Of a stretch of DNA of 64,000 bases, positions 1 through 64,000 are shown piece by piece; position 1 is the first letter of the stretch, and each line of letters opens with the position of its first letter. Source of the stretch: Actinobacteria bacterium IMCC26103 (GTDB lineage Bacteria; Actinomycetota; Actinomycetes; Nanopelagicales; Nanopelagicaceae). The notes below the pieces were generated by a model that saw nothing but the letters and a program-made list of their open reading frames with translations, ran no database searches and had not been told where the DNA came from. Made by a program: the position numbers and the translations under genes. The DNA is taken from positions 434,001 through 498,000 of the forward strand of contig CP015604.1 in the NCBI GenBank assembly GCA_002284875.1. The letters run 5' to 3'.

Positions 1-1419
1 TGGCGCCAATTAACCAGCATGCGCACCGCGCTAATTTTATTAATTATGTTAGGCGTGGCCGCAGTACCTGGATCACTAATTCCACAGCGAACTCAAAATC
101 CAATGGCGGTACGCCAATACTTTATAGATAGCCCCGAATTAGCCCGTTGGATCGAACGATTCTCCGGCTTTGCTGTTTACTCATCGCCTTGGTTTAGCGC
201 TATCTATATCTTGCTCTTTATCTCACTAATTGGCTGCGTTCTGCCGCGCACCTTTGAGCACTTCAAGGCGATGCGCGCGCTACCACCGCTTACCCCTCGC
301 AACTTATCGCGCATGGAATCTTTCCAAGAATTTAAAGGAACTGGGCAAGAGCTTACAGATGCACAATCATGGTTTAAGAAAGCACGTTTTCGGGTTCGCG
401 TTGAAGGCAACAATATCTCGGCCGAAAAAGGTTATTTACGCGAGACCGGAAATTTACTCTTCCACTTGTCGCTAATTCTTATTTTGATTGGGGTAAGCGT
501 CGGCTCGCTCTTTGGAATGCGCGGCGAGGCGATCGTTAGTAAAGGAGAACGCTTTATTAGCGTGCCAACTTCTTATGACACTTTATCTTTCGGCAAACTA
601 GTGCACGAAGATTCGCTACAACCTTTTATTATTGAGGTAATTGATTTTAATGCTAAATATGATGCCTTAACAAATGCCCCACAGGATTACACCGCAACGG
701 TTCGTGTAACTAATCCAGGTGAGAAAACCTCCACCATCAAATTACTTAAAGTTAATAGCCCACTTACCTTTGGAAATACCCGCGTTTATTTGCAAGCAAA
801 TGGATATTCACCGATCGTCACCGTGCGCGATTCAACCGGCCAAGTCGCGCTGCAAGGTCCAGTTCCTTTCTTGCCACAAGATGGGAATTTACGTTCGATT
901 GGTTCAATCAAAGTTCCAGATGCCGACCCTCAGATTGGTTTTGTAGCCAGCTTCTTGCCGACTTTTGCACGAGATGCCAAACAAGGAGGCATCTCAGTAT
1001 TTCCAGAAGCGCTCGACCCTAAATTACTTTTCTCCATCTGGGAAGGCGACCTTGGCTTAGATACAGGTGCGCCGCAATCTGTTTATCGCATAGATACATC
1101 AAAGATGAAGCGGATCGGACTTAGCTCGCTAAAGCCAGGTGAGACATTTTCATATCCACAAGGGTCAATAACTTTTGAGACGTTTGTACCTTGGGTAAAT
1201 CTTCAGATCGTTGATGATCCTGGTAAGAGCTACGCCTTATACGGTGCTATTGCTGCAATTTTGGGCTTACTTGCCTCACTCTTTGGCAGAAGGCGCCGCA
1301 TATGGATAAGGATCACATCATCTGGAGTTGTAGAAGTTGCGGGGCTGGCTAAGAATGGGGCTCCGGGGCTGGACGCAGAAATCGAAAACTTTGTTAAATA
1401 CTTGAGAAGAGAGATATAA
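1..1419 (+). CDS. resB: Cytochrome c biogenesis protein ResB (5' partial)
   Basis: System II cytochrome c maturation membrane protein that, with CcsB, delivers and attaches heme to apocytochromes outside the membrane. The reading frame is open back to base 1 (WRQLTS precedes the first Met at base 19), and the family normally has more residues there, so the gene starts upstream of the window; 472 codons are seen. The first helix ends in the ResB-like AAVPGSLIPQ stretch, a second helix lies near 60-75, a third near 150-165, then a large external domain, and a last helix (GAIAAILGLLASLFG) near 415-430 of the visible part. It ends one base before ccsB, so the two are translated together. Family assignment is firm; the true start is not visible. 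Confidence 0.9.
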   Translation, partial: WRQLTSMRTALILLIMLGVAAVPGSLIPQRTQNPMAVRQYFIDSPELARWIERFSGFAVYSSPWFSAIYILLFISLIGCVLPRTFEHFKAMRALPPLTPRNLSRMESFQEFKGTGQELTDAQSWFKKARFRVRVEGNNISAEKGYLRETGNLLFHLSLILILIGVSVGSLFGMRGEAIVSKGERFISVPTSYDTLSFGKLVHEDSLQPFIIEVIDFNAKYDALTNAPQDYTATVRVTNPGEKTSTIKLLKVNSPLTFGNTRVYLQANGYSPIVTVRDSTGQVALQGPVPFLPQDGNLRSIGSIKVPDADPQIGFVASFLPTFARDAKQGGISVFPEALDPKLLFSIWEGDLGLDTGAPQSVYRIDTSKMKRIGLSSLKPGETFSYPQGSITFETFVPWVNLQIVDDPGKSYALYGAIAAILGLLASLFGRRRRIWIRITSSGVVEVAGLAKNGAPGLDAEIENFVKYLRREI

Positions 1420-2334
1420 ATGCAGACTACATGGGCTTATATCTCTAACTACTTTGTTTACTCTGCCATGGGCGTATTCGCGTTATCTTTCTTTGCCCAT
1501 GCCTTTGAAACTGCTTGGGCGGTAAGAGCACCTGAACAGAGTGAAGCCACCACAGGAAGCGTTTTAGCGAAGACTCTGGATTACACACGTACCGAACGCG
1601 CTGCACGAATTGCAACTGCGATGATGGTTTTAGGATTTTTACTTTTGCTGGCTGGCGTAATTGCGCGCGGTATATCTGCAAAGCATGTGCCGTGGGGAAA
1701 TATGTATGAGTTCTCAATTACAGGAGCTCTAGCATTCACAGGCGCTTACTTAATTGCACTACGCAAACATGATCTACGTTGGCTCGGTCTATTTGTGTCT
1801 ATCTCAGTTTTGCTTACTCTCGGAACTGCAATCACATTGCTCTATCGCAACAGCGCACCGTTAGTACCTGCACTTAAATCGACTTGGTTGGTAATCCACG
1901 TTGTGGCCGCAATTATTTCAGGCGGAGTTTTCTTACTAGCAAATGTCATTGCAGCTTCTTACCTTTACTTAGAATCTATGGAATCTAAAGGTGGGCGCAA
2001 ACTCTGGGCGAAGCGTTTACCTGATTTAGAAACGCTAGATCAACTTTCTTATCGCCTAGTTGCCTTCGTATTTCCACTTTGGACCTTTGCAGTTATCGCC
2101 GGCGCTATTTGGGCCGAAAGTGCATGGGGCAGATATTGGGGTTGGGATCCAAAAGAGACTTGGGCATTTATTACCTGGGTTGCCTATGCCGCTTACTTAC
2201 ATGCGCGCGTAACAATTGGTTGGCGCGGCAAGCGGGCAGCATGGTTATGTTTATTTGCGGGATCTACATTCTTATTTAACTACGTATATGTAAATGTCTG
2301 GGGAACCGGCAAGCACACTTATAGCGGCCTTTAA
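1420..2334 (+). CDS. ccsB: Cytochrome c biogenesis protein CcsB (CcsA family)
   Basis: Heme-handling partner of ResB in system II cytochrome c maturation. The 304-residue protein has about eight hydrophobic segments and, near residues 240-255, the tryptophan-rich WWD-type signature (WGWDPKETWAFITW) that binds heme in this family. His residues outside the helices, such as in HVPWGNMYEF (about residue 89), fit the conserved external WGNM region. The ATG directly follows the resB stop. It would serve the c-type cytochromes of a respiratory chain that takes electrons from the menaquinone pool made by the neighbouring genes. Nothing is unusual in length or motifs. Confidence 0.93.
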   Translation: MQTTWAYISNYFVYSAMGVFALSFFAHAFETAWAVRAPEQSEATTGSVLAKTLDYTRTERAARIATAMMVLGFLLLLAGVIARGISAKHVPWGNMYEFSITGALAFTGAYLIALRKHDLRWLGLFVSISVLLTLGTAITLLYRNSAPLVPALKSTWLVIHVVAAIISGGVFLLANVIAASYLYLESMESKGGRKLWAKRLPDLETLDQLSYRLVAFVFPLWTFAVIAGAIWAESAWGRYWGWDPKETWAFITWVAYAAYLHARVTIGWRGKRAAWLCLFAGSTFLFNYVYVNVWGTGKHTYSGL

Positions 2335-2341
2335 TATTTAA

Positions 2342-2602
2342 TTAAAGTTTACGTAGAAAATCTGGATCATCATCTGGCGGCAAGATACGGCGCTTAGGGC
2401 CGCGTGGACCTTTTGGACCACGGCTGCGACCGATGATCAGGTAAGCGATCGAACCTAAAGATGAGATAAAGAGAATTACTAAAAGCCAACCCCATTTAGG
2501 CAGCTTATTAATTTGAGAGTCATCGCGCATTGCGCAATCGATAAAGGCATACAAAGTCAGGGCAAGTGAAGCTAAAACAAGGAAGGCTTCTAACTTAATC
2601 AT
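2342..2602 (-). CDS. PLDc_N-type small membrane protein
   Basis: An 86-residue protein with two hydrophobic segments (residues about 3-24 and 38-58) separated by CAMRDDSQINKLPKWGW, the pattern of the phospholipase D nuclease N-terminal (PLDc_N) family, common as a stand-alone actinobacterial protein of unknown role. The positively charged C-terminus (SRGPKGPRGPKRR) probably faces the cytoplasm. It is convergent with ccsB, 7 bases away. No ribosome binding site is seen; instead a TAGACT hexamer ends six bases before the ATG, so the mRNA is probably leaderless. Function cannot be deduced beyond membrane location. Confidence 0.75.
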   Translation of the reverse strand: MIKLEAFLVLASLALTLYAFIDCAMRDDSQINKLPKWGWLLVILFISSLGSIAYLIIGRSRGPKGPRGPKRRILPPDDDPDFLRKL

Positions 2603-2608
2603 GAGATA

Positions 2609-2614
2609 AGTCTA
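2609..2614 (-). promoter_or_regulatory. Leaderless -10 box (TAGACT) of the PLDc_N gene
   Basis: TAGACT fits the actinobacterial TAnnnT pattern and ends exactly six bases before the ATG, so transcription would begin at or next to the start codon. No Shine-Dalgarno sequence is present. The same arrangement recurs at eight other genes in this window. Confidence 0.55.
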
Positions 2615-2621
2615 GCCAACA

Positions 2622-3467
2622 TTAGAGAAGTAAGCCGAGCGCATATAGCAGCGCAAATACCAACTGTAACTTTCCAGTTCTAGCCAAGAATGGGATGAGA
2701 TCCGCACCCGAGATACCGCTGGCAACCCCGCGGGCTAACTTCCAAGTCATAGGTGCGGCTAGCAGAGTTAAGGCAGCTGCAGGCTTGAAAGTTAGTAGCG
2801 CAAAGAGATGAGCAGAGATCAAGAGCGCGATATAGAGACGGCGCGCACCTTTATCGCCCAAACGAACCGCCAAGGTTTTCTTGCCGACAACTTCATCTTG
2901 AGCACGATCGCGTAAATTATTGATCGCCAGAATTGCACAAGCGAGTGAGCCCATAGGAATTGCAATAATAAATATCTGCAGATTCAACTCTTCAACCTGC
3001 ACGTAGTAACTACCAACAGTTGCAACAACTCCAAAGAATAGGAAGACAGAAATCTCTCCGAGCCCCACATACCCATATGGCTTTGCCCCTCCGGTGTATC
3101 CCCAAGCAGCGTTAATGGCACCAGCACCAACCAAAATAACCCACCAAGATGTTGCAGCTGCCAGAGTCAGCCCAACGAGTGCTGCCAAGAGAAAAGAAAT
3201 TAAGGCAGCGTTACGAACTGATTTTGGCGAAGCCAAACCTGAAGCAGTTAGTCGCACTGGGCCAATACGCGAATCATCTGTGCCACGAATTCCATCGGAG
3301 TAATCGTTGGCATAGTTGACGCCAATTTGTAATGAAAGACTTACTAATAGCGCCGCTAGTGCCCGAATAGGTGACCAGTTGCTTCCGGCATATGCAGTTG
3401 CCACCAATACCGGTGCGATCGCAGCCGGCAAGGTGCGAGGGCGAGCACCAACAATCCATTTATTCAT
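2622..3467 (-). CDS. menA: 1,4-dihydroxy-2-naphthoate polyprenyltransferase MenA
   Basis: UbiA-family membrane prenyltransferase that joins the polyprenyl tail to DHNA and gives demethylmenaquinone. The chosen ATG (281 residues, starting MNKWIVGARPRTLPAAIAPV) matches the usual MenA N-terminus and lies 4 bases after menE; a start 27 bases further upstream is open but would overlap menE by 23 bases. The first Asp-rich motif NYANDYSDGIRGTDD (about residues 52-66) and the second, NNLRDRAQDEVVGKKTLAV (about 183-201), carry the Mg/diphosphate ligands. About eight helices follow the family pattern. Its prenyl donor is probably made by the polyprenyl synthase after nuoN. Confidence 0.93.
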   Translation of the reverse strand: MNKWIVGARPRTLPAAIAPVLVATAYAGSNWSPIRALAALLVSLSLQIGVNYANDYSDGIRGTDDSRIGPVRLTASGLASPKSVRNAALISFLLAALVGLTLAAATSWWVILVGAGAINAAWGYTGGAKPYGYVGLGEISVFLFFGVVATVGSYYVQVEELNLQIFIIAIPMGSLACAILAINNLRDRAQDEVVGKKTLAVRLGDKGARRLYIALLISAHLFALLTFKPAAALTLLAAPMTWKLARGVASGISGADLIPFLARTGKLQLVFALLYALGLLL

Positions 3468-3471
3468 AGAT

Positions 3472-4560
3472 TTACTTGCCTTCCCTTTTCGCAATTGCTG
3501 CTAATTCTTGGCGATTAACTTTATCTAAGGCGATTCGGGGTAGTCTATCCAGGTAAATAATTCCTTTTATCTTTGCAGCTGCTGAGATTTGTTTAGATAA
3601 AATCTCGTTGATCGCTGCCGAATCCGGTTTGACGCTTCCAGCAATTGCCAGGTGTAATGCCTGACCCCATTGTGGATCTGCGATAGCAAAGGCAGCACAT
3701 TCAATCTCTGGAAAGACTTGATGAATAATTGCTTCAATTTTAAGCAATGAAATATTTTCTCCGCCAGTAACAATAACATCATCGGCGCGACCAATAATTT
3801 TTAACTTTCCGTTAATAATTTCTCCGAGATCTGACGTTAAGAAGTACCCATTTTTAAATTTAGAACCCCAACCAGACGGATCATTTAAATATGTGGAGGC
3901 GAGCATTTCGCTAGAAATTTTAATTAACCCGTTACCATCAATCGCAAATGATGTGCCACCAATTGCTAAACCGCCATAAATGCAACCACCGCAAGTTTCA
4001 GTCATTCCATAACTTTCGACGATATTTATGCCAGCGGTACGCGCTTGATCGGCTAATTTGCTGTCAAGTGCTGCTCCACCTATAAGGACAGCTTTTGCCG
4101 AACATAAGTGTTCTCGTAAATGGCTATCACCATTCAGGGCACGGAAGAGTTGAGTCGGCACAACCGCCGTGAAATCTGCATATGGATAAGCGCCTGTTAT
4201 TTGTCGACCATCGATCGCAGTTGTTCCGAGTTCCAAGCTGCGCATTAATACATTTATGCCGGCGATATGAGTTAGCGGCAATAAGAGCGACCAGGTTTGG
4301 CCAGCTTTGGCACCAAAGAAATTATTTGTAGCTCTGGAACTGGCCAACAGCGCCGCTGCAGAAAGTCCTACTTCTTTTGCATCCCCCGTAGATCCGCTAG
4401 TGGATACAACAAGTGATATCTCGGCAGGTACGGTCTTGACGGATATTGGGCTCGGCGTCAGCGCTGGGCCGTCACCTTTGATGGCTTTATCTAGGTGCGC
4501 GCGCAATTGCGCGAGGGTCCATGTGGGATCGATCGCGCGAATCTCTCGTTGTGACGACAT
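3472..4560 (-). CDS. menE: o-Succinylbenzoate-CoA ligase MenE
   Basis: Adenylate-forming ANL enzyme that activates o-succinylbenzoate with ATP and CoA in menaquinone synthesis. The P-loop [16 protein letters not shown] is near residues 51-66, the A5 motif [11 protein letters not shown] near 178-188, and the hinge region [15 protein letters not shown] near 260-275. At 362 residues it is a compact actinobacterial-type MenE. I chose the second ATG (base 4560), because a GGGGG stretch lies 8 bases before it; the first ATG (4566) would leave only 2 bases of spacing. It is upstream of menA in the same transcription unit and divergent from menB, with 48 bases between them, so the two promoters face each other. 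Confidence 0.9.
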
Positions 4561-4608
4561 CTCCATTGCCCCCGTAGGCTATCGCTCGTAATCGTCGATG
4601 GAGGAATC

Positions 4609-5487
4609 GTGAGCAAGCCGATCAAGCGTGAATTTGGCAACCGTGCCATCCCTGCCTGGGCAACTGGTGCAGGTGGAGAGAAATTTACGGATATTACCTA
4701 TCAAGTTGGTGACGGCATGGCCAAGATTGCAATCAATCGCCCAGAAATACGTAACGCGTTTCGTCCGCAAACGATTATTGAATTGCAAGAAGCATTCTCG
4801 CTAGCGCGCGATAACTCTGATGTCGGAGTAATTATCTTCACCGGTACCGGAGAAGAAGCCTTCTGTTCTGGAGGAGACATCAGCGTGCGAGGTGATGATG
4901 GATATCTCGGTGAAGATCCCTTGGCGCAAAAAGGTATTGGCCGCTTAAATGTTTTAGATCTGCAAATCCAAATTCGTCGCACACCTAAGCCAGTTGTTGC
5001 GATGGTGGCCGGTTGGGCAATTGGTGGCGGACATGTTCTGCACGTTGTTTGCGATTTAACAATTGCGGCAGAAAATGCCAAGTTTGGTCAGACCGGTCCA
5101 ATGGTTGGTTCATTCGATGGTGGTTATGGTTCAGGTTTATTAGCTGCAAGCGTTGGACAAAAGAAAGCGCGCGAGATCTGGTTTATGACTCGGCAATACG
5201 ATGCGCAAGAAGCGCTCGCCATGGGACTTGTTAATACCGTTGTTCCACTTAAAGAACTTGAAGCCGAAACTGTTTCTTGGTGCCGCGAGATGTTGCGCAA
5301 TTCTCCGTTAGCACTTCGCTTATTGAAATCTTCCATGAACGCAGCCGATGATGGCCTGGCCGGTATTCAACAACTTGCTGGCGATGCCACCTTGCTCTTT
5401 TACTTAAGCGAAGAAGGCCAAGAAGGTCGTGATGCTTACAAAGAAAAGCGCGCACCAGATTTTGGAAAGTTCCCAAAGCGTCCTTAA
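4609..5487 (+). CDS. menB: 1,4-dihydroxy-2-naphthoyl-CoA synthase MenB
   Basis: Crotonase-fold enzyme that closes the second ring of the naphthoquinone from o-succinylbenzoyl-CoA. GTG start with GGAGG five bases before it. Oxyanion-hole stretches [17 protein letters not shown] (about residues 85-101) and [19 protein letters not shown] (about 132-150) are typical of MenB, as are [20 protein letters not shown] and the C-terminal [17 protein letters not shown]. Length (292) is normal. It begins a rightward group menB-menC-menD; the bicarbonate-type MenB lacks the acidic residue supplied in some families, which I could not resolve by eye. Confidence 0.95.
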
Positions 5488-5503
5488 CTTTGGCTAAATA
5501 AAT

Positions 5504-6451
5504 ATGTCGCTTGAACTCTTCTCCACGATGCGCGTGGTTGCGCTGCCGACTAAGACCAATTTCCGGGGCATCAATACTCGCGAAGTTGCGCTTTTTAAAG
5601 GTGATGCTGGTTGGGGAGAATTTTCACCATTCGTTGAATACCAACCAAGTGAATGCGTGCCTTGGTTACTTTCGGCAATTGAGTCGGCAACTAAGCCATG
5701 GCCGGAACTTCACCGCAGCAAAGTAAAGGTAAATGGAACTATTCCAGCTTTAAATGCGCCAAGTGATCTCGAAAGAATTATTGAAACATTTCCGGGTGTA
5801 AATACTTTTAAGGTAAAAGTAGGCGAAAACTTAAGTGAAGATATTGCTCGCCTTGCCAAAGTTAAATCACTCCGACCAAACGCTAAATTGCGTATCGATG
5901 TAAACGGCAGTTGGAGCGTTGCAACTGCAATTACCAACTTGCGCGCGATCTACGAAAATATTGGAGCCATTGAATACGTGGAGCAACCCTGCCAGAGCGT
6001 AGAAGAGCTGCGTGAACTTAAGGCAAAGTTAAAAGTTAATATTCCAATCGCGGGCGATGAAGTCTTAAGAAAATCAGGAGATCCATTTAAAGTTGATTTA
6101 AGCGATGCTGTAGATATCTTGGCGCTAAAAGTGCAACCACTTGGTGGAATTGCTCGTGCTCATAAATTGGCACAGCATCATAAATTACCGATCGTCGTTT
6201 CAAGCGCGCTGGAAAGTGCTGTGGGAATTTCCCACGGTCTAGCTTTGGCTACGTCGTTTAAGGAAATTGACTTTGATTGCGGACTTGCCACAGGATCTCT
6301 ACTTTCAGCAAACGTTGGCTCTTTGCCGATCGTTAACGGAGAAATTGAAGTAAAGCGGATTGAGCCAATCTTTGAAGATTTAGAAGTTTCGCCAGAACGA
6401 TACAAATGGTGGCAAGATCGCCTCATGAAGACTTGGGAGCTGATTGCATGA
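5504..6451 (+). CDS. menC: o-Succinylbenzoate synthase MenC
   Basis: Enolase-superfamily dehydratase that turns SHCHC into o-succinylbenzoate. The catalytic KVKVG (lysines near residue 105) is followed by metal ligands in RIDVNGSW (D near 131), YVEQPC (E near 160) and AGDEVLRK (D near 184), and the second acid/base lysine lies in DILALKVQPLGGIARAH (about 208). The 315-residue length fits the actinobacterial MenC group. It begins 16 bases after menB and overlaps menD by four bases (ATGA), so the three are co-translated. Confidence 0.93.
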   Translation: MSLELFSTMRVVALPTKTNFRGINTREVALFKGDAGWGEFSPFVEYQPSECVPWLLSAIESATKPWPELHRSKVKVNGTIPALNAPSDLERIIETFPGVNTFKVKVGENLSEDIARLAKVKSLRPNAKLRIDVNGSWSVATAITNLRAIYENIGAIEYVEQPCQSVEELRELKAKLKVNIPIAGDEVLRKSGDPFKVDLSDAVDILALKVQPLGGIARAHKLAQHHKLPIVVSSALESAVGISHGLALATSFKEIDFDCGLATGSLLSANVGSLPIVNGEIEVKRIEPIFEDLEVSPERYKWWQDRLMKTWELIA

Positions 6452-8022
6452 ACCAAGCCACCCAACTTGCTCGCGTAATCATTCGCCAAATCCTGGAAGC
6501 CGGAATTACTGACGCAGTTATATCTCCGGGTTCTCGCAACGCACCTTTGTCTCTGGCGCTAGTTGCGGCACAAAAGCGCGGCTTAATTAAATTACATATA
6601 CGTATCGATGAAAGAACCGCTGCCTTTTATGCCCTGGGTTTAGCTAAGGCCAGTAATCGCCCCGTGCCCGTAATTTGCACCAGCGGTACCGCAGTGGCGA
6701 ATTACCACCCAGCAGTTCTTGAGGCATCGCACTCCAATATTCCGCTCTTTGTAATTACCGCAGATCGTCCCGCCGAACTTCGCCGCACCGGCGCCAATCA
6801 AACAACCGAACAAGCCAGAATCTTTGGAAGAGCAGTCTGCTACTTTGCTGATGTTTCAGGTGCTGCTTATCCGCTGGAGCTTCCGCTGAATGCTTTGCAG
6901 ACTGGACCAGTTCATCTAAATGTGCAATTTGAAGAGCCACTCCTGGGTGACAATGACGATTCTTGGTTGGAAGGTTTAGAGGTAAATCCACCAAAGATAT
7001 TTGATCGCAAAAAAGCTGGAACTCTTGCGACAAAATCTACTCGTGGCTTATTGGTAATTGGCCACGATCGCGGCGGCCTGGAAGTTTCGGCAGTCAACAA
7101 TTTCATTGAATCACTCGGCTGGCCCGTAATCAGTGAGGATCCACTTACTTTCCTACAAGCAAGTGCTCACGCTAGTTTATTTCTTACTTCAACACCGATT
7201 GCCAAAGATTTAACTCCCGATACCGTGATAGTTATCGGACGCACAACACTTTCAAGATCTGTTAACTCACTCATTAAGTCTGCGCGATTTACTTTTGTAA
7301 TCGATCCCCGCATCGCAACCGTAGATTCAGACCGTATGGCTGATAAGAAATTTATAGATTTACCTGAACTCTATGTTGCGCCCGCTGATCCCGAATGGGC
7401 TACGAAGTGGGAGAAATATTCTGAGCGGACTTCAAAAGTTGTAAAAGAAATCTCTAATTGGTCAGAGCCACTTATTGCCCGCGAGATCGCCGCAAACCTC
7501 CCCGAAGACATAGCTCTTTTTATTTCATCATCTCGCCCGATCAGAGATCTCGAAGCATTCGCATCTGCGCGAACCGGTATACGAACCTATGCCAATCGCG
7601 GTCTGGCCGGAATTGATGGAAATATTTCGACGGCAACGGGTATTGCTACGCACAATGGCTGCGCGATTGCAGTCATAGGCGATTTAGCTTTCTTGCATGA
7701 CTTAACCGGTCTCATTCACCAAGATCTTGTAAACCTGAAAATCTTTGTTGTAAATAACGATGGTGGCGGAATATTCTCAACTCTTCCGCAGCGTGGGGTG
7801 GATGGATTTGAAGAAGTATTTGGAACACCACATGGGCTAGATCCTGCAGCTATTGCAGCAGCGATGGGTATTACCTCAAAACGAATAGCAAACGCATCTG
7901 ATTTGGTCTCCGAAGTGAAGGCCAAAGTCGAGGGCTTAAGTGTTGTCGTACTTGATGTGCCTAATCGTGAAGTAAATGCCGATTTAATCAAAGGTATTTA
8001 CGCAAAGATGAATTCCATCTAA
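6448..8022 (+). CDS. menD: SEPHCHC synthase MenD (ThDP-dependent)
   Basis: Thiamine-diphosphate enzyme that adds the succinic semialdehyde unit of 2-oxoglutarate to isochorismate, the first committed menaquinone step. The ATG at 6448 overlaps the menC stop (ATGA); a longer frame exists upstream, but its extra 14 residues do not look like MenD. N-terminal SPGSRNAPLSLAL (about residues 25-37) and ERTAAFYALGLAKAS (about 55-69) are MenD hallmarks. The ThDP-binding motif runs from about GDLAFLHDLTGL to NNDGGGIFSTLPQ (about 410-440). Length 524 is typical. Confidence 0.95.
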   Translation: MNQATQLARVIIRQILEAGITDAVISPGSRNAPLSLALVAAQKRGLIKLHIRIDERTAAFYALGLAKASNRPVPVICTSGTAVANYHPAVLEASHSNIPLFVITADRPAELRRTGANQTTEQARIFGRAVCYFADVSGAAYPLELPLNALQTGPVHLNVQFEEPLLGDNDDSWLEGLEVNPPKIFDRKKAGTLATKSTRGLLVIGHDRGGLEVSAVNNFIESLGWPVISEDPLTFLQASAHASLFLTSTPIAKDLTPDTVIVIGRTTLSRSVNSLIKSARFTFVIDPRIATVDSDRMADKKFIDLPELYVAPADPEWATKWEKYSERTSKVVKEISNWSEPLIAREIAANLPEDIALFISSSRPIRDLEAFASARTGIRTYANRGLAGIDGNISTATGIATHNGCAIAVIGDLAFLHDLTGLIHQDLVNLKIFVVNNDGGGIFSTLPQRGVDGFEEVFGTPHGLDPAAIAAAMGITSKRIANASDLVSEVKAKVEGLSVVVLDVPNREVNADLIKGIYAKMNSI

Positions 8023-8026
8023 ATAT

Positions 8027-9247
8027 TCAAGCCAAGGCGCTACGCATTGGAGCAAATTTTGCGCTGCTTTCAGTTAGCTCTTTCTCAGGGTTAGAACCGG
8101 CCACAATTCCACAACCGGCATAGATTTGAATCTCATTTCCCGTAATTTGACCGCAGCGCAGCGCGATGCCTAACTCTCCATCGCCGCGGGCATCGAGCCA
8201 ACCAACCGGGCCTGCATATCGCCCACGCGACATTCCTTCAATCCGCTTAATTAAATCTGCGGCAATATTTGTTGGTGTTCCACACACTGCAGCAGATGGG
8301 TGTAATTTTTCAAGAACTGAAAATGCATCAATGCTCTTTTTACTTTCAATTAGCGCACCAGTTACGTCAGTTGCTAAATGCATAACGTTTGCTAAGTGTA
8401 ATACAAAAGGAGATTCGGGAACGTTTGTTGAAGAGCAGAATGGTTCAAGCGCCTCGGCAACTGAGCGAACTGCATATTCATGTTCTTCTAAGTCTTTAGA
8501 AGAACGTGCCAAGGAAGCGGCTAGCGCCAAATCTTTTTCGTCATCGCCAGTCTTGCTGATTGTTCCGGCTAAAACGCGTGAAGTAACCATGCCGCGAGAA
8601 AGGCGCAGAAGTAGCTCTGGAGTAGCACCGACTAAACCAGCAACTGCAAAGATCCAAGTTGAGGGATATTCAGCGCTTAAGTTACGTAATATTTTGCGCG
8701 CATCAATTGGGCGATGCGAGTAAACTTTTAAATCACGGGCGAGAACAACTTTTTCAAGCTTGGTATCTTCAATCTCTTTAATCGCTTGCGCCACGCGTAT
8801 TTGCCATTCCGCTGGGCTTAACGAGCCATCGCCCCAGTTGAATTCAGCATCTGCAAGCAATGGTTTTTCTTCTAAAAGTTTCGGTTGGGATTGATCGCCG
8901 ATCCATGTAATCCATGAGCTGCCATTGCGCATGCCAACGGCGATTTGGGGGATAACTAATACCGAATCTTCTTCAGGATCGAATGAGAACGAGGTGAAGA
9001 GAATTGGACCGGTGCCACTGGCATGAACGGAATCGGCGATTGCGAATTTTTCTAATTGTTGGTGCCACCAAGTACGCGCATCGGCAAAGCGCTTGGCACC
9101 TTTTACAACGGTAGTTGCATACGTGCCCCAACCAACTAACCCATCGCCACCGCGTACCCAACTTAGAGGTGCGTTATCTGGCAATAGCTCTAAAAGTGGA
9201 AGGTGTTCGCCCAGGCGCGCAGAAGTTACAGGAATAAGGGAAGGCAT
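8027..9247 (-). CDS. menF: Isochorismate synthase MenF
   Basis: Chorismate-binding enzyme that converts chorismate to isochorismate, the entry to menaquinone (or siderophore) synthesis; the surrounding men genes argue for menaquinone. C-terminal domain motifs: KVVLARDL (about residue 160), ATPELLLRL, SRVLAGT, HPSAAVCGTP (about 310) and GRYAGPVGWLDARGDGE (about 335-351). The 406 residues match the family. The gene is convergent with menD (4-base gap) and is followed by nothing on its strand. A TAAAGT box seven bases before the ATG and no Shine-Dalgarno point to a leaderless mRNA. Confidence 0.92.
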   Translation of the reverse strand: MPSLIPVTSARLGEHLPLLELLPDNAPLSWVRGGDGLVGWGTYATTVVKGAKRFADARTWWHQQLEKFAIADSVHASGTGPILFTSFSFDPEEDSVLVIPQIAVGMRNGSSWITWIGDQSQPKLLEEKPLLADAEFNWGDGSLSPAEWQIRVAQAIKEIEDTKLEKVVLARDLKVYSHRPIDARKILRNLSAEYPSTWIFAVAGLVGATPELLLRLSRGMVTSRVLAGTISKTGDDEKDLALAASLARSSKDLEEHEYAVRSVAEALEPFCSSTNVPESPFVLHLANVMHLATDVTGALIESKKSIDAFSVLEKLHPSAAVCGTPTNIAADLIKRIEGMSRGRYAGPVGWLDARGDGELGIALRCGQITGNEIQIYAGCGIVAGSNPEKELTESSAKFAPMRSALA

Positions 9248-9254
9248 GGAAATT

Positions 9255-9260
9255 ACTTTA
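9255..9260 (-). promoter_or_regulatory. Leaderless -10 box (TAAAGT) of menF
   Basis: TAAAGT (TAnnnT pattern) ends seven bases before the menF ATG, and no ribosome binding site is present. The box overlaps the 3' end of bioY, which is read in the same direction, so menF may also be reached by readthrough from bioY. Confidence 0.45.
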
Positions 9261-9857
9261 GCGAGTTAGCTTCTGTGAAATCTTCCGCCAGATTAATGGA
9301 AGTGAAGTTGCGGTAATTGCAATCTTTATAAATTCACCGAAGATAAAGGGAGTAAGTCCGGCGCTAATTGTTTGCGCCCAAGTTAAATCAAGGGATGAGT
9401 GCAACCAAGTTAGTCCGAAAGCAAAGACAAGCGCGCTTCCTAAAATTAACGCAGGAAAAGATGTTTTAAATTTCTGATCTGCTTTGCGATCGGCGAGCGC
9501 GCCCAATACAAAAGTGGCGATCAGCATTCCAATTAGGTATCCACCAGTTGCACCGGTTAAACGAGCTAAGCCATGAGCAGTTGCACCAGTTGATGGAGCA
9601 AATACAGGAGCACCTGCGATTCCGGCTAATAGATATGTAGCAAAGGTTGCAAAACCAAAACGTGCACCGTATGTAGTGCCGATTAAATAAACCGCCAGGG
9701 TTTGTCCTGTTACTGGAACTGGAGATCCTGGAACAGGTATGGCTATTTGAGCCAAAGCAGCGATAAATAAGGTGCCGCCGACGATGAAGCCGGCGTGGGT
9801 TAGGGCGCTGCTGCGTGGAAATACCGTTGCGCGAAGTGATCCAGTGGCGATCGACAT
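9258..9857 (-). CDS. bioY: Biotin transporter substrate-binding subunit BioY
   Basis: S component of an ECF-type biotin importer; 199 residues with about six helices. The signature PVPGSPVPVTGQTLAVYLIG near residues 44-63 and GPVF/GGYLIG-type loops (TGATGGYLIGMLIATFVLG, about 101-119) are typical BioY. No energising genes (ecfA/ecfT or bioM/bioN) are adjacent, so it either works alone at high expression or shares a module encoded elsewhere. A good ribosome site (AAGGGGA, five bases before ATG) is present. It sits between menF and menG without an obvious pathway link; it suggests that biotin is taken up rather than only made. Confidence 0.92.
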   Translation of the reverse strand: MSIATGSLRATVFPRSSALTHAGFIVGGTLFIAALAQIAIPVPGSPVPVTGQTLAVYLIGTTYGARFGFATFATYLLAGIAGAPVFAPSTGATAHGLARLTGATGGYLIGMLIATFVLGALADRKADQKFKTSFPALILGSALVFAFGLTWLHSSLDLTWAQTISAGLTPFIFGEFIKIAITATSLPLIWRKISQKLTR

Positions 9858-9917
9858 TTACATCCCCTTTATGCCTTTGAGTTGTGAGTGAGCCTACTAT
9901 TGAGAGAGACTTGGCCC

Positions 9918-10610
9918 ATGTCGCGCGCAAATATGGATAAGAACCCCGATGAAGTCGCCGCAATGTTCGATGGGGTGGCCAAGAGATACGACCTGGTCAA
10001 CGATTTGCTTAGTCTGGGTCAGACCAAGGCTTGGCGCCGGGCAACGACTGCGATTATTGCCCCAAAGCCTGGCATGAAGATTCTGGATCTAGCCGCCGGA
10101 ACTGGCGCAAGCTCTGCTCCGCTGGCCGCCGCCGGCGCAGATGTGATTCCAGCTGACTTCTCAGAAGGAATGCTCGCCGCCGGCCGCAAGGCCCGCCCCC
10201 ATCTGCCCTTTACCTTTGCTGATGCCTTAAATTTGCCCTTTGGCGATTGCGAATTCGACGTCGTGACCATTTCCTTCGGTCTCAGAAATACCTCAGATAC
10301 TGATAAAGCCTTGCGGGAAGCCCTTCGGGTCACCAAAAACGGTGGCCGGATCGTTATTGCCGAGTTTTCCAGCCCCGTTTGGCGCCCATTCCGCATTATC
10401 TACACCAATTACTTGATGCGCGCTCTGCCCGCGATTGCGAAGAAGACCTCATCTAACCCAGATGCCTATATTTACTTGGCCGAATCGATCAGGGCTTGGC
10501 CAGATCAAAAGGCGCTCGCTTCCAAGATCGCAGATGCCGGCTGGACCCAGATCGGTTGGCGAAACCTAACCTTTGGAGTTGTTGCAGTTCACATGGCCGT
10601 CAAGGCGTAA
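9918..10610 (+). CDS. menG: Demethylmenaquinone methyltransferase MenG/UbiE
   Basis: SAM-dependent C-methyltransferase for the last step of menaquinone synthesis. SAM motif I is [19 protein letters not shown] (about residues 53-71), followed by ADFSEGML; the UbiE signatures [17 protein letters not shown] (about 22-38) and [20 protein letters not shown] (about 120-139) are clear. I chose ATG 9918 (230 residues, [12 protein letters not shown]); a GTG 30 bases upstream is open but adds no family-like sequence. It is divergent from bioY and stands 40 bases before nuoA, which has its own promoter-like box. Confidence 0.92.
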
Positions 10611-10637
10611 CGGTCACGACCACCCCCGTGCCCGCCT

Positions 10638-10643
10638 TAGGAT
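10638..10643 (+). promoter_or_regulatory. -10 box (TAGGAT) at the nuo operon, probably leaderless
   Basis: TAGGAT ends seven bases before the GTG of nuoA, with no Shine-Dalgarno in between. It would start a leaderless transcript for the 14-gene complex I operon. I see no clear -35 hexamer. Some transcripts may also enter from menG. Confidence 0.5.
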
Positions 10644-10650
10644 TTCGCCT

Positions 10651-11016
10651 GTGAGCGCAAATCCATATGTTCCAATTCTGGCGATTGCCGCAGTTGGCTT
10701 TGGGTTCGCCGTTTTTTCAATCTTGGCCGCAGCGTTAACGGGTCCCGCCCGCTACAACCGCGCAAAGCTCGAAGCCTATGAATGCGGAATCGAACCTTCA
10801 CCACAAGCTGCACAAGGTGGACGTTTTCCAGTCAAATACTTTTTAACTGCGATGCTCTTTATTATCTTCGATATTGAAATCGTTTTCCTTTATCCATGGG
10901 CTGTCACCTTCGATCAACTCGGATTATTTGGTCTGGTTGAAATGGCGATCTTCATCTCAACTGTTTTCGTTGCATATGCATATGTCTGGCGCCGTGGAGG
11001 TCTCGAATGGGATTAG
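10651..11016 (+). CDS. nuoA: NADH-quinone oxidoreductase subunit A
   Basis: Small membrane subunit of respiratory complex I (NDH-1), near the quinone-access tunnel. The GTG at 10651 gives 121 residues, [18 protein letters not shown], which is the right length and has no cytoplasmic tail, whereas the open frame 78 bases upstream falls inside menG. Three helices; the conserved loop between helices 1 and 2 contains YECGIEPS and [19 protein letters not shown]. It overlaps nuoB by ten bases and opens the operon. Confidence 0.95.
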
Positions 11017-11561
11017 AAGAGAAGTTACCTAGCGGAATCGTTCTCACATCAGTTGAGAAACTTGCAGGTTATATGCGTAAAAACTCTTTGTGGCCGGCAA
11101 CTTTTGGTTTGGCATGTTGTGCGATCGAGATGATGGCTGCAGGTGCGGGTCGTTATGATCTTGCACGTTTTGGAATGGAAGTTTTCCGCGCATCCCCACG
11201 TCAAGCAGATTTAATGATCGTTGCCGGTCGCGTTTCAAACAAGATGGCTCCTGTGCTTCGCCAGATTTACGATCAAATGGCTGCGCCAAAGTGGGTTATC
11301 GCAATGGGCGCATGTGCTTCATCTGGCGGAATGTTTAATAATTACGCAATCGTGCAAGGCGTAGATCACGTTGTTCCTGTTGATATTTACTTACCTGGTT
11401 GCCCTCCGCGTCCAGAAATGTTGATGGATGCAATCCTTAAATTGCACGATCAGATTTACGACGAAAAACTTGGACCTAACCGCGAAAAAGTTATTAAAGA
11501 AGTAGAACTTGCAGCAATGAATGCAACTCCAACTCACCAGTTAAAGGGGTTGCTGGCTTAA
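11007..11561 (+). CDS. nuoB: NADH-quinone oxidoreductase subunit B
   Basis: Carries cluster N2, the last [4Fe-4S] cluster before the quinone. Ligand cysteines are the CC pair in [10 protein letters not shown] (about residue 35), the Cys in [11 protein letters not shown] (about 100) and LPGCPPRPE (about 130). The 184-residue length is normal. Its ATG lies inside the last codons of nuoA and its stop is followed directly by the nuoC ATG, so the operon is translated tightly. Confidence 0.97.
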
Positions 11562-12209
11562 ATGTCTCAAGATAAGCCTAAAGATCAACAAGGCATGTTT
11601 GGCGCTGCCGGCACGGGGGATACCTCCGGTTACGGTGGACTTGTACGCGCTACCGCAGCGGCGGGCTCATCACAACGCCCATTCGGTGGTTACTTTGATC
11701 AGGTAGCTGATGATCTAGAACGTGCTTATCCCGATTTTGCCGATGCCATCGAACGCGTCGTTGTTGATCGCGGTGAGCTAACCCTGCACATTAAGCGCGA
11801 GCGTTTAGTTGAAGTCGCACTTATCTTGCGCGATAAATTGAAATTTGAAATGTCGATGGGCGTCTCTGGTGTGCATTATCCAGATGATAAAAACCGTGAA
11901 TTGCACGCGGTTTATCACTTGTTATCTGTCACAAATAACCAACGTATTCGTTTGGAAGTTTCGGTACCAGATATCGATCCACACATTCCTTCATTGGTTG
12001 AAGTCTGGGGCGGATCAAACTGGAACGAGCGCGAAACTTTCGACATGTTCGGAATTATCTTTGATGGTCATCCCGGACTTACTCGCATCTTGATGCCAGA
12101 TGATTGGCAAGGACATCCCCAACGTAAGGATTACGCACTTGGCGGAATCGGTGTGGAATACAAGGGCGCAGTTACACCACCTCCATCGGATCGGAGGTCT
12201 TACAAGTGA
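11562..12209 (+). CDS. nuoC: NADH-quinone oxidoreductase subunit C
   Basis: The 30-kDa peripheral-arm subunit. The C-terminal signature is [19 protein letters not shown] followed by [10 protein letters not shown] (about residues 157-190). The first 40 residues are low-complexity (Gln/Gly/Ala-rich) and not conserved, as in other actinobacteria. Overlaps nuoD by four bases. Confidence 0.96.
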
Positions 12210-13546
12210 GCACGTACGCAGATCCATATGCATCTTCACGCGAGACCACTGAAGGTACTGTCTTTTCAGTAACCGGTGGCGATTGGGATTCACTCGTAAC
12301 TGAAATTGGTCAAGCGAAAGAAGAACGCGTTGTTGTAAATATGGGGCCACAGCACCCATCAACTCACGGTGTGCTTCGTTTAGTTCTAGAACTCGAAGGC
12401 GAAACTGTTACCGAAGTTCGTTGCGGTATTGGTTACTTGCACACAGGTATTGAAAAGAATATTGAATTTCGTAACTGGACTCAGGCCACCACATTTGTAA
12501 CCCGCATGGATTACTTGGCTCCGTTATTTAACGAAGCCGCATACTGCTTAGGCGTTGAGAAGTTGCTTGGCATCACCAACGATGTTCCAGAAAAAGCCAA
12601 CGTTATCCGCGTCATGATGATGGAGTTCAACCGCATTTCATCTCACATGGTTGCCCTCGGTACTGGCGCGCTTGAACTAGGCGCACTGTCGCCGATGATC
12701 TTCTGCTTCCGCGAACGTGAAAAAGTTCTCGATATCTTCGAATTTATCTCAGGCCTACGTATGAATATGGCCTATATCCGCCCAGGTGGAGTCGCTCAAG
12801 ATTTACCAGCAGGTGCAGTCGAGAAGATTCTGGCAACAGTTAAAGACCTTCGCCATAGCTTTAAAGATAACGAGAAGTTGCTCGTTGGAAATAGCATCTG
12901 GATGAAGCGCACCGAGGGAATTGGTTACTTAGATCTTGCTGGTGCAACAACTCTTGGAGTTACAGGTCCAGTAATCCGTGCAACTGGTTTGCCACTTGAT
13001 CTTCGCAAGATTCAGCCTTACTCAGGTTACGAAAATTACAACTTCGATGTTGTAACTGCCGATACCTGCGATGTTTACGGTCGCTTCTTAATTCGTATCA
13101 ACGAACTAGAACAATCACTTCGCATCATCGAGCAATGTGCTGAAAAACTTAAATCACTTGAAGGCGCACCTGTAATGGTCGCTGATAAGAAGATCGCATG
13201 GCCAGCACAGCTTGCAATTGGTGCAGACGGAATGGGTAACTCGCTTAACCACATCCGCGAAATCATGGGCACATCAATGGAGTCATTGATCCACCACTTC
13301 AAACTTGTCACCGAAGGTTTCCGCGTTCCGGCAGGTCAGGTTTACTCAGCGATCGAATCACCACGTGGTGAACTCGGTGCACACGTTGTCTCTGACGGTG
13401 GCACACGTCCATATCGCGTGCACTTTCGCGAACCATCATTTAATAACCTGCAATCAACATCTGCGATGTGTGAAGGTTCAATGGTCGCCGACATTATCGG
13501 CGCAGTTGCCTCAATCGATCCTGTGATGGGAGGCGTTGACCGCTAA
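12206..13546 (+). CDS. nuoD: NADH-quinone oxidoreductase subunit D
   Basis: The 49-kDa subunit that forms the quinone pocket with NuoB. GTG start inside the nuoC stop. [20 protein letters not shown] (about residues 45-64) contains the quinone-loop His; [11 protein letters not shown] and the C-terminal DPVMGGVDR are family markers. The 446 residues include a 40-residue N-terminal extension found in actinobacterial NuoD. One-base overlap with nuoE. Confidence 0.97.
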
Positions 13547-14172
13547 TGGCTTACACACCTGATCAATTACAAGTTATGGATGCGATCATCAAGCGCTATC
13601 CCCGCAACCGTTCTGCGATCATGCCTTTGCTGCATTACGTGCAATCAATTGCTGGCTATGTGACCAATGAAGGCATTGAATTAATTGCCAAGTTACTGAC
13701 TCTAGAAACTGCAGAAGTGTCAGCGGTTGCAACTTTCTATACCCAATACAAGCGCAAGCCGGTCGGTGAATATCACGTCGGTGTATGTACCAATACCTTG
13801 TGTGCGGTCATGGGCGGAGATGCCATATTTGCAGCCCTGAAAGACCATCTGGGCGTGGAAAATGATGGCGTAACTGCCGATGGAAAAGTTTCACTAGAAC
13901 ATATCGAATGTAACGCCGCTTGCGATTACGCACCTGTCGTTATGGCGAACTGGGAATTTTACGACAACCAAGATATTTCATCTGCAAAAGAGCTAGTTGA
14001 TTCAATGCGCAAAGGAACTCCAAAGCCACCAACTCGTGGTCCTAATTCACTTGTCACTTGGAAAGAAGCTTCTGCAGTATTGGCCGGAATTAATGACGGT
14101 AAAGCAAATGAAGGAACACAAGCTGGTACACCGACTCTGCTTGGTTTAAAACTTTCGAAAGAGGGCAAGTAA
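13546..14172 (+). CDS. nuoE: NADH-quinone oxidoreductase subunit E
   Basis: Thioredoxin-fold subunit with the N1a [2Fe-2S] cluster; ligands in VCTNTLCAVMGG (about residues 84-95) and ECNAACDYAPV (about 124-134), spaced C-x4-C ... C-x3-C. The C-terminal tail after residue 160 (KPPTRGPNSLVTW) is typical of high-GC actinobacterial NuoE proteins. One-base overlaps on both sides. Confidence 0.96.
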   Translation: MAYTPDQLQVMDAIIKRYPRNRSAIMPLLHYVQSIAGYVTNEGIELIAKLLTLETAEVSAVATFYTQYKRKPVGEYHVGVCTNTLCAVMGGDAIFAALKDHLGVENDGVTADGKVSLEHIECNAACDYAPVVMANWEFYDNQDISSAKELVDSMRKGTPKPPTRGPNSLVTWKEASAVLAGINDGKANEGTQAGTPTLLGLKLSKEGK

Positions 14173-15452
14173 TGACAAAACTAGCTCCCGTACTTTCAGC
14201 GCATTGGGATGAGAAAGATTCATTCACGATTGCGGCATACACACGTCACGGTGGATATAAAGCATCGGCTAAAGCACTTGCGATGGATCCAGATGCGGTT
14301 ATTCAACTTGTTAAAGATTCCGGACTTCGCGGTCGCGGTGGCGCAGGTTTCCCAACCGGAATGAAGTGGGGCTTTATTCCACAAGGAGACGAAAAAGATC
14401 ATTACCTAGTCGTTAACGCGGATGAATCAGAGCCAGGTACTTGTAAAGATACGCCGCTGCTGATGGCTAATCCGCATGTACTTATTGAAGGTTGCATCAT
14501 CGCTTGCCATGCAATTCGCGCAAAGCATGCATTTATTTATATTCGCGGCGAAGTAACTCACGTCGTGCGCCGTTTAAATCAAGCGATTGAAGATGCTTAT
14601 AAGGCCGGTCACCTTGGTAAAGGAATCGACGTAGTACTTCACGTCGGTGCCGGCGCTTACATCTGCGGTGAAGAAACTGCGCTGCTTGATTCACTCGAAG
14701 GTTTCCGTGGTCAACCACGTCTTCGTCCACCATTCCCAGCGATCGCTGGTTTGTATGCGCGTCCAACAGTTGTAAATAACGTCGAATCAATCGCATCAGT
14801 TCCAGCGATTGTTGCAAATGGTGCCGAGTGGTACCAAGGCATGGGTACTGAAAAATCAAAGGGAACCACCCTTTATTCACTCTCTGGCCACGTTACAAAC
14901 CCTGGTCAATTTGAAGCACCGCTTGGAATCACCTTGCGCGAAATTCTTGAACTATCTGGCGGAGTTCGCGCCGGTCACAAATTAAAGTTCTGGACACCTG
15001 GTGGATCATCAACGCCGCTATTTACTGATGAACATCTAGATGTCCCACTTGATTACGAAGGTGTATCAGCAGCTGGCTCAATGCTTGGCACCAAGGCGTT
15101 ACAAATCTTTGATGAAACAACTTGCGTAGTTCGTGCAGTGCTTCGTTGGACTGAATTTTATAAGCACGAATCTTGCGGCAAATGCACACCATGTCGCGAA
15201 GGCACTTGGTGGTTGGTACAGATTCTGCGCGATCTCGAAAACGGGGTTGGCACCGAAGCTGATCTAGCGAAGTTGCTTGATCTCTGTGACAACATCATGG
15301 GCCGATCATTCTGCGCACTCGGTGACGGAGCAACAAGCCCAATTACATCTTCAATCAAATATTTCCGCGACGAATACATTGCTCACTTAACAAATGGTGG
15401 CTGTCCATTCGATCCGGTTAAATCAACTCTCTTTTCGGGAGCGAACGCATAA
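14172..15452 (+). CDS. nuoF: NADH-quinone oxidoreductase subunit F
   Basis: NADH-binding subunit with FMN and cluster N3. The nucleotide loops are GLRGRGGAGFPTGMKWGF (about residues 51-68) and the acidic NADESEPGTCKD (about 89-100). N3 ligands lie in ESCGKCTPCREG (about 333-344) plus FCALGDGA (about 377). Length 426 is normal. Confidence 0.97.
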   Translation: MTKLAPVLSAHWDEKDSFTIAAYTRHGGYKASAKALAMDPDAVIQLVKDSGLRGRGGAGFPTGMKWGFIPQGDEKDHYLVVNADESEPGTCKDTPLLMANPHVLIEGCIIACHAIRAKHAFIYIRGEVTHVVRRLNQAIEDAYKAGHLGKGIDVVLHVGAGAYICGEETALLDSLEGFRGQPRLRPPFPAIAGLYARPTVVNNVESIASVPAIVANGAEWYQGMGTEKSKGTTLYSLSGHVTNPGQFEAPLGITLREILELSGGVRAGHKLKFWTPGGSSTPLFTDEHLDVPLDYEGVSAAGSMLGTKALQIFDETTCVVRAVLRWTEFYKHESCGKCTPCREGTWWLVQILRDLENGVGTEADLAKLLDLCDNIMGRSFCALGDGATSPITSSIKYFRDEYIAHLTNGGCPFDPVKSTLFSGANA

Positions 15453-17821
15453 TGACAACGACTCAAGAGAACCCAACAACGCAAGCGGTAGAACTCATTA
15501 CCGTTGTTATTGATGGTTTTGAAGTTAGCGTTCCAAAGGGAACTTTGGTAATTCGCGCCGCAGAAAAACTGGGAATTCAGATCCCACGTTTCTGCGATCA
15601 TCCACTACTTGATCCAGTTGGTGCATGTCGCCAATGTTTAGTTGATATTGAAATCAATGGTCGTGCCTTTCCAAAGCCACAGGCTTCTTGCACAATCCCA
15701 GTAGAACCAAACATGATTGTGAAAACACAATTGACATCAGCAGTTGCTGAAAAAGCGCAACGTGGTGTTATGGAACTTCTTCTCGTTAACCACCCACTGG
15801 ATTGCCCAGTCTGCGATAAGGGCGGCGAATGTCCGTTGCAGAACCAAGCGATGAGCACCGGCAATGGGGAAACACGTTTTGAAGGCGTAAAGCGCACCTT
15901 TGAAAAGCCTGTTGCCATCTCATCTCAAGTATTACTCGATCGCGAACGCTGCGTGCTTTGTGCACGTTGCACACGTTTCTCTGATCAGATCGCAGGCGAT
16001 CCATTTATTACTTTGAACGAGCGCGGTGCGTTGCAACAAGTTGGAATCTACGAGAACCAACCATTCGAGTCTTACTTCTCAGGTAACACTGTGCAAATCT
16101 GTCCAGTTGGTGCATTAACTGGTGCGACATATCGCTTCCGCGCCCGCCCCTTTGATTTAGTTTCAACTCCATCTGCTTGCGAACACTGTGCTTCAGGTTG
16201 CGATATGCGCACCGATGTTCGTCGTGGCAAGACGCTACGTCGCCTCGCAGGAGATGACGCGGCAGTTAACGAAGAATGGAACTGCGATAAAGGTCGCTGG
16301 GCATTTAAATATGTAACCGCTGTAGATCGTTTAACTACGCCTCTTATTCGCGGTGCAGATGGAGTACTTGCACCAGCATCTTGGCCAGAAGCGATTGCAG
16401 CTGCAGCTAGCGGACTTAAGGGCAAGCGCGCCGCGGTTCTAGTTGGTGGCCGCGCCACAACGGAAGATGCTTACGGGTATAACAAGTTTGCACGTATTGC
16501 ACTTGGCACAAACGATATTGATTTCCGGGCACGTGTTACAACGGACGAAGAACGCGATTTCCTTGCTGCCAAAGTCGTTGGATCAACAACTACCTATCGC
16601 GATATCGATATCGCTGATCATGTGGTGCTGGTGGGATTTGAGCCAGAAGAAGAGTCACCAATTGTTTTCTTACGTATTAATAAGCAGGTTCGCAAGCGCG
16701 CGCTTAAAGTAAGTGCCGTTGCCACCAAACTTTCTATTGGCGTTGAAAAGCTCAAGGGCGAATTTATTAAAGTCGCACCGGGTGCAGAAAGCGCAGCAGT
16801 TGCAGGTCTACCGTTGACTGCAAAATCAATAATTCTGGTTGGCGAACGTGCATCAGAAACGATTGGTTTGTTATCTGCAGTTGTTGCCCTTGGCGATAAG
16901 TCAGGTGCAAAGATCGCTTGGATTCCGCGTCGCGCAGGTGAACGTGGAGCACTTGAAGCAGGTGCAATCGGAAATCTTCTTCCAGGTGGCCGCCCAGTAT
17001 CAGATGCCGCAGCCCGCGTAGATATCGCAGCGGTTTGGGGAGTTCCATCACTTCCTGCCAGCCCAGGTCGTACAACTTCTGAAATTGTTTCTGCTCTTAA
17101 TTCGGGTGATCTAGATGCTGTTGTAATCGGTGGCGTTGATCCACTTGATATGGCAAATAGCGCACAAGTACTTGCGGGTCTTAAGAAATCCTTCGTTGTA
17201 TCCCTTGAAATCGCTCCATCTGCAGTGACAGATGTAGCAGATGTGGTTCTGCCAGTTGCGGCTATTACTGAAAAATCTGGATCCTTTCTTAATTGGGAAG
17301 GCCGCCCCCGTGCCTTTGATTCAGCAGTTGCTGATTCACTAAATCGCTCTGACTTGCGCATTCTTTCCGCACTTGCCGATCAAATGGGTGAATCCATCAT
17401 GCTCGGCACTGTCACCCAAGCGGCGCGCGAAATTTCATCGCTCGGTAAATGGGATGGCGCACGCGCTAACTTTGCAACAGTTTCTGCAATAGGTGCAAAT
17501 AAAATTTCTGGCAATGAAGCGCTCCTTAACTCATGGCGTCGTTTGCTAGACCTGGGCACAATGCAAAAGGGTGAAGCGAATTTAGCTGGCACAGCGCGTA
17601 AGGCAGTTGCAGTAATTTCGCCAAAGCGCGCCGAAATCTTAGGCGTTAAAGATGGAGACATGCTGCGCGTTTCAAATGCACACGGTGCGATCTCATTGCC
17701 GGCACTTGTTGAAGATATTCATGATGATGCCGTCTGGGTGCCACGTAATTCATTCGGAACTCAAACCCTGATTTCATTAAATGCGGTTCACGGCGATGTC
17801 GTAACGGTGGTGAAGGCATGA
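15452..17821 (+). CDS. nuoG: NADH-quinone oxidoreductase subunit G
   Basis: Largest peripheral subunit (789 residues). The N-terminal ferredoxin domain (about residues 12-90) binds [2Fe-2S] through RFCDHPLLDPVGACRQC and CTIPV. Then come the His/Cys N5 site and CPVCDKGGECPLQ (about 113-125), the ferredoxin-like CVLCARCTRF (about 168-177) and CEHCASGCDMRTD (about 244-256), giving N4/N7-type ligands. The rest resembles a molybdopterin oxidoreductase without the cofactor. Overlaps nuoH by four bases. Confidence 0.96.
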   Translation: MTTTQENPTTQAVELITVVIDGFEVSVPKGTLVIRAAEKLGIQIPRFCDHPLLDPVGACRQCLVDIEINGRAFPKPQASCTIPVEPNMIVKTQLTSAVAEKAQRGVMELLLVNHPLDCPVCDKGGECPLQNQAMSTGNGETRFEGVKRTFEKPVAISSQVLLDRERCVLCARCTRFSDQIAGDPFITLNERGALQQVGIYENQPFESYFSGNTVQICPVGALTGATYRFRARPFDLVSTPSACEHCASGCDMRTDVRRGKTLRRLAGDDAAVNEEWNCDKGRWAFKYVTAVDRLTTPLIRGADGVLAPASWPEAIAAAASGLKGKRAAVLVGGRATTEDAYGYNKFARIALGTNDIDFRARVTTDEERDFLAAKVVGSTTTYRDIDIADHVVLVGFEPEEESPIVFLRINKQVRKRALKVSAVATKLSIGVEKLKGEFIKVAPGAESAAVAGLPLTAKSIILVGERASETIGLLSAVVALGDKSGAKIAWIPRRAGERGALEAGAIGNLLPGGRPVSDAAARVDIAAVWGVPSLPASPGRTTSEIVSALNSGDLDAVVIGGVDPLDMANSAQVLAGLKKSFVVSLEIAPSAVTDVADVVLPVAAITEKSGSFLNWEGRPRAFDSAVADSLNRSDLRILSALADQMGESIMLGTVTQAAREISSLGKWDGARANFATVSAIGANKISGNEALLNSWRRLLDLGTMQKGEANLAGTARKAVAVISPKRAEILGVKDGDMLRVSNAHGAISLPALVEDIHDDAVWVPRNSFGTQTLISLNAVHGDVVTVVKA

Positions 17822-19062
17822 AAAATGCACAGTTATTACTAGATGATCCAGGCTGGATCATCACCCTCAAAGCAGTAATTGTTTTCGCAGTATGCGTTGT
17901 GTTGACGATCATGTCTGTCTGGGGAGAACGTCGCCTCGTTGCTCGTATGCAGATGCGCGTTGGTCCAAACCGCGTTGGAAAATTTGGTCTAATCCAAGCT
18001 TTGGCAGATGGTGTAAAACTGGCGCTAAAAGAAGATTTGATTCCGGCTGCGGCAGATAAAGTCGTATTCGTCATCGCGCCAATTATCAGCGCTACCACTG
18101 CCTTTATGGCCTTTGCCGTTATGCCGCTTACTGGACCAGTTACCTTCTTCGGTGAGAAAACCGTTATGCAGTTAACTGATATTCCAGTCGGCGTTCTATA
18201 TGTATTGGCTACTGCATCAGTCGGTGTTTACGGAATCGTTTTAGCAGGTTGGTCATCAGGTTCGACCTATCCGTTACTTGGTGGATTACGTTCTAGCGCA
18301 CAAGTTATTTCCTATGAAATTGCGATGGGACTTTCCCTTGTATCTGTCTTTATCTACTCAGGTTCAATGTCCACATCGAGCATCGTGCAGGCACAACAAG
18401 AAACCTGGTGGTACGGACTCGTACTCTTCCCATCATTTGTTATTTATGCAATCTCGATGGTCGGTGAAACTAACCGCGCGCCATTTGATTTAGCTGAAGC
18501 CGAAGGCGAACTCGTAGGTGGATTCCACACTGAATACTCATCACTTAAATTCGCATTGTTCTTCTTAGCTGAATATGTAAATATCATCGCGGTCTCAGCA
18601 CTTGCGACAACGCTATTCCTGGGTGGATACCACGCCTTCCCTGGACTTGGCTTTACTGAACAATGGCTGGGTGGTTGGTTCACACTTATCTGGTTCTTTA
18701 TAAAGGTTCTCTTCTTCTTCTTTATCTTCGTCTGGCTACGCGGAACGTTGCCACGTCTGCGCTATGACCAGTTCATGCAATTTGGTTGGAAAGTGTTGAT
18801 CCCGGTTTCACTACTTTGGATCTTAGTTGTTGCTACCTTGCGAGTAATTTCAACCACCAGCCAATCTCGCCCAGTCACCTTCGGTTTTGCTGGCGTTGTC
18901 GTGCTGATTGTTCTTGGCATATCAACAGCCTTTGATAACTCTAAGAAGAAGCGTGATTCTGTAGTGCATCCAACTGCTGCCGAACCAAACTTTGCAGTTC
19001 CTTCTCTGCCATCTGAAATAACAACCATCAACGTTTCTAACCAAGGAGGCGATCGTGGCTGA
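17818..19062 (+). CDS. nuoH: NADH-quinone oxidoreductase subunit H
   Basis: Membrane subunit at the junction of the two arms, part of the quinone cavity. The conserved [18 protein letters not shown] (about residues 42-59), the acidic loop [20 protein letters not shown] (about 218-237) and the RYDQ of [13 protein letters not shown] near 310 are present. The 414 residues include a hydrophilic C-terminal tail of about 40. The last eight bases overlap nuoI. Confidence 0.97.
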
Positions 19063-19681
19063 TCAGAACGAATCAAATACCGTGCAACCACATATCTCTA
19101 ACGATGTGGATATCACATCTGTTGCATATGAAAAGGTTGACCAACCAGGCGCTAAGAGCCTCTGGGCGCAGCTACAGGGTTTTTGGGTCACCTTTATTAC
19201 TATGTTTAAAAAGGTAAACACCGTTCAGTATCCTGAAGTTAAAGAACCAACTGCCGAACGTTTCCACGGTCGCCATCAATTAAATCGCCATCCAGATGGA
19301 CTTGAAAAATGTATTGGCTGCGAACTCTGTGCATGGGCATGTCCAGCAGATGCGATTTATGTGGAAGGTGCAGATAACACTCCTGATAATCAGATGTCAC
19401 CAGGGGAGCGCTACGGCAAGGTTTATCAGATCAATTACCTACGCTGTGTTTTCTGCGGCCTTTGTATTGAAGCTTGCCCAACTCGCGCACTCACGATGAC
19501 AAATGAATATGAACTAGCTGATTCAACTCGCGCTAAATTGATTTTTGAGAAAGATGATCTACTTGGACCACTGCGCGCAGGAATGTTGCCGCCACCGCAC
19601 CCAATGTATCCAGGTATGACAGATACCAACTATTACAACGGTGATGTCAAAGAAGCTCATCCGTCACAGGAGATTAAGTAA
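19055..19681 (+). CDS. nuoI: NADH-quinone oxidoreductase subunit I
   Basis: Two-[4Fe-4S] ferredoxin subunit (N6a/N6b). Cys ligands: [16 protein letters not shown] (about residues 87-102) and [16 protein letters not shown] (about 131-146). GTG start preceded by AAGGAGG inside nuoH, a strong site. The N-terminus carries about 30 extra polar residues before [15 protein letters not shown]. Confidence 0.97.
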
Positions 19682-20460
19682 TGCAATCACTTCTAACTAT
19701 TCAAGGACCTGAGACTGCGCTCTTCTGGTTCTTGGCACCTCTCGCAGTTTTAGCTGCGATTGGAATGTTATTGGTCAAGAAAGCAGTTCACTCTGCGCTC
19801 TTGCTGGCTTGGGTAATGATTACCCTGGCAATCTTCTACATCGCCCAAGATGCACTCTTTCTGGGAATTGTTCAAGTTGTTGTCTATACCGGTGCGGTAA
19901 TGATGCTCTTCCTCTTTATCCTTATGTTGGTCGGCGTTGATTCATCAGATTCACTCACCGAGACAATTACCGGATTACGTCCAATTGCAATTACTGCAGC
20001 AGTCGGCTTCGGTGGGCTTATGGTCTCACTTTTGGGACATGCAACTTTGGGGCGAGAACCAATTGGTTTAGATATTGCAAACCAATCTGGAAATGTGCAA
20101 GGTCTAGCAGAACTCCTCTTCTCCAAATATGTCTGGCCCTTCGAAGTTGTATCTGCACTTTTAATTACCGCAGCCCTTGGTGCGATGGTTCTGGCTCATC
20201 ACCAACGTACCAATCCGCGCCCAACCCAGCGCGAACAAGCAGTTAACCGCTTCCGCAGTGGATCACTTGCTGGCGCTGCAGGCCTGCCTGGTCCGGGAGT
20301 TTTCGCACGACATAACGCAGTTGATGTTCCGGCGTTATTGCCAGATGGAACTCCTGCCCCATCTTCAATATCAGCAACGCTAAAGGCACGCGGGGATGTA
20401 ATTGATTCAAGTCAATTCCAACTCGACAACGTTGACACAACAGTTGTGGAGGAGAAGTAA
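19681..20460 (+). CDS. nuoJ: NADH-quinone oxidoreductase subunit J
   Basis: Membrane subunit with five helices; [18 protein letters not shown] (about residues 67-84) is the family signature with the pi-bulge in helix 3. At 259 residues it is longer than proteobacterial NuoJ because of a hydrophilic C-terminal region of about 80 residues, as in other actinobacteria. One-base overlaps with nuoI and nuoK. Confidence 0.95.
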
Positions 20461-20759
20461 TGAGTATAAATAATTACCTCTACCTATCTGCAATTTTGTT
20501 TACTATCGGTGCAGTTGGCGTTGTGGTTCGTCGCAACGCGATCGTTGTCTTTATGTGTGTTGAACTTATGCTCAATGCCGCCAATTTAACTTTAGTTACC
20601 TTCTCGCGGATTAACGGAACCCTCGATGGCCAAGTAGTCGCCTTCTTCACGATGGTCGTTGCCGCATGCGAAGTTGTAGTTGGCCTAGCCATTATCGTGA
20701 CGATTTATCGTTCGCGCCGTTCAGCATCTATCGATGATGCTAGTTTGTTGAAGCGATAA
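20460..20759 (+). CDS. nuoK: NADH-quinone oxidoreductase subunit K
   Basis: Three-helix proton-channel subunit of 99 residues. The two buried acidic residues are in [14 protein letters not shown] (E about residue 36) and [14 protein letters not shown] (E about 70). One-base overlap with nuoJ; nuoL follows after two bases. Confidence 0.97.
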
Positions 20760-20761
20760 CC

Positions 20762-22651
20762 GTGGTTACCAATAACGGTCTGGTTTACTTAATCGCTCTT
20801 CCACTCTTTGGCGCGCTCTCACTATTACTTTTGGGTCGCCGCGCAGATAAGTGGGGCCATTTACTAGCTACCGCACTTTCTGCAAGTTCTTTTGCTGTCG
20901 GCTTGTTGCAGCTCTCGCAAATGTTGGGACGTGCAACAGAAAATCGACCAGTAACGCAGAAGTTATTTTCTTGGATTAGCGTCGGCTCTTTTAAAGTTGA
21001 TGCATCCCTGTTACTTGATCAGCTATCTATCTGCTTCGTCCTTTTGATCACAGGCGTTGGTACCTTGATCCATATTTATTCAATTTCTTATATGTCCCAC
21101 GATCACGATCGCCGTCGCTTCTTTGCCTACCTCAATCTCTTTATTGCGGCGATGTTGCTACTAGTTCTCGGTGACTCGTACCTAAATCTTTATGTTGGTT
21201 GGGAAGGCGTGGGCCTTGCTTCATACCTATTAATTGGCTTCTGGAATCAAAAGCCGGCATATGCAACAGCCTCTAAAAAAGCCTTTGTAATGAACCGTAT
21301 CGGCGATATGGGGCTCTCCTTTGCGATCATGATCGCCTTTGCTTCACTTGGAACAGTTTCATTCACGGGCGTTAAAGAACATGCCCATCACGCGTCAGAA
21401 GCAACGATGACCGCAATCGGAATTATGTTATTGGTTGCAGCAGTCGGAAAGTCTGCACAATTCCCATTGCAAGCCTGGCTCGGCGATGCGATGGCAGGTC
21501 CGACTCCGGTATCTGCACTTATCCACGCCGCAACAATGGTTACTGCAGGTGTTTATTTAATTGTACGCTCTAACTTTGTCTTTGATGCAGCACCTACCGC
21601 TCAGCTCTTGGTTGTAATAGTTGGTGCAATTACTTTGATGTTCGGAGCCCTTGTCGGTACCGCAAAAGATGATATTAAGAAAGCACTTGCTGCATCGACC
21701 ATGTCCCAGATTGGTTACATGATCTTGGGTGCGGGCCTCGGACCTGCTGGTTATGCCTTTGCCATCATGCACTTGCTTACACACGGATTCTTTAAAGCCG
21801 GCATGTTCCTCGGTGCAGGTTCTGTCATGCACGGTATGAACGATGAAGTAAATATGCGCAGATACGGAGCGCTTCGTAAATTTATGCCAATTACCTTTAT
21901 AACTTTCGGATTTGGTTATTTAGCAATTATCGGAGTTCCACCATTTGCTGGTTTCTACTCCAAAGATATGTTGATTGAAACCGCCTTTAACTCTGGTGGC
22001 ACAAAGGCAATTTTGCTTGGTTCGACTGCTTTGCTAGGTGCAGCAATAACGGCGTTCTATATGACGCGCGTAATGATTTTAACTTTCACCAGCACAAAGC
22101 GTTGGGACGATAACCAGCATCCACACGAGTCGCCGATTCTGATGTGGTTGCCAATGGCGATTCTGGCAATTGGTTCTGTAACTTCAGGCTTCTTGTTATC
22201 TCGCGGCAGCGCACTTAAGAATTGGCTAGAGCCGCTATTTGAAAGCCATGGCGAGCATGAAGAGTTGCTCTCACCAATGGTTGTTTCTAGTTTAGCGCTA
22301 TTAATGGTGGCACTTGGCGTGGCCATTGCGGTTATGAAGTATCAGCTATCTGATGTTGATGCAGTTGCTCCACAAGATGTTTCAATATTTACCCGCATCG
22401 CACGCCGCGACTTGCTGCAAGATGACATTAACGAGGCACTCTTTATGCGCCCTGGCCAAGTACTCACTGCCGCCTTGGTGAAGGTCGATGAAAGTGTTGT
22501 CGATGGCGCAGTCCGCGGTATCGGTCAGATGGCGATTAGTTCTGGTTCAACGCTGCGCAGAACGCAAACGGGATTTGTTCGCAGCTATGCGATGTTAATT
22601 CTGGTCGGTGCTGCAGTCTTGATCGCAGCAATTTGGGTGGTCACACAATGA
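20762..22651 (+). CDS. nuoL: NADH-quinone oxidoreductase subunit L
   Basis: Antiporter-like proton-pumping subunit at the end of the membrane arm, including the long lateral helix at the C-terminus. GTG start two bases after nuoK. Key stretches: the acidic [17 protein letters not shown] (about residues 145-161), [20 protein letters not shown] (about 230-249, Lys of the channel) and [16 protein letters not shown]. Length 629 is typical. Overlaps nuoM by four bases. Confidence 0.97.
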
Positions 22652-24180
22652 ACTTTGCAAATATGAACTTATTAACTCTTTCCATGTTGCTGCCTCTACT
22701 TGGCACTACAGCGCTGGCATTCACACCAAAAACCAATGTCTTGCTCACCAAGCAGATTGCACTTGCCACAACCATCTTAGTTGCACTTGTTGGAATTTTG
22801 ATGACCGTTAAATTCGATTTCAATAAAACTGGCTTCCAATTCGCTGAATCCCGTGAATGGATTCCAGCTTTCGGTATCAAATATGCCCTTGGCGTAGACG
22901 GAATTGCGCTGGTTCTAATTCTTATGTCGGTACTTCTAACACCAATCGTGGTTGTTGCCGGCTGGCACGAATCTGAAGGTGGACGTTGGAGCGCCAAGAC
23001 TTTCTACTCACTTCTCCTTGTTCTAGAGACAATGATGATCGGTGTCTTTGCATCGACTGATCTCTTCTTGTTCTATGTCTTCTTCGAAGCGATGCTGGTT
23101 CCGGTTTACTTCCTAATCGGTGGATTTGGAACGGGTGAGCGCGCAGCAGCCGCCGTTAAATTCTTGCTCTATAGCCTCTTCGGCGGGCTTCTGATGTTGG
23201 CTTCAATTATCGGCATCTTCGTAATGGCAACACGTTATGGAAACCGCACCTTCGACATAACAACTCTTGCCGGTCTTCACACAGTGCTTACGCCGATGAT
23301 GGAGAACGTCTTATTCCTTGGCTTCTTCATCGCTTTTGCTATTAAAGCACCGCTCTGGCCGCTACATACCTGGCTTCCGGATGCGGCAAAGTCAGCGACC
23401 CCAGGCACATCAGTGTTGTTATTAGGCGTGCTCGATAAAGTCGGAACATTTGGAATGATCCGTTACTGCTTAACGCTATTTCCAAATGCCAGCAAAACTT
23501 TTACGCCGATGATCATCACCCTTGCCGTGATATCAATTCTCTACGGTGCATTCCTGGCGATCGGTGCTAAAGATATTAAACGTCTGATCGCTTACACATC
23601 TATCTCACACTTCGGTTTCATTACTATGGGAATCTTTGCGATGACCACGCAAGGCCATTCTGGTGCGACTCTTTATATGTTTAACCACGGTTTCTCGACC
23701 GCCGCCTTGTTCTTAGTCGCCGGCTTTATGATCTCGCGCCGTAAATCTTCAACTATTGCAGATTTCGGTGGCTTGCAAAGAGTTACTCCAATCATGGCGT
23801 GGTCATTCTTTATCGCAGGCATGTCGAGCTTGGCACTTCCAGGACTTTCAAGTTTTGTTAGCGAATTCTTGGTACTGGTTGGAACATTTACTCGCTATCC
23901 CGTCGCTGCTGTAATTGCCACCTTCGGAATTGTTTTGGCAGCGTTATATATCTTGATTCCAGTACAACGCGCACTGCATGGTCCAACGACTCCAGGAAAT
24001 GAACTTTTAACTGATCTGACACTGCGCGAGAAGATTGCTATTGCCCCAGTTATTGCAGTAATCGTGGCTTTAGGTTTCTATCCTTCACCGCTTCTTAAAA
24101 TCATTAATCCAGCCGCGGCAACCGTAATCTCGCAACAAGGATTTACCGATCCTGCGCCAACCATTAGTGAGGGCAAGTAA
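22648..24180 (+). CDS. nuoM: NADH-quinone oxidoreductase subunit M
   Basis: Second antiporter-like proton-pumping subunit, 510 residues from the ATG that overlaps the nuoL stop (ATGA). Family stretches: [20 protein letters not shown] (about residues 146-165, buried Glu), [19 protein letters not shown] (about 235-253, Lys) and [13 protein letters not shown] frame starting 15 bases upstream lies in nuoL and is unlikely. Confidence 0.97.
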
Positions 24181-25700
24181 TGATTAACTTCGTAACGCCA
24201 ACTCTTGATTACGCACTTCTTGCGCCGATTCTTATCGTTTTAGCTGGTGCGCTTGTTGGCGTATTGGTAGAAGCCTTTGCGCCACGTAATTCACGTGCTG
24301 CATCTCAGCTATTTATAACTTTAGCGACCTTGGTACTTTCTCTGGCTTCACTTATTCGAGTTCGCGGAAAATCATCTACCGCAGCTGCAATGGACTCAGT
24401 TTCCTTTGATGGCGCTGGCATGTTGTTACAGGCTTCAATTCTCATAATTGCGATCATTGCAGTCTTCTTACTTGCCGACCAGGAGAACTTCACAGCACTT
24501 GCTGCAGCTCTTCCTGGCTCCGATGAAGAGCGCACATCGCTGCAACAAGATCTAAAAGTCACTGAGGTATACCCACTTACCCTTTTTGCGGTCGCCGGAA
24601 TGTTGCTCTTTCCATTAGCTACCGACTTAATCACGCTATTTGTCGCACTTGAAATGCTTTCGCTGCCTCTTTATTTACTAGCTGGGCTATCGCGCCGCCG
24701 TCGTTTGATGTCGCAAGAAGCAGCGCTTAAGTACTTCTTGCTCGGTGCATTTGCTTCAGCATTCTTCTTAATGGGAGTTGCTTATCTTTACGGATATTCG
24801 GCTTCAACTACCTTTGCCGGTATTCACGCAGCGGTAATTGGCGGCGCAGGCAACGACATTTACCTCTTGCTAGGAATCGCATTTATCTCAGTCGGTTTGC
24901 TCTTTAAAGTCGGCGCTGTTCCATTCCATGCTTGGTCACCAGATGTTTATCAAGGTGCACCAACGGCAGTGACTGCATTTATGGCAGCAGCAACCAAAGT
25001 TGCCGCCTTCGGTGCGATGTTGCGCATCTTCTACGTTTCATTCGCTGAAGCTCTCTGGCAATGGCGCCCGGCACTTATTGCAATTGCACTGGTAACGATG
25101 GTCTTTGGTTCACTTGTTGCAATTGCCCAACGCGATGTAAAGCGCATGCTCGCTTACTCATCAATTGCCCATGCGGGCTTCCTACTATCTGGAGTTATTG
25201 CGCTAAATAAATCTGGCCTTGATGCATCAATCTTCTATCTCTTCGCCTACGGTGTTGCCACAGTCGGCGCCTTCGGCGTCGTGACTTTGGTGCGTGATTC
25301 AGCCGGTGAAGTAACTGATTTAAATCGCTGGAGCGGACTTGGCAAGCGCTCTCCTTGGGTGGCAACTGCCTTTTCTGGTTTCTTACTTGCCTTCGCCGGT
25401 ATTCCACTAACTAGCGGTTTTATTGGAAAGTTCTCGATCTTCTCAGCAGCATATGAAAGCGGATCAACTGCAATCTTGATTACCGGCGTACTTTCATCTG
25501 CGATTGCCGCCTTCTTCTATATTCGTGTAATAGTTTTGATGTTCTTTAAAGACCCAGTTGAAGATGGCACCAGCGTTGTGATCCCATCTATTTACACACA
25601 GATCACAATAATCGTGTCTGCAGTTGTAACTTTCGCTCTTGGCATCTACCCAACGCCTTTGATCAACTTCATCCAGAGCACCGCCAGCTTCCTTCGCTAA
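24180..25700 (+). CDS. nuoN: NADH-quinone oxidoreductase subunit N
   Basis: Third antiporter-like subunit, closing the complex I operon. Conserved stretches: LFVALEMLSLPLYLLAGLSR (about residues 156-175), FKVGAVPFHAWSPDVYQGAP (about 241-260) and YSSIAHAGFLLSG. 506 residues. The stop codon shares one base with the ATG of the polyprenyl synthase, so quinone-tail synthesis is translationally coupled to complex I. Confidence 0.97.
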   Translation: MINFVTPTLDYALLAPILIVLAGALVGVLVEAFAPRNSRAASQLFITLATLVLSLASLIRVRGKSSTAAAMDSVSFDGAGMLLQASILIIAIIAVFLLADQENFTALAAALPGSDEERTSLQQDLKVTEVYPLTLFAVAGMLLFPLATDLITLFVALEMLSLPLYLLAGLSRRRRLMSQEAALKYFLLGAFASAFFLMGVAYLYGYSASTTFAGIHAAVIGGAGNDIYLLLGIAFISVGLLFKVGAVPFHAWSPDVYQGAPTAVTAFMAAATKVAAFGAMLRIFYVSFAEALWQWRPALIAIALVTMVFGSLVAIAQRDVKRMLAYSSIAHAGFLLSGVIALNKSGLDASIFYLFAYGVATVGAFGVVTLVRDSAGEVTDLNRWSGLGKRSPWVATAFSGFLLAFAGIPLTSGFIGKFSIFSAAYESGSTAILITGVLSSAIAAFFYIRVIVLMFFKDPVEDGTSVVIPSIYTQITIIVSAVVTFALGIYPTPLINFIQSTASFLR

Positions 25701-26689
25701 TGCCATCCTTCGGTATACCTGATCTAGATGCTTCGTTAGAGGCTGATCTAGCACTTGGCATGCAAGGCGTGGAAGAGTTATTGCGCGAGCATATAAAAGG
25801 CGATTACCCATTAGTTGAAGAGACTTCCAGACATTTAGTCGCAGCTGGTGGCAAGCGTTTGCGCCCGCTACTTACTTTAATTTCATCTCACTTTGGCGAT
25901 AGCACTCGTAAGGAAATTATTCCGGCCGCTGTTGTCTGCGAGCTAACCCATTTAGCAACGCTTTATCACGATGATGTTATGGATGAAGCGCCGTTACGTC
26001 GTGGTGTTGAAAGTGCCAATAATCGCTGGGGAAATACCATCGCAATCTTGACTGGTGATTACCTCTTCTCTAAAGCATCAGATTTATTGGCAGACCTTGG
26101 CCCAGAAGCTGTGCGTCTACAAGCACGAACATTCGAACGTTTAGTAATTGGTCAGATTATGGAGACGCAAGGTCCGCAAAATGGTGAAGATCCACTTGCC
26201 CATTACCTGCGCGTTGTGGGGGATAAGACTGGTTCTTTAATTGCAACTAGCGCACGATTTGGCGCCATGTTATCTGGTGCTTCACGAGATACCACCGAAA
26301 CCTTAACTAAATTTGGCGAACAAATCGGAATCGCTTTTCAATTAGCTGATGATGTAATAGATATTGCAAGCGAATCTAATGAATCGGGTAAGACTCCAGG
26401 AACTGATCTGCGCGAAGGCGTTCCAACACTCGTAACGCTAAATGTGATGGCATCTACAAAGTACCAGGATGCTGAATTGCAAAGATTGTTGAGCGCACCA
26501 ATTCATGATGAAGAGACCGTCGCACAAGTATTACGCGCGCTGCGCAGCCATGATGGCTTAAATCAAGCACGTGAGCAGCTAAGTCAGGTGGCTAAACAAG
26601 CAAGAACAGCCCTTGGTCCACTGCCATTGACTCCAGCAACGGCTGCACTCTTTTCGCTATGCGATGCTGTTATTGACCGTTCTGCCTGA
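25700..26689 (+). CDS. Trans-polyprenyl diphosphate synthase (menaquinone tail)
   Basis: All-trans prenyl chain-elongating enzyme. First Asp-rich motif LYHDDVMDEAPLRRG (about residues 92-106) and second QLADDVIDIASE (about 216-227) bind the Mg-diphosphates; GGKRLRPLL (about 51-59) contains the IPP site. The 329 residues fit heptaprenyl/octaprenyl-type synthases. It is co-translated with nuoN, and menA is in the window, so it probably sets menaquinone chain length; chain length itself cannot be read from the sequence. It converges with the rarD-like gene with a 33-base 3' overlap. Confidence 0.9.
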   Translation: MPSFGIPDLDASLEADLALGMQGVEELLREHIKGDYPLVEETSRHLVAAGGKRLRPLLTLISSHFGDSTRKEIIPAAVVCELTHLATLYHDDVMDEAPLRRGVESANNRWGNTIAILTGDYLFSKASDLLADLGPEAVRLQARTFERLVIGQIMETQGPQNGEDPLAHYLRVVGDKTGSLIATSARFGAMLSGASRDTTETLTKFGEQIGIAFQLADDVIDIASESNESGKTPGTDLREGVPTLVTLNVMASTKYQDAELQRLLSAPIHDEETVAQVLRALRSHDGLNQAREQLSQVAKQARTALGPLPLTPATAALFSLCDAVIDRSA

Positions 26690-27547
26690 GCGAACCAAAT
26701 CAATTGCTAACGTGGTTAGCGCCAACCAAATAAAGATAAATCCAACCCAGCGAGCTGTTGGCATTGCTTCATGGCGGATCCAAACACCAATCGAGAATTG
26801 AATTGTTGGCGTTATATATTGGAGTAAACCGATAGTTGTAAATGGCAAACGAGTAGTAGAGCCGTTAAATAAAAGAAGTGGAATAGCAGTGATTGCGCCT
26901 GCGCTAATTAATAAAGCGGTCAGGCCTGCGCCGTGACCAAATTGGCCTTCACCTTTTGCGCCGATAAAGACCAGGTATCCGCAATATGGAATAAAGGCGA
27001 TCAAAGTTTCAATCGCCAAACCTTCCAACGCACCAAGCCCTAGTTGCTTCTTCATTAAACCGTAGCTGCCCCAAGAAAGCGCTAAACCTAAGGCAACCCA
27101 TGGCAACCGCCCATAATCAATTGTTAAAACCAGGACACCGACGGTTGCAATTGAGACAGCGGTCCATTGCAATGGGCGCATACGTTCTTTAAGAAGTATT
27201 ACGCCAAAGGCGATAACGATGAGCGGATTAATGTAATAGCCGAGAGATGCTTCAACCACATGTCCGTTATTGGTTGCCCAGATGTAGACCAGCCAGTTAA
27301 TTGAAATCAAAATAGTAGTAGCAAAGAGCTTTGCAGCTACCTTTGGTCGCTTAAATGTAGCTAAGGTCGACTTAAGAGCTTTGGTTGCATAAAGAACTAT
27401 TAGGCAGAAGACCATCGTCCAAACTGCGCGATGCGAAACAATCTCAAGTGAGTTTGCCGGCTCTAGCAGCGGCCAGTAAAGCGGAAATAGCCCCCAAAGC
27501 AGGTAGGCGCTAACGCCATAGATAAGGCCGAGTTTTTGTTTATTCAA
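26657..27547 (-). CDS. rarD: RarD-type EamA/DMT permease
   Basis: Membrane protein of the drug/metabolite transporter superfamily, RarD branch: ten hydrophobic segments in 296 residues, with an N-terminal GVSAYLLWGLFPLYWPLLEP (about residues 10-29) and EMVSHR-like EIVSHRAVWTM (about 35-45) typical of RarD. The substrate is not known. It starts with TTG directly after the TAA of yajQ, so translation probably depends on coupling to yajQ. Its 3' end runs 33 bases into the end of the convergent polyprenyl synthase gene. Confidence 0.85.
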   Translation of the reverse strand: MNKQKLGLIYGVSAYLLWGLFPLYWPLLEPANSLEIVSHRAVWTMVFCLIVLYATKALKSTLATFKRPKVAAKLFATTILISINWLVYIWATNNGHVVEASLGYYINPLIVIAFGVILLKERMRPLQWTAVSIATVGVLVLTIDYGRLPWVALGLALSWGSYGLMKKQLGLGALEGLAIETLIAFIPYCGYLVFIGAKGEGQFGHGAGLTALLISAGAITAIPLLLFNGSTTRLPFTTIGLLQYITPTIQFSIGVWIRHEAMPTARWVGFIFIWLALTTLAIDLVRSGRTVNNSIA

Positions 27548-28036
27548 TTAACGGAAATTCACGAATTGAACTGCGAAATCCCACTTGCCTTCTTTTATCA
27601 TGGCCATTGTCGCTTGCAAATCATCGCGGCTCTTACTTGTCACACGCAGTTCGTCACCTTGGATCTGGGACTTAACTGACTTTGGACCTTCATCACGCAA
27701 GAATTTAGCAATCTTCTTGGCATTCTCAGTGGAGATTCCTTCTTTAAGTGGGCAAGAAATCTTGTAGATCTTTCCGGAAAGTTGTGGCTCAGCTGGATCA
27801 ATATGCTTAAGCGAGACTCCGCGTTTAATCATCTTATCTTTTACAACTTCCAGAGTTGCCTTGGCGCGTTCTTCAGTATCAGCCTCGATATTGATTTTCT
27901 CTCCAGCCATTTCGATCTTTGCGCCAGTGTTCTTGAAATCAAAGCGAGTATCAATCTCACGGATCGCTTGGTTGATCGCGTTATCAAGTTCCATGCGATC
28001 GATCTTGGATACAACGTCGAAACTGCTATCAGCCAT
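27548..28036 (-). CDS. yajQ: YajQ family nucleotide-binding protein
   Basis: Two-domain protein of 162 residues that binds nucleotides; c-di-GMP effector roles are known for some members. [20 protein letters not shown] is the standard N-terminus, and GGAGGG lies five bases before this ATG, so the longer frame (to 28099) is rejected. Other marks: [16 protein letters not shown]-like block (about 24-40) and KGVSLKH-like [10 protein letters not shown]. First gene of a yajQ-rarD pair. Confidence 0.93.
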
Positions 28037-28124
28037 GGTGGCCCTCCTTAAACGAACGAGTTTTATCAACCCGGTATTAGGCAAGGTTATCGCGCCCAAG
28101 GTAAATAAAGAAGTTCACCGCGGA

Positions 28125-28130
28125 TAGACT
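28125..28130 (+). promoter_or_regulatory. Leaderless -10 box (TAGACT) of the CopC-like gene
   Basis: TAGACT ends six bases before the ATG; no Shine-Dalgarno is present. Sequence and spacing match the box before the PLDc_N gene exactly. Confidence 0.55.
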
Positions 28131-28136
28131 GCAAGC

Positions 28137-28658
28137 ATGAAGATATCTAAGTTTCCATTCGCTGCAGGGATTTTAGCTATATCTTTAATCGCACTACCCG
28201 CCTCTGCTCACACTGTATTGATCACAGCAAATCCAGTGGCGGATTCAAGCGTAGATGTATTGCCTGTGACTATCTCTCTTACATTCGCAGAAGAATTGGT
28301 CGGTATCGTAAATTCAAACTCAATATCTGTCATCGATGAGTCTGGTACAGAATTATCGACTGGAAAGCCTGAAGTTAACGGTGCGGTGTTATCTATAAAC
28401 CTTGCCCCAACTGAAGTAAACGGTTTGATAAAAGTAAGTTATCGCGCGGTTGCAGCAGATGGCCATGTCATTACCGGTGAATATCAATTTACCGTTTCAC
28501 CAAAAGCTATTGCAGCTATAGATGAGAACGCGCCAACACTCTTTGCGCAAGATGATGAATTTGAGAATAAAATTTCAATCTATTTAATAATTAGTTCAAC
28601 CTTGGTTGTCGGAGGAGCCTTATTGCTCTTCTTTATCTGGAAAAGGCAGTCAAAATAG
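28137..28658 (+). CDS. CopC-domain secreted/membrane-anchored protein
   Basis: 173 residues: signal peptide (about 1-24, ending PASA|HTVLITANP), a CopC-type beta domain (about 25-125) and a C-terminal helix (about 147-166) with a positive tail that anchors it in the membrane. The mature N-terminus begins with His, the copper-brace residue of CopC proteins, and a second His lies in YRAVAADGHVITGEYQFTV (about residue 111). It may bind copper outside the cell, for delivery or tolerance. The usual fused or adjacent CopD/YcnJ gene is missing here. Confidence 0.82.
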   Translation: MKISKFPFAAGILAISLIALPASAHTVLITANPVADSSVDVLPVTISLTFAEELVGIVNSNSISVIDESGTELSTGKPEVNGAVLSINLAPTEVNGLIKVSYRAVAADGHVITGEYQFTVSPKAIAAIDENAPTLFAQDDEFENKISIYLIISSTLVVGGALLLFFIWKRQSK

Positions 28659-28718
28659 CCGATTACCAATGCTAAATAAATTGAGGTAACCTAGCGCCCG
28701 CCGTAAAAGAATGACCCT

Positions 28719-28800
28719 GGCGGGTTGCCCGAGCGGCCAATGGGAGGGGACTGTAAATCCCCCGGCTCTGCCTTCGAAGGTTCAAATCCTTCACCCGCCA
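28719..28800 (+). tRNA. tRNA-Tyr (GTA)
   Basis: Class II tRNA of 82 bases with a long variable arm. Acceptor GGCGGGT pairs with ACCCGCC, anticodon loop CTGTAAA gives GTA, and the T arm is AGGTTCAAATCCT. The CCA end is not encoded. Confidence 0.95.
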
Positions 28801-28810
28801 CAAGAAAGTA

Positions 28811-29293
28811 TTACTTGTTGTTATTTTTACGCGCTGCACGAGATAGAAATAGCGCAAAGACAAGTGCGAGAACGATTCCAGTATTGACGCCCATTTCAGT
28901 TAGCGCACGATTGAAGTACTCAGTTGTTTCTTCTTTTTCCATGGTAAGAGATGCACCAACGGTAAGTATGTGACGAACAGCTGCAATAACCCCAATAATC
29001 AAGAAGTTGTCTAACTGGAAAATACCGTCAGTAAAGCGCACGATGACGGTTCGCATAATCTCTAGAATGATGATTACAAAGAGAATGTCATTTATTCCTT
29101 GAATCATTCCCAGAGGGAAAAATGGCCGAGTTTCAACTAGACGCACCAAGGTGTAACCAGCAGCTAGGACAGAAATTACAAATAAAATAATTCCCAAAAA
29201 GCCATGCAAGATATCCTCGAGCTTATCGATAAAAGTCGTTGGGATTAGCGACTCATCACTTGTTAGCAAACCTTTAACTGACTTGTATCTCAT
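28811..29293 (-). CDS. PsiE-like membrane protein
   Basis: 160 residues with four hydrophobic segments (about 30-55, 68-85, 96-118, 133-153), resembling the phosphate-starvation-inducible PsiE family: VRFTDGIFQLDNFLIIGVIA and LEIMRTVIVRF are in the right places. The role of this family is unknown. Start: an ATG at 29293 has AAGGGTGG seven bases upstream, better than the first open codon at 29314. It faces tRNA-Tyr tail to tail. Confidence 0.72.
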   Translation of the reverse strand: MRYKSVKGLLTSDESLIPTTFIDKLEDILHGFLGIILFVISVLAAGYTLVRLVETRPFFPLGMIQGINDILFVIIILEIMRTVIVRFTDGIFQLDNFLIIGVIAAVRHILTVGASLTMEKEETTEYFNRALTEMGVNTGIVLALVFALFLSRAARKNNNK

Positions 29294-29412
29294 ATCGACC
29301 ACCCTTGTTAGCAATTCCTAATGGTAAATGGGGGTATTAACTCTCGCAAGATTTAGGAGCTCAGTAGCTGCAACTACGCGCGCCAAGATAGCCAGCGAGC
29401 GGTTTTACCCCA

Positions 29413-29440
29413 TTGACTCGTTTTTTCTCCTTACTAAGTT
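29413..29440 (+). promoter_or_regulatory. Promoter TTGACT-16-TAAGTT before the M24-like gene
   Basis: TTGACT (29413-29418) and TAAGTT (29435-29440) are 16 bases apart and would give a short leader of about 8 bases. A second box, TAGCAT (29442-29447), ends seven bases before the ATG and would give a leaderless message. CATTGACTC also occurs before the isomerase gene (30573) and before the M23-like gene (62340). Confidence 0.45.
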
Positions 29441-29454
29441 GTAGCATCCTGACC

Positions 29455-30519
29455 ATGAGCGCTTTTAATACCCGTATTCAACCCATCCGAGATTTGATGA
29501 AAGATAAAGGGTTAGAAGCACTAGTGCTCCGTCGCAACCCTAATTTGGCTTGGGCAATTGCTGGAAGGGCTCACGTGCCAACCACAATAGATGCAGCTTG
29601 TTTTGATTTAGTTATCACACAAGATTCTGCGGCAGCAATTACAAATGTTGTAGAAGCGCCACGATTAATTGCAGAAGAATTCCCATCTGAAATATCGGTT
29701 AAGACAATTCCATGGTCACAAGGCCGTGATCCACTTCTGCCTACTGGGGCCAAGGTCGGTTCCGATCAACCTGGTGGTGAAAGAGTTGATTTAGGTATTG
29801 AGATTGAAATAATTCGCAGCTCATTAATTGCCGAGGATGTGGCTCGCTTTAAAGAGATTTGTACGGATGCAGCAATTGCCCTTGGTGGCGCAATGAAAGA
29901 GGTAAGCCGGACCGATCGTGAAATTGATGTCGCCGGCCTAATAACGAGAGCCTTGTGGCGCGCAAATTTAGAGATTGCTTTTCTAGGGGTTGCTGGCCAA
30001 GATCGTGTTGATAAATTTCGACACCCGCTTCCAACAACTTCTTTGGTGGGCAATCGAGTATCTGCTTCTATCTGCGCAAGGCGGAAAGGTTTAATCGCAT
30101 CTGTAACCCGAATTGTGACCTTTGGTCCGATGGCGCAGGAATCTCTCGCAAAGTATGAAGGTATTTATAAGGTTGAAGGCGCGATGTTCGATGCCACCGT
30201 TGTTGGCAAGGCTTTCTCTGATCCAATTAGCGCAGCCATCGCGGCCTATCCACAAAACGGTTTTGAAAAGGATGAATGGCAGATGCATCATCAAGGCGGT
30301 CCAACTGGCTTTTTGCCGCGCGATTGGCCGGCCAACCTGGGAACAACACGTACGATTGCAGATAATCAACCGATCGCTTGGAACCCAACGGGTGCAGGTT
30401 GGAAGGCTGAAGATACGATCTTGGCCACAAAATCAGAGGTAAAAATCCTCACAAATGACCCAGAATGGCCGACTTTTGTCGTCAATGGTCGGACCAGACC
30501 TTTCTTGCTTCAAAGATAA
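29455..30519 (+). CDS. M24/creatinase-like protein without metal ligands
   Basis: 354 residues with the pita-bread fold pattern: an N-terminal creatinase-type domain (about 1-120, RIQPIRDLMKDKGLEALVL) and a C-terminal catalytic-like domain. The central His is kept in HHQGGPTGFLP (about 281), but the aligned metal sites of M24 peptidases are replaced: ICARRKG where DxG is expected, ASVTR where SDxTR is expected, and WNP where xEP is expected. So it is not a normal metallopeptidase; creatinase-like C-N hydrolase or a binding role is possible. It precedes the sulfosugar genes on the same strand and its last codons contain a FadR-like palindrome, so it may belong to that system. Function unknown. 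Confidence 0.65.
   Translation: MSAFNTRIQPIRDLMKDKGLEALVLRRNPNLAWAIAGRAHVPTTIDAACFDLVITQDSAAAITNVVEAPRLIAEEFPSEISVKTIPWSQGRDPLLPTGAKVGSDQPGGERVDLGIEIEIIRSSLIAEDVARFKEICTDAAIALGGAMKEVSRTDREIDVAGLITRALWRANLEIAFLGVAGQDRVDKFRHPLPTTSLVGNRVSASICARRKGLIASVTRIVTFGPMAQESLAKYEGIYKVEGAMFDATVVGKAFSDPISAAIAAYPQNGFEKDEWQMHHQGGPTGFLPRDWPANLGTTRTIADNQPIAWNPTGAGWKAEDTILATKSEVKILTNDPEWPTFVVNGRTRPFLLQR
30486..30496. promoter_or_regulatory. FadR-like palindrome TGGTCGGACCA (candidate operator)
   Basis: Perfect 11-base palindrome inside the last codons of the M24-like gene, about 140 bases before the isomerase start. It matches the FadR-subfamily pattern TGGTnnnACCA and resembles the three operator-like sites of the island. 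As it lies in coding sequence, chance is a real alternative. Confidence 0.35.
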
Positions 30520-30612
30520 CCCCAGTACCAACTCATAACGCTCTCATAACAACGCATAAAACGCCCTTTTATCATTGACTCTAGGGTGTGCCCAGTGGCA
30601 CGCTCTGCCAAG

Positions 30613-30625
30613 AGGTCTTACCACT
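30613..30625 (+). promoter_or_regulatory. Candidate GntR operator before the isomerase operon
   Basis: AGGTCTTACCACT, 9 bases before the ATG. The block CAAGAGGTCxxACCACT is shared with the site before suyA, and the core with the site before the Gfo/Idh gene. It overlaps an inverted repeat CCAGTGG (30592-30598) / CCACTGG (30621-30627). TTGACT at 30575-30580 could be a -35, but I see no good -10. Direct repeats CTCATAAC lie at 30532 and 30543. Confidence 0.6.
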
Positions 30626-30634
30626 GGAGGCATT

Positions 30635-32035
30635 ATGAGCACTGTTGCTCTCGTCGCGTTAGCGCGTCCTACCTTCGATCTCACATGCGCCCAAGCCAAT
30701 TTTGATAGCGCTCGCGCTTTATTAATAGAACTCGGTGCGACAGTGGTCGGACCAGATCAACTTGTTATGACAGTGGACGATGTTGCTGCGGTGAAACTAC
30801 CGAGCGCTGATCTGCACATTTTATTTATGGCCTCATTTTCTGATGCGTCACCAGCAGTTGAGCTCTTTGGAAAAGTAAAGGGTCCTGTCCTGGGTTGGTC
30901 TATGCGCGAACCGGGCGAAGTTGGAGAAAGGCTGAAATTAAATTCGATGTGCGGTGTTAATTTGGCTGCGCACGCACTGATGGATGCTGGGCAATCTATT
31001 CGTCACATCCATGGCAACGCTGATGAAGCAAAGGTGAGAAGCGCAATTAAAGATGCGCTCAATGGCAAACTCCCCGAGGCAAATACGCCGAAATCTAAAG
31101 TTGGCGAACTCGGATCCGAAAGCGAAGTTACAAAATCACTCGCCTGGCTAAAAGGTAAGAAAATTGGCGCAGTTGGCGAAGCGCCTGTGGGATTTACGCC
31201 ATGTGTTTTTGATGGTGAAGAATTACGTAAATACTTTGGATTAGACGTTCGGGCGATAACGATAGATAGCGCGTTCGGCAGAATTGCAGAAGTGAAAGAG
31301 GAGCAACGCGAACTAGCTTACGCTGGAGCGCTTGCCGCTCAACCATCACTTGCTTCTGTAAATGTAGATGAGGCAAAGAAAGTTTATGGAGTAGAAGTTG
31401 CCCTTGATGAGTGGCGGGCAGAAGAGTCACTAGATGCCATTGCAATTCGTTGTTGGCCAGAATTTCCAACTGATTTAGGAGCATGTATCTGCTCTTCTCT
31501 TGGCCGGCTCTCAGACCGCGGGACAGTTACTACTTGCGAACGTGACGTACTTGGCGCAGTAACGATGTTGGTCTGTGAATCACTTGGCTCAGATCTAAAT
31601 TATTTAGTAGATATTGTTGATCTAGATGCCGAAAAAGGTTTAGTACGTCTTTGGCACTGCGGATCTGCGGCAACAAAATTGGCAGCCGATCCAGAGAACG
31701 CTTCTCAATCAACCCACTGCAATCGCAAGTTAGGCGTTGCAGGTAATTTTCCGCTCAAGACCGGACCAGTAACTCTGTTCCGGATTGATCGGGATGTAGA
31801 TCCGAGCAACCGCACGGGTTTACGCATGGTTGTGAGCCGAGGGGAATCAATCCCTGCTCCCAATCACTTCCAAGGAAATACCGCAACGGTTATCACTGAA
31901 CCTGATGCCGCTGCGTTAGTGAATGGAATAGTCACTGGCGGATATCCGCATCATCTAGTCATCTCGTGGATAGATGTGCGACCAGGTATTCGTCAGATGG
32001 CAAAGATGTTAGGGATACCCCTCACGGAATGGTAA
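30635..32035 (+). CDS. L-fucose isomerase-family sugar isomerase (candidate sulfoquinovose isomerase)
   Basis: 466-residue aldose-ketose isomerase of the FucI/AraA-like fold. Family stretches: GWSMREPGEVGERLKL (about 88-103), the block RCWPEFPTDLGACICSSLGR (about 270-289), TCERDVLGAVTMLV (about 296-309, metal-binding Glu) and the C-terminal GGYPHHLVISW (about 436-446, His). Start: ATG with GGAGG six bases before it; the frame upstream runs through the operator and is rejected. It heads the operon with the sugar ABC importer, kinase and YihT-like aldolase. In that setting it could convert sulfoquinovose to sulfofructose, a step done by an unrelated enzyme (YihS) in E. coli. Substrate is inferred from neighbours only; fucose or arabinose enzymes are not nearby. 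Confidence 0.75.
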   Translation: MSTVALVALARPTFDLTCAQANFDSARALLIELGATVVGPDQLVMTVDDVAAVKLPSADLHILFMASFSDASPAVELFGKVKGPVLGWSMREPGEVGERLKLNSMCGVNLAAHALMDAGQSIRHIHGNADEAKVRSAIKDALNGKLPEANTPKSKVGELGSESEVTKSLAWLKGKKIGAVGEAPVGFTPCVFDGEELRKYFGLDVRAITIDSAFGRIAEVKEEQRELAYAGALAAQPSLASVNVDEAKKVYGVEVALDEWRAEESLDAIAIRCWPEFPTDLGACICSSLGRLSDRGTVTTCERDVLGAVTMLVCESLGSDLNYLVDIVDLDAEKGLVRLWHCGSAATKLAADPENASQSTHCNRKLGVAGNFPLKTGPVTLFRIDRDVDPSNRTGLRMVVSRGESIPAPNHFQGNTATVITEPDAAALVNGIVTGGYPHHLVISWIDVRPGIRQMAKMLGIPLTEW

Positions 32036-32073
32036 AAACCTCAACTAAACCCCCAAAGGATAAAGGACTATAA

Positions 32074-33522
32074 ATGATGAAAACTCAAGGAAATAAATCC
32101 TTCAGTGCGCGTCGCCTTGGTGCAGTAGCAGCGGTTGCTTTCGCAATAGTTGCAACAACGCTACCTTCGGCTCTCGCTGCTGGAGAGGTATTAGGAAAGG
32201 CTTGTACTCTCGAAGGAGTCTCAACAGGTACAAGTTCAAAATCATTAGTCTGCGTAGCAGGCTCAAGCGGAAAGCTCACCTGGCAAAAGGTTCGCCTTGG
32301 TTCAAGTATTGGAGCGCCAATCGCCGAGATAACTCCACCACAAGGAAGTATTGAATTCTGGCACTATCGTCCAGAAGATAAAGCAACCTTCGAAAAAATA
32401 ATTGCAAATTACGAAGCAAAATACCCAGGAACAAAGATCACACAGGTAGTCAAAACAACAACTGATTACAACGCAACTGCACGTGTTCAGATCCTGGCTA
32501 ACCCAAAGGCAGCTCTATTTGCTTCAGCTCGTGGTTCAATCTTTAACGACTTCGTTAAGAGTGGACTTACTGCAGATCTCTCCAACGAGCGCTTTGTGAA
32601 GCGTAACTTGGTTGCTAAAGGCCTAACCGCCGGCACGGTTGACGGTAAAGTTCTCGGAGTTCCTTATCACTATCTCTTTAACAACCCGGTTTATAACACT
32701 GAACTTTGGGCAAAAGAGAAGTGGTCAATTCCTAAGAACCTAACTGGTTGGGTTTCATGGTGTAAAGATGCTAAAGCTAAGGGTTATGTACCTCTAGCTT
32801 GGCCAGGTGCAACTCGTGGACAAGCAGCGCAGATTTCAAACTCTGCATTGATGAACTCAGCTGCTGACTACAACACACTCTCTGATAATCTTGCCGATCT
32901 AAACTCAGGAAAGATTGATCTAACATCTACCTGGTTTAAGGGTGTTGCAGATATCTACGTCAAACTTCGTAACGCAGGTTGCTTCCCAGATAACCCAACT
33001 GGTGTAACAGAAGCTGCTGCATACAACTTGTTTGCCACAGGCAAATCACCAATTCTTCCTACCGGTACATTCTCAATGGGATCTATTAAGGCGCTAAGCC
33101 CAGCGTTGACCGGCAAGATGCAGTTGATGAGCATGGTTCTAACAGACGGCAAAGTTGTTGCTGAAGGAATCATGAATAACACCTTCAACCTCAGCGTTAA
33201 CGCTAAGGCAAATCCAATTGACCAGCGGATCGCAAAATCCTTCTTGTCATATTTGGCGACAGGTCCAGTGGCAGCGATTTATTCAGTAGCGACGACACAA
33301 CACTTGAACGTGCTGGATATTGACTATTCAGCAAACGTTGATTTGCTGAATACATCTTCCTTCCAGGGCAAGAACACAATGCTTGCTCCTCGTTTCTTGA
33401 TTCTGAACACTTCAGTTTCAGATCTAACGCAGGATGCTCTCATTCAAATCGTTGGTGGCAAGAGCCCAGACGATGTTCTGCCTGATTTCTCCAAGCAGAT
33501 CAAGCAGAAACTGGCGGGCTGA
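32074..33522 (+). CDS. Sugar ABC transporter solute-binding protein
   Basis: 482-residue extracellular binding protein, family 1 type. Signal peptide about 1-35 (cleavage near SALA|AGEVLG; no lipobox Cys). Residues about 38-72 form a small extra module, GKACTLEG...SLVCVAGSSGKLTWQK, with two cysteines, also found in the M23-like protein at 62.4 kb. The binding domain begins near GSIEFWHYRPEDKATFEKII (about 90) and continues with typical periplasmic-binding stretches such as LGVPYHYLFNNPVYNTELWA. Two permease genes follow, but no ATPase gene; a shared MsmK/UgpC-type ATPase elsewhere is likely. Context suggests sulfoquinovose or its glycosides as cargo. Confidence 0.88.
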   Translation: MMKTQGNKSFSARRLGAVAAVAFAIVATTLPSALAAGEVLGKACTLEGVSTGTSSKSLVCVAGSSGKLTWQKVRLGSSIGAPIAEITPPQGSIEFWHYRPEDKATFEKIIANYEAKYPGTKITQVVKTTTDYNATARVQILANPKAALFASARGSIFNDFVKSGLTADLSNERFVKRNLVAKGLTAGTVDGKVLGVPYHYLFNNPVYNTELWAKEKWSIPKNLTGWVSWCKDAKAKGYVPLAWPGATRGQAAQISNSALMNSAADYNTLSDNLADLNSGKIDLTSTWFKGVADIYVKLRNAGCFPDNPTGVTEAAAYNLFATGKSPILPTGTFSMGSIKALSPALTGKMQLMSMVLTDGKVVAEGIMNNTFNLSVNAKANPIDQRIAKSFLSYLATGPVAAIYSVATTQHLNVLDIDYSANVDLLNTSSFQGKNTMLAPRFLILNTSVSDLTQDALIQIVGGKSPDDVLPDFSKQIKQKLAG

Positions 33523-33543
33523 TTAAAACCAAAGTAGCAACCG

Positions 33544-33574
33544 GAACCGCTCCCACCTTCGGTGGGAGCGGTTC
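33544..33574 (+). promoter_or_regulatory. Strong intercistronic stem-loop between binding protein and permease genes
   Basis: A perfect 14-bp stem (GAACCGCTCCCACC with its complement) closes a TTC loop. No T-run follows, so a simple terminator is unlikely. Stem-loops after the binding-protein gene often keep that part of the mRNA stable and lower permease expression (as in malE-malF), and this one is well placed for it. The permease frame is open through it, see that gene. Confidence 0.7.
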
Positions 33575-33623
33575 TCGGGCTACCCAAAAGAAGCGCAAGA
33601 AAGATTCACTTGTTTACTATGTA

Positions 33624-34472
33624 ATGGGTGCGCCCGCGCTAATCCTCTTTCTCGCTTTCTATCTCTACCCTGCTTTACAGAACTTACAATTTGCAACTCG
33701 TCGCTGGGATGGAATTACAGAGCCTGAAAACGTGGGCTTTAGAAACTTCACCAACTTGCTCACGAACGATGATCTCTTTTATAAAACTCTTGGGAACAAT
33801 ATTGAATTCACTTTCTTAGTTGTTATATTTCAAACGGCGCTAGCCCTGTTATTCGCGGTGTATCTAGTGAAAAATACAAAAACAACTATCGCGCTTCGCA
33901 CTCTCTATTTCTTTCCAACCATTCTCTCTTCTGTCTCTGTCGGAATGATCTGGCTCTTCTTATATGACCCTAATTTCGGAGCGATAAACCTTTTCTTTAA
34001 GAGTATTGGCCTTCCGTCTTTTGCGCTTAATTGGCTGGGAAGCGAGACCAGTGCTCTCTATGCAATTGCCTTTACGCAGGTTTGGTTCCATACCGGACAG
34101 ATGATGGTTGTCTACATCGCAGGTTTGCAGCAAATTCCTAAAGAGCTTTACGAGGCTGCTGAAGTAGATGGTGCATCTCGTTGGAAGCAATTTACAAAAG
34201 TAACATGGCCAATGGCTTTGCCTACAACCTTGGTGGTGATGGCATATACAACAATCCAATCTTTCCGTGCCTTTGACTTAATCATGGTTATGACCAACTC
34301 CACTGCGGGTCCAAATAACTCAACAAGCATCTTCAGCACTTTGGTCTATTTCACGCTCTTTAATGAGCTGCGTCTGGGATATGCAGCAGCTCAAACAATA
34401 TTTATGGTCTTAACTCTGATAGCGATTACTTGGCTACAACGTCGCGCTTTTAGCGGTAGATATGAGAAGTGA
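33624..34472 (+). CDS. Sugar ABC transporter permease 1 (MalF/UgpA type)
   Basis: Inner-membrane permease of the sugar importer; six helices, with the EAA loop EAAEVDGASRWKQFTKVTWP near residues 173-192 that contacts the ATPase. From ATG 33624 it has 282 residues, but the start is doubtful: no ribosome site precedes it and it begins almost inside helix 1. The same frame is open upstream to the stop of the binding-protein gene, adding a Lys/Arg-rich tail (QKKRKKDSLVYYV) that looks like a normal permease N-terminus, yet it has no ATG, GTG or TTG; only ATT (33522) or CTG (33519) at the TGATT junction. That extension would be translated through the stem-loop. Confidence 0.85.
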   Translation: MGAPALILFLAFYLYPALQNLQFATRRWDGITEPENVGFRNFTNLLTNDDLFYKTLGNNIEFTFLVVIFQTALALLFAVYLVKNTKTTIALRTLYFFPTILSSVSVGMIWLFLYDPNFGAINLFFKSIGLPSFALNWLGSETSALYAIAFTQVWFHTGQMMVVYIAGLQQIPKELYEAAEVDGASRWKQFTKVTWPMALPTTLVVMAYTTIQSFRAFDLIMVMTNSTAGPNNSTSIFSTLVYFTLFNELRLGYAAAQTIFMVLTLIAITWLQRRAFSGRYEK

Positions 34473-34481
34473 GGCTACGAA

Positions 34482-35297
34482 ATGATTTTTAAGAGTACTC
34501 GAATTTTTGCACTTCTTACCTTCGCTGCCTTAATCCTAGTTCCATCTCTAATTGTAGTTTTGGGATCATTTAAAACTGATGCTGAGGTTTATAACAAACC
34601 ACTTTCTTTACCAGAAAATTGGAATTTTGATAATTACCGTAGGTTACTTAGTGAGAGTGACCTTGATGTTGCTTTCCGCAATAGCATAATGGTGACGGTC
34701 ACTTCAGTAGCCCTGACGCTACTATTTGCCAGTATGGCTTCATTCGCGATTGCGCGAATGATTACAATCTCTGGAAAAGTTCTGGCCACACTTTTCGCTT
34801 TTGGGCTTGCCATACCCGCTCAGATTAATTTAGTGCCTGTCTATTATATGTTTCAAAAATTGGGGCTGACGAACTCGTTTATAGGTTTAATAATTATAAA
34901 TGTAACCACAACATTGCCAATTTCTATATTTATTTTAACGGCGTTCTTCCGCGAGATTTCTAAGGATATGTATGAAGCTTCAGAAGTTGATGGTGCTTCG
35001 CCTCTTAGAGTTTATCGTTCTATAGCATTGCCACTATCACGTCCCGCGATGGGAGCAACATCAATATTCCTATTTGTTATCAACTGGAATGATCTGCTGT
35101 GGCCACTACTTCTTATTCAACAGCCTGAGAAGAAAACACTACCGCTTGCAATGTTGGCATATCGAGGAGAATATTTCGTTAGTTTCTCAATGTTGTTCAC
35201 GGCCGTGATGGTAGCCTCACTTCCGATGGTAATCATGTACCTATTTATGCAACGCTCATTTATTGCTGGCTTAACAGCCGGAGCGGTGAAAGGTTGA
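34482..35297 (+). CDS. Sugar ABC transporter permease 2 (MalG/UgpE type)
   Basis: Partner permease of 271 residues with six helices; EAA loop EASEVDGASPLRVYRSIALP near residues 165-184. N-terminal helix about 7-30, then a periplasmic loop DAEVYNKPLSLPENWNFDNY typical of MalG homologues. It starts 9 bases after permease 1 and ends 3 bases before the GntR gene, so transporter and regulator share a transcript. Confidence 0.9.
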   Translation: MIFKSTRIFALLTFAALILVPSLIVVLGSFKTDAEVYNKPLSLPENWNFDNYRRLLSESDLDVAFRNSIMVTVTSVALTLLFASMASFAIARMITISGKVLATLFAFGLAIPAQINLVPVYYMFQKLGLTNSFIGLIIINVTTTLPISIFILTAFFREISKDMYEASEVDGASPLRVYRSIALPLSRPAMGATSIFLFVINWNDLLWPLLLIQQPEKKTLPLAMLAYRGEYFVSFSMLFTAVMVASLPMVIMYLFMQRSFIAGLTAGAVKG

Positions 35298-35300
35298 AAA

Positions 35301-36014
35301 ATGAGCGCAGTCTCACCTATCGCCCCGCAGCGTGCATCACGAATTGCCACTCAATTAGTTGAACTTATTGAAGTTCAGAAACTTAGACCAAATGATCGCC
35401 TGCCATCGGAGCGAGCGTTGGCTGAACTACTCGCGGTGAGCCGGCCCTCTTTGCGTGAGGCTCTACATATTTTGCAAGCACAGGGCTATGTCCAGATAAA
35501 GCATGGTCAAGGAACTTTTGTTCAAGAACCTATAGTCGCCCAGGAACTCCGCGCATCCATGATGGCTACGGCCCATGGTTTAAATGAACTCTTCGATGCC
35601 CGTGAGGTCCTAGAAGTACCTGCTGGAAAGTGGGCAGCTGCAAAGGCTTCCAAAGAAGATATACGTTTATTGCGAGCCACTCTTAATCAAATTGAAACCG
35701 TTACGTCAGTAAATCCAATTGATTATGACCAATTACAAATCCTAGATGCTAAATTCCATTTAACTATCGTGGGAATAGCGGGCAATAGATTTATAAATCA
35801 GACTTTGCACGTCCTGCAAGATGTGATGAAAATGTCGATGGAAACAACTTTGCGTTTGCCAGGACGATCAGATGTTTCAAAATTTGAACACAATTTGATT
35901 CTAGATGCTATAGAAGCTGGAGACGGAGAATTAGTATCAAAATTGACACTTCAGCATATTTCAGGAGCGCGCGCAGTTGCTTTAGCCGATGCCAAAGAAA
36001 AGAATGATCGTTGA
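35301..36014 (+). CDS. GntR-family regulator, FadR subfamily
   Basis: 237 residues: winged helix-turn-helix at about 10-72 (RPNDRLPSERALAELLAVSR then SLREALHILQAQGYVQIKHG) and a helical FCD ligand domain at about 85-225, with metal-site residues in DAKFHLTI (about 150-157) and the late His in LTLQHISGARA (about 219). Such proteins bind TGGTnnnACCA-like operators and release DNA when they bind an acid or sugar-acid-type metabolite. Three such sites lie before the isomerase, Gfo/Idh and suyA genes, so this is probably the island's own regulator. The effector may be a pathway intermediate such as SQ, SFP or sulfolactate; this is inference. One-stop overlap with the kinase gene. Confidence 0.88.
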   Translation: MSAVSPIAPQRASRIATQLVELIEVQKLRPNDRLPSERALAELLAVSRPSLREALHILQAQGYVQIKHGQGTFVQEPIVAQELRASMMATAHGLNELFDAREVLEVPAGKWAAAKASKEDIRLLRATLNQIETVTSVNPIDYDQLQILDAKFHLTIVGIAGNRFINQTLHVLQDVMKMSMETTLRLPGRSDVSKFEHNLILDAIEAGDGELVSKLTLQHISGARAVALADAKEKNDR

Positions 36015-36904
36015 GCAGTTTTGAAGTTGTTTGTCTTGGAATAATTACAATTGACACGATCGCTCTTGTAGATCAATATCCCGAGGAAGATGAACGGGTT
36101 CTGGCCAAAGAAATTATCCGCTCTGGAGGTGGACCTGCCGCTGTCGCCGCCGTAACGCTAAGCCGGCTAGGAGTATCAACGGCTATCGCGGGAACTATCG
36201 GAGATGACCAAGATGGCGCTGAAGTTTTAAAGATTTTTGCTCGCGAAGGCGTGGATACTTCAGGGATATCTGTTGGATCAAGTGCGACGTCAGGAAGCGT
36301 AATAGTCGCATCTTTAGAAAATAACTCAAGAGCAATTAGTACGCGCCAACCCATGCAACAAGTGGCGTTAAACCCTGCAGCCAAGAAAATGATAAGTAAA
36401 GCAAAATGGCTTCATGTAGACCATGTTGGGATTAAGCAATTACAGGCTGAAAAGATTATGCGTGGAGCTGGTCCAAAAATATCCTTTGATGCTGGATATA
36501 ACGTCGCTGACTTTGATGCTTCGCAAGTGGATTTATTTGTTCCAACGGATAAACAAATGGAGTTGCGTTTTCCAGGCTTGAAGCTAGCTGCTGCAGTCGA
36601 ACGTGATGCTATTAATTCAAAGAACGTGACCGTTGCCACGCAAGGATCTTCCGGAAGTACTGGATATTCCAACGAATCCGGACTGGTGCAGGCAGATGGT
36701 TTTAAGGTTGATGTGGTCAGCACTCTAGGAGCTGGCGACGTTTTTCATGGTGCGCTTCTAGCTCAAGTGATTCAAGGTTATAACTTGGCAGATTCGCTTG
36801 TACGAGCAAATGCAGTTGCCGCACTTTCTTGTCGCGGCCTGGATGGACAGTCGATGATTCCAAATACAGTCGAGTTAAATTCATTCCTAAAGGAGAAGTC
36901 ATGA
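36011..36904 (+). CDS. PfkB-family sugar kinase, YihV-like (candidate sulfofructose kinase)
   Basis: 297-residue ribokinase-fold kinase. N-terminal substrate motif SGGGPAAVAAVTLSRLG (about residues 36-52) and the C-terminal ATP/anion motif FKVDVVSTLGAGDVFHGALL (about 231-250, catalytic Asp in GAGD) strongly recall E. coli YihV, the 6-deoxy-6-sulfofructose 1-kinase, as I remember it; the end AALSCRGLDGQSMIPN also matches its glycine-rich tail. Residues I recall as sulfonate contacts in YihV are not clearly kept, so substrate is not proven. TTG start overlaps the GntR stop; its last four bases overlap the aldolase ATG. Confidence 0.8.
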   Translation: MSSFEVVCLGIITIDTIALVDQYPEEDERVLAKEIIRSGGGPAAVAAVTLSRLGVSTAIAGTIGDDQDGAEVLKIFAREGVDTSGISVGSSATSGSVIVASLENNSRAISTRQPMQQVALNPAAKKMISKAKWLHVDHVGIKQLQAEKIMRGAGPKISFDAGYNVADFDASQVDLFVPTDKQMELRFPGLKLAAAVERDAINSKNVTVATQGSSGSTGYSNESGLVQADGFKVDVVSTLGAGDVFHGALLAQVIQGYNLADSLVRANAVAALSCRGLDGQSMIPNTVELNSFLKEKS

Positions 36905-37782
36905 GAGCACCTCTTACGAACTTAGCGCGCCCATCTGGTGCTCTAGCAATGGTCGCAGTAGATCAACGGGAAGCGCTACGCGGCATGTTTGCCTCACATC
37001 AAAGTACACCCGTACCCGATTCGCAGTTAACTCAGTTTAAGGTTGATGTCGCACGAGAGCTGTCACCTTTTGCATCTGCTTTGCTTGTGGATCAAGAATT
37101 TGGAATTGATGCGATTATTGATCAAAAGGCGTTAAAGGGAAATTGTGGATTGATTGCTGCTGCCGATTTATTGGTAGGGCCTCCCGGTGGTGCTGCGACT
37201 GATACCGCGGTAGATCCAGATGTTGATCCAATCAGAATGCGTGACATTGATAGCGTTGGACTTAAATTTCTTGTTCTTTGGCGAAACGATGAATCACCCG
37301 ATGTCCGCGCAAAGTTAGTTGCCGAATTTAATAAGTTATGTCAGGTATCTGGACTTCCATCCATCATTGAAATTATCGTAAAGCCGCCAACTGATTCATC
37401 ACGATCTTTTGATCGCGAGGAAGAGCTAATTATTGCCGCACGTGAAGCCGCTACTTGGAAACCAGATTTATATAAGGCCGAAGTGCCATTCCACGGCGAA
37501 GGCGATCAATCATTAATTACTAAAAATGCTGAGCGAATCTCTGAGGCGATTGGTTCCCCTTGGGTTGTTTTATCAAATGGTGTAAAGCAACCGTTTTTTA
37601 ACGATGCGGTGAAAGCATGTGCAATCGGGGGAGCAAGTGGATTCCTTGCCGGCAGAGCGGTTTGGGCCGATATCGTCGGTGCCCCCGATATTCCAAAGGC
37701 GCTGCGCGAAATCTCTATTCCGCGCTTAGAAAAGCTCGCTGAAACTGTTGATAAATATGCCAAGCCATGGAGCAGTTGGTAA
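36901..37782 (+). CDS. yihT: Class I aldolase, YihT-like (candidate sulfofructose-phosphate aldolase)
   Basis: 293-residue TIM-barrel aldolase of the LacD/YihT group. Resemblance to E. coli YihT is strong along the chain: RPSGALAMVAVDQREALRGM (10-29), SPFASALLVDQEFG (55-68), LKFLVLWRNDES, the Schiff-base Lys in DLYKAEVPFHGEG (Lys192), WVVLSNGV and ASGFLAGRAVWADIVG (Arg252, in the position of the anion-binding Arg of YihT as I recall it). It should cleave sulfofructose 1-phosphate to DHAP and 3-sulfolactaldehyde. The ATG at 36901 overlaps the kinase stop; 72 bases of upstream open frame lie in the kinase. The Gfo/Idh gene converges with no gap. Confidence 0.85.
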   Translation: MRAPLTNLARPSGALAMVAVDQREALRGMFASHQSTPVPDSQLTQFKVDVARELSPFASALLVDQEFGIDAIIDQKALKGNCGLIAAADLLVGPPGGAATDTAVDPDVDPIRMRDIDSVGLKFLVLWRNDESPDVRAKLVAEFNKLCQVSGLPSIIEIIVKPPTDSSRSFDREEELIIAAREAATWKPDLYKAEVPFHGEGDQSLITKNAERISEAIGSPWVVLSNGVKQPFFNDAVKACAIGGASGFLAGRAVWADIVGAPDIPKALREISIPRLEKLAETVDKYAKPWSSW

Positions 37783-38886
37783 TTAACCCCAAAGCTCTTT
37801 GATTTCAACAACGCGACCTTCATTGATGCTTTTGTGAGCGGCAAGCCCGGTAACAACGCTAGTTACGCCATCAAGCAAAGTTACTTCTGCTGGAGTTGAA
37901 TTAAGAATTGCATCACGGAACTTCACATGTTCAATGTATGAGGCTCCATAGTGATGTCCCATGTACTTCACGTCGTAATTATGGACAATTTTTACTTCGC
38001 TTCCACGAGCTCGGCTGGCGCCTTGTGCCCAGTGGGAGAGATCACCGACTGAATCACGTCGTGTTGCCTTAATGGTTTGTGATGGCAAGAAAGATTCGAT
38101 CTTTCCTTTATCTCCGACAATTGTCAGGATTTCTTTATCGAAAGATCCCTCGGCAAACATGCAGAGATCGAGCATGCCACGCGCGCCGCTAGCGTATTCC
38201 AGAATTACATATGCGTTATCTAGCATATTTGCTTGCCGTCCATCATATTTTTCATCAAGGTGATTTACACTCTGGCCACCAGATGCAAAAACTCGGATTG
38301 GCTGTTCTCCCAAAACTAAATCCATCAGATTGAAATAATGGCAACATTTCTCAACCAAAGTGCCACCAGTGCGTTCGGCGAATCGATTCCAGTTATCAAT
38401 TTTCGGATAAAAAGGTTCTCGGTGTTCGCGTATTGATATTTGGTGAATCTTGCCGGCGCCACCTTCTTTAGCTCTTGCAATGGCTTCAGTGACCGGTGGC
38501 ATAAATCGATATTCCAAACCCATCCAGGTCATGGCACTTCGCTTGGCATCCCAATCGAGGATAGATTTTAAATCTGAAATTGTTGTTGCTAGAGGCTTTT
38601 CAACAAAGACAGCCAAATTGGTAGCGAGAGCATCTTTCAAGATGGCCGCATGTGTGTCATTTGGGGTAGCGATGATTACGGCATCGATTAACCCCGAGTC
38701 TAAAAGATCGCGATGGTCGCTAAAGGCCTTCGCCCCCGGCGCCATTTCAAGGGCCGCCGCGATCGATGGGCTGTGCGAGTCACTGATCCCCGTGACGGTT
38801 GCGCCCCCCATCACCTTGATATTGGAAATATGCTCGCGCCCCATGCTTCCAACGCCGATCACGCCGTAACGAAGCTCGCTCTTCAT
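37783..38886 (-). CDS. Gfo/Idh/MocA oxidoreductase (candidate NAD-dependent sulfoquinovosidase)
   Basis: 367 residues: Rossmann domain with GVIGVGSMGREHISN (about 8-22) and the family EKP motif in VFVEKPLATT (about 92-101), then the Gfo/Idh C-terminal domain with KCCHYFNLMDLVLGE (about 180-194). Family members oxidise sugars, but some use NAD as a catalytic cofactor to hydrolyse glycosides; such a Gfo/Idh-type sulfoquinovosidase (CAZy GH188) is known from actinobacterial sulfoquinovose clusters. No classical GH31 sulfoquinovosidase is in the window, which makes that role attractive but unproven; a sulfoquinovose or inositol dehydrogenase is the alternative. Start: ATG 38886 lies six bases after a TAACCT box; GTG 38892 is less likely. 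An operator-like site covers that box. Confidence 0.75.
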   Translation of the reverse strand: MKSELRYGVIGVGSMGREHISNIKVMGGATVTGISDSHSPSIAAALEMAPGAKAFSDHRDLLDSGLIDAVIIATPNDTHAAILKDALATNLAVFVEKPLATTISDLKSILDWDAKRSAMTWMGLEYRFMPPVTEAIARAKEGGAGKIHQISIREHREPFYPKIDNWNRFAERTGGTLVEKCCHYFNLMDLVLGEQPIRVFASGGQSVNHLDEKYDGRQANMLDNAYVILEYASGARGMLDLCMFAEGSFDKEILTIVGDKGKIESFLPSQTIKATRRDSVGDLSHWAQGASRARGSEVKIVHNYDVKYMGHHYGASYIEHVKFRDAILNSTPAEVTLLDGVTSVVTGLAAHKSINEGRVVEIKELWG

Positions 38887-38892
38887 AGCCAC

Positions 38893-38905
38893 AGGTTAGA
38901 CCACT
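38893..38905. promoter_or_regulatory. Candidate GntR operator over the -10 box of the Gfo/Idh gene
   Basis: AGGTTAGACCACT on the plus strand. Read on the minus strand, its end is TAACCT (38893-38898), a TAnnnT box six bases before the Gfo/Idh ATG. A repressor here would block the promoter directly. The core equals the sites at 30613 and 38966 at 11-12 of 13 positions. Confidence 0.62.
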
Positions 38906-38951
38906 GAGGATTATTTGGGCAGAGCCCTAGACGAAACACGCTCACCTATCC

Positions 38952-38957
38952 TAGACT
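38952..38957 (+). promoter_or_regulatory. Possible -10 box (TAGACT) of the suyA operon
   Basis: TAGACT lies nine bases before the operator-like site at 38966, which would then cover the transcription start. No convincing -35 was found. TATCCT (38947-38952) is an overlapping alternative. Confidence 0.35.
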
Positions 38958-38965
38958 CCTGCAAG

Positions 38966-38978
38966 AGGTCAGACCACT
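38966..38978 (+). promoter_or_regulatory. Candidate GntR operator before suyA
   Basis: AGGTCAGACCACT with the palindromic core GGTCAGACC, typical of FadR-subfamily operators. CAAGAGGTC before the core is identical to the isomerase site 8.3 kb away, which is strong evidence that both operons answer to the same regulator. Confidence 0.65.
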
Positions 38979-39010
38979 ACCCCTAATTATGCGAGAGAGG
39001 AACGTCAGAT

Positions 39011-39313
39011 ATGGCAATTACCCCACCGCAGTATCTGCTTCATCATGATGGCGATAACGTCGCCGTTGCGATGATGGATATGCAGCCAGGAACTCTTCAC
39101 GGTCGATCCGTGAAAGAAGGAACAGAGAGCACCGCGGTCTTAAATCACGCGATTCCGCTCGGCCACAAATTTGCCCTTGCAGATATCGCAGAAGGCGAAG
39201 CGATTATTAAATACGGAATCAAAGTTGGTCTCGCATCAGCTGCGATCAAAAAAGGCGATTACATTCACACACACAATATGAGGAGTTATCGATGGGAAGC
39301 AAGCCGCGCTTAA
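39011..39313 (+). CDS. suyA: Sulfolactate sulfo-lyase small subunit SuyA
   Basis: 100-residue SAF-domain protein homologous to the N-terminal part of altronate dehydratase (UxaA). Conserved stretches: LLHHDGDNVAVAMMDM (9-24), IPLGHKFALADIAEGEAIIK (48-67) and HTHNMRSYRWE (86-96). With SuyB it removes sulfite from (R)-3-sulfolactate and gives pyruvate. The split into a small and a large subunit, the SuyB partner and the two sulfolactate dehydrogenases downstream favour SuyA over an altronate enzyme. A GAGAGAGG site lies 10 bases before the ATG. Its end overlaps suyB by 22 bases. Confidence 0.85.
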   Translation: MAITPPQYLLHHDGDNVAVAMMDMQPGTLHGRSVKEGTESTAVLNHAIPLGHKFALADIAEGEAIIKYGIKVGLASAAIKKGDYIHTHNMRSYRWEASRA

Positions 39314-40458
39314 TGGGATACCGCCGCGAAAACGGCGCTATGGGTATCCGCAATCACGTAATTATTCTGCCCCTTGATGACCTGTCAAATGCTGCTGCAG
39401 AAGCTGTAGCAAAAGTCATTCCAGGCACTCTCGCATTGCCACATGCATTCGGACGCCTGCAATTTGGTGAAGATCTAGAGCTGACTTTCAATACTTTAAT
39501 TGGTACTGGCGTAAACGCCAACGTTGCTGCCGTCGTTGTGATCGGTATTGAACCAAAGTGGACACAACGCGTTGCTGATGGAATTGCAAAGACAGGCAAA
39601 CCTGTTGCAGCATTTTCAATCGAAGGCAAAGGTGACCTTCAAGTAATTCAAGAAGCAAGTCGCGTAGCTGCGATGTTCTTACAAGATGCATCTGGCCTAG
39701 AACGTGAAGCAGCCGAAATGGGCGACATGATTATGTCGATCAAATGTGGCGAGTCAGATACAACTTCAGGACTTGGTTCTTGCCCGACTACGTCACAAGC
39801 AGTCGATCGCTGGGTAGCCGCCGGTGGAACGGTCTTCTTCGGCGAGACATCTGAGCTAACCGGTGGCGAACACTTAATCGCTGACCGTTGCATCGACGAT
39901 GCTTGCCGCAATCTATTCCAACTCACTTACGACAATTACATAAAAGTAATTGAAGCAACGGGTGCAAATCTTCTAGGTTCACAGCCAACACAAGGGAATA
40001 TTGCCGGCGGCCTGACAACTATTGAAGAGAAGGCCCTTGGAAATATCGCTAAGACTGGTTCAGTTCCAGTTGTTGGAGTTCTAAAGCCAGCAGAAGCGCC
40101 AGACCCAAAGAAAAAAGGCCTTTACTTTATGGATTCTTCTTCGGCAGCAGCAGAGTGTGTAACTCTGATGGCAGCAGGTGGCGCAGTTATTCACTTGTTC
40201 CCAACGGGACAAGGCAATGTGATTGGTAATCCAATTATCCCCGTCCTGAAGTTAACTGCGAATATTAAGACTGCTAACTCAATGACTGAACACATCGATC
40301 TCGATGTTTCAGGACTATTGCGTTATGAATATGACTTAACCAAAGCTGGCGACATGATGATGGATGTCATTAATCAAACTGTTAACGGACGCCTCTGCAA
40401 GGCGGAAGTTATGGGCCATCGTGAATTTACCTTCACAAAGTTGTACATCTCCGCATAA
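39292..40458 (+). CDS. suyB: Sulfolactate sulfo-lyase large subunit SuyB
   Basis: 388-residue catalytic subunit of the UxaA C-terminal family. The stretches GYRRENGAMGIRNHVIILPL (about 9-28), MSIKCGESDTTSG (about 148-160), FFGETSELTGGE (about 183-194), NIAGGLTTIEEKALGNI (about 233-249), YFMDSSSAAAECVTLMAA (about 278-295) and FPTGQGNVIGNPI (about 304-316) match SuyB as I remember it rather than altronate dehydratase. Cysteines at the CGES site and nearby probably hold iron. Product: pyruvate and sulfite. One-base overlap with the slcC-like gene, so the lyase and dehydrogenases are made together. About 41 kDa, as expected. Confidence 0.87.
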   Translation: MGSKPRLMGYRRENGAMGIRNHVIILPLDDLSNAAAEAVAKVIPGTLALPHAFGRLQFGEDLELTFNTLIGTGVNANVAAVVVIGIEPKWTQRVADGIAKTGKPVAAFSIEGKGDLQVIQEASRVAAMFLQDASGLEREAAEMGDMIMSIKCGESDTTSGLGSCPTTSQAVDRWVAAGGTVFFGETSELTGGEHLIADRCIDDACRNLFQLTYDNYIKVIEATGANLLGSQPTQGNIAGGLTTIEEKALGNIAKTGSVPVVGVLKPAEAPDPKKKGLYFMDSSSAAAECVTLMAAGGAVIHLFPTGQGNVIGNPIIPVLKLTANIKTANSMTEHIDLDVSGLLRYEYDLTKAGDMMMDVINQTVNGRLCKAEVMGHREFTFTKLYISA

Positions 40459-41396
40459 TGATTCTCATCTCTGAGGATGTCTGGGGAACTCCCTTCCAAA
40501 TACTGGAGGGGAGTTTTCCCATTGTCAGAAGCGATGACTTGTGGAAGAACCCAGATGAATTAAAGAATTTAATTAAGGATGCAACAGCTTTGATTGTGCG
40601 AAATAGAACCAAAGTAACTGCAGATGTTATTGCGGCTGCTCCAAATTTAAAGGTGATTGCTCGCGCCGGAGTTGGTCTAGACAATATTGATATCAAAGCT
40701 GCTGATGCAGCAGGCGTTGTAGTCGTTGCCGGACTGGGTGCAAACGCAGTAAGTGTCGGCGAGTTAACTTTAGGTTTGGCTCTATCTCTTTTAAGAAATA
40801 TTCCAGGACATGACTCACTTACTCGTGACGGAAACTGGATTCGCACACCGGGTCGCGAATTATCAGGCCTAACCTGGGGGCTACTTGGTTGCGGCGCAAC
40901 TGCTTTAGCGACCGCGAAGTTACTTCAGGGATTTGGTTGCACAATTATGGGATACGACCCGTACGCCACGAATTTGCAGGGAATCAAGCTAACAACTTTT
41001 GAAGAAGTTTTAAAGCTCAGCGATGTTGTGAGCATTCATATGCCATCTACTGCTGAAACAAACGGTTCCATAAATTCTGAGACTCTCAAGTTAATGAAAC
41101 CTGATGCAGTGATAGTAAATGTTGGACGTGGCGAAGTCATAAACGAAGCAGATTTAATGAGCGCTTTGCAGACAAAGGTAATTGCAGGTGCCGCGCTAGA
41201 TGTTCGCGCGCAGGAACCTCCGATCAAAGGCGAAATGGAAGCCATTCCAAACCTAATTTTGACACCACATGTTGCAGGGATAACCAATGAAAGCCAGTTA
41301 CGAATTAATGAAATACTTGCCTCTAATATCCTGAAAGTTCTTATTAATGAAACAGCAACCCACGCAGTTGGTGCTTTGAAGGTAAGCAGCAACTAA
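40458..41396 (+). CDS. slcC: (S)-Sulfolactate dehydrogenase-like protein (D-2-hydroxyacid dehydrogenase family)
   Basis: 312-residue NAD-dependent 2-hydroxyacid dehydrogenase. NAD loop GLLGCGATALATAKLL (about 140-155) followed by Asp in YDPYA; catalytic Arg in ARAGVGLDNID (about 71-81), Glu in AQEPP (about 253) and His in LTPHVAGI (about 271-278). General family members include phosphoglycerate dehydrogenase; next to suyAB and a ComC-like enzyme it best fits SlcC, which oxidises (S)-sulfolactate to sulfopyruvate. With the next gene it would invert sulfolactate to the (R) form that SuyAB uses. Confidence 0.78.
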   Translation: MILISEDVWGTPFQILEGSFPIVRSDDLWKNPDELKNLIKDATALIVRNRTKVTADVIAAAPNLKVIARAGVGLDNIDIKAADAAGVVVVAGLGANAVSVGELTLGLALSLLRNIPGHDSLTRDGNWIRTPGRELSGLTWGLLGCGATALATAKLLQGFGCTIMGYDPYATNLQGIKLTTFEEVLKLSDVVSIHMPSTAETNGSINSETLKLMKPDAVIVNVGRGEVINEADLMSALQTKVIAGAALDVRAQEPPIKGEMEAIPNLILTPHVAGITNESQLRINEILASNILKVLINETATHAVGALKVSSN

Positions 41397-42403
41397 TGGC
41401 ACAACTCACCGTTGGTTCAGCAATCGACCAAGCAAAATCTTTACTTATTGCTAGCGGAGTTCCCGTGCAAGAAGCGCAAAGTACTGCGCGTTGCATCGTG
41501 GCAAGTGATCGCTGGGGAATAGGCAGCCACGGATTGATGCGACTTCCTTTCTATCTTGCGCGTTTACAAGCCGGAGGCATTAAGCCAGATGCAAAGTTGA
41601 AAATAGTTACTGATCTACCTAGCTTGGTGGTCTTTGATGGTGAAGATGGGCTTGGACATTGGCAACTTCAGAAAGGCGCGGAAGTTGCTGCAGAACGTGC
41701 TCAAAAAAATGGAATTGCAGCTGTCGGCATTGGTCGCTCTAACCATTGTGGCGCTTTGGGAATCTACGTTTGGCCGATGATCAATAAAGGTTTAATCGGT
41801 ATTGCATTCAGTACCGGCCCAGCAGTAATGCCACCGTGGGGCGGGAATTCTCCGCTTCTTTCAACTTCGCCAATCGCTGCGGGGATTCCAACAAATCCTC
41901 CGACGGTAATCGATTTAGCAACGAGCGCGGTTGCAAGAGGAAAAATTCAAGCCAAAGCACAAGCCGGTGCTGAACTTGAACCAGGATGGGCATTTACCAA
42001 AGAAGGTGTTCCAACAACTGATGCCAAAGAAGCACTTGCCGGAATGCTTGCGCCACTCGGTGGAGTAAAGGGATATGCAATTGCAGTCCTTGTGGAATCG
42101 CTAACCGGAATGTTGATTGGACCATCCTTGGCGAAAAATATCCCAGATATGTTCTCGGCGGATCAAGATGCCAAACCACAGGAGATTTCACATTTTATAA
42201 TTGCAATTGATGCTGCAAAGTTATCGGTAGATGGTGAAAATTCAAGAACTTCTGATTTTGTAACTGCCATCACTGATGCTGGAGGACGCATACCTGGATC
42301 AAATCGCGTTAATCCAGAGAATCTAGATAACTCAGACAGCATCACAATCACTGACCAGGTGGCAGATCAGTTATCACAATGGTCAACGAAGTTGGGTATT
42401 TAA
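41396..42403 (+). CDS. comC: (R)-Sulfolactate dehydrogenase ComC-like (malate/lactate dehydrogenase family)
   Basis: 335 residues of the Ldh/ComC type II malate/lactate dehydrogenase family, whose NAD(P)H fold differs from classical MDH. Marks: RWGIGSHGLMRLPFYLARLQ (about 38-57), VGIGRSNHCGALGIYV (about 112-127, catalytic His), IGIAFSTGPAVMPPWGG (about 135-151), and GGVKGYAIAVLVESLTGML (about 220-238). It should reduce sulfopyruvate to (R)-sulfolactate. One-base overlaps with the slcC-like and the exporter genes. Confidence 0.78.
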   Translation: MAQLTVGSAIDQAKSLLIASGVPVQEAQSTARCIVASDRWGIGSHGLMRLPFYLARLQAGGIKPDAKLKIVTDLPSLVVFDGEDGLGHWQLQKGAEVAAERAQKNGIAAVGIGRSNHCGALGIYVWPMINKGLIGIAFSTGPAVMPPWGGNSPLLSTSPIAAGIPTNPPTVIDLATSAVARGKIQAKAQAGAELEPGWAFTKEGVPTTDAKEALAGMLAPLGGVKGYAIAVLVESLTGMLIGPSLAKNIPDMFSADQDAKPQEISHFIIAIDAAKLSVDGENSRTSDFVTAITDAGGRIPGSNRVNPENLDNSDSITITDQVADQLSQWSTKLGI

Positions 42404-43417
42404 ATGATCAAGACAGCGCCAGGACTTGGGCTTATTGCAGCGGTTGTAGCGATCGCTTTTCAAATCCACAATTTCCAACCTGCGATTAGCCCGTTGGCGC
42501 TCTGCGTTGCCTTTGGGTTCGCGATCGCAAACTTTGCGGCGTGGCCAACTTTTGCAACTGCGGGGACAACGCTTGCAAGTAAGAAATTGATGCGGATCGG
42601 CGTAGCGCTACTTGGAGCACAAGTAAGCGTGCTTTCTCTCAAAGCAATTGGAGTAAAGGGAGTTATCACCGTAATTCTTGTTGTAACTTTTACGATCTTT
42701 GGAATTTTGGCGCTCTCCAAATTATTTAAAATGAGTGGCGAACTTGGCCTGCTTATTGGAGTGGGTTTCGGTGTATGTGGAGCAACTGCCGTTGCGGCAA
42801 TTCGTCCACAAACTCGGGCGACGGAAGAAGAAACTTCTTATGCAATCGCATTGATATCTCTCTGCGGCACGCTTTCAATTTTTATTCTGCCATTTCTTGG
42901 CCATTTACTCGGATTATCTGATCAAACTTTCGGCTCTTGGGCCGGTGCTGCAGTACACGATGTTGGTCAAGTAATTGCGACCGCATCTGTCTGGAGTGAT
43001 GATGCAGTAAAATCTGCAGTAGTAATTAAATTAGCTCGCGTCTGCCTATTAGCTCCGATTGTTCTAATCCTTTCTGTTCGTCACCGGCGCTATTTAACTT
43101 CTCTGGCAGCTAACAATGATAAAAAAAATGAGATTACTAACCAGAAAAATAGCAAAGTACCACTGATTCCATTCTTCGTTCTTGGTTTTATCGCGGTTGC
43201 AACAGTTCAAAATTTATTTTCGATACCAACAGAACTTCACGATGCAGTCGTCTTGATTAGCAAATTGCTCTTGGGCGCGGGATTGGTTGCACTTGGGTCC
43301 AGCGTTCGCTGGAAATCAATCCGGGCAATTGGACCGCGTCCAATGATTATGGGGTTGATTGCTTGGGTGATTGTTGCTGGAGTAGCGCTAGCAGCTGTTC
43401 AGATAACTGGGCTTTGA
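42404..43417 (+). CDS. YeiH-type (UPF0324) putative anion exporter
   Basis: 337-residue membrane protein with about ten helices of the YeiH/putative sulfate exporter family. Typical stretches: LMRIGVALLGAQVSVLSLKA (about 62-81), GVGFGVCGATAVAAIRPQTR (about 118-137), EETSYAIALISLCGTLSIFI and AAVHDVGQVIATASVWSDDA (about 179-198). It is co-translated with the sulfolactate genes, which release sulfite, so export of sulfite (or sulfate after oxidation) is the natural reading; transport itself has not been shown for most members. It ends the operon. Confidence 0.82.
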   Translation: MIKTAPGLGLIAAVVAIAFQIHNFQPAISPLALCVAFGFAIANFAAWPTFATAGTTLASKKLMRIGVALLGAQVSVLSLKAIGVKGVITVILVVTFTIFGILALSKLFKMSGELGLLIGVGFGVCGATAVAAIRPQTRATEEETSYAIALISLCGTLSIFILPFLGHLLGLSDQTFGSWAGAAVHDVGQVIATASVWSDDAVKSAVVIKLARVCLLAPIVLILSVRHRRYLTSLAANNDKKNEITNQKNSKVPLIPFFVLGFIAVATVQNLFSIPTELHDAVVLISKLLLGAGLVALGSSVRWKSIRAIGPRPMIMGLIAWVIVAGVALAAVQITGL

Positions 43418-43441
43418 GACTTTTTAAGTTTAATAGTTAGA

Positions 43442-43462
43442 TGCAAGCGCAAAATGCTTGCA
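43442..43462 (+). terminator. Small inverted repeat after the exporter gene
   Basis: TGCAAGC (43442-43448) pairs with GCTTGCA (43456-43462) around a 7-base loop. No T-run follows, so it is at best a weak terminator for the suyA operon. Confidence 0.3.
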
Positions 43463-43529
43463 ATTAGACAGTGCCTAGCTCTTTTAATAGCCTTTGCGAG
43501 TATTGCTAACTCCACGAAAGGGAGACAAC

Positions 43530-44375
43530 GTGCAAAAATCTAAATCGCTAATTTTCGCAGTAACAATTGCACTTGCATTTGGTCTAACTGCTTGCTCAAA
43601 GTCAGAGTCAACCGACGTTGCTTCGGCATCTTGCGCAAAAGCTGATCTTGCGACTGTCACTTCTGGCAAACTCACAATTGCAACAGGAGAGCCTGCTTAC
43701 TATCCATGGATAATTGATGACAAGCCAGAGACTGGTGAAGGTTTTGAAGGCGCTGTTGCATACGCAGTTGCCAAGCAACTTGGTTTCACAAACGATGAAG
43801 TTGTATGGGTTCGAACCACATTTGATGGCGCAGTAACACCAGGTGAGAAGAATTTTGACTTTAACTTGCAGCAATTCTCAATAACTGCAGATCGCTCAAA
43901 GGTAGTTGATTTCTCATCACCTTATTACACAGCTCCACAAGCAATCGTTTCTTATAAGGGCAGCAAGATCGCTGGAAAGACATCGATTGCAGAACTTAAG
44001 AACGCAAAGCTTGGCGCAGCAGTTGGAACAACTTCACTGGATGCAATTGAAAAGCAAATCGGTGTCAAGCCACAGGTATTTAATGACAACGCCGCTGGCG
44101 TTACCGCACTTAAGAATGGTCAGATTGATGGTCTAGTAGTAGACCTTCCAACTGCCTTCTATCTCTCAGGAGTTGAAGTAAAAGATGGTCTAATTGTTGG
44201 TCAGCTTCCATCAACTGGTGCTGGCGATCAATTTGGTCTCTTGCTGTCAAAGGGAAGCAAGCTAACAACATGCGTCACTGGCGCAGTTGATGCAATAACT
44301 GCCGATGGCACTCTGGCTGCAATTACTGATAAGTGGCTAGCAACTGATGCAGGCGCACCAGTTTTAAAGCCATAA
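43530..44375 (+). CDS. Polar amino-acid-type ABC transporter binding lipoprotein
   Basis: 281-residue solute-binding protein of family 3. GTG start with GGGAG six bases upstream; lipoprotein signal with lipobox LTAC (Cys22), then mature domain from about residue 38: LTIATGEPAYYPWIIDDKPE, GFEGAVAYAVAKQLGF, FDFNLQQFSITADRSKVVDF and the second half around LGAAVGTTSLDAIEK. These are the hallmark order of amino-acid binding proteins. The ligand is unknown; mtnA and sugar-phosphate genes follow, so a non-amino-acid ligand is possible. Permease and ATPase genes follow on the same strand. Confidence 0.88.
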   Translation: MQKSKSLIFAVTIALAFGLTACSKSESTDVASASCAKADLATVTSGKLTIATGEPAYYPWIIDDKPETGEGFEGAVAYAVAKQLGFTNDEVVWVRTTFDGAVTPGEKNFDFNLQQFSITADRSKVVDFSSPYYTAPQAIVSYKGSKIAGKTSIAELKNAKLGAAVGTTSLDAIEKQIGVKPQVFNDNAAGVTALKNGQIDGLVVDLPTAFYLSGVEVKDGLIVGQLPSTGAGDQFGLLLSKGSKLTTCVTGAVDAITADGTLAAITDKWLATDAGAPVLKP

Positions 44376-44406
44376 GCAACTTGCTGTAAAAGTTAGATAA
44401 ACGCGG

Positions 44407-44412
44407 TAGTTT
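44407..44412 (+). promoter_or_regulatory. Possible leaderless -10 box (TAGTTT) of the permease gene
   Basis: TAGTTT ends seven bases before the permease ATG, no Shine-Dalgarno is seen, and TTGCTG lies 20 bases upstream. An internal start separating permease/ATPase from the binding-protein message is possible. Confidence 0.35.
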
Positions 44413-44419
44413 GGCGACC

Positions 44420-45286
44420 ATGTCAGAGCGAAATCACTCTGCTTGGTCGCCAAGCTCACGTGAATTACAACGTCGCGCACTTCGTCGTAAATTGAGTCGC
44501 AAACAAGGTTTAATTGCTGCAGTTTCATCGATACTAGTTTTAGGTACGCTTACCGCAATTTTGATTACATCCCCAGGGTGGGAAGTCGTAAAGGCGACAT
44601 TCTTTGATATTCAATACGGAAAAGAAGTATTTCCTACCGTCCTTAAAGGGCTCTGGATAAATCTGCAGTTAACTTTCTTTGGTGCAATAGCAATTGGAAT
44701 TATCGCTATGGGACTTGCTCTTATGCGAACTACCAAGTCTCCGGCGCTTACGCCATTTAGATTCTTAGCAACCGCTTACGTTGATATCTTCCGAGGCGCA
44801 CCACTGATCTTGATTATCTTGTTAGTTGGCTTTGGAGTTCCAGCCCTTCGCTTGCAAGGGGTATCTAGCAATGTGATTGTTCTCGGAACAATTGCGGTTG
44901 TACTTACCTATTCTGCATATGTGGCTGAAGTTATTCGCTCCGGAATTCTCTCCATTCATCCCAGCCAGAGAGCTGCTGCTAGATCACTTGGCTTAACTTC
45001 CGGCCAAACAATGCGATTTGTTGTCCTACCTCAGGCGCTTCGTCGTGTTGTGCCACCGCTTTTAAATGACTTTGTCTCACTTTTAAAAGATACCGGCCTG
45101 GTTTCAATTCTTGGAGTTACAGATGCAGTGCGTGCAGCACAGATAAATGCCAGTCGAACCTTTAACTACACACCTTATGTAGTAGCCGCCATCCTCTTTT
45201 TACTGATAACAATTCCGATGACGCGTTATACCGATCGTGCTATCCGACATCGGACACAAGCGCAAAATTCGGAAGGAGCGATTTGA
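44420..45286 (+). CDS. Polar amino-acid-type ABC transporter permease
   Basis: 288-residue permease. A basic cytoplasmic tail (RELQRRALRRKLSRKQG) is followed by about five helices; FRGAPLILIILLVGFGVPAL (about 118-137) and the EAA-type loop SIHPSQRAAARSLGLTSGQT (about 177-196) are typical for HisM/GlnP proteins. The first half also contains a helix and external segment before the permease domain, normal for actinobacterial members. Start at ATG 44420; a TTG 9 bases upstream is open. Its stop overlaps the ATPase start (TGATG). Confidence 0.9.
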   Translation: MSERNHSAWSPSSRELQRRALRRKLSRKQGLIAAVSSILVLGTLTAILITSPGWEVVKATFFDIQYGKEVFPTVLKGLWINLQLTFFGAIAIGIIAMGLALMRTTKSPALTPFRFLATAYVDIFRGAPLILIILLVGFGVPALRLQGVSSNVIVLGTIAVVLTYSAYVAEVIRSGILSIHPSQRAAARSLGLTSGQTMRFVVLPQALRRVVPPLLNDFVSLLKDTGLVSILGVTDAVRAAQINASRTFNYTPYVVAAILFLLITIPMTRYTDRAIRHRTQAQNSEGAI

Positions 45287-46032
45287 TGACCAACGTCCTT
45301 GAATTACAGAACGTCCGTAAAGCATTTGGATTTGAAGTTGTCTTGAATAATCTCTCATTACAGGTTCCTGAGCACACTGCCACTGTTCTAATTGGAGCAT
45401 CTGGATCTGGAAAGTCCACGCTGCTGCGATGCATTAATTTGCTAGAAACGATCGATGACGGGCAGATATTTTTGGATGGCCAAGAAATCACCGACCCTTC
45501 AATTAAAGTTGACGATGTTCGCCGTAAATTAGGAATGGTCTTTCAATCATTTAATCTCTTCCCTCATAGAACAGTTCTGGAAAATATCACTCTTGCTCCA
45601 GTTAAAGTCCAAGACAAGAGTGAAGATGAAGCTCATGAGATTGCGACAAAACTCTTATCCCGGTTTGATCTGGCAGATAAAGCAGATCAATACCCAGATC
45701 GCTTAAGTGGGGGACAACAACAACGCGTTGCAATTATTAGATCGCTAGCGGTTAATCCGCGGTTACTTTTATTAGATGAAATTACTTCAGCCCTTGATCC
45801 AGTTCTTGTAAATGAAGTCTTAAGTATTGTGCGTGATCTTAAGCAGGATGGTATGACGATGGTTCTGGCTACCCATGAGATGGGATTTGCCACACAAGTA
45901 GCCGATGAAGTCTGTTTCTTGGAATCTGGAAATATTCTGGAACGAGGAAGTGCTGAGCAAGTACTTAAAAACCCGACAGATCCAAAAACTCAAGAATTCC
46001 TAAAGCGAGTACACCAAGCAGGCCGGCTTTAG
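45286..46032 (+). CDS. Polar amino-acid-type ABC transporter ATP-binding protein
   Basis: 248-residue ABC ATPase. Walker A GASGSGKST (about 36-44), Q-loop MVFQSFNLFPHRTVLENITL (about 84-103), signature LSGGQQQRVAI (about 143-153), Walker B LLLLDEITSALDP (about 162-174) and the switch His in LATHEMGFATQ (about 200). The ATG within TGATG has GGAAGGAG five bases before it; the TTG three bases earlier is less likely. It completes the transporter. Confidence 0.93.
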   Translation: MTNVLELQNVRKAFGFEVVLNNLSLQVPEHTATVLIGASGSGKSTLLRCINLLETIDDGQIFLDGQEITDPSIKVDDVRRKLGMVFQSFNLFPHRTVLENITLAPVKVQDKSEDEAHEIATKLLSRFDLADKADQYPDRLSGGQQQRVAIIRSLAVNPRLLLLDEITSALDPVLVNEVLSIVRDLKQDGMTMVLATHEMGFATQVADEVCFLESGNILERGSAEQVLKNPTDPKTQEFLKRVHQAGRL

Positions 46033-46082
46033 ATTTAATTTTTAAGGTGATAAGTTCAAGGCCTTAACTAGGGAGTATTTGG

Positions 46083-47096
46083 ATGTCTAGCGTGATCGAG
46101 GCGATTGTCTGGAAAGACAACAAGATTGTCTTACTTGATCAAACCCAAATTCCCGTCTCGGAAAATTACATTTCATATGAGGAGTTAGCCCCATATATCG
46201 ATGCCATTCAACGCTTGGTCGTTAGAGGAGCTCCCGCTCTCGGTGTTGCAGGTGCTTACGGAGTAGTACTTGCAATAGATGAGGCAGCGCGCAAAGGATT
46301 TAGCTCAACAGAGTTAGAAGACCAAATTGATTTACTTCGTGATGCTCGCCCAACTGCCGTTAATTTGGCATGGGCGGTTGAGAAAATCCGCAAACATTTA
46401 CCGGAAGGCCGTGACGCTGTCCTTGCTGCGGCGCACCAATTGGCGAGAGAAGATAAGCAATCGAGCACCGATATGGGAAATATTGGCGCTGATTGGTTAA
46501 TTAATAAATTGGGTTCAAAACCTTTAACGCTTTTGACACATTGCAATACTGGCTCACTTGCAACGACTGGCACGGGTACAGCGCTAGGCGTAATCAAAGA
46601 GTTGCATAAGCGCGGAAATGTAAAAGAAGTTTATGCAGATGAGACTCGTCCGTTGCTGCAAGGTTCACGACTCACAGCTTGGGAACTTATGAAATCTGAG
46701 ATCCCATATCGAATCGAACCAGATGGCGCTGCTGCGATGGCGATATTAAGCGGACGTATTGATGCCGCGCTGATCGGCGCAGATCGAATCGCAAAGAACG
46801 GTGATTCAGCAAATAAAATTGGTTCACTCAGCGTGGCTCTGGCTTGTCACGCCGCAGGAATTCCTTTCTTGGTAGTCGCACCTGAATCAACGGTTGATCG
46901 GTCAATTGCAACAGGTGCGGAAATACATATCGAAATTCGCGGTGATGAAGAGTTAACTCATTTTAAGGGCGTTCAAGTTGCCCCAATTGGAGCAAAGACT
47001 TTTAACCCAGCATTTGATGTAACGCCAGCAAAGTACATAAGCGCAGTTATCACTGAAAAACAATCCTATGAAATAGCAGAGGGCCAAACGTTATGA
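46083..47096 (+). CDS. mtnA: MtnA-family aldose-1-phosphate isomerase (methylthioribose/deoxyribose type)
   Basis: 337-residue isomerase of the eIF2B/MtnA fold. Substrate and catalytic motifs: RGAPALGVAGAYG (about 48-60), LTHCNTGSLATTGTGTALGV (about 153-172, catalytic Cys) and GADRIAKNGDSANKIG (about 234-249, catalytic Asp). It turns 5-methylthioribose 1-phosphate, or 5-deoxyribose 1-phosphate, into the ribulose form. GGGAG lies six bases before the ATG. It overlaps the aldolase/SDR gene by four bases; together with the RuBisCO-like gene this suggests salvage of 5-modified pentoses. The kinase or phosphorylase that feeds it is not here. Confidence 0.88.
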   Translation: MSSVIEAIVWKDNKIVLLDQTQIPVSENYISYEELAPYIDAIQRLVVRGAPALGVAGAYGVVLAIDEAARKGFSSTELEDQIDLLRDARPTAVNLAWAVEKIRKHLPEGRDAVLAAAHQLAREDKQSSTDMGNIGADWLINKLGSKPLTLLTHCNTGSLATTGTGTALGVIKELHKRGNVKEVYADETRPLLQGSRLTAWELMKSEIPYRIEPDGAAAMAILSGRIDAALIGADRIAKNGDSANKIGSLSVALACHAAGIPFLVVAPESTVDRSIATGAEIHIEIRGDEELTHFKGVQVAPIGAKTFNPAFDVTPAKYISAVITEKQSYEIAEGQTL

Positions 47097-49063
47097 GTGA
47101 ATTAAAACCGCTCCACGATCTTGTCGCACGTTCTCAGAAGATCGGCGCTGACCAGTCAATGGTGGTTTACGGTGGCGGTAACACCTCAAGTAAAGGCGAG
47201 ATTAAAGATCACCTCGGTCGCCTGAAGAAAGTTTTATGGGTTAAAGGCTCAGGCGCAGATATGCAATATGCCATCGATCGCGATTACCCAGCGCTATACC
47301 TAGAAGATTTATTAGCGCTACGGGATTTTGATGCCCTAGATGATGACACGATGGTTGATTATGTGACTCGTGCGTTGGTTGATCCAACGTCGCGCAGACC
47401 ATCTATTGAAACGCTTTTGCACGGCTTCTTGCCTGCTAAACACATTGATCACGTGCACGCAGATGCTATTTGTGCGCTGACTAACCATCCGCAAGGCGAA
47501 AAGGCTGTGCGTGAAGCCCTCGGTGAAAATTTTGCATACGTTGATTGGCTTCGCCCTGGATTTAATCTTTCAAAGATAGTTGGTGGCCTCGGAGATTATG
47601 CCGGTGTCGTACTCGCTCATCACGGTCTTGTCGTTTGGGATGAAGATTCAGATCGTTGTTATCAAAAGACGCTAGATACGGTGGCGCTTGCCGATAAGTA
47701 TTTAGATTCGCTAAATAAGCGCCCTGCGGCAAACTTCCAGCACCAGGATCTACCTGATGAAGAGCTAAAAGATTTACTACTTAAGTTACGTGGAACAATT
47801 GGCAAGAAGCAGTTACTGCGCACTGATAACCGTTTGGCAGAGATTGCATCTCGCCCTGATTTGAAGAAAATTCTCGCACTTGGCGCATCCAGTGCCGATC
47901 ACATGCTGCGGATTCGTCCCAAGTCAGCAACCGTAACTTTGGAAGATACCGAGACTGGCATAAAGGAATTTCGTGAGAATTATGCCGCCTACTTTGAAGC
48001 CAATAAATCATTACTTCCGGCCGGTTATGTAAGCCATGGCAATGATCCTAAAGTCATAATTGTTCCTGGAGTCGGTGCAGTAACAGCGGCAACCACAATT
48101 AAAGAGAACACGATGTTGGCAGATATTGCCTCCCACACTCATAAAGTTGCCGCACGCGTGGTTGATGTCTTTGGCGATGGTGACACTATTTCGGATGCGG
48201 AAATCTTTGGTTTTGATTACTGGCCAATGGAGTTATTTAAGTTAAAGAATAAGCCGGCACCTGCTCAATTAGATGGCCACATCATTATCGTTACTGGCGC
48301 CGGCAGCGGCATTGGTCGTGGGGTTGCACTAGAACTTGCTAAACGTGGTGCGCACTTAGTGCTTGCTGATATTGAAGAAGCCGGGCTAATTGAAGTTGAA
48401 AAGGAATTTGCCGAAAATAAGTGCAATCCTCCTTTATTAATTTTGGGAGATCAGTCCAAGGAAGTAGATGTTCAGGCAACTGTTACAAAAACTATTAAGC
48501 ACTTTGGCGGCTTAGATGGTGTAGTTATCAACGCCGGCATTGGAATTAGCGACAAGCTAGAAGATCTAGATGTTGAGAAATGGCGCCGTGGTTTAGATAT
48601 CAACTTATCTAGCGCTTTCATGTTGACCAAAGAATCTATGAAAGTGATGCGCAAGCAGAAGATGGGTGGATCACTCGTTTACATAGCTAGCAAAAATGCA
48701 TTCTCTCCAGGTGCTGGGTTTGGCGGATATTCAGTTAGCAAGGCAGGAATGCTGCAGTTAATGCGTATCGCATCTCTGGAAGGTGGAAACGCCGGAATTC
48801 GCTGCAATGGAATTAACCCTGATGCCGTATTTGATAACAGCAAATTGTGGGAAGGCGGTATTCGCGAACAACGTGCAGCTGCACATGGCGTGAAACCAGA
48901 AGAGCTTGAAGATTTCTATGCCTCTCGCAATCTACTTAACGCGCGAGTTAGAAGCCTTGATGTAGCCCGAGCTGCTGCCTTCTTCTTAAGCGATGAATCA
49001 TCGCGTACTACTGGTAGCGTCATCGCAGTAGATGGTGGCGTTGCTGCCGCATTCCCTAGGTAG
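47093..49063 (+). CDS. Bifunctional class II aldolase / short-chain dehydrogenase
   Basis: 656-residue fusion. N-terminal class II aldolase (about 1-390): VVYGGGNTSSKGE (24-36), zinc ligands in HIDHVHAD (117-124) and AHHGLVVW (175-182). C-terminal SDR (about 393-656): VTGAGSGIGRGVALELA near 400, NAGIG near 480, catalytic GGYSVSKAG near 545. Relatives are rhamnulose-phosphate-type aldolase fusions whose SDR half handles the aldehyde product. Here, next to mtnA, it could split 5-deoxyribulose 1-phosphate (or the methylthio form) to DHAP and an aldehyde that the SDR half oxidises or reduces. The exact substrate is unknown. Confidence 0.82.
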   Translation: MSELKPLHDLVARSQKIGADQSMVVYGGGNTSSKGEIKDHLGRLKKVLWVKGSGADMQYAIDRDYPALYLEDLLALRDFDALDDDTMVDYVTRALVDPTSRRPSIETLLHGFLPAKHIDHVHADAICALTNHPQGEKAVREALGENFAYVDWLRPGFNLSKIVGGLGDYAGVVLAHHGLVVWDEDSDRCYQKTLDTVALADKYLDSLNKRPAANFQHQDLPDEELKDLLLKLRGTIGKKQLLRTDNRLAEIASRPDLKKILALGASSADHMLRIRPKSATVTLEDTETGIKEFRENYAAYFEANKSLLPAGYVSHGNDPKVIIVPGVGAVTAATTIKENTMLADIASHTHKVAARVVDVFGDGDTISDAEIFGFDYWPMELFKLKNKPAPAQLDGHIIIVTGAGSGIGRGVALELAKRGAHLVLADIEEAGLIEVEKEFAENKCNPPLLILGDQSKEVDVQATVTKTIKHFGGLDGVVINAGIGISDKLEDLDVEKWRRGLDINLSSAFMLTKESMKVMRKQKMGGSLVYIASKNAFSPGAGFGGYSVSKAGMLQLMRIASLEGGNAGIRCNGINPDAVFDNSKLWEGGIREQRAAAHGVKPEELEDFYASRNLLNARVRSLDVARAAAFFLSDESSRTTGSVIAVDGGVAAAFPR

Positions 49064-49096
49064 AAACAGTCCTATAACAAAGGTGGAAGCGCTTTA

Positions 49097-50194
49097 ATGG
49101 ATCGTATTTACGTAACTTACGCATTTGTAGGTGAAAACCCAGCTGCTATCGCCGATGTAATTAGGGTAGAACAGACGATTGAATTTCCATACGAGCTTGC
49201 GCCAAGTTGGATTCAAGAAGAAGTTGTTGGAAAGATAGAAGAGATTTCATCGCAAGATAAAACCAATCATTTGATCACTATCTCCTATAACCCTGATGTG
49301 GCCGGGGGAGAGCTAAATCAATTATTGAACGTACTTTGGGGCAATGTCTCACTATTTCCTGGGGTGAAGATGGTTGATCTCAAATTGCCTGCCCAACTTT
49401 TACAAAGATTTGTTGGACCCCGCTTTGGAATTGGCGGATTGCGTAAATTATTTAACGCACCGACCCGTCCTTTAGTTGCAACAGCTCTTAAACCTATGGG
49501 ATCAGATGCCAAAACGTTGGCAGAAGTTGCGCGCACCTTAGCGCTGGCCGGTTTTGACCTCATAAAAGATGATCACAGTTTGGCCAATCAACCTTGGGCA
49601 ACTTGGAAAGACCGAGTAACTTTAATTTCGCAAGCAGTTAATGAAGCAAATGCGACCACTGGTGGCAGCTCTGTTTATGCCCCAAGTTTAAATCTACCTT
49701 TTGATCAAATTAGCGATGCGGCACACACTGCGAAAGAGTTAGGAGCTGGTGCTTTATTGGTTATTCCAGGAATCACTGGTTTTGATTCTCTCCGTAAAAT
49801 TGCATCAGATAATTCGATCGCACTTCCAGTTCTGGGTCACCCGGCGATGTTGGGTTCATTAGTGATATCCAAAGATGAGGGAATTTCACACGGAATCGCA
49901 TTGGGAACCTTTATGCGCCTTGCTGGTGCAGATATTTCAATCTTCCCAAATATTGGGGGACGCTTCTCATTTACTTCCGCCCAATGTTTAGAAATTGCAG
50001 ATCGCTCACGTGCAAACTTAGGGAAGTTAAATCCAATAATGGTCGCCCCAGCAGGTGGCATGACTTTGGAGCGAATCCCAGAAATGATCGAGATGTATGG
50101 CAAAGATGCTGCTCTATTGATCGGTGGCGCTCTCTCTCGCGGACACTTGGCAGATAACGCTGCTCGCATGTGCGAAATGGTGCGCGCCTACTAA
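49097..50194 (+). CDS. RuBisCO-like protein (form IV)
   Basis: 365-residue protein with the RuBisCO large-chain fold: N-terminal ferredoxin-like domain (about 1-115), then TIM barrel. TALKPMG (Lys132) and FDLIKDDHSLANQPW (Lys157-Asp-Asp-His160) match the active-site Lys and carbamate/metal site of RuBisCO, but the Glu of KDDE is His. LGHPAM near residue 255 keeps the His; the loop-6 Lys is replaced (IGGRFSFTS); phosphate loops AGGMT and LIGGALSRG are kept. So it will not fix CO2; an enolase, isomerase or related role on a sugar bisphosphate-like substrate is likely. It follows mtnA and aldolase/SDR with 33 bases between. Confidence 0.85.
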   Translation: MDRIYVTYAFVGENPAAIADVIRVEQTIEFPYELAPSWIQEEVVGKIEEISSQDKTNHLITISYNPDVAGGELNQLLNVLWGNVSLFPGVKMVDLKLPAQLLQRFVGPRFGIGGLRKLFNAPTRPLVATALKPMGSDAKTLAEVARTLALAGFDLIKDDHSLANQPWATWKDRVTLISQAVNEANATTGGSSVYAPSLNLPFDQISDAAHTAKELGAGALLVIPGITGFDSLRKIASDNSIALPVLGHPAMLGSLVISKDEGISHGIALGTFMRLAGADISIFPNIGGRFSFTSAQCLEIADRSRANLGKLNPIMVAPAGGMTLERIPEMIEMYGKDAALLIGGALSRGHLADNAARMCEMVRAY

Positions 50195-50207
50195 ACTTAG
50201 CCACATC

Positions 50208-51389
50208 ATGTGGAAGAAGTTAAAGAAGTTATTCGCTGACCGCCGTGTCTGGGTACGCCAAATAATTGTTGCTGGCTTAGCTGGAGCAGTCTCCTGGCAA
50301 GTAGGCGATTTACTAATTCAAGATGGTGGCGTTGTCGCCGCAATTGTTTGTACTTTATCAATCCGTATTTCGCTCCATAAATCAGTGCGCGAGGGCTTTG
50401 GCCAAATAGTCGGAACCGCAATCGGTGCATCGGTTGCTCTCTTGAATGTCTCAATCTTTGACGTTGGATTTATAGCCGTCGGCCTCACCGTTATTTTCTG
50501 CGCTGTTGTGGCCCGCGCCCTTCACTTAGGTGAAGTGGCATCAGTAAATGTTCCAGTCACAGCGTTGATTGTTATTGGCCCAGGAATTAGTGGAGCAACC
50601 GCTGCTCATCGTTTAGGTTCGACTTTAATCGGCGCAGCTATAGCAATCTTCTTCTCATACTTTTCACATGCAAAGACTCCGGTCGGGCGCGCAATCGATC
50701 AGATCACTGATGTCAGCACAAAGGCAGCACAGTTACTTGCAAAAATGTCAGAAGGTGTTGCAGCTGGATACACCCAGAAGGAAGCCGGCAATTGGCTAGC
50801 AAAGGCTCGTTTATTAATGGAGGCAATTCCATCTATTCGCGCCCAATCCGTGGAAGCTCGTGGACATGCGCGCTGGTTCCCAACAGCCGAAAAAGATGAA
50901 GCAGAAGATGTCTATATTCAAGGAATCGCTATTGAACATACTTTGCTTCAAGTGCGCACTATCGCCCGCACCTTATTTGATTCAGCGGTAAGTGGCGGAA
51001 TCGCAGATTCAACTAAGAAACAGATCGCCGTTGCCCTTTCTGCGGCAAGTTATGCGATCTCTGCGAAATTCGATGATGAAGAAGATTACGAGACCTTAAC
51101 TACTGCAACAGATGATGCGCGCGAGGCTGGAGCAGCACTTGCCGAATCGTTAATTGAAGATGCTAAAGATGCTGATCAAGAGCAGATTGTGCGTGGACTT
51201 TCGATGGTGGCTAATATCGAACGTATTGCAGATTCACTCGATCAAAATTCACCGGCGCTAAAAGATGTAATTACCCCTGATGAGCCAGCGCACGTGAAAG
51301 TCATGGCAGTCTCACCAATCGATCAAACGTTGAAGCTAAATAAGCGTATTACCAAGCGCTTTAGGAAGATTTTCCGCAAGTATTTCTAG
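50208..51389 (+). CDS. FUSC-type membrane protein (aromatic acid exporter-like)
   Basis: 393 residues: about six hydrophobic segments in the first 150 residues (VRQIIVAGLAGAVSWQVGDL, VVAAIVCTLSIRISLHKSVR, GQIVGTAIGASVALLNV and so on), then a long helical cytoplasmic part with a Lys/Arg-rich end. This is the half-size FUSC/DUF939 architecture known from aromatic acid exporters; the substrate is unknown. Start: ATG 50208, 13 bases after the RuBisCO-like gene, MWKKLKKLFADRRVWVRQ; the open frame upstream lies in that gene. Confidence 0.75.
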   Translation: MWKKLKKLFADRRVWVRQIIVAGLAGAVSWQVGDLLIQDGGVVAAIVCTLSIRISLHKSVREGFGQIVGTAIGASVALLNVSIFDVGFIAVGLTVIFCAVVARALHLGEVASVNVPVTALIVIGPGISGATAAHRLGSTLIGAAIAIFFSYFSHAKTPVGRAIDQITDVSTKAAQLLAKMSEGVAAGYTQKEAGNWLAKARLLMEAIPSIRAQSVEARGHARWFPTAEKDEAEDVYIQGIAIEHTLLQVRTIARTLFDSAVSGGIADSTKKQIAVALSAASYAISAKFDDEEDYETLTTATDDAREAGAALAESLIEDAKDADQEQIVRGLSMVANIERIADSLDQNSPALKDVITPDEPAHVKVMAVSPIDQTLKLNKRITKRFRKIFRKYF

Positions 51390-51424
51390 TAATAGAATAT
51401 ATTTAAAATTAACAGGAGGCTCAC

Positions 51425-51547
51425 ATGTGTTCACGCGTAGTTTGTAAGAAGTGCCAGAAATTTACCTGGTCTGGCTGCGGCGAACATATAGAAGAAGCTC
51501 TGCACGGCGTTGCTGAAAGCGATCGCTGCACCTGCGATAGCAAATGA
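51425..51547 (+). CDS. 40-residue Cys-rich protein, probable zinc-ribbon
   Basis: A short gene with a strong ribosome site (AACAGGAGG, about six bases before ATG) and an ATGA overlap with the next gene, so it is probably real. MCSRVVCKKCQKFTWSGCGE at the N-terminus and the end SDRCTCDSK give six cysteines; CKKC, SGC and CTC could bind zinc. The central GEHIEEALHGV would be a helix. I know similar small proteins as conserved actinobacterial hypotheticals; function unknown. Confidence 0.7.
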   Translation: MCSRVVCKKCQKFTWSGCGEHIEEALHGVAESDRCTCDSK

Positions 51548-52494
51548 AAGCAATTCAAATAACTCAATTTGGCGGCCCAGATGTAATGAATTTGGTAGAT
51601 CTGCCAGATCCAATTCCAAGCGATGGCGAAGAGCTAATTGATGTCTCTTGTATCGGTATCAACTACGCCGATACCCATCAAACTGAGAACTCTTATTTAT
51701 CTAAGCAGACTCTGCCTTTAATACCTGGTTTAGAAGTTGTCGGAAAGACGCAAAGTGGAAGACGTGTTTTAGCTGGCGCAACCACGGGCGGTTATGCACA
51801 AAAAGCACTTGCTCCAAAAGCTATGTGCATTGATATTCCAGATAGCGTAAGTGATGAGCAAGCAGTCGCAATGTTGGTTCAAGGCACAACGGCTTGGCAT
51901 ATTTTAAAAACCATGGCGCATGTAAAACCTGGCGAGAGCGTTGTTGTTCAGGCAGGTGCTGGTGGAGTCGGATCACTTTCTATCCAATTGGCCAAGATGT
52001 GGGGCGCAAAGGTAATTGCGGTAACTTCATCTGCGGTAAAAAATGAATTGGCAATATCGCTAGGTGCAGATGCTGTCGTCGATGCTAACTCTGATGATTT
52101 AGCTGGTGCGATGATCGCCGCAAATGGTGGCAAGCGAGTTGATATTGTTTTGGAAATGGTCGGCGGTAAAACATTTGATGCCAGTCTTGAAGTACTTGCG
52201 CCATTTGGCCGCTTAATTACTTATGGAATGGCATCTCGTACCGCGCCAACTCCGATTCATCCTGGCGTTTTAATGGGTGGGACCAAGACAGTTGCTGGTT
52301 TTTGGCTTTCACATTGCTTTGGAAAGAAAGAGTTAATGGGCGATGTTTTAACTGAGCTTTTTGCTTTAATTTCATCAGGTGCGTTAAAGCCAGTTATTGG
52401 TGCAACTTATGGATTATCTGAGGCAAAAATTGCTCACCAGGCGATGCTGGCTCGTCAGACAACGGGCAAAGTCACGCTTGATCCAGGGCGGTAA
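51544..52494 (+). CDS. Zinc-free MDR quinone reductase-like (Qor) protein
   Basis: 316-residue medium-chain dehydrogenase/reductase. GroES-like N-terminal domain (about 1-110, SCIGINYADTHQTENSYL), then the Rossmann half with AGAGGVGSLSIQLAKMWGAK (about 136-155) for NADPH. The catalytic and structural zinc cysteines of alcohol dehydrogenases are absent, so quinone oxidoreductase (QOR) type. Couples by ATGA to the small Cys-rich gene, which hints at a shared role that I cannot name. Confidence 0.85.
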   Translation: MKAIQITQFGGPDVMNLVDLPDPIPSDGEELIDVSCIGINYADTHQTENSYLSKQTLPLIPGLEVVGKTQSGRRVLAGATTGGYAQKALAPKAMCIDIPDSVSDEQAVAMLVQGTTAWHILKTMAHVKPGESVVVQAGAGGVGSLSIQLAKMWGAKVIAVTSSAVKNELAISLGADAVVDANSDDLAGAMIAANGGKRVDIVLEMVGGKTFDASLEVLAPFGRLITYGMASRTAPTPIHPGVLMGGTKTVAGFWLSHCFGKKELMGDVLTELFALISSGALKPVIGATYGLSEAKIAHQAMLARQTTGKVTLDPGR

Positions 52495-52541
52495 TTTTTA
52501 ACTTTCCCTGCAACTGTCGTACACTCACACCTCTACCTATT

Positions 52542-52614
52542 GCCCCCCTAGCTCAGACGGTAGAGCGTTTCCATGGTAAGGAAAAGGTCACCGGTTCGAT
52601 TCCGGTGGGGGGCT
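52542..52614 (+). tRNA. thrT: tRNA-Thr (GGT)
   Basis: Acceptor GCCCCCC pairs with GGGGGGC; the anticodon stem TTTCC/GGAAA holds the loop ATGGTAA with anticodon GGT; T arm ACCGGTTCGATTCCGGT. CCA is not encoded. First of the thrT-metT-rpmG group conserved in actinobacteria. Confidence 0.95.
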
Positions 52615-52632
52615 CGAAAGTGCACAACCCTT

Positions 52633-52706
52633 GGCGGGGTAGCTCAGCTTGGTAGAGCAAGCGGCTCATAATCGCTGTGTCGTGGGTTCAAATCCCGCCT
52701 CCGCTA
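52633..52706 (+). tRNA. metT: tRNA-Met (CAT), elongator
   Basis: Acceptor GGCGGGG with CTCCGCT (G1-U72 and one more wobble), anticodon loop CTCATAA. It lacks the three G-C pairs of initiator tRNA. Position between thrT and rpmG supports Met; a lysidine-modified Ile tRNA cannot be fully excluded from sequence alone. Confidence 0.9.
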
Positions 52707-52813
52707 CTAGTAAGGCCAGCAGTACAAGCGTGAATTTCGCGCTACGAGTTCGCTCAGGTAACCTAAGCGCCTCGTAACAAACGGGCAACACACTCGATAG
52801 AAGGAGCAAGACC

Positions 52814-52984
52814 ATGGCAAGTAAGAGCGCGGACGTTCGTCCAAAGATCACCATGGCCTGCGTCGACTGCAAAGAGCGTAACTACATCACCAAGAAGAAC
52901 CGCCGCAACGATCCAGACCGCATGGAACTCAAGAAGTTCTGTCCACGTTGCAAGTCTTCAACTCTTCACCGCGAAACTCGCTAA
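52814..52984 (+). CDS. rpmG: 50S ribosomal protein L33
   Basis: 56-residue ribosomal protein. Two CxxC pairs ([10 protein letters not shown], about 16-25, and CPRCKSS, about 43-49) bind zinc, so this is the zinc-containing (C+) form. AAGGAG lies eight bases before the ATG. Sits in the actinobacterial order thrT-metT-rpmG-hadA-hadB; the stop overlaps the hadA-like start (TAATG). Confidence 0.95.
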
Positions 52985-53373
52985 TGCTCGCACCCGATTC
53001 TGTCGGGCGCACCTTCGCAGGTGCTGATTCTATTTCTATTACTCAATCTGAAATTGATGCCTTCGCTGCCGTAATTGGTGAGACCGATACAGCTATAGCT
53101 CCACCAACTTTCACAATCCGCATCTCGTTAGATCAATTCCAAAATATCTTAACTAAGCCAGAAATTGGTTTGGATTGGTCGCGCCTGGTTCATGGCGACC
53201 AGAAATTTGAAATCTTTTCTGCCGTAAAAGCTGGAGATTCACTTAGCTGTTCTGCAACAATCGAAAGCTATCGCATGGCCGCCGGTAATGAAATCGTCAG
53301 CGTGCGCTCTGATCTGCATCGTGGTGCTGAGCTAGTTATCTCTTCTTGGTCAACCTTGGTGGTACGCGCATGA
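52984..53373 (+). CDS. MaoC-like dehydratase, HadA/HadC type
   Basis: 129-residue hot-dog protein, N-terminal MaoC dehydratase type, which lacks the catalytic Asp/His and supports the HadB partner. Family marks: SVGRTFAGADSISITQSEID (about 5-24), GLDWSRLVHGDQKFEIF (about 61-77, where HGD-like QKFE is typical). In mycobacteria the same place, after rpmG, holds hadA of the FAS-II hydroxyacyl-ACP dehydratase. The ATG overlaps the rpmG stop; the longer frame lies in rpmG. Confidence 0.85.
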   Translation: MLAPDSVGRTFAGADSISITQSEIDAFAAVIGETDTAIAPPTFTIRISLDQFQNILTKPEIGLDWSRLVHGDQKFEIFSAVKAGDSLSCSATIESYRMAAGNEIVSVRSDLHRGAELVISSWSTLVVRA

Positions 53374-53768
53374 TTACCGTCGGCTCAGCACTTCCAGAAA
53401 AAATAATTTATCTAGATCGCGCCATGCTCAAGGCTTATGCCGATGCCAGTGGTGATCAGAATCCAATTCACCAGAACGAAGAATTCGCGCTGTCTGTGGG
53501 TCTTCCAAATGTTATTGCCCACGGGATGCTGACTATGGCCCTGGTTGGAAAGTATGTAACTGATTGGTCAGGCGGTGCAGCCAGCGTTAAAGAATTTGGC
53601 GCTCGCTTTATCAAGCCAGTAATTGTGCCGGCAGGTGAAAAGGTTGATCTAACGATCAACGGCACTGTTGTTGAAGTAAATGGCGATGAAATTAAGTTAG
53701 ATCTCGTAGCAACCTCCGCCGGCGTCAAGGTGCTGGGCATGGCAAAAGCAGTTGTAATTAAGAGATGA
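53370..53768 (+). CDS. MaoC-like dehydratase, HadB type (catalytic)
   Basis: 132-residue hot-dog dehydratase with the hydratase-2 motif: YADASGDQNPIHQNEEFALS (about 25-44) has the catalytic Asp and His, followed by NVIAHGMLTMALVGKYVTDW. Together with the preceding subunit it should form a 3-hydroxyacyl-(ACP) dehydratase as mycobacterial HadAB does; here, without mycolic acids in view, ordinary fatty acid synthesis is likely. ATGA overlap with hadA-like; the next gene starts four bases before its end. Confidence 0.87.
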   Translation: MITVGSALPEKIIYLDRAMLKAYADASGDQNPIHQNEEFALSVGLPNVIAHGMLTMALVGKYVTDWSGGAASVKEFGARFIKPVIVPAGEKVDLTINGTVVEVNGDEIKLDLVATSAGVKVLGMAKAVVIKR

Positions 53769-54652
53769 CAACGGAAAAAAGCAAAGAAGTCTTAGCGCAA
53801 GAAAGACTAGATGCGCGTGCTGCGAAAGATTTCGCCAAAGCAGATTTAATTCGCGATCAGATTGCGGCTATGGGATTTGAAGTAATCGACATCGCAGGCG
53901 GCTTTGAATTTCGCGCTAAAGAGCGCTACCCAACTTATGCCTCAACGCGCGATATCAAAGCGATCAAGATAAATGGCGAGATTGCTATCGCCATGATTGT
54001 CGATGGCTTTACCGCAGATGCTGCCGAAACTGTGCGCACGATAAAGGCTCACACCAACGCCCCAGTAATTGCACTGGTTACCGTAGATCCGGCTGAGCTA
54101 ATTGATGAGATTGATCTGCAATTTCAAGTGATTGCAATCACTGAAAACTTCGGTTGGGGTGAAAATGCCAATGTACTTTTGAAAAACATCTCTTCTAAAT
54201 TCGCTGTAATCATGGATCCATCAACCAGATTTATTGGCGATGCCGTTGCTCCTGTAATCGCTGAATTAAATAAAGGTGAATTTAGCGCCATCGGTTGGCG
54301 CGGGGGCCTGGTAAACACAGATGATGAATGGCGCAGCGTCGACGATAAGGGCGCTGGCGAAGTCGATGTCCTCTTTAGCTACTTTCTAGCGATGAATAGC
54401 GCAGATGCGATCAATGCCGGGGGATTTAATAATCGCGCCATTTATTACCGCAATGCTGATATTGAATTTTCACTGCGCTTGCGTCAAAGCAATGGGCGAC
54501 TTTTGCAGATAGACCTACCCCTAGAACAAGCACGCCATCATGGTTATTACGATACCGATGAAGAATTTCGAGAGATCCAATCAAAGAAGAACTATGACCG
54601 CATCCTCGAGCGCTTCAGAGGCAAAAGCGCAATATTAAGCCCGCGCAGGTAA
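53765..54652 (+). CDS. CysS-C-terminal-like domain fused to a glycosyltransferase-like domain
   Basis: 295 residues in two parts. Residues about 8-52 (QERLDARAAKDFAKADLIRD then QIAAMGFEVIDIAGGFEFR) resemble the helical C-terminal anticodon-side domain of cysteinyl-tRNA synthetase (CysS/YqeB type). Residues about 65-285 look like a GT-A (family 2) fold: start IAIAMIVDGFTADAAETVRT, a candidate metal-site segment VIMDPSTRFIGDAVAP (about 143-158) and GGFNNRAIYYRNADIEFSLR (about 218-237) in the acceptor region. No tRNA synthetase core is present. It is coupled by ATGA to hadB-like and stands before murB; a role in cell-surface glycan synthesis is only a guess. Confidence 0.6.
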   Translation: MTTEKSKEVLAQERLDARAAKDFAKADLIRDQIAAMGFEVIDIAGGFEFRAKERYPTYASTRDIKAIKINGEIAIAMIVDGFTADAAETVRTIKAHTNAPVIALVTVDPAELIDEIDLQFQVIAITENFGWGENANVLLKNISSKFAVIMDPSTRFIGDAVAPVIAELNKGEFSAIGWRGGLVNTDDEWRSVDDKGAGEVDVLFSYFLAMNSADAINAGGFNNRAIYYRNADIEFSLRLRQSNGRLLQIDLPLEQARHHGYYDTDEEFREIQSKKNYDRILERFRGKSAILSPRR

Positions 54653-54655
54653 CCT
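54650..54655 (+). promoter_or_regulatory. Leaderless -10 box (TAACCT) of murB
   Basis: TAACCT ends six bases before the murB ATG and contains the TAA stop of the preceding gene. No Shine-Dalgarno precedes murB. The same box and spacing occur before the Gfo/Idh gene. Confidence 0.5.
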
Positions 54656-54661
54656 GTACTC

Positions 54662-55681
54662 ATGGCCGAACTTCGTCACTACACCAGCTTGCGCGTGGGC
54701 GGGCCTGCCAAAAAATTTGTAGATGCCCACAACGAAAAAGAGATCGTTGCTGCAATAGAAGCAGCCGGTGACACACCAATTCTCATTATCGGTGGCGGCA
54801 CAAATATCTTGGTTGCCGACAATGGTTTTGATGGCACGGTAATCCGAATTACAAATAAATCACTTGAAGCGGAAATTGATGCTTGCAGTGGCGCAACGCT
54901 TTCTATCGGTGCTGGCGAAAACTGGGATGACTTTGTTAAATCAACTGTTGCGCGCGGCTTTGCCGGACTTGAAACCTTAAGTGGAATCCCTGGCACAGTT
55001 GGTGCATCACCGATTCAAAATATTGGCGCGTATGGCCACGAAGTAAGTGAATTTATTACTCGCGTTCGCACCTACGATCGCCAGAAGAAAGAGATCAAAA
55101 CTTTTACGAACGAAGAATGTCAATTCTCATACCGTAACTCTTACTTCAAAGCCCACCCCGGACGCTATGTTGTAATCGAAGTTCAATTCCAATTACGTAT
55201 GGGGATTGAATCAACTCCAATTACCTACGCTGAGCTTGCTAATAAGTTAGAAATTGGCGTTGGCGAAAAAGCGCCAGTAGTAGCAACTCGTAAAGCAGTT
55301 CTAGAACTGCGCGCCGCCAAAGGAATGTTGTTGAATCCCAGCGATCGCGATTCTTGGTCTGCTGGTTCTTTCTTTACCAATCCAATTATTGATGCCGCAA
55401 CCGCTGCCAAACTTCCTGCAGATGCGCCGCGTTGGCCACAAGCAGATGGTCGAATCAAAACAAGCGCTGCATGGCTTATTGAAAATTCTGGAATCAAAAA
55501 AGGCGATGCCTTTGGGGGAGCGCGCGTATCAACTAAGCATGTATTGGCGCTAACAAATGCGGCCAATGCAACTGCGCAAGATATTGCAAGCCTGGCCAAG
55601 AGCGCACAACAGCATGTTCAAGATGCTTTCGGAATTACCTTAGAACCAGAAGTAAATCTGATCGGGCTAGACTTACACTAA
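54662..55681 (+). CDS. murB: UDP-N-acetylenolpyruvoylglucosamine reductase MurB
   Basis: FAD enzyme that makes UDP-N-acetylmuramate for peptidoglycan. FAD-binding stretches TSLRVGGPAKKFVDAHNEKE (about 8-27) and IIGGGTNILVADNGFDGTVI (about 39-58), then AGENWDDFVKSTV, GLETLSGIPGTVGASPIQNI (about 101-120), catalytic YRNSYFKAHPGRYVV (about 157-171) and a C-terminal KHVLALTNAANAT and EPEVNLIG. 339 residues, class I type with the extra loop. Start at the first ATG, leaderless. Confidence 0.95.
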   Translation: MAELRHYTSLRVGGPAKKFVDAHNEKEIVAAIEAAGDTPILIIGGGTNILVADNGFDGTVIRITNKSLEAEIDACSGATLSIGAGENWDDFVKSTVARGFAGLETLSGIPGTVGASPIQNIGAYGHEVSEFITRVRTYDRQKKEIKTFTNEECQFSYRNSYFKAHPGRYVVIEVQFQLRMGIESTPITYAELANKLEIGVGEKAPVVATRKAVLELRAAKGMLLNPSDRDSWSAGSFFTNPIIDAATAAKLPADAPRWPQADGRIKTSAAWLIENSGIKKGDAFGGARVSTKHVLALTNAANATAQDIASLAKSAQQHVQDAFGITLEPEVNLIGLDLH

Positions 55682-55685
55682 ATAC

Positions 55686-57206
55686 ATGTTCAAGAGGGCA
55701 ATAGCGATAGTGGTCCTATTGGCTGCGTCAATCTCGCCTGCGAGTGCAGAAGATCTTTCATATTTAAATAGATGGATCTCTTGGGCAGATAATGCTCCAT
55801 TTCTCGATAGCCCTGTCGCCTATTTGGGTAGCGGCGGCGCATACACTCCTTGCAATGGTGGCTGGTCAACATCTTGTGATCCAAGCATCGGCGATATTCG
55901 GTTAGTAAATTTCTTACCAATTTGTGGTACCCCTGATGGATCAGATAAAAGGATCGATTGCCTTGAGGATGTTTATGTAGATTTAAATGGAATAAAGGTA
56001 AAAGGAGAACCACTTCCTGACCAAATTAGTACTTGGGATGCATATACATTTAGCGCAAAACCCGAATTTGGAATTGCAAAATCAAGTCCCTCTCTTATCT
56101 ATAAATTTCCTGGTCTTAGCCATTCCAAAGGTGATTTATTTATGGTTTATCCCTTTTCGGCGAAGTTCGTAAATAAAGGAGTTGTCGGAGAAACACGGTA
56201 TACATTTTTAATTGCGCCAACTTTTCAGGAAAGTAGTCAATTTACCTGCGAGCGTCTAAAAACTCCGGGCGGTCTTTGCTGGGCTTCTGGAAGCTTTTTA
56301 ACTGATACGCGATTTACTCTAAATTTAAAGATGGCCACCGCTCCAGTCGGTTGGTTTACGAGCAGAATCACATCACCAGATGTAAAGATAAACCCTGCTG
56401 CTGATGGCAGAATTCAAGTTTCCTTTACTGGAAATTCTCAGGCGATCCCATCAATCAATAGAAATTTTCAATATACAGTTCAAAGTGAGCAAGATGAGTG
56501 GGACCAGGTTACTAGGGCACTCCCTGTATTACCGTGGGATAAATTAACAACAGAAGGAAAGAAATATTCCGCGGGCTGGCCTTACAGTTCAGATTCAATA
56601 GACGCTTTTGAGACCTTAGTATCTAAAGTTCCTTCATTCAATAATGCAGACGCTCTTAAAAATATCTGGCGTATCGAATCAATTTCCTCCGATAATGCTT
56701 CGAGTAATCAATGTTTAAAATCAGGATTTACTGGGGTAGTTTCAAGTAATTCTCTGACTTATGAAAATGCGATTCCAACCTGGGACGCCGCGAATAGCGC
56801 CTTAGTTTACAGAATCGCATCACCTCATACAGTGCTTGGTAATGAATTCTCTGGGAGATATGACCTTTTGATTTCCGAAGCAGTTGGCAAGTGTCTCTGG
56901 AATATTCAAGACCTTTCTCCATCGGCTGAAATCAGCGTGACAAATGCAGGCGGTGAAAAAAAGATGTTTACGGTAGGAAGTAGTATTTCGGGTGGCTTTT
57001 ACAGATTCACTGCTGCTGGATTCACATTCAGTACAAATAGAATTTCTGTAAAGCTAGTTTCTAAATCGGAAAGTAGGCCGGGTGCAACGCCATCAGCTAG
57101 CCCTAAAACTATATCAACTGTCACAATCACATGCATAAAAGGAAAAACTCAGAAAAAAGTTACGGCCGTAAAACCAAAATGCCCGACTGGCTATAAGAAG
57201 AAGTAA
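55686..57206 (+). CDS. Secreted protein of unknown function with Lys/Cys-rich C-terminal tail
   Basis: 506 residues: signal peptide (about 1-21, ending SPASA|EDLSYLN), a large beta-rich extracellular part with many aromatic and polar residues, and a C-terminal tail TCIKGKTQKKVTAVKPKCPT with two cysteines and many lysines after a Ser/Pro linker. Four to eight cysteines in the body (for example CNGGWSTSCDPS and CGTPDGSDKRIDC) could form disulfides. I do not recognise a catalytic domain. The tail recalls a motif that ends other secreted proteins in this type of organism and may bind the cell surface. Convergent with aspC with no gap. Confidence 0.65.
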   Translation: MFKRAIAIVVLLAASISPASAEDLSYLNRWISWADNAPFLDSPVAYLGSGGAYTPCNGGWSTSCDPSIGDIRLVNFLPICGTPDGSDKRIDCLEDVYVDLNGIKVKGEPLPDQISTWDAYTFSAKPEFGIAKSSPSLIYKFPGLSHSKGDLFMVYPFSAKFVNKGVVGETRYTFLIAPTFQESSQFTCERLKTPGGLCWASGSFLTDTRFTLNLKMATAPVGWFTSRITSPDVKINPAADGRIQVSFTGNSQAIPSINRNFQYTVQSEQDEWDQVTRALPVLPWDKLTTEGKKYSAGWPYSSDSIDAFETLVSKVPSFNNADALKNIWRIESISSDNASSNQCLKSGFTGVVSSNSLTYENAIPTWDAANSALVYRIASPHTVLGNEFSGRYDLLISEAVGKCLWNIQDLSPSAEISVTNAGGEKKMFTVGSSISGGFYRFTAAGFTFSTNRISVKLVSKSESRPGATPSASPKTISTVTITCIKGKTQKKVTAVKPKCPTGYKKK

Positions 57207-58403
57207 TTAACCTTCAGTAAGTAGCTTCTTAATGCGACCGATGCCTTCGATGATATCTGCATCACTTGTTGCATATGAAAAACGTAAGTAACCAGATGGC
57301 CCAAAGGCTTCACCTGGAACTGCTGCTACTTCGACTTCTTCCAAGATAAGTGTGGCTAATTCTGCAGAAGTCTTAGGTGTTTTCCCACGAATTGTCTTTC
57401 CAAGCACGCCTTTAACGGATGGATAAACATAGAAAGCACCAGTTGGAGTTGGGCAAACGAATCCTGGGATCTCATTTAGTAGACCAACAATTAACTTACG
57501 GCGACGATCAAAGGCTTCACCCATCTTGTGGACGGCAGATAGATCACCAGTAAGGGCGGCAATTGCAGCACGTTGTGAAACGTTAGCGACATTTGAAGAA
57601 AGATGTGATTGCAAGTTTGTGGCTGCCTTGATCGCATCCTTGGGCCCGATCATCCAGCCCACGCGCCAACCAGTCATTGCATATGTCTTAGCAACGCCGT
57701 TGATGATGATGCAAGTATCGGCTAATCCTGGGACAACAACTGGCATCGATGGAGCAGTAGCTCCGTCATAAAGTAAGTGCTCATAGATTTCATCTGAGAT
57801 AACCCAGATATTATTTTTTAGCGCCCATTCGCCAATTGCTTTGACTTGTTCAACCGAGTAGACCGAACCAGTTGGGTTAGATGGTGAACAGAATAAAAGA
57901 GCCTTGGTCTTTGGTGTGCGAGCAGCTTCAAGCTGATCAACAGTTACAAGATAATTCTGTGATTCATCGGCAAAGACTTCAACTGATTTTCCACCAGCTA
58001 GCTGCACGCATTCTGGGTATGTAGTCCAATATGGTGACGGCAGAAGTACTTCATCACCCGGATCAATGATTGTGGCAAATGCTTGATAGACCGCTTGCTT
58101 GCCACCATTTGTAACTAGTACTTGATCTGCAGTAATTTCATAATTTGAATCGCGCTTAGTTTTTGCAACGATTGCTTCACGCATTTCTGGCAGACCAGCA
58201 GCTGGTGTATATCGATGATTTGCAACAACTTTCGTTGCCGCAGCAGCTGCTTCAACGATGTAATCAGGAGTTGGAAAATCAGGTTCTCCTGCACCAAAAC
58301 CAATTACGGGACGGCCTGCTGCTTTTAGCGCTTTCGCCTTTGCATCAACGGCCAAAGTGGCTGATTCTGCGATTGCTGCGATTCGTGCGGAAACTCTGCT
58401 CAT
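57207..58403 (-). CDS. aspC: PLP-dependent aspartate-type aminotransferase (class I)
   Basis: 398-residue aminotransferase of fold type I, subgroup I-gamma. Marks: [14 protein letters not shown] (about 36-49), [20 protein letters not shown] (about 94-113), [13 protein letters not shown] (about 170-182), the PLP Lys in [18 protein letters not shown] (Lys about 234) and [15 protein letters not shown] at the end (Arg for the carboxylate). Substrate preference is probably aspartate/glutamate; other amino acids are possible. The same gene precedes trpT-secE in many actinobacteria. Confidence 0.9.
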
Positions 58404-58527
58404 AGGCGAAGTCTGCCCTATGCGCAGGCGAAAATGAGCGCGAGTTTTACCTACCCCCCATTCACCGTCTACACTTCGACGCTCACGAGGATTTGCAATT
58501 CCCTAGGGTTTTGTCCTGCCCTCGCGA

Positions 58528-58601
58528 AGGGCAGTAGCTCAATTGGCTAGAGTTGCCGTCTCCAAAGCGGCCGGTTGGGGGTTCGAGTCCCTCCTGCCCT
58601 G
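58528..58601 (+). tRNA. trpT: tRNA-Trp (CCA)
   Basis: Acceptor AGGGCAG pairs with CTGCCCT; anticodon loop CTCCAAA gives CCA; discriminator G; the 3' CCA is not encoded. Upstream of secE as in other actinobacteria. The 124 bases between aspC and this gene must contain divergent promoters; I cannot identify boxes with certainty. Confidence 0.96.
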
Positions 58602-58668
58602 CAAGAAGTTTTAAAAGTTTTACAGATAGAAGAAGTACTAAACGATTAACTGATTGGAAGGAATGACG

Positions 58669-58893
58669 ATGACAGAGTCAACAGAACACGTTGCCGAGAA
58701 GCTCGGTCTGTTCGCGCGCGTTGGCCTTTTCTATCGCCAAGTTGTTTCTGAACTTTCCAAGGTTGTTTGGCCTACACGTAAGCAGCTGAGCACATACACA
58801 GCCGTCGTTATGGTCTTCGTAACTTTTATCATCGCCGTTGTTTCACTCTTTGACTTGGTAATCACCAAGATCGTTTTCTGGGTATTTGGGTAA
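58669..58893 (+). CDS. secE: Preprotein translocase subunit SecE
   Basis: 74-residue subunit of the SecYEG translocon. The conserved FYRQVVSELSKVVWPTRKQL (about 22-41) is followed by one membrane helix (YTAVVMVFVTFIIAVVSLFD, about 43-62). I use ATG 58669, because GGAAGG is then seven bases away; two earlier in-frame starts (58654, 58663) have no proper spacing. First gene of the secE-nusG-rplKA-rplJL group. Confidence 0.95.
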   Translation: MTESTEHVAEKLGLFARVGLFYRQVVSELSKVVWPTRKQLSTYTAVVMVFVTFIIAVVSLFDLVITKIVFWVFG

Positions 58894-58902
58894 GGGATAA
58901 AG

Positions 58903-59658
58903 ATGACTGAGAACCAGACCCCAGACGCTTTCGAAGCAGCTCTCGCCGCTAATGCGGATGAGTTAACTGCCGACATTGCCGCACCTAGCGAAGAACTAGT
59001 TGTAGAAGTTATCTCACCCGATGCACCAGCAGATGATCTTGCGCTCGCTAGCGATGAAGATGGCGACCTCGAATCAGATGAGAACGATCCAAATGCAGAA
59101 TTCCGTCGTACCCTTCGCGCTGCGATCGGCGACTGGTACGTAGTCCACTCTTATGCGGGTTACGAGAAGAAGGTTCGCGATAACCTCCATAACCGCATCA
59201 ATTCTCTTCACATGGAAGATTTCATTTTCCAGATCGAAGTACCTGAAGAAGAAGTTATGGAGATCAAAAACGGCCAGCGCAAGCAGGTCAAGCGCAATAT
59301 CTACCCAGGCTACGTTCTTGTTCGCATGGAGCTGACAGATGAATCATGGTCTGCTGTTCGCAACACGCCAGGTGTTACAGGCTTCGTTGGAAATGCGCAT
59401 CACCCAAGCCCACTAAGCATGGATGAAGTAGAAAAGATTCTTGCTCCACGCCCTGTTAAGAAATCTGACAAGGCTGATTTCCGCGTCGTTGATTTCGAAG
59501 TTGGCGAATCAGTCACCGTTATGGATGGCCCATTTGCAACGCTTCCTGCATCAATCTCCGAGATCATGCCTGAACAAGCAAAGCTCAAGGTTCTCGTTTC
59601 GATCTTCGGACGCGAAACTCCAGTAGAACTCTCATTCGCTCAAGTACAAAAGATTTAA
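58903..59658 (+). CDS. nusG: Transcription termination/antitermination protein NusG
   Basis: 251 residues. An acidic, actinobacterial-type extension (about 1-70) precedes the NGN domain (about 71-180, [19 protein letters not shown] and [20 protein letters not shown]) and a KOW domain (about 195-250, [20 protein letters not shown]). It couples RNA polymerase to Rho or to the ribosome. Nine bases after secE. Confidence 0.96.
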
Positions 59659-59709
59659 AGAAGATCTAACCAAGAATTAATTACCGGAAACTAGAAAAGG
59701 AATAAAAAA

Positions 59710-60138
59710 ATGGCACCAAAGAAGAAGGCAACCGGATTCATCAAGTTGCAGATCCAAGCTGGCGCAGCGACACCTGCTCCACCAGTAGGTCCTGCCCTTG
59801 GTCAGCATGGTGTCAACATCATGGAGTTCGTGAAGGCTTACAACGCTGCCACTGAATCTCAAAAGGGTCAGATCATTCCAGTAGAGATCACTGTCTACGA
59901 AGATCGCTCATTTACTTTTATCACTAAGACTCCACCAGCATCACGTCTTATCTTGAAGGCAGCTGGCGTCGATAAGGGTTCACCAGTTCCTCACAAGACC
60001 AAGGTCGCTAACATCACCATGGCTCAGGTTCAGGAGATCGCTAAGGTAAAGATGGCTGACCTCAATGCCAATGACATTGATGCAGCAAGCAAGATCATCG
60101 CCGGTACTGCTCGCTCAATGGGTATCACTGTCGGCTAA
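59710..60138 (+). CDS. rplK: 50S ribosomal protein L11
   Basis: 142-residue protein of the GTPase-associated centre. [20 protein letters not shown] (about 11-30), the conserved [15 protein letters not shown] and the C-terminal [13 protein letters not shown] are all normal. AAAGGA lies seven bases before the ATG. Confidence 0.98.
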
Positions 60139-60145
60139 TTAAATT

Positions 60146-60170
60146 TCTACTTCTCACCGTGAGAAGTAGA
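60146..60170 (+). promoter_or_regulatory. Perfect stem-loop between rplK and rplA (possible L1 autoregulation element)
   Basis: An 11-bp stem (TCTACTTCTCA and its complement) with a CCG loop, followed at once by TGTGGGAGAACC and then TTAACCACA. In E. coli L1 represses its own operon by binding an rRNA-like mRNA site before rplK; here the only such structured leader is before rplA. There is no T-run, so it is not a simple terminator. Confidence 0.5.
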
Positions 60171-60241
60171 TGTGGGAGAACCTCGCTGGTTCGTTAACCA
60201 CAACCACTAGCTCGATAGAAATATCGAGGAATGAGGAAGAT

Positions 60242-60946
60242 ATGAAGCGCTCAAAGAAATATATAGCGGCAGCTGAAAAGGTAAAGAAGGACCACCTTTA
60301 CACACCGCTTGAGGCAGTAACACTTGCCAAAGAGACATCAACAACTAAGTACGACTCAACTGTGGAAGTTGCGCTCGTTCTTGGCGTTGACCCAAAGAAA
60401 GCCGATCAAGCAATTCGCTCAACTGTTAACTTGCCACACGGCACAGGAAAGACAGCTCGCGTACTTGTATTCGCAAACGGAGAACGCGCTGAAGAAGCGC
60501 GCGCAGCTGGTGCTGACATTGTCGGCGGCGATGATCTAATCGACGAAGTTTCAAAGGGTCGCCTAGATTTCGATGCAGTCGTTGCAACACCAGATTTGAT
60601 GGGTAAGGTCGGTCGACTCGGTAAAGTTCTCGGAACTCGCGGACTTATGCCTAACCCAAAGACTGGAACAGTTACAAACGATGTAACAAAGGCAGTTAAC
60701 GACATCAAGGGCGGAAAGATTGAATTCCGTATTGATAAGAACTCAAACCTTCACTTCATCATTGGTAAGGCTTCATTTACTGCAGATCAACTTGCAGAGA
60801 ACTATGCAGCAGCTCTCGATGAAGTACACCGTGCAAAGCCAAACTCTTCAAAGGGTCGCTATGTGCAAAAGGCAGTTGTCTCAACAACGATGGGACCTGG
60901 AATCCTCGTGGATCCAAACCTCGTTCGTGAGCCAGCCGCTAACTAA
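60242..60946 (+). CDS. rplA: 50S ribosomal protein L1
   Basis: 234-residue L1-stalk protein. Start at ATG 60242 with AGGAAG before it, giving [20 protein letters not shown]; the upstream open frame passes through the stem-loop region and is rejected. Signature stretch [20 protein letters not shown] (about 121-140) and C-terminal [13 protein letters not shown]. Family length. Confidence 0.97.
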
Positions 60947-60956
60947 TTTCTTTAAG

Positions 60957-61028
60957 AAAAATCCGGCCCCGGCGGGCTTGGGACTTGCTCGTTAAAGTCC
61001 CTGCGCTCCACCGGGAGCCGGATTTTTT
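60957..61028 (+). terminator. Terminator-like structure after rplA
   Basis: Outer stem AAAATCCGGC/GCCGGATTTT closes a region with an inner stem GGGACTT (60980-60986)/AAGTCCC (60995-61001) and ends in a run of Ts. It can end rplKA transcripts; alternatively it is the upper part of an L10-type autoregulatory leader for rplJL. Confidence 0.7.
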
Positions 61029-61151
61029 ATGCTCGGATTTGACCCGGCTTCGCACAAACCTTTAAAGTTCACTCATAACCAAAGACCGCAGGTCTGATCT
61101 CGCAAGAGTGAAGATAATTGAGGAATCTCAGCCCGCGTAGGTGTTCACATT

Positions 61152-61190
61152 AATCCGTGCGCATTTACGCGTCACGGATTTTTTCTTTTA
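61152..61190 (+). terminator. Attenuator-like hairpin in the rplJ leader
   Basis: AATCCGTG-CGC pairs with GCG-T-CACGGATT and is followed by TTTTTCTTTT: a second intrinsic terminator, 40 bases before rplJ. Between it and the first lie about 120 bases without a gene. Two terminators in tandem before rplJ suggest attenuation, in line with L10-controlled leaders. Confidence 0.65.
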
Positions 61191-61228
61191 TATGCCAAAG
61201 TCACAATGCAAAAGGAAAGGTGAACCGA

Positions 61229-61876
61229 ATGGCTCGCCCAGTAAAAGAAGCAGCAGTTGCTGAACTGACTGAAGATTTCAAGTCAGCTAATGCAACATAC
61301 CTAACCGAATATCGCGGTCTAACCGTGACTTCGATGAAGGAATTGCGCCGCAGCCTTGGTTCAGAAACCAAGTACAGCGTCGTTAAGAACACCCTTACAA
61401 AGATTGCAGCAAAGAATGCCGGCGTAGACATCTCTGATGATCTACTAGTTGGTCCTTCAGCACTTGCATTCATCAAGGGCGATCCAATTGATGCAGCACG
61501 TAACTTAAAGAACTTCCAGAAAGAGAATCCACTTCTTGTTGTTAAGGGTGGAATCTACGAAGGCAAGTTCGTTACAACTGCAGAAATCATGCAGCTAGCT
61601 GATCTTGAGTCCCGTGAGGTTCTCTTGGCAAAGCTTGCTGGTGCAATGAAGGGATCGCTTGCTAAGGCAGCGCGTATCTTCGATGCACTTCGTATCAAGA
61701 TGGAGGCGGGCGCACCAGCTCCTGCACCAGTAGCGGAAGCGGCTCCAGCAGTTGCAGAAGCTCCAGCAGTTGAAGAAGCAGCTCCTGCTGCTGAAGCAGT
61801 TGCAGAAGTAACAGAAGAAGTTGTCGCTGAAGTTGCTGCAGAAGCAACAGATGCAGCAGAAACTCCAGCGGAATAA
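61229..61876 (+). CDS. rplJ: 50S ribosomal protein L10
   Basis: 215 residues: L10 core (about 1-165, [20 protein letters not shown] and [20 protein letters not shown]) plus a low-complexity Ala/Glu/Pro C-terminal tail of about 45 residues ([20 protein letters not shown]), as in other actinobacteria. L12 dimers attach to the helix near 140-165. Start at ATG 61229 (MARPVKEAA) with AAGGAAAGG upstream; the earlier frame begins inside the attenuator and is rejected. Confidence 0.96.
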
Positions 61877-61893
61877 AGAAAAGGAAAATAAAA

Positions 61894-62280
61894 ATGGCAA
61901 AGCTATCATCAGCAGATTTAATGTCTCAGTTCAAGGAAATGACACTTGTCGAACTTTCAGAGTTCGTTAAGGCATTTGAAACTGAATTCGATGTAACAGC
62001 AGCGGCTCCAGTCGCAGCTGCAGCAGCAGGTGGCGCAGCAGCAGGTGGCGCAGCAGATGCTGGACAAGATGAATTCACAGTTATCCTCGAAGATGCAGGC
62101 TCACAGAAGATTGCAGTGATCAAGGAAGTTCGTAACCTCAATTCAAGCCTTGGCTTGAAGGAGGCAAAGGACCTAGTTGATGCAACTCCAGCAACACTTC
62201 TTGAGAAGGCAAACAAGGAGACAGCAGAGAAGGCAAAGGCAGCTCTAGAAGCAGCTGGCGCAAAGGTCACACTTAAGTAA
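61894..62280 (+). CDS. rplL: 50S ribosomal protein L7/L12
   Basis: 128-residue stalk protein: N-terminal dimer helices ([20 protein letters not shown]), Ala/Gly-rich hinge (about 40-58) and the C-terminal factor-binding domain ([33 protein letters not shown]). AAAGGAAA lies before the ATG, 17 bases after rplJ. Followed by a very strong terminator, so rpoB is not read from this message alone. Confidence 0.98.
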
Positions 62281-62289
62281 GTTCCACAA

Positions 62290-62327
62290 AAAAAGGCCCC
62301 GACTTCGGTCGGGGCCTTTTTTATTTT
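62290..62327 (+). terminator. Strong intrinsic terminator after rplL
   Basis: 14-bp stem AAAAAGGCCCCGAC with its complement around a TTCG tetraloop, followed by a T-rich run. It separates rplJL from the M23-like gene and rpoB. Confidence 0.93.
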
Positions 62328-62341
62328 AAGTGCCTGCCCCA

Positions 62342-62369
62342 TTGACTCTTTTCAATGTGCTGTTACTTT
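62342..62369 (+). promoter_or_regulatory. Promoter TTGACT-16-TACTTT of the M23-like gene
   Basis: TTGACT (62342-62347) and TACTTT (62364-62369) are 16 bases apart; TACTTT ends six bases before the ATG, so the message is probably leaderless. It starts just after the rplL terminator. Confidence 0.6.
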
Positions 62370-62375
62370 CGATAA

Positions 62376-63383
62376 ATGAACCAAGGTAGACATTTACAAT
62401 TCTTTGTAGCCACCTTGGTTATGGTGATTGGTTCTTCACTCTCTTTTTCTCCGCAAGCACTTGCCGCACCAAAACTAGGAAGTGCATGTACACAGGCCGG
62501 AGCAACAACAAAAGTCTCTGGTAAAACACTAAAGTGCGATAAGAAAAACAAGAAATTGGTCTGGGTAGCTACAACAAGTTCTGTAACCGAGAGCAGTAAA
62601 CCTGTCAGCAAAGTAGATCCCAATAAAGTAGATCCCAATAAAGTAGATCCCAATAAAGTAGATCCCAATAAACAAAGTGCCGGCGGTACTTTGGCTTCAG
62701 GAAACTTTATTCTTGCCAATCCAGTTGATCTCGAACATGTTGTGCGCCTAAGCAAGTTTCGCAGTTGTGTCGGTCATGATTATTCTCCAGGTGTATTGGC
62801 TAAAACAGGTGCCGGTGATACTACTGTCGAGAGTAAGCGATCAATGAAGCATTATGTAATTATTGATATACCTGCATCGCCATCAAGAGTTGTAAAAGGA
62901 TATGCACCATTTGATGGAAAAGTTTCATACAACACTAGTGACTCATCGATGGGAATTGGCGTCCTAATTACATCTCCTAATGGATGGATATTTGAGTTCA
63001 TGCATGTTCAAGCTCTCGTTGCAGAAGGAACAAATGTAAGAGCAGGGGATGCAGTTGTTGCTGCTCCCGCAGATAATGCGGCGGCGGCTGCTGCAGCAAA
63101 GAATTCAGGAAACACGCCATCTGGTGGAAACACAACCAATGTTTTCGATATTGCTCTTTACAGTGCATTTACAAAACCATCAATATTTGAATCTCCATTC
63201 GGACATATGGCAACAAATATTGCTGCATTGTGGAGTGCGAAAGGTTTCACCTTTGAAACAACTGTGATTACCAAAGGGGCCAGAGATGCGGCACCTTGCG
63301 TAACCGATGGATCCTGGAATGGAAACTTTGTCGGTACCGCCCCAGAAAGTGACTACGTAAATGCGATTGGCTATAAGCCTTAA
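62376..63383 (+). CDS. Secreted M23/LytM-like protein, possibly degenerate
   Basis: 335 residues: signal peptide (about 1-30, ending QALA|APKLG), a small two-Cys module GSACTQAG...TLKCDKKNKKLVW (about 35-67, shared with the sugar-binding protein), a linker with four KVDPN repeats (about 79-98), then a domain resembling LytM/M23 peptidases (about 110-330): KHYVIIDIP has His and Asp of the first zinc site, GYAPFDGKVSYN and FMHVQALVAEGTNVRAGDAV follow the fold, but the HxH ligand pair is only MHV. Four-fold repeats, incomplete zinc site and its place between rplL and rpoB are unusual. Probably a cell-envelope protein, enzyme activity doubtful. Confidence 0.65.
   Translation: MNQGRHLQFFVATLVMVIGSSLSFSPQALAAPKLGSACTQAGATTKVSGKTLKCDKKNKKLVWVATTSSVTESSKPVSKVDPNKVDPNKVDPNKVDPNKQSAGGTLASGNFILANPVDLEHVVRLSKFRSCVGHDYSPGVLAKTGAGDTTVESKRSMKHYVIIDIPASPSRVVKGYAPFDGKVSYNTSDSSMGIGVLITSPNGWIFEFMHVQALVAEGTNVRAGDAVVAAPADNAAAAAAAKNSGNTPSGGNTTNVFDIALYSAFTKPSIFESPFGHMATNIAALWSAKGFTFETTVITKGARDAAPCVTDGSWNGNFVGTAPESDYVNAIGYKP
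62610..62669 (+). repeat. Four perfect 15-bp tandem repeats (KVDPN)
   Basis: AAAGTAGATCCCAAT four times without any difference, in frame in the linker of the M23-like protein. Complete identity suggests recent slippage-based expansion and possible length variation between strains. Confidence 0.95.
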
Positions 63384-63643
63384 AAGGGTCGATTTTTTAC
63401 GCCTTGGGTAAGGCTGACCCTTGGCTCAGGCAGGGGATTTTCTTTGCACAAGTGGCTGACAAAGTGGCCAAGTTGGGGGTATAAGCGCACCGGTTGGACA
63501 GGCCGAGGGGGTGAGCGTTACTCTTTCCCCTCGCATAAATTTTCTATGGTCAGGGCATATAGCGGCTGAGACCTAATAGTTGTGCGTTCTCGCATTTTGT
63601 TAATGAACATTATGTAAGTGAACATTGTCTGGAAGGACATCTC

Positions 63644-64000
63644 TTGGCCGCGAAAAAGAATTCTGTAGCTCCGCACCGTGTCTCATTCGCCAAGATCCGC
63701 GAACCTCTCGAAGTTCCTAACCTACTCGCGCTGCAAGTTGAAAGCGTTGACTGGTTGTTGGGTAACGACTTGTGGCGCGCGCGTCTGGCTCAATCAACAA
63801 ATACAAATCGTGGAGAACTTCCATCAAAATCAGGTTTGGAAGAAATCTTCGAAGAGATTTCACCAATTGAAGATTTCCAAGGAACGATGTCGCTTTCATT
63901 CCGCGATCACCGTTTCGAGCCACCTAAGTATTCAATTGAAGATTGCAAAGAGCGCGATATGACTTATTCGCAGCCACTCTTTGTGACTGCAGAATTTACA
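63644..64000 (+). CDS. rpoB: DNA-directed RNA polymerase subunit beta (3' partial)
   Basis: First 119 codons of RpoB. TTG start with GGAAGG eight bases upstream, reading [20 protein letters not shown] then [13 protein letters not shown] and [18 protein letters not shown], standard for the beta subunit N-terminus; the gene runs off the window end. The 260 bases between the M23-like gene and this start hold no convincing gene; a possible weak stem AAGGGTC/GACCCTT follows the previous stop, and the rest is probably the rpoB leader and promoter, with no box I can define. Confidence 0.95.

Follow-up and report, generated by a model that had tools for sequence, protein, structure and literature searches.

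Which enzyme could free sulfoquinovose (SQ), a sulfosugar of plants and algae, from its glycosides in a gene cluster for SQ breakdown that carries no GH31 gene? The question is raised by a stretch of 64,000 nucleotides (the window) from Actinobacteria bacterium IMCC26103, a strain assigned to acI-A4 in the available text of PMC5301498. A Gfo/Idh gene in this cluster had been named as a candidate NAD-dependent sulfoquinovosidase of family GH188, and the original prediction was right in its coordinates and description. The ORF starts with an ATG at 38886, ends with a stop at 37783 and encodes 367 amino acids, with Pfam matches to the GFO_IDH_MocA N-terminal (E 4e-25) and C-terminal (E 7e-28) domains. 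A second in-frame start, a GTG at 38892 two codons upstream, is overlapped by an operator-like site, and the alignment of relatives begins at the ATG.

The predicted arrangement was also found. The gene is divergent from suyA, with 124 bp between them, and converges on the aldolase gene so closely that their stop codons abut at 37782/37783. The absence of a GH31 sulfoquinovosidase held for the whole genome, a single contig of 1,456,516 bp, in which a profile search for the GH31 catalytic domain (PF01055) gave no match; the same search was positive in 6 of 14 control genomes.

Table 1. Features of the sulfoquinovose cluster and their positions in the window.
Feature	Position	Strand	Basis
M24/creatinase-fold protein, usual metal-binding Asp seemingly absent, conserved beside such clusters	29455..30519	+	
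Third operator-like palindrome AGTGGTAAGACCTCT, just upstream of isomerase start	30611..30625	-	
Sulfoquinovose isomerase of SftI/SqvD (fucose isomerase) type, start probably at 30635 rather than 30575	30635..32035	+	NF048012
ABC transporter sugar-binding protein, presumed sulfoquinovoside importer	32074..33522	+	PF01547; presumed substrate
ABC sugar permease	33624..34472	+	conserved in cluster; type read from sequence
ABC sugar permease	34482..35297	+	conserved in cluster; type read from sequence
GntR/FCD regulator, presumed binder of three palindromes	35301..36014	+	PF00392, PF07729
Sulfofructose kinase, YihV-like, PfkB family	36011..36904	+	best solved match 7ag6
Sulfofructose-1-phosphate aldolase, YihT-type	36901..37782	+	7ag1, 7ag7, 1to3
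GH188 NAD+-dependent sulfoquinovosidase (very probable), SqgA-type, Tyr-160 subgroup	37783..38886	-	phmmer to 8qc2/8qc3, residues, tree, fold
Operator-like palindrome AGTGGTCTAACCTGT, just upstream of GH188 start	38891..38905	-	
Operator-like palindrome AGTGGTCTGACCTCT, between GH188 and suyA	38964..38978	-	
Sulfolactate sulfo-lyase small subunit, SuyA-like	39011..39313	+	SAF domain; overlaps suyB
Sulfolactate sulfo-lyase large subunit, SuyB-like	39292..40458	+	PF20629, PF04295; presumed role, from neighbours
D-2-hydroxyacid dehydrogenase, SlcC-like	40458..41396	+	PF02826/PF00389; presumed role, from SlcC/ComC precedent (PMC12421959, available text)
ComC-like L-sulfolactate dehydrogenase	41396..42403	+	NF040650 (best family), 203 bits, below cut-off 500
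YeiH-type putative sulfite/sulfate exporter	42404..43417	+	TIGR00698, PF03601

The Gfo/Idh protein belongs to GH188

Searched with phmmer against PDB chains, the protein matched FlSqgA (8qc2, E 1.4e-103) and ArSqgA (8qc3, E 1.2e-101) best, with 48% identity over residues 4–362 of 367. The third match was 8zn9 (E 5.7e-83), an entry whose title mentions marine sulfoquinovosidases, and the first outside the GH188-type entries was 3ezy (E 7.9e-31). An inositol 2-dehydrogenase gave E 1.7e-21, while the GH109 enzyme 6t2b reached only E 2.5e-6, against 1e-103 for the GH188 structures.

A maximum-likelihood tree of 43 rows separated seven outgroup rows (two PDB chains and five Gfo/Idh paralogues from the same genome) from 36 GH188-type rows (support 96/94), which is the one split to be trusted, because the outgroup branches are very long. 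The GH188-type rows comprised the window protein, sequences from 25 of 50 related loci, seven further genome loci and three PDB chains. On this side the window protein shared one clade with FlSqgA and ArSqgA and did not group with inositol dehydrogenases, in agreement with the GH188 assignment. Its own clade of 20 rows (support 99/100) stands apart from the enzymes that have been characterised and includes one row from an Aquincola-labelled MAG (L064). Among the close relatives, those that carry names belong to the acI actinobacteria, for example Candidatus Planktophila lacus (89%) and IMCC19121 (86%).

The active-site residues of ArSqgA are largely retained. In the alignment, K97, Y126, E154, E179, H183 and H312 correspond to the sugar-contact and catalytic residues Lys107, Tyr136, Glu164, Glu189, His193 and His321, and R156, Y160 and K162 fall at Arg166, Leu170 and Lys172 of the sulfonate site. 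Thus eight of nine positions are identical, including the Arg/Lys pair that a sulfonate pocket had been expected to hold, and the ninth changes from Leu to Tyr at a contact that is made by the backbone. (The residue given as Glu163 in the available text of PMC10755693 falls on 164 under the offset that fits that paper's other residues; 163 is Val.) Across the 36 GH188-type rows these positions are invariant except for Arg166 (35/36, with one Gln) and position 170, with Tyr in 20 rows and Leu in the other 16. The loop P278–T293, which packs on position 170 in the crystal structure, is truncated in the window protein.

The AlphaFold model (mean pLDDT 86.7) was closest to the ArSqgA/FlSqgA entries 8QC2–8QC8 (Z 44.7–45.3, rmsd 1.9–2.1, 345–349 residues aligned) and to 8zn9 (Z 43.9). 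Beyond the sulfoquinovosidases, the best Gfo/Idh entry gave Z 37.8, and GH109 (6t2b), with Z 34.2, lay in the range of ordinary dehydrogenases, far below the GH188 structures. Residues 160–164 and 285–293 have pLDDT below 50, so the model does not confirm the shape of the pocket.

Judged from these comparisons, the gene product is very probably an enzyme of a known kind, one that uses NAD+ to release SQ from glycosides. FlSqgA and ArSqgA (Kaur et al., 2023; PMC10755693, available text) share with it the fold, the catalytic and sulfonate-binding residues and the setting of an SQ cluster without GH31; they differ from it at position 170 and in the intact loop, and the window cluster adds genes for an SftI/SqvD-like isomerase and a sulfolactate sulfo-lyase.

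This reading of the protein is not new. Leu170 occurs in 96.0% of GH188 sequences, and 'Y160' and 'Y158' groups have been singled out, with A0A7D6IM98 of Actinobacteria bacterium IMCC26103 representing Y160 (Backlund and Higgins, 2024; PMC11465081). The window protein is a member of this Tyr-160 subgroup, with which it shares Tyr at residue 160 by number, the truncated loop and a near-identical gene list. New sulfoglycolytic pathways were suggested there for these groups, the activity of the subgroup being, according to the same paper, still to be determined.

The cluster resembles a hybrid sulfo-EMP pathway

The neighbouring genes contain the sulfofructose kinase and sulfofructose-phosphate aldolase that are features of YihS/YihV/YihT-type sulfo-EMP clusters. 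The aldolase matched the YihT structures 7ag1, 7ag7 and 1to3 with E 1e-74 to 2e-71, as against 2e-19 at best for tagatose aldolases, and the kinase matched sulfofructose kinase 7ag6 with E 8e-28, the next solved enzyme giving 2e-18. A YihS-type SQ isomerase (PF07221) was not found for the cluster; the isomerase there is of the fucose-isomerase type, and its sole NCBIfam match was to the SftI SQ isomerase NF048012 (269 bits, cut-off 700). Since YihV and YihT are combined with an SftI/SqvD-type isomerase, the cluster is of a hybrid sulfo-EMP type, which fits the combinations reported from Actinobacteria in the available texts of PMC12890257 and PMC10599462.

The SAF domain of the SuyA-like protein scored 22.1 bits against a cut-off of 21, and suyA adjoins suyB in those related loci that show suyB; the families of the SuyB-like protein also contain altronate/galactarate dehydratases. 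The YeiH-type protein was below the cut-off for TIGR00698 (173 bits, cut-off 232.6) and above that for PF03601, and the ABC sugar-binding protein gave weak matches to sugar-binding proteins. Two upstream TTG starts were set aside: for the isomerase (30575–30634), ATG 30635 is likelier, because an operator-like site and a GGAGG precede it and fall inside the stretch that the TTG would add; for the aldolase (36829–36900), the TTG is probably wrong and ATG 36901 matches the relatives.

Proposed reaction and route to sulfite

The mechanism is transferred by analogy from Kaur et al. (2023; PMC10755693, available text). NAD+ would stay bound to the enzyme as a catalytic cofactor and oxidise C3 of an imported sulfoquinovoside; the aglycone would then be eliminated, water added and C3 reduced again, freeing SQ. 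R156, K162 and the backbone amide at Y160 would hold the sulfonate, while K97, H183, Y126, E154, E179 and H312 would hold and work on the sugar. In the chemistry described there for the characterised enzymes, C3 oxidation by bound NAD+ is followed by the same elimination, water addition and reduction; NAD+ is regenerated, so that the net reaction is hydrolysis, and FlSqgA accepts both alpha and beta glycosides.

The SQ would pass through the isomerase, the YihV-like kinase and the YihT-type aldolase to give DHAP and sulfolactaldehyde. SlcC/ComC and SuyAB would then turn the latter, once oxidised, into sulfite and pyruvate, and the sulfite would leave the cell by the YeiH-type protein. That the gene specifies an intracellular, SqgA-type GH188 sulfoquinovosidase feeding such a route from SQ to sulfite is, taken as a whole, an explanation in which we have high confidence.

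A small freshwater bacterium appears to break SQ down to sulfite by this pathway. The title of PMC5301498 calls the acI lineage the most abundant freshwater Actinobacteria, and the available text of that paper gives 1.35–1.55 Mbp for four acI genomes. If the route operates as proposed, cells with genomes near 1.4 Mb would take sulfolipid headgroups fully to sulfite, and the breakdown of these headgroups would not be shared between two kinds of bacteria; the interest of the GH188 gene lies in this ecological setting. No link of sulfoquinovose to Planktophila or Nanopelagic- names was found in the full texts searched, a limited collection, which does however contain the enzyme subgroup and an acI strain (PMC11465081).

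A related organisation is the tandem sulfofucolytic–sulfolactate sulfolyase pathway of Paracoccus wurundjeri (PMC12421959, available text), in which a single organism likewise couples sulfosugar breakdown to SlcC/ComC and SuyAB. The upper part of that pathway is an Entner–Doudoroff-type sulfofucose route, whereas the window encodes an isomerase, a kinase and an aldolase.

Distribution among related genomes

Among 201 genomes of the family, GH188 occurred in 47 and the isomerase in 45, with both in 44; as raw counts that ignore relatedness, the isomerase was thus present in 44 of 47 genomes with GH188 and in 1 of 154 without. Strong suyB matches were found in 47 genomes, 44 of them with GH188, and all 29 genomes with a strong aldolase match also had GH188, after weak matches had been removed for suyB (6 of 53 genomes, 34–35% identity) and aldolase (3 of 32, 35–36%). 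Some of the loci compared represent the same genome twice (for example L044 and L104, whose contigs are equal in length). In seven more distant GH188-type loci (L075–L081), tblastn detected no other gene of the window's cluster, so GH188 alone is no marker of the cluster.

Of the 18 genomes with GH188 and no YihT-type aldolase, 17 belong to genus g17 and the remaining one to g9. Sister clusters from these genera (L096, L097 and L098 from g17, L099/L100 from g9) contain GH188 with Tyr, the isomerase, the kinase and SuyAB, and the YihT-type aldolase is absent from them. A single DeoC/LacD-family match, outside the cluster, was present in six of six g17 genomes searched; class II FBP aldolase gave no match in five of the six, and only a fragment with a stop in the sixth. 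In one of these loci (L097:2902-18726) the whole cluster is flanked on one side by a gene resembling methionine aminopeptidase and on the other by ribosomal protein genes, as named from their sequences.

The junction between GH188 and the aldolase also varies. No ORF lies between the two genes in the window. In 11 of 28 loci with both (L043, L044, L046, L050, L051, L053, L057, L058, L062, L067 and L083), an ORF on the GH188 strand begins at the 3′ end of GH188 and fills the gap before the aldolase (11095–11964 in L044). The two that were tested, from L044 and L053, belong to the nucleoside-hydrolase family PF01156; the others were likened to it by eye, the L051 copy being incomplete. In isolate LanE43 (L049:11101-18907), a block of apparent sugar-acid genes, with an additional ABC transporter, adjoins GH188, at the place of the aldolase in other relatives.

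Alternative substrates and activities

An ordinary Gfo/Idh dehydrogenase, acting on inositol, glucose or SQ and releasing NADH, would share the fold, and the best NCBIfam family of the protein is indeed inositol 2-dehydrogenase, a GH188 model being absent among its nine NCBIfam matches. However, this match reached 134.6 bits where the family cut-off is 355, both solved outgroup proteins (3ezy and 4hkt) carry other residues at Tyr136, Lys172 and Glu189, and the tree places the outgroup apart, which together make a plain dehydrogenase very improbable.

A GH188-type oxidoreductive glycosidase for another sulfosugar conjugate, differing in aglycone, anomer or epimer (a sulfofucoside, for instance), would be another alternative, Tyr-160 and the truncated loop then marking a shifted specificity. 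The separate, well-supported clade with Tyr at 170 and the shortened loop, the low isomerase score relative to the SQ isomerase cut-off and the nucleoside-hydrolase-like ORF of the 11 loci are in its favour. However, the Glu that holds the C4-OH is kept in all 36 GH188-type rows, and the aldolase and kinase match sulfofructose enzymes best. Sulfofucose in particular is broken down by an oxidative, ED-type route for which the available text of PMC12421959 records no isomerase activity detected in lysate. SQ is the better supported substrate, because aldolase, kinase and isomerase all match SQ or sulfofructose enzymes, and we judge another sulfosugar unlikely. In a broader reading, to which we give little weight, the acI Tyr-160/158 clade would be a specificity variant, with its truncated loop, an M24-fold partner from which the metal ligands seem to be missing and, in part of the relatives, a gene of the nucleoside-hydrolase family at the 3′ end. 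It would open SQ conjugates other than sulfoquinovosyl glycerol and feed a one-cell route from glycoside to sulfite, with sulfolactaldehyde oxidised by a kind of enzyme not yet linked to that step.

Operator-like palindromes

An operator shared with suyA had been proposed, and two copies of AGTGGTCTRACCTST do lie within the 124 bp between GH188 and suyA. Both were conserved in 22 of 22 loci, which were chosen for holding this region: in 20 their 9-bp cores stand at -89 and -16 relative to the ATG of GH188, in the other two they are shifted by 1–8 bp, and the intergenic sequence outside the cores drifts. The third palindrome lies before the isomerase start codon in the window; of 21 scanned loci that have this region in an aldolase-bearing cluster, 19 share it and two (L061 and L110) do not. 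None of the palindromes was seen in five g17/g9 loci scanned. The cluster's GntR/FCD protein is the natural candidate to bind these sites, and one GntR regulator probably controls both the GH188 and the suyA sides.

Without mismatch, the 15-bp pattern occurs at four places in the genome, three of them in the cluster, and the fourth is taken as chance. Allowing up to one mismatch gave 32 matches (28 with one) as against 48 for a reversed-pattern control; because the control was not exceeded, no further operator targets are claimed. The looser core GGTYNRACC occurs eight times in the window (1.9 expected); two of these are named sites, and the third palindrome does not fit this pattern.

Sulfolactaldehyde oxidation and the M24-fold gene

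None of the genome's eight aldehyde dehydrogenase (Aldedh) matches lies in the window, whereas an SLA dehydrogenase is listed for the Y160 cluster in PMC11465081. Family search put names to six of the eight, with L090 covered as a part only. We suspect that the SLA dehydrogenase of that paper is the ComC-like gene. In the available text of PMC12421959, the authors of the sulfofucose pathway likewise report having found no sulfolactaldehyde dehydrogenase. The ALDH closest to the succinate-semialdehyde type (G000:C1:344390-345805) was considered as a candidate; it was found in 146 of 201 family genomes (E <= 1e-120) and, because at least 99 of these are without GH188, it is not tied to the pathway.

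The M24-like protein at the isomerase end of the cluster gave a model (mean pLDDT 83.1) whose fold is that of creatinase (Z 26.8) and of Xaa-Pro peptidases, the E. coli Xaa-Pro aminopeptidase matching at Z 29.2. A metallopeptidase is doubtful here, the Pfam M24 score being below its cut-off and both of what we take to be the metal-ligand Asp positions seemingly replaced. None of the literature matches listed for M24 with sulfoquinovose names sulfoquinovose. M24-fold ORFs stood beside the SQ genes 25 times in 65 related loci scanned (for example L097:3724-4617), many of these loci being short or without that end; the 25 include ORFs in three aldolase-less sister clusters. In these M24-like proteins the residues of the motifs HHQGGPTG and RHPLPT are invariant or nearly so.
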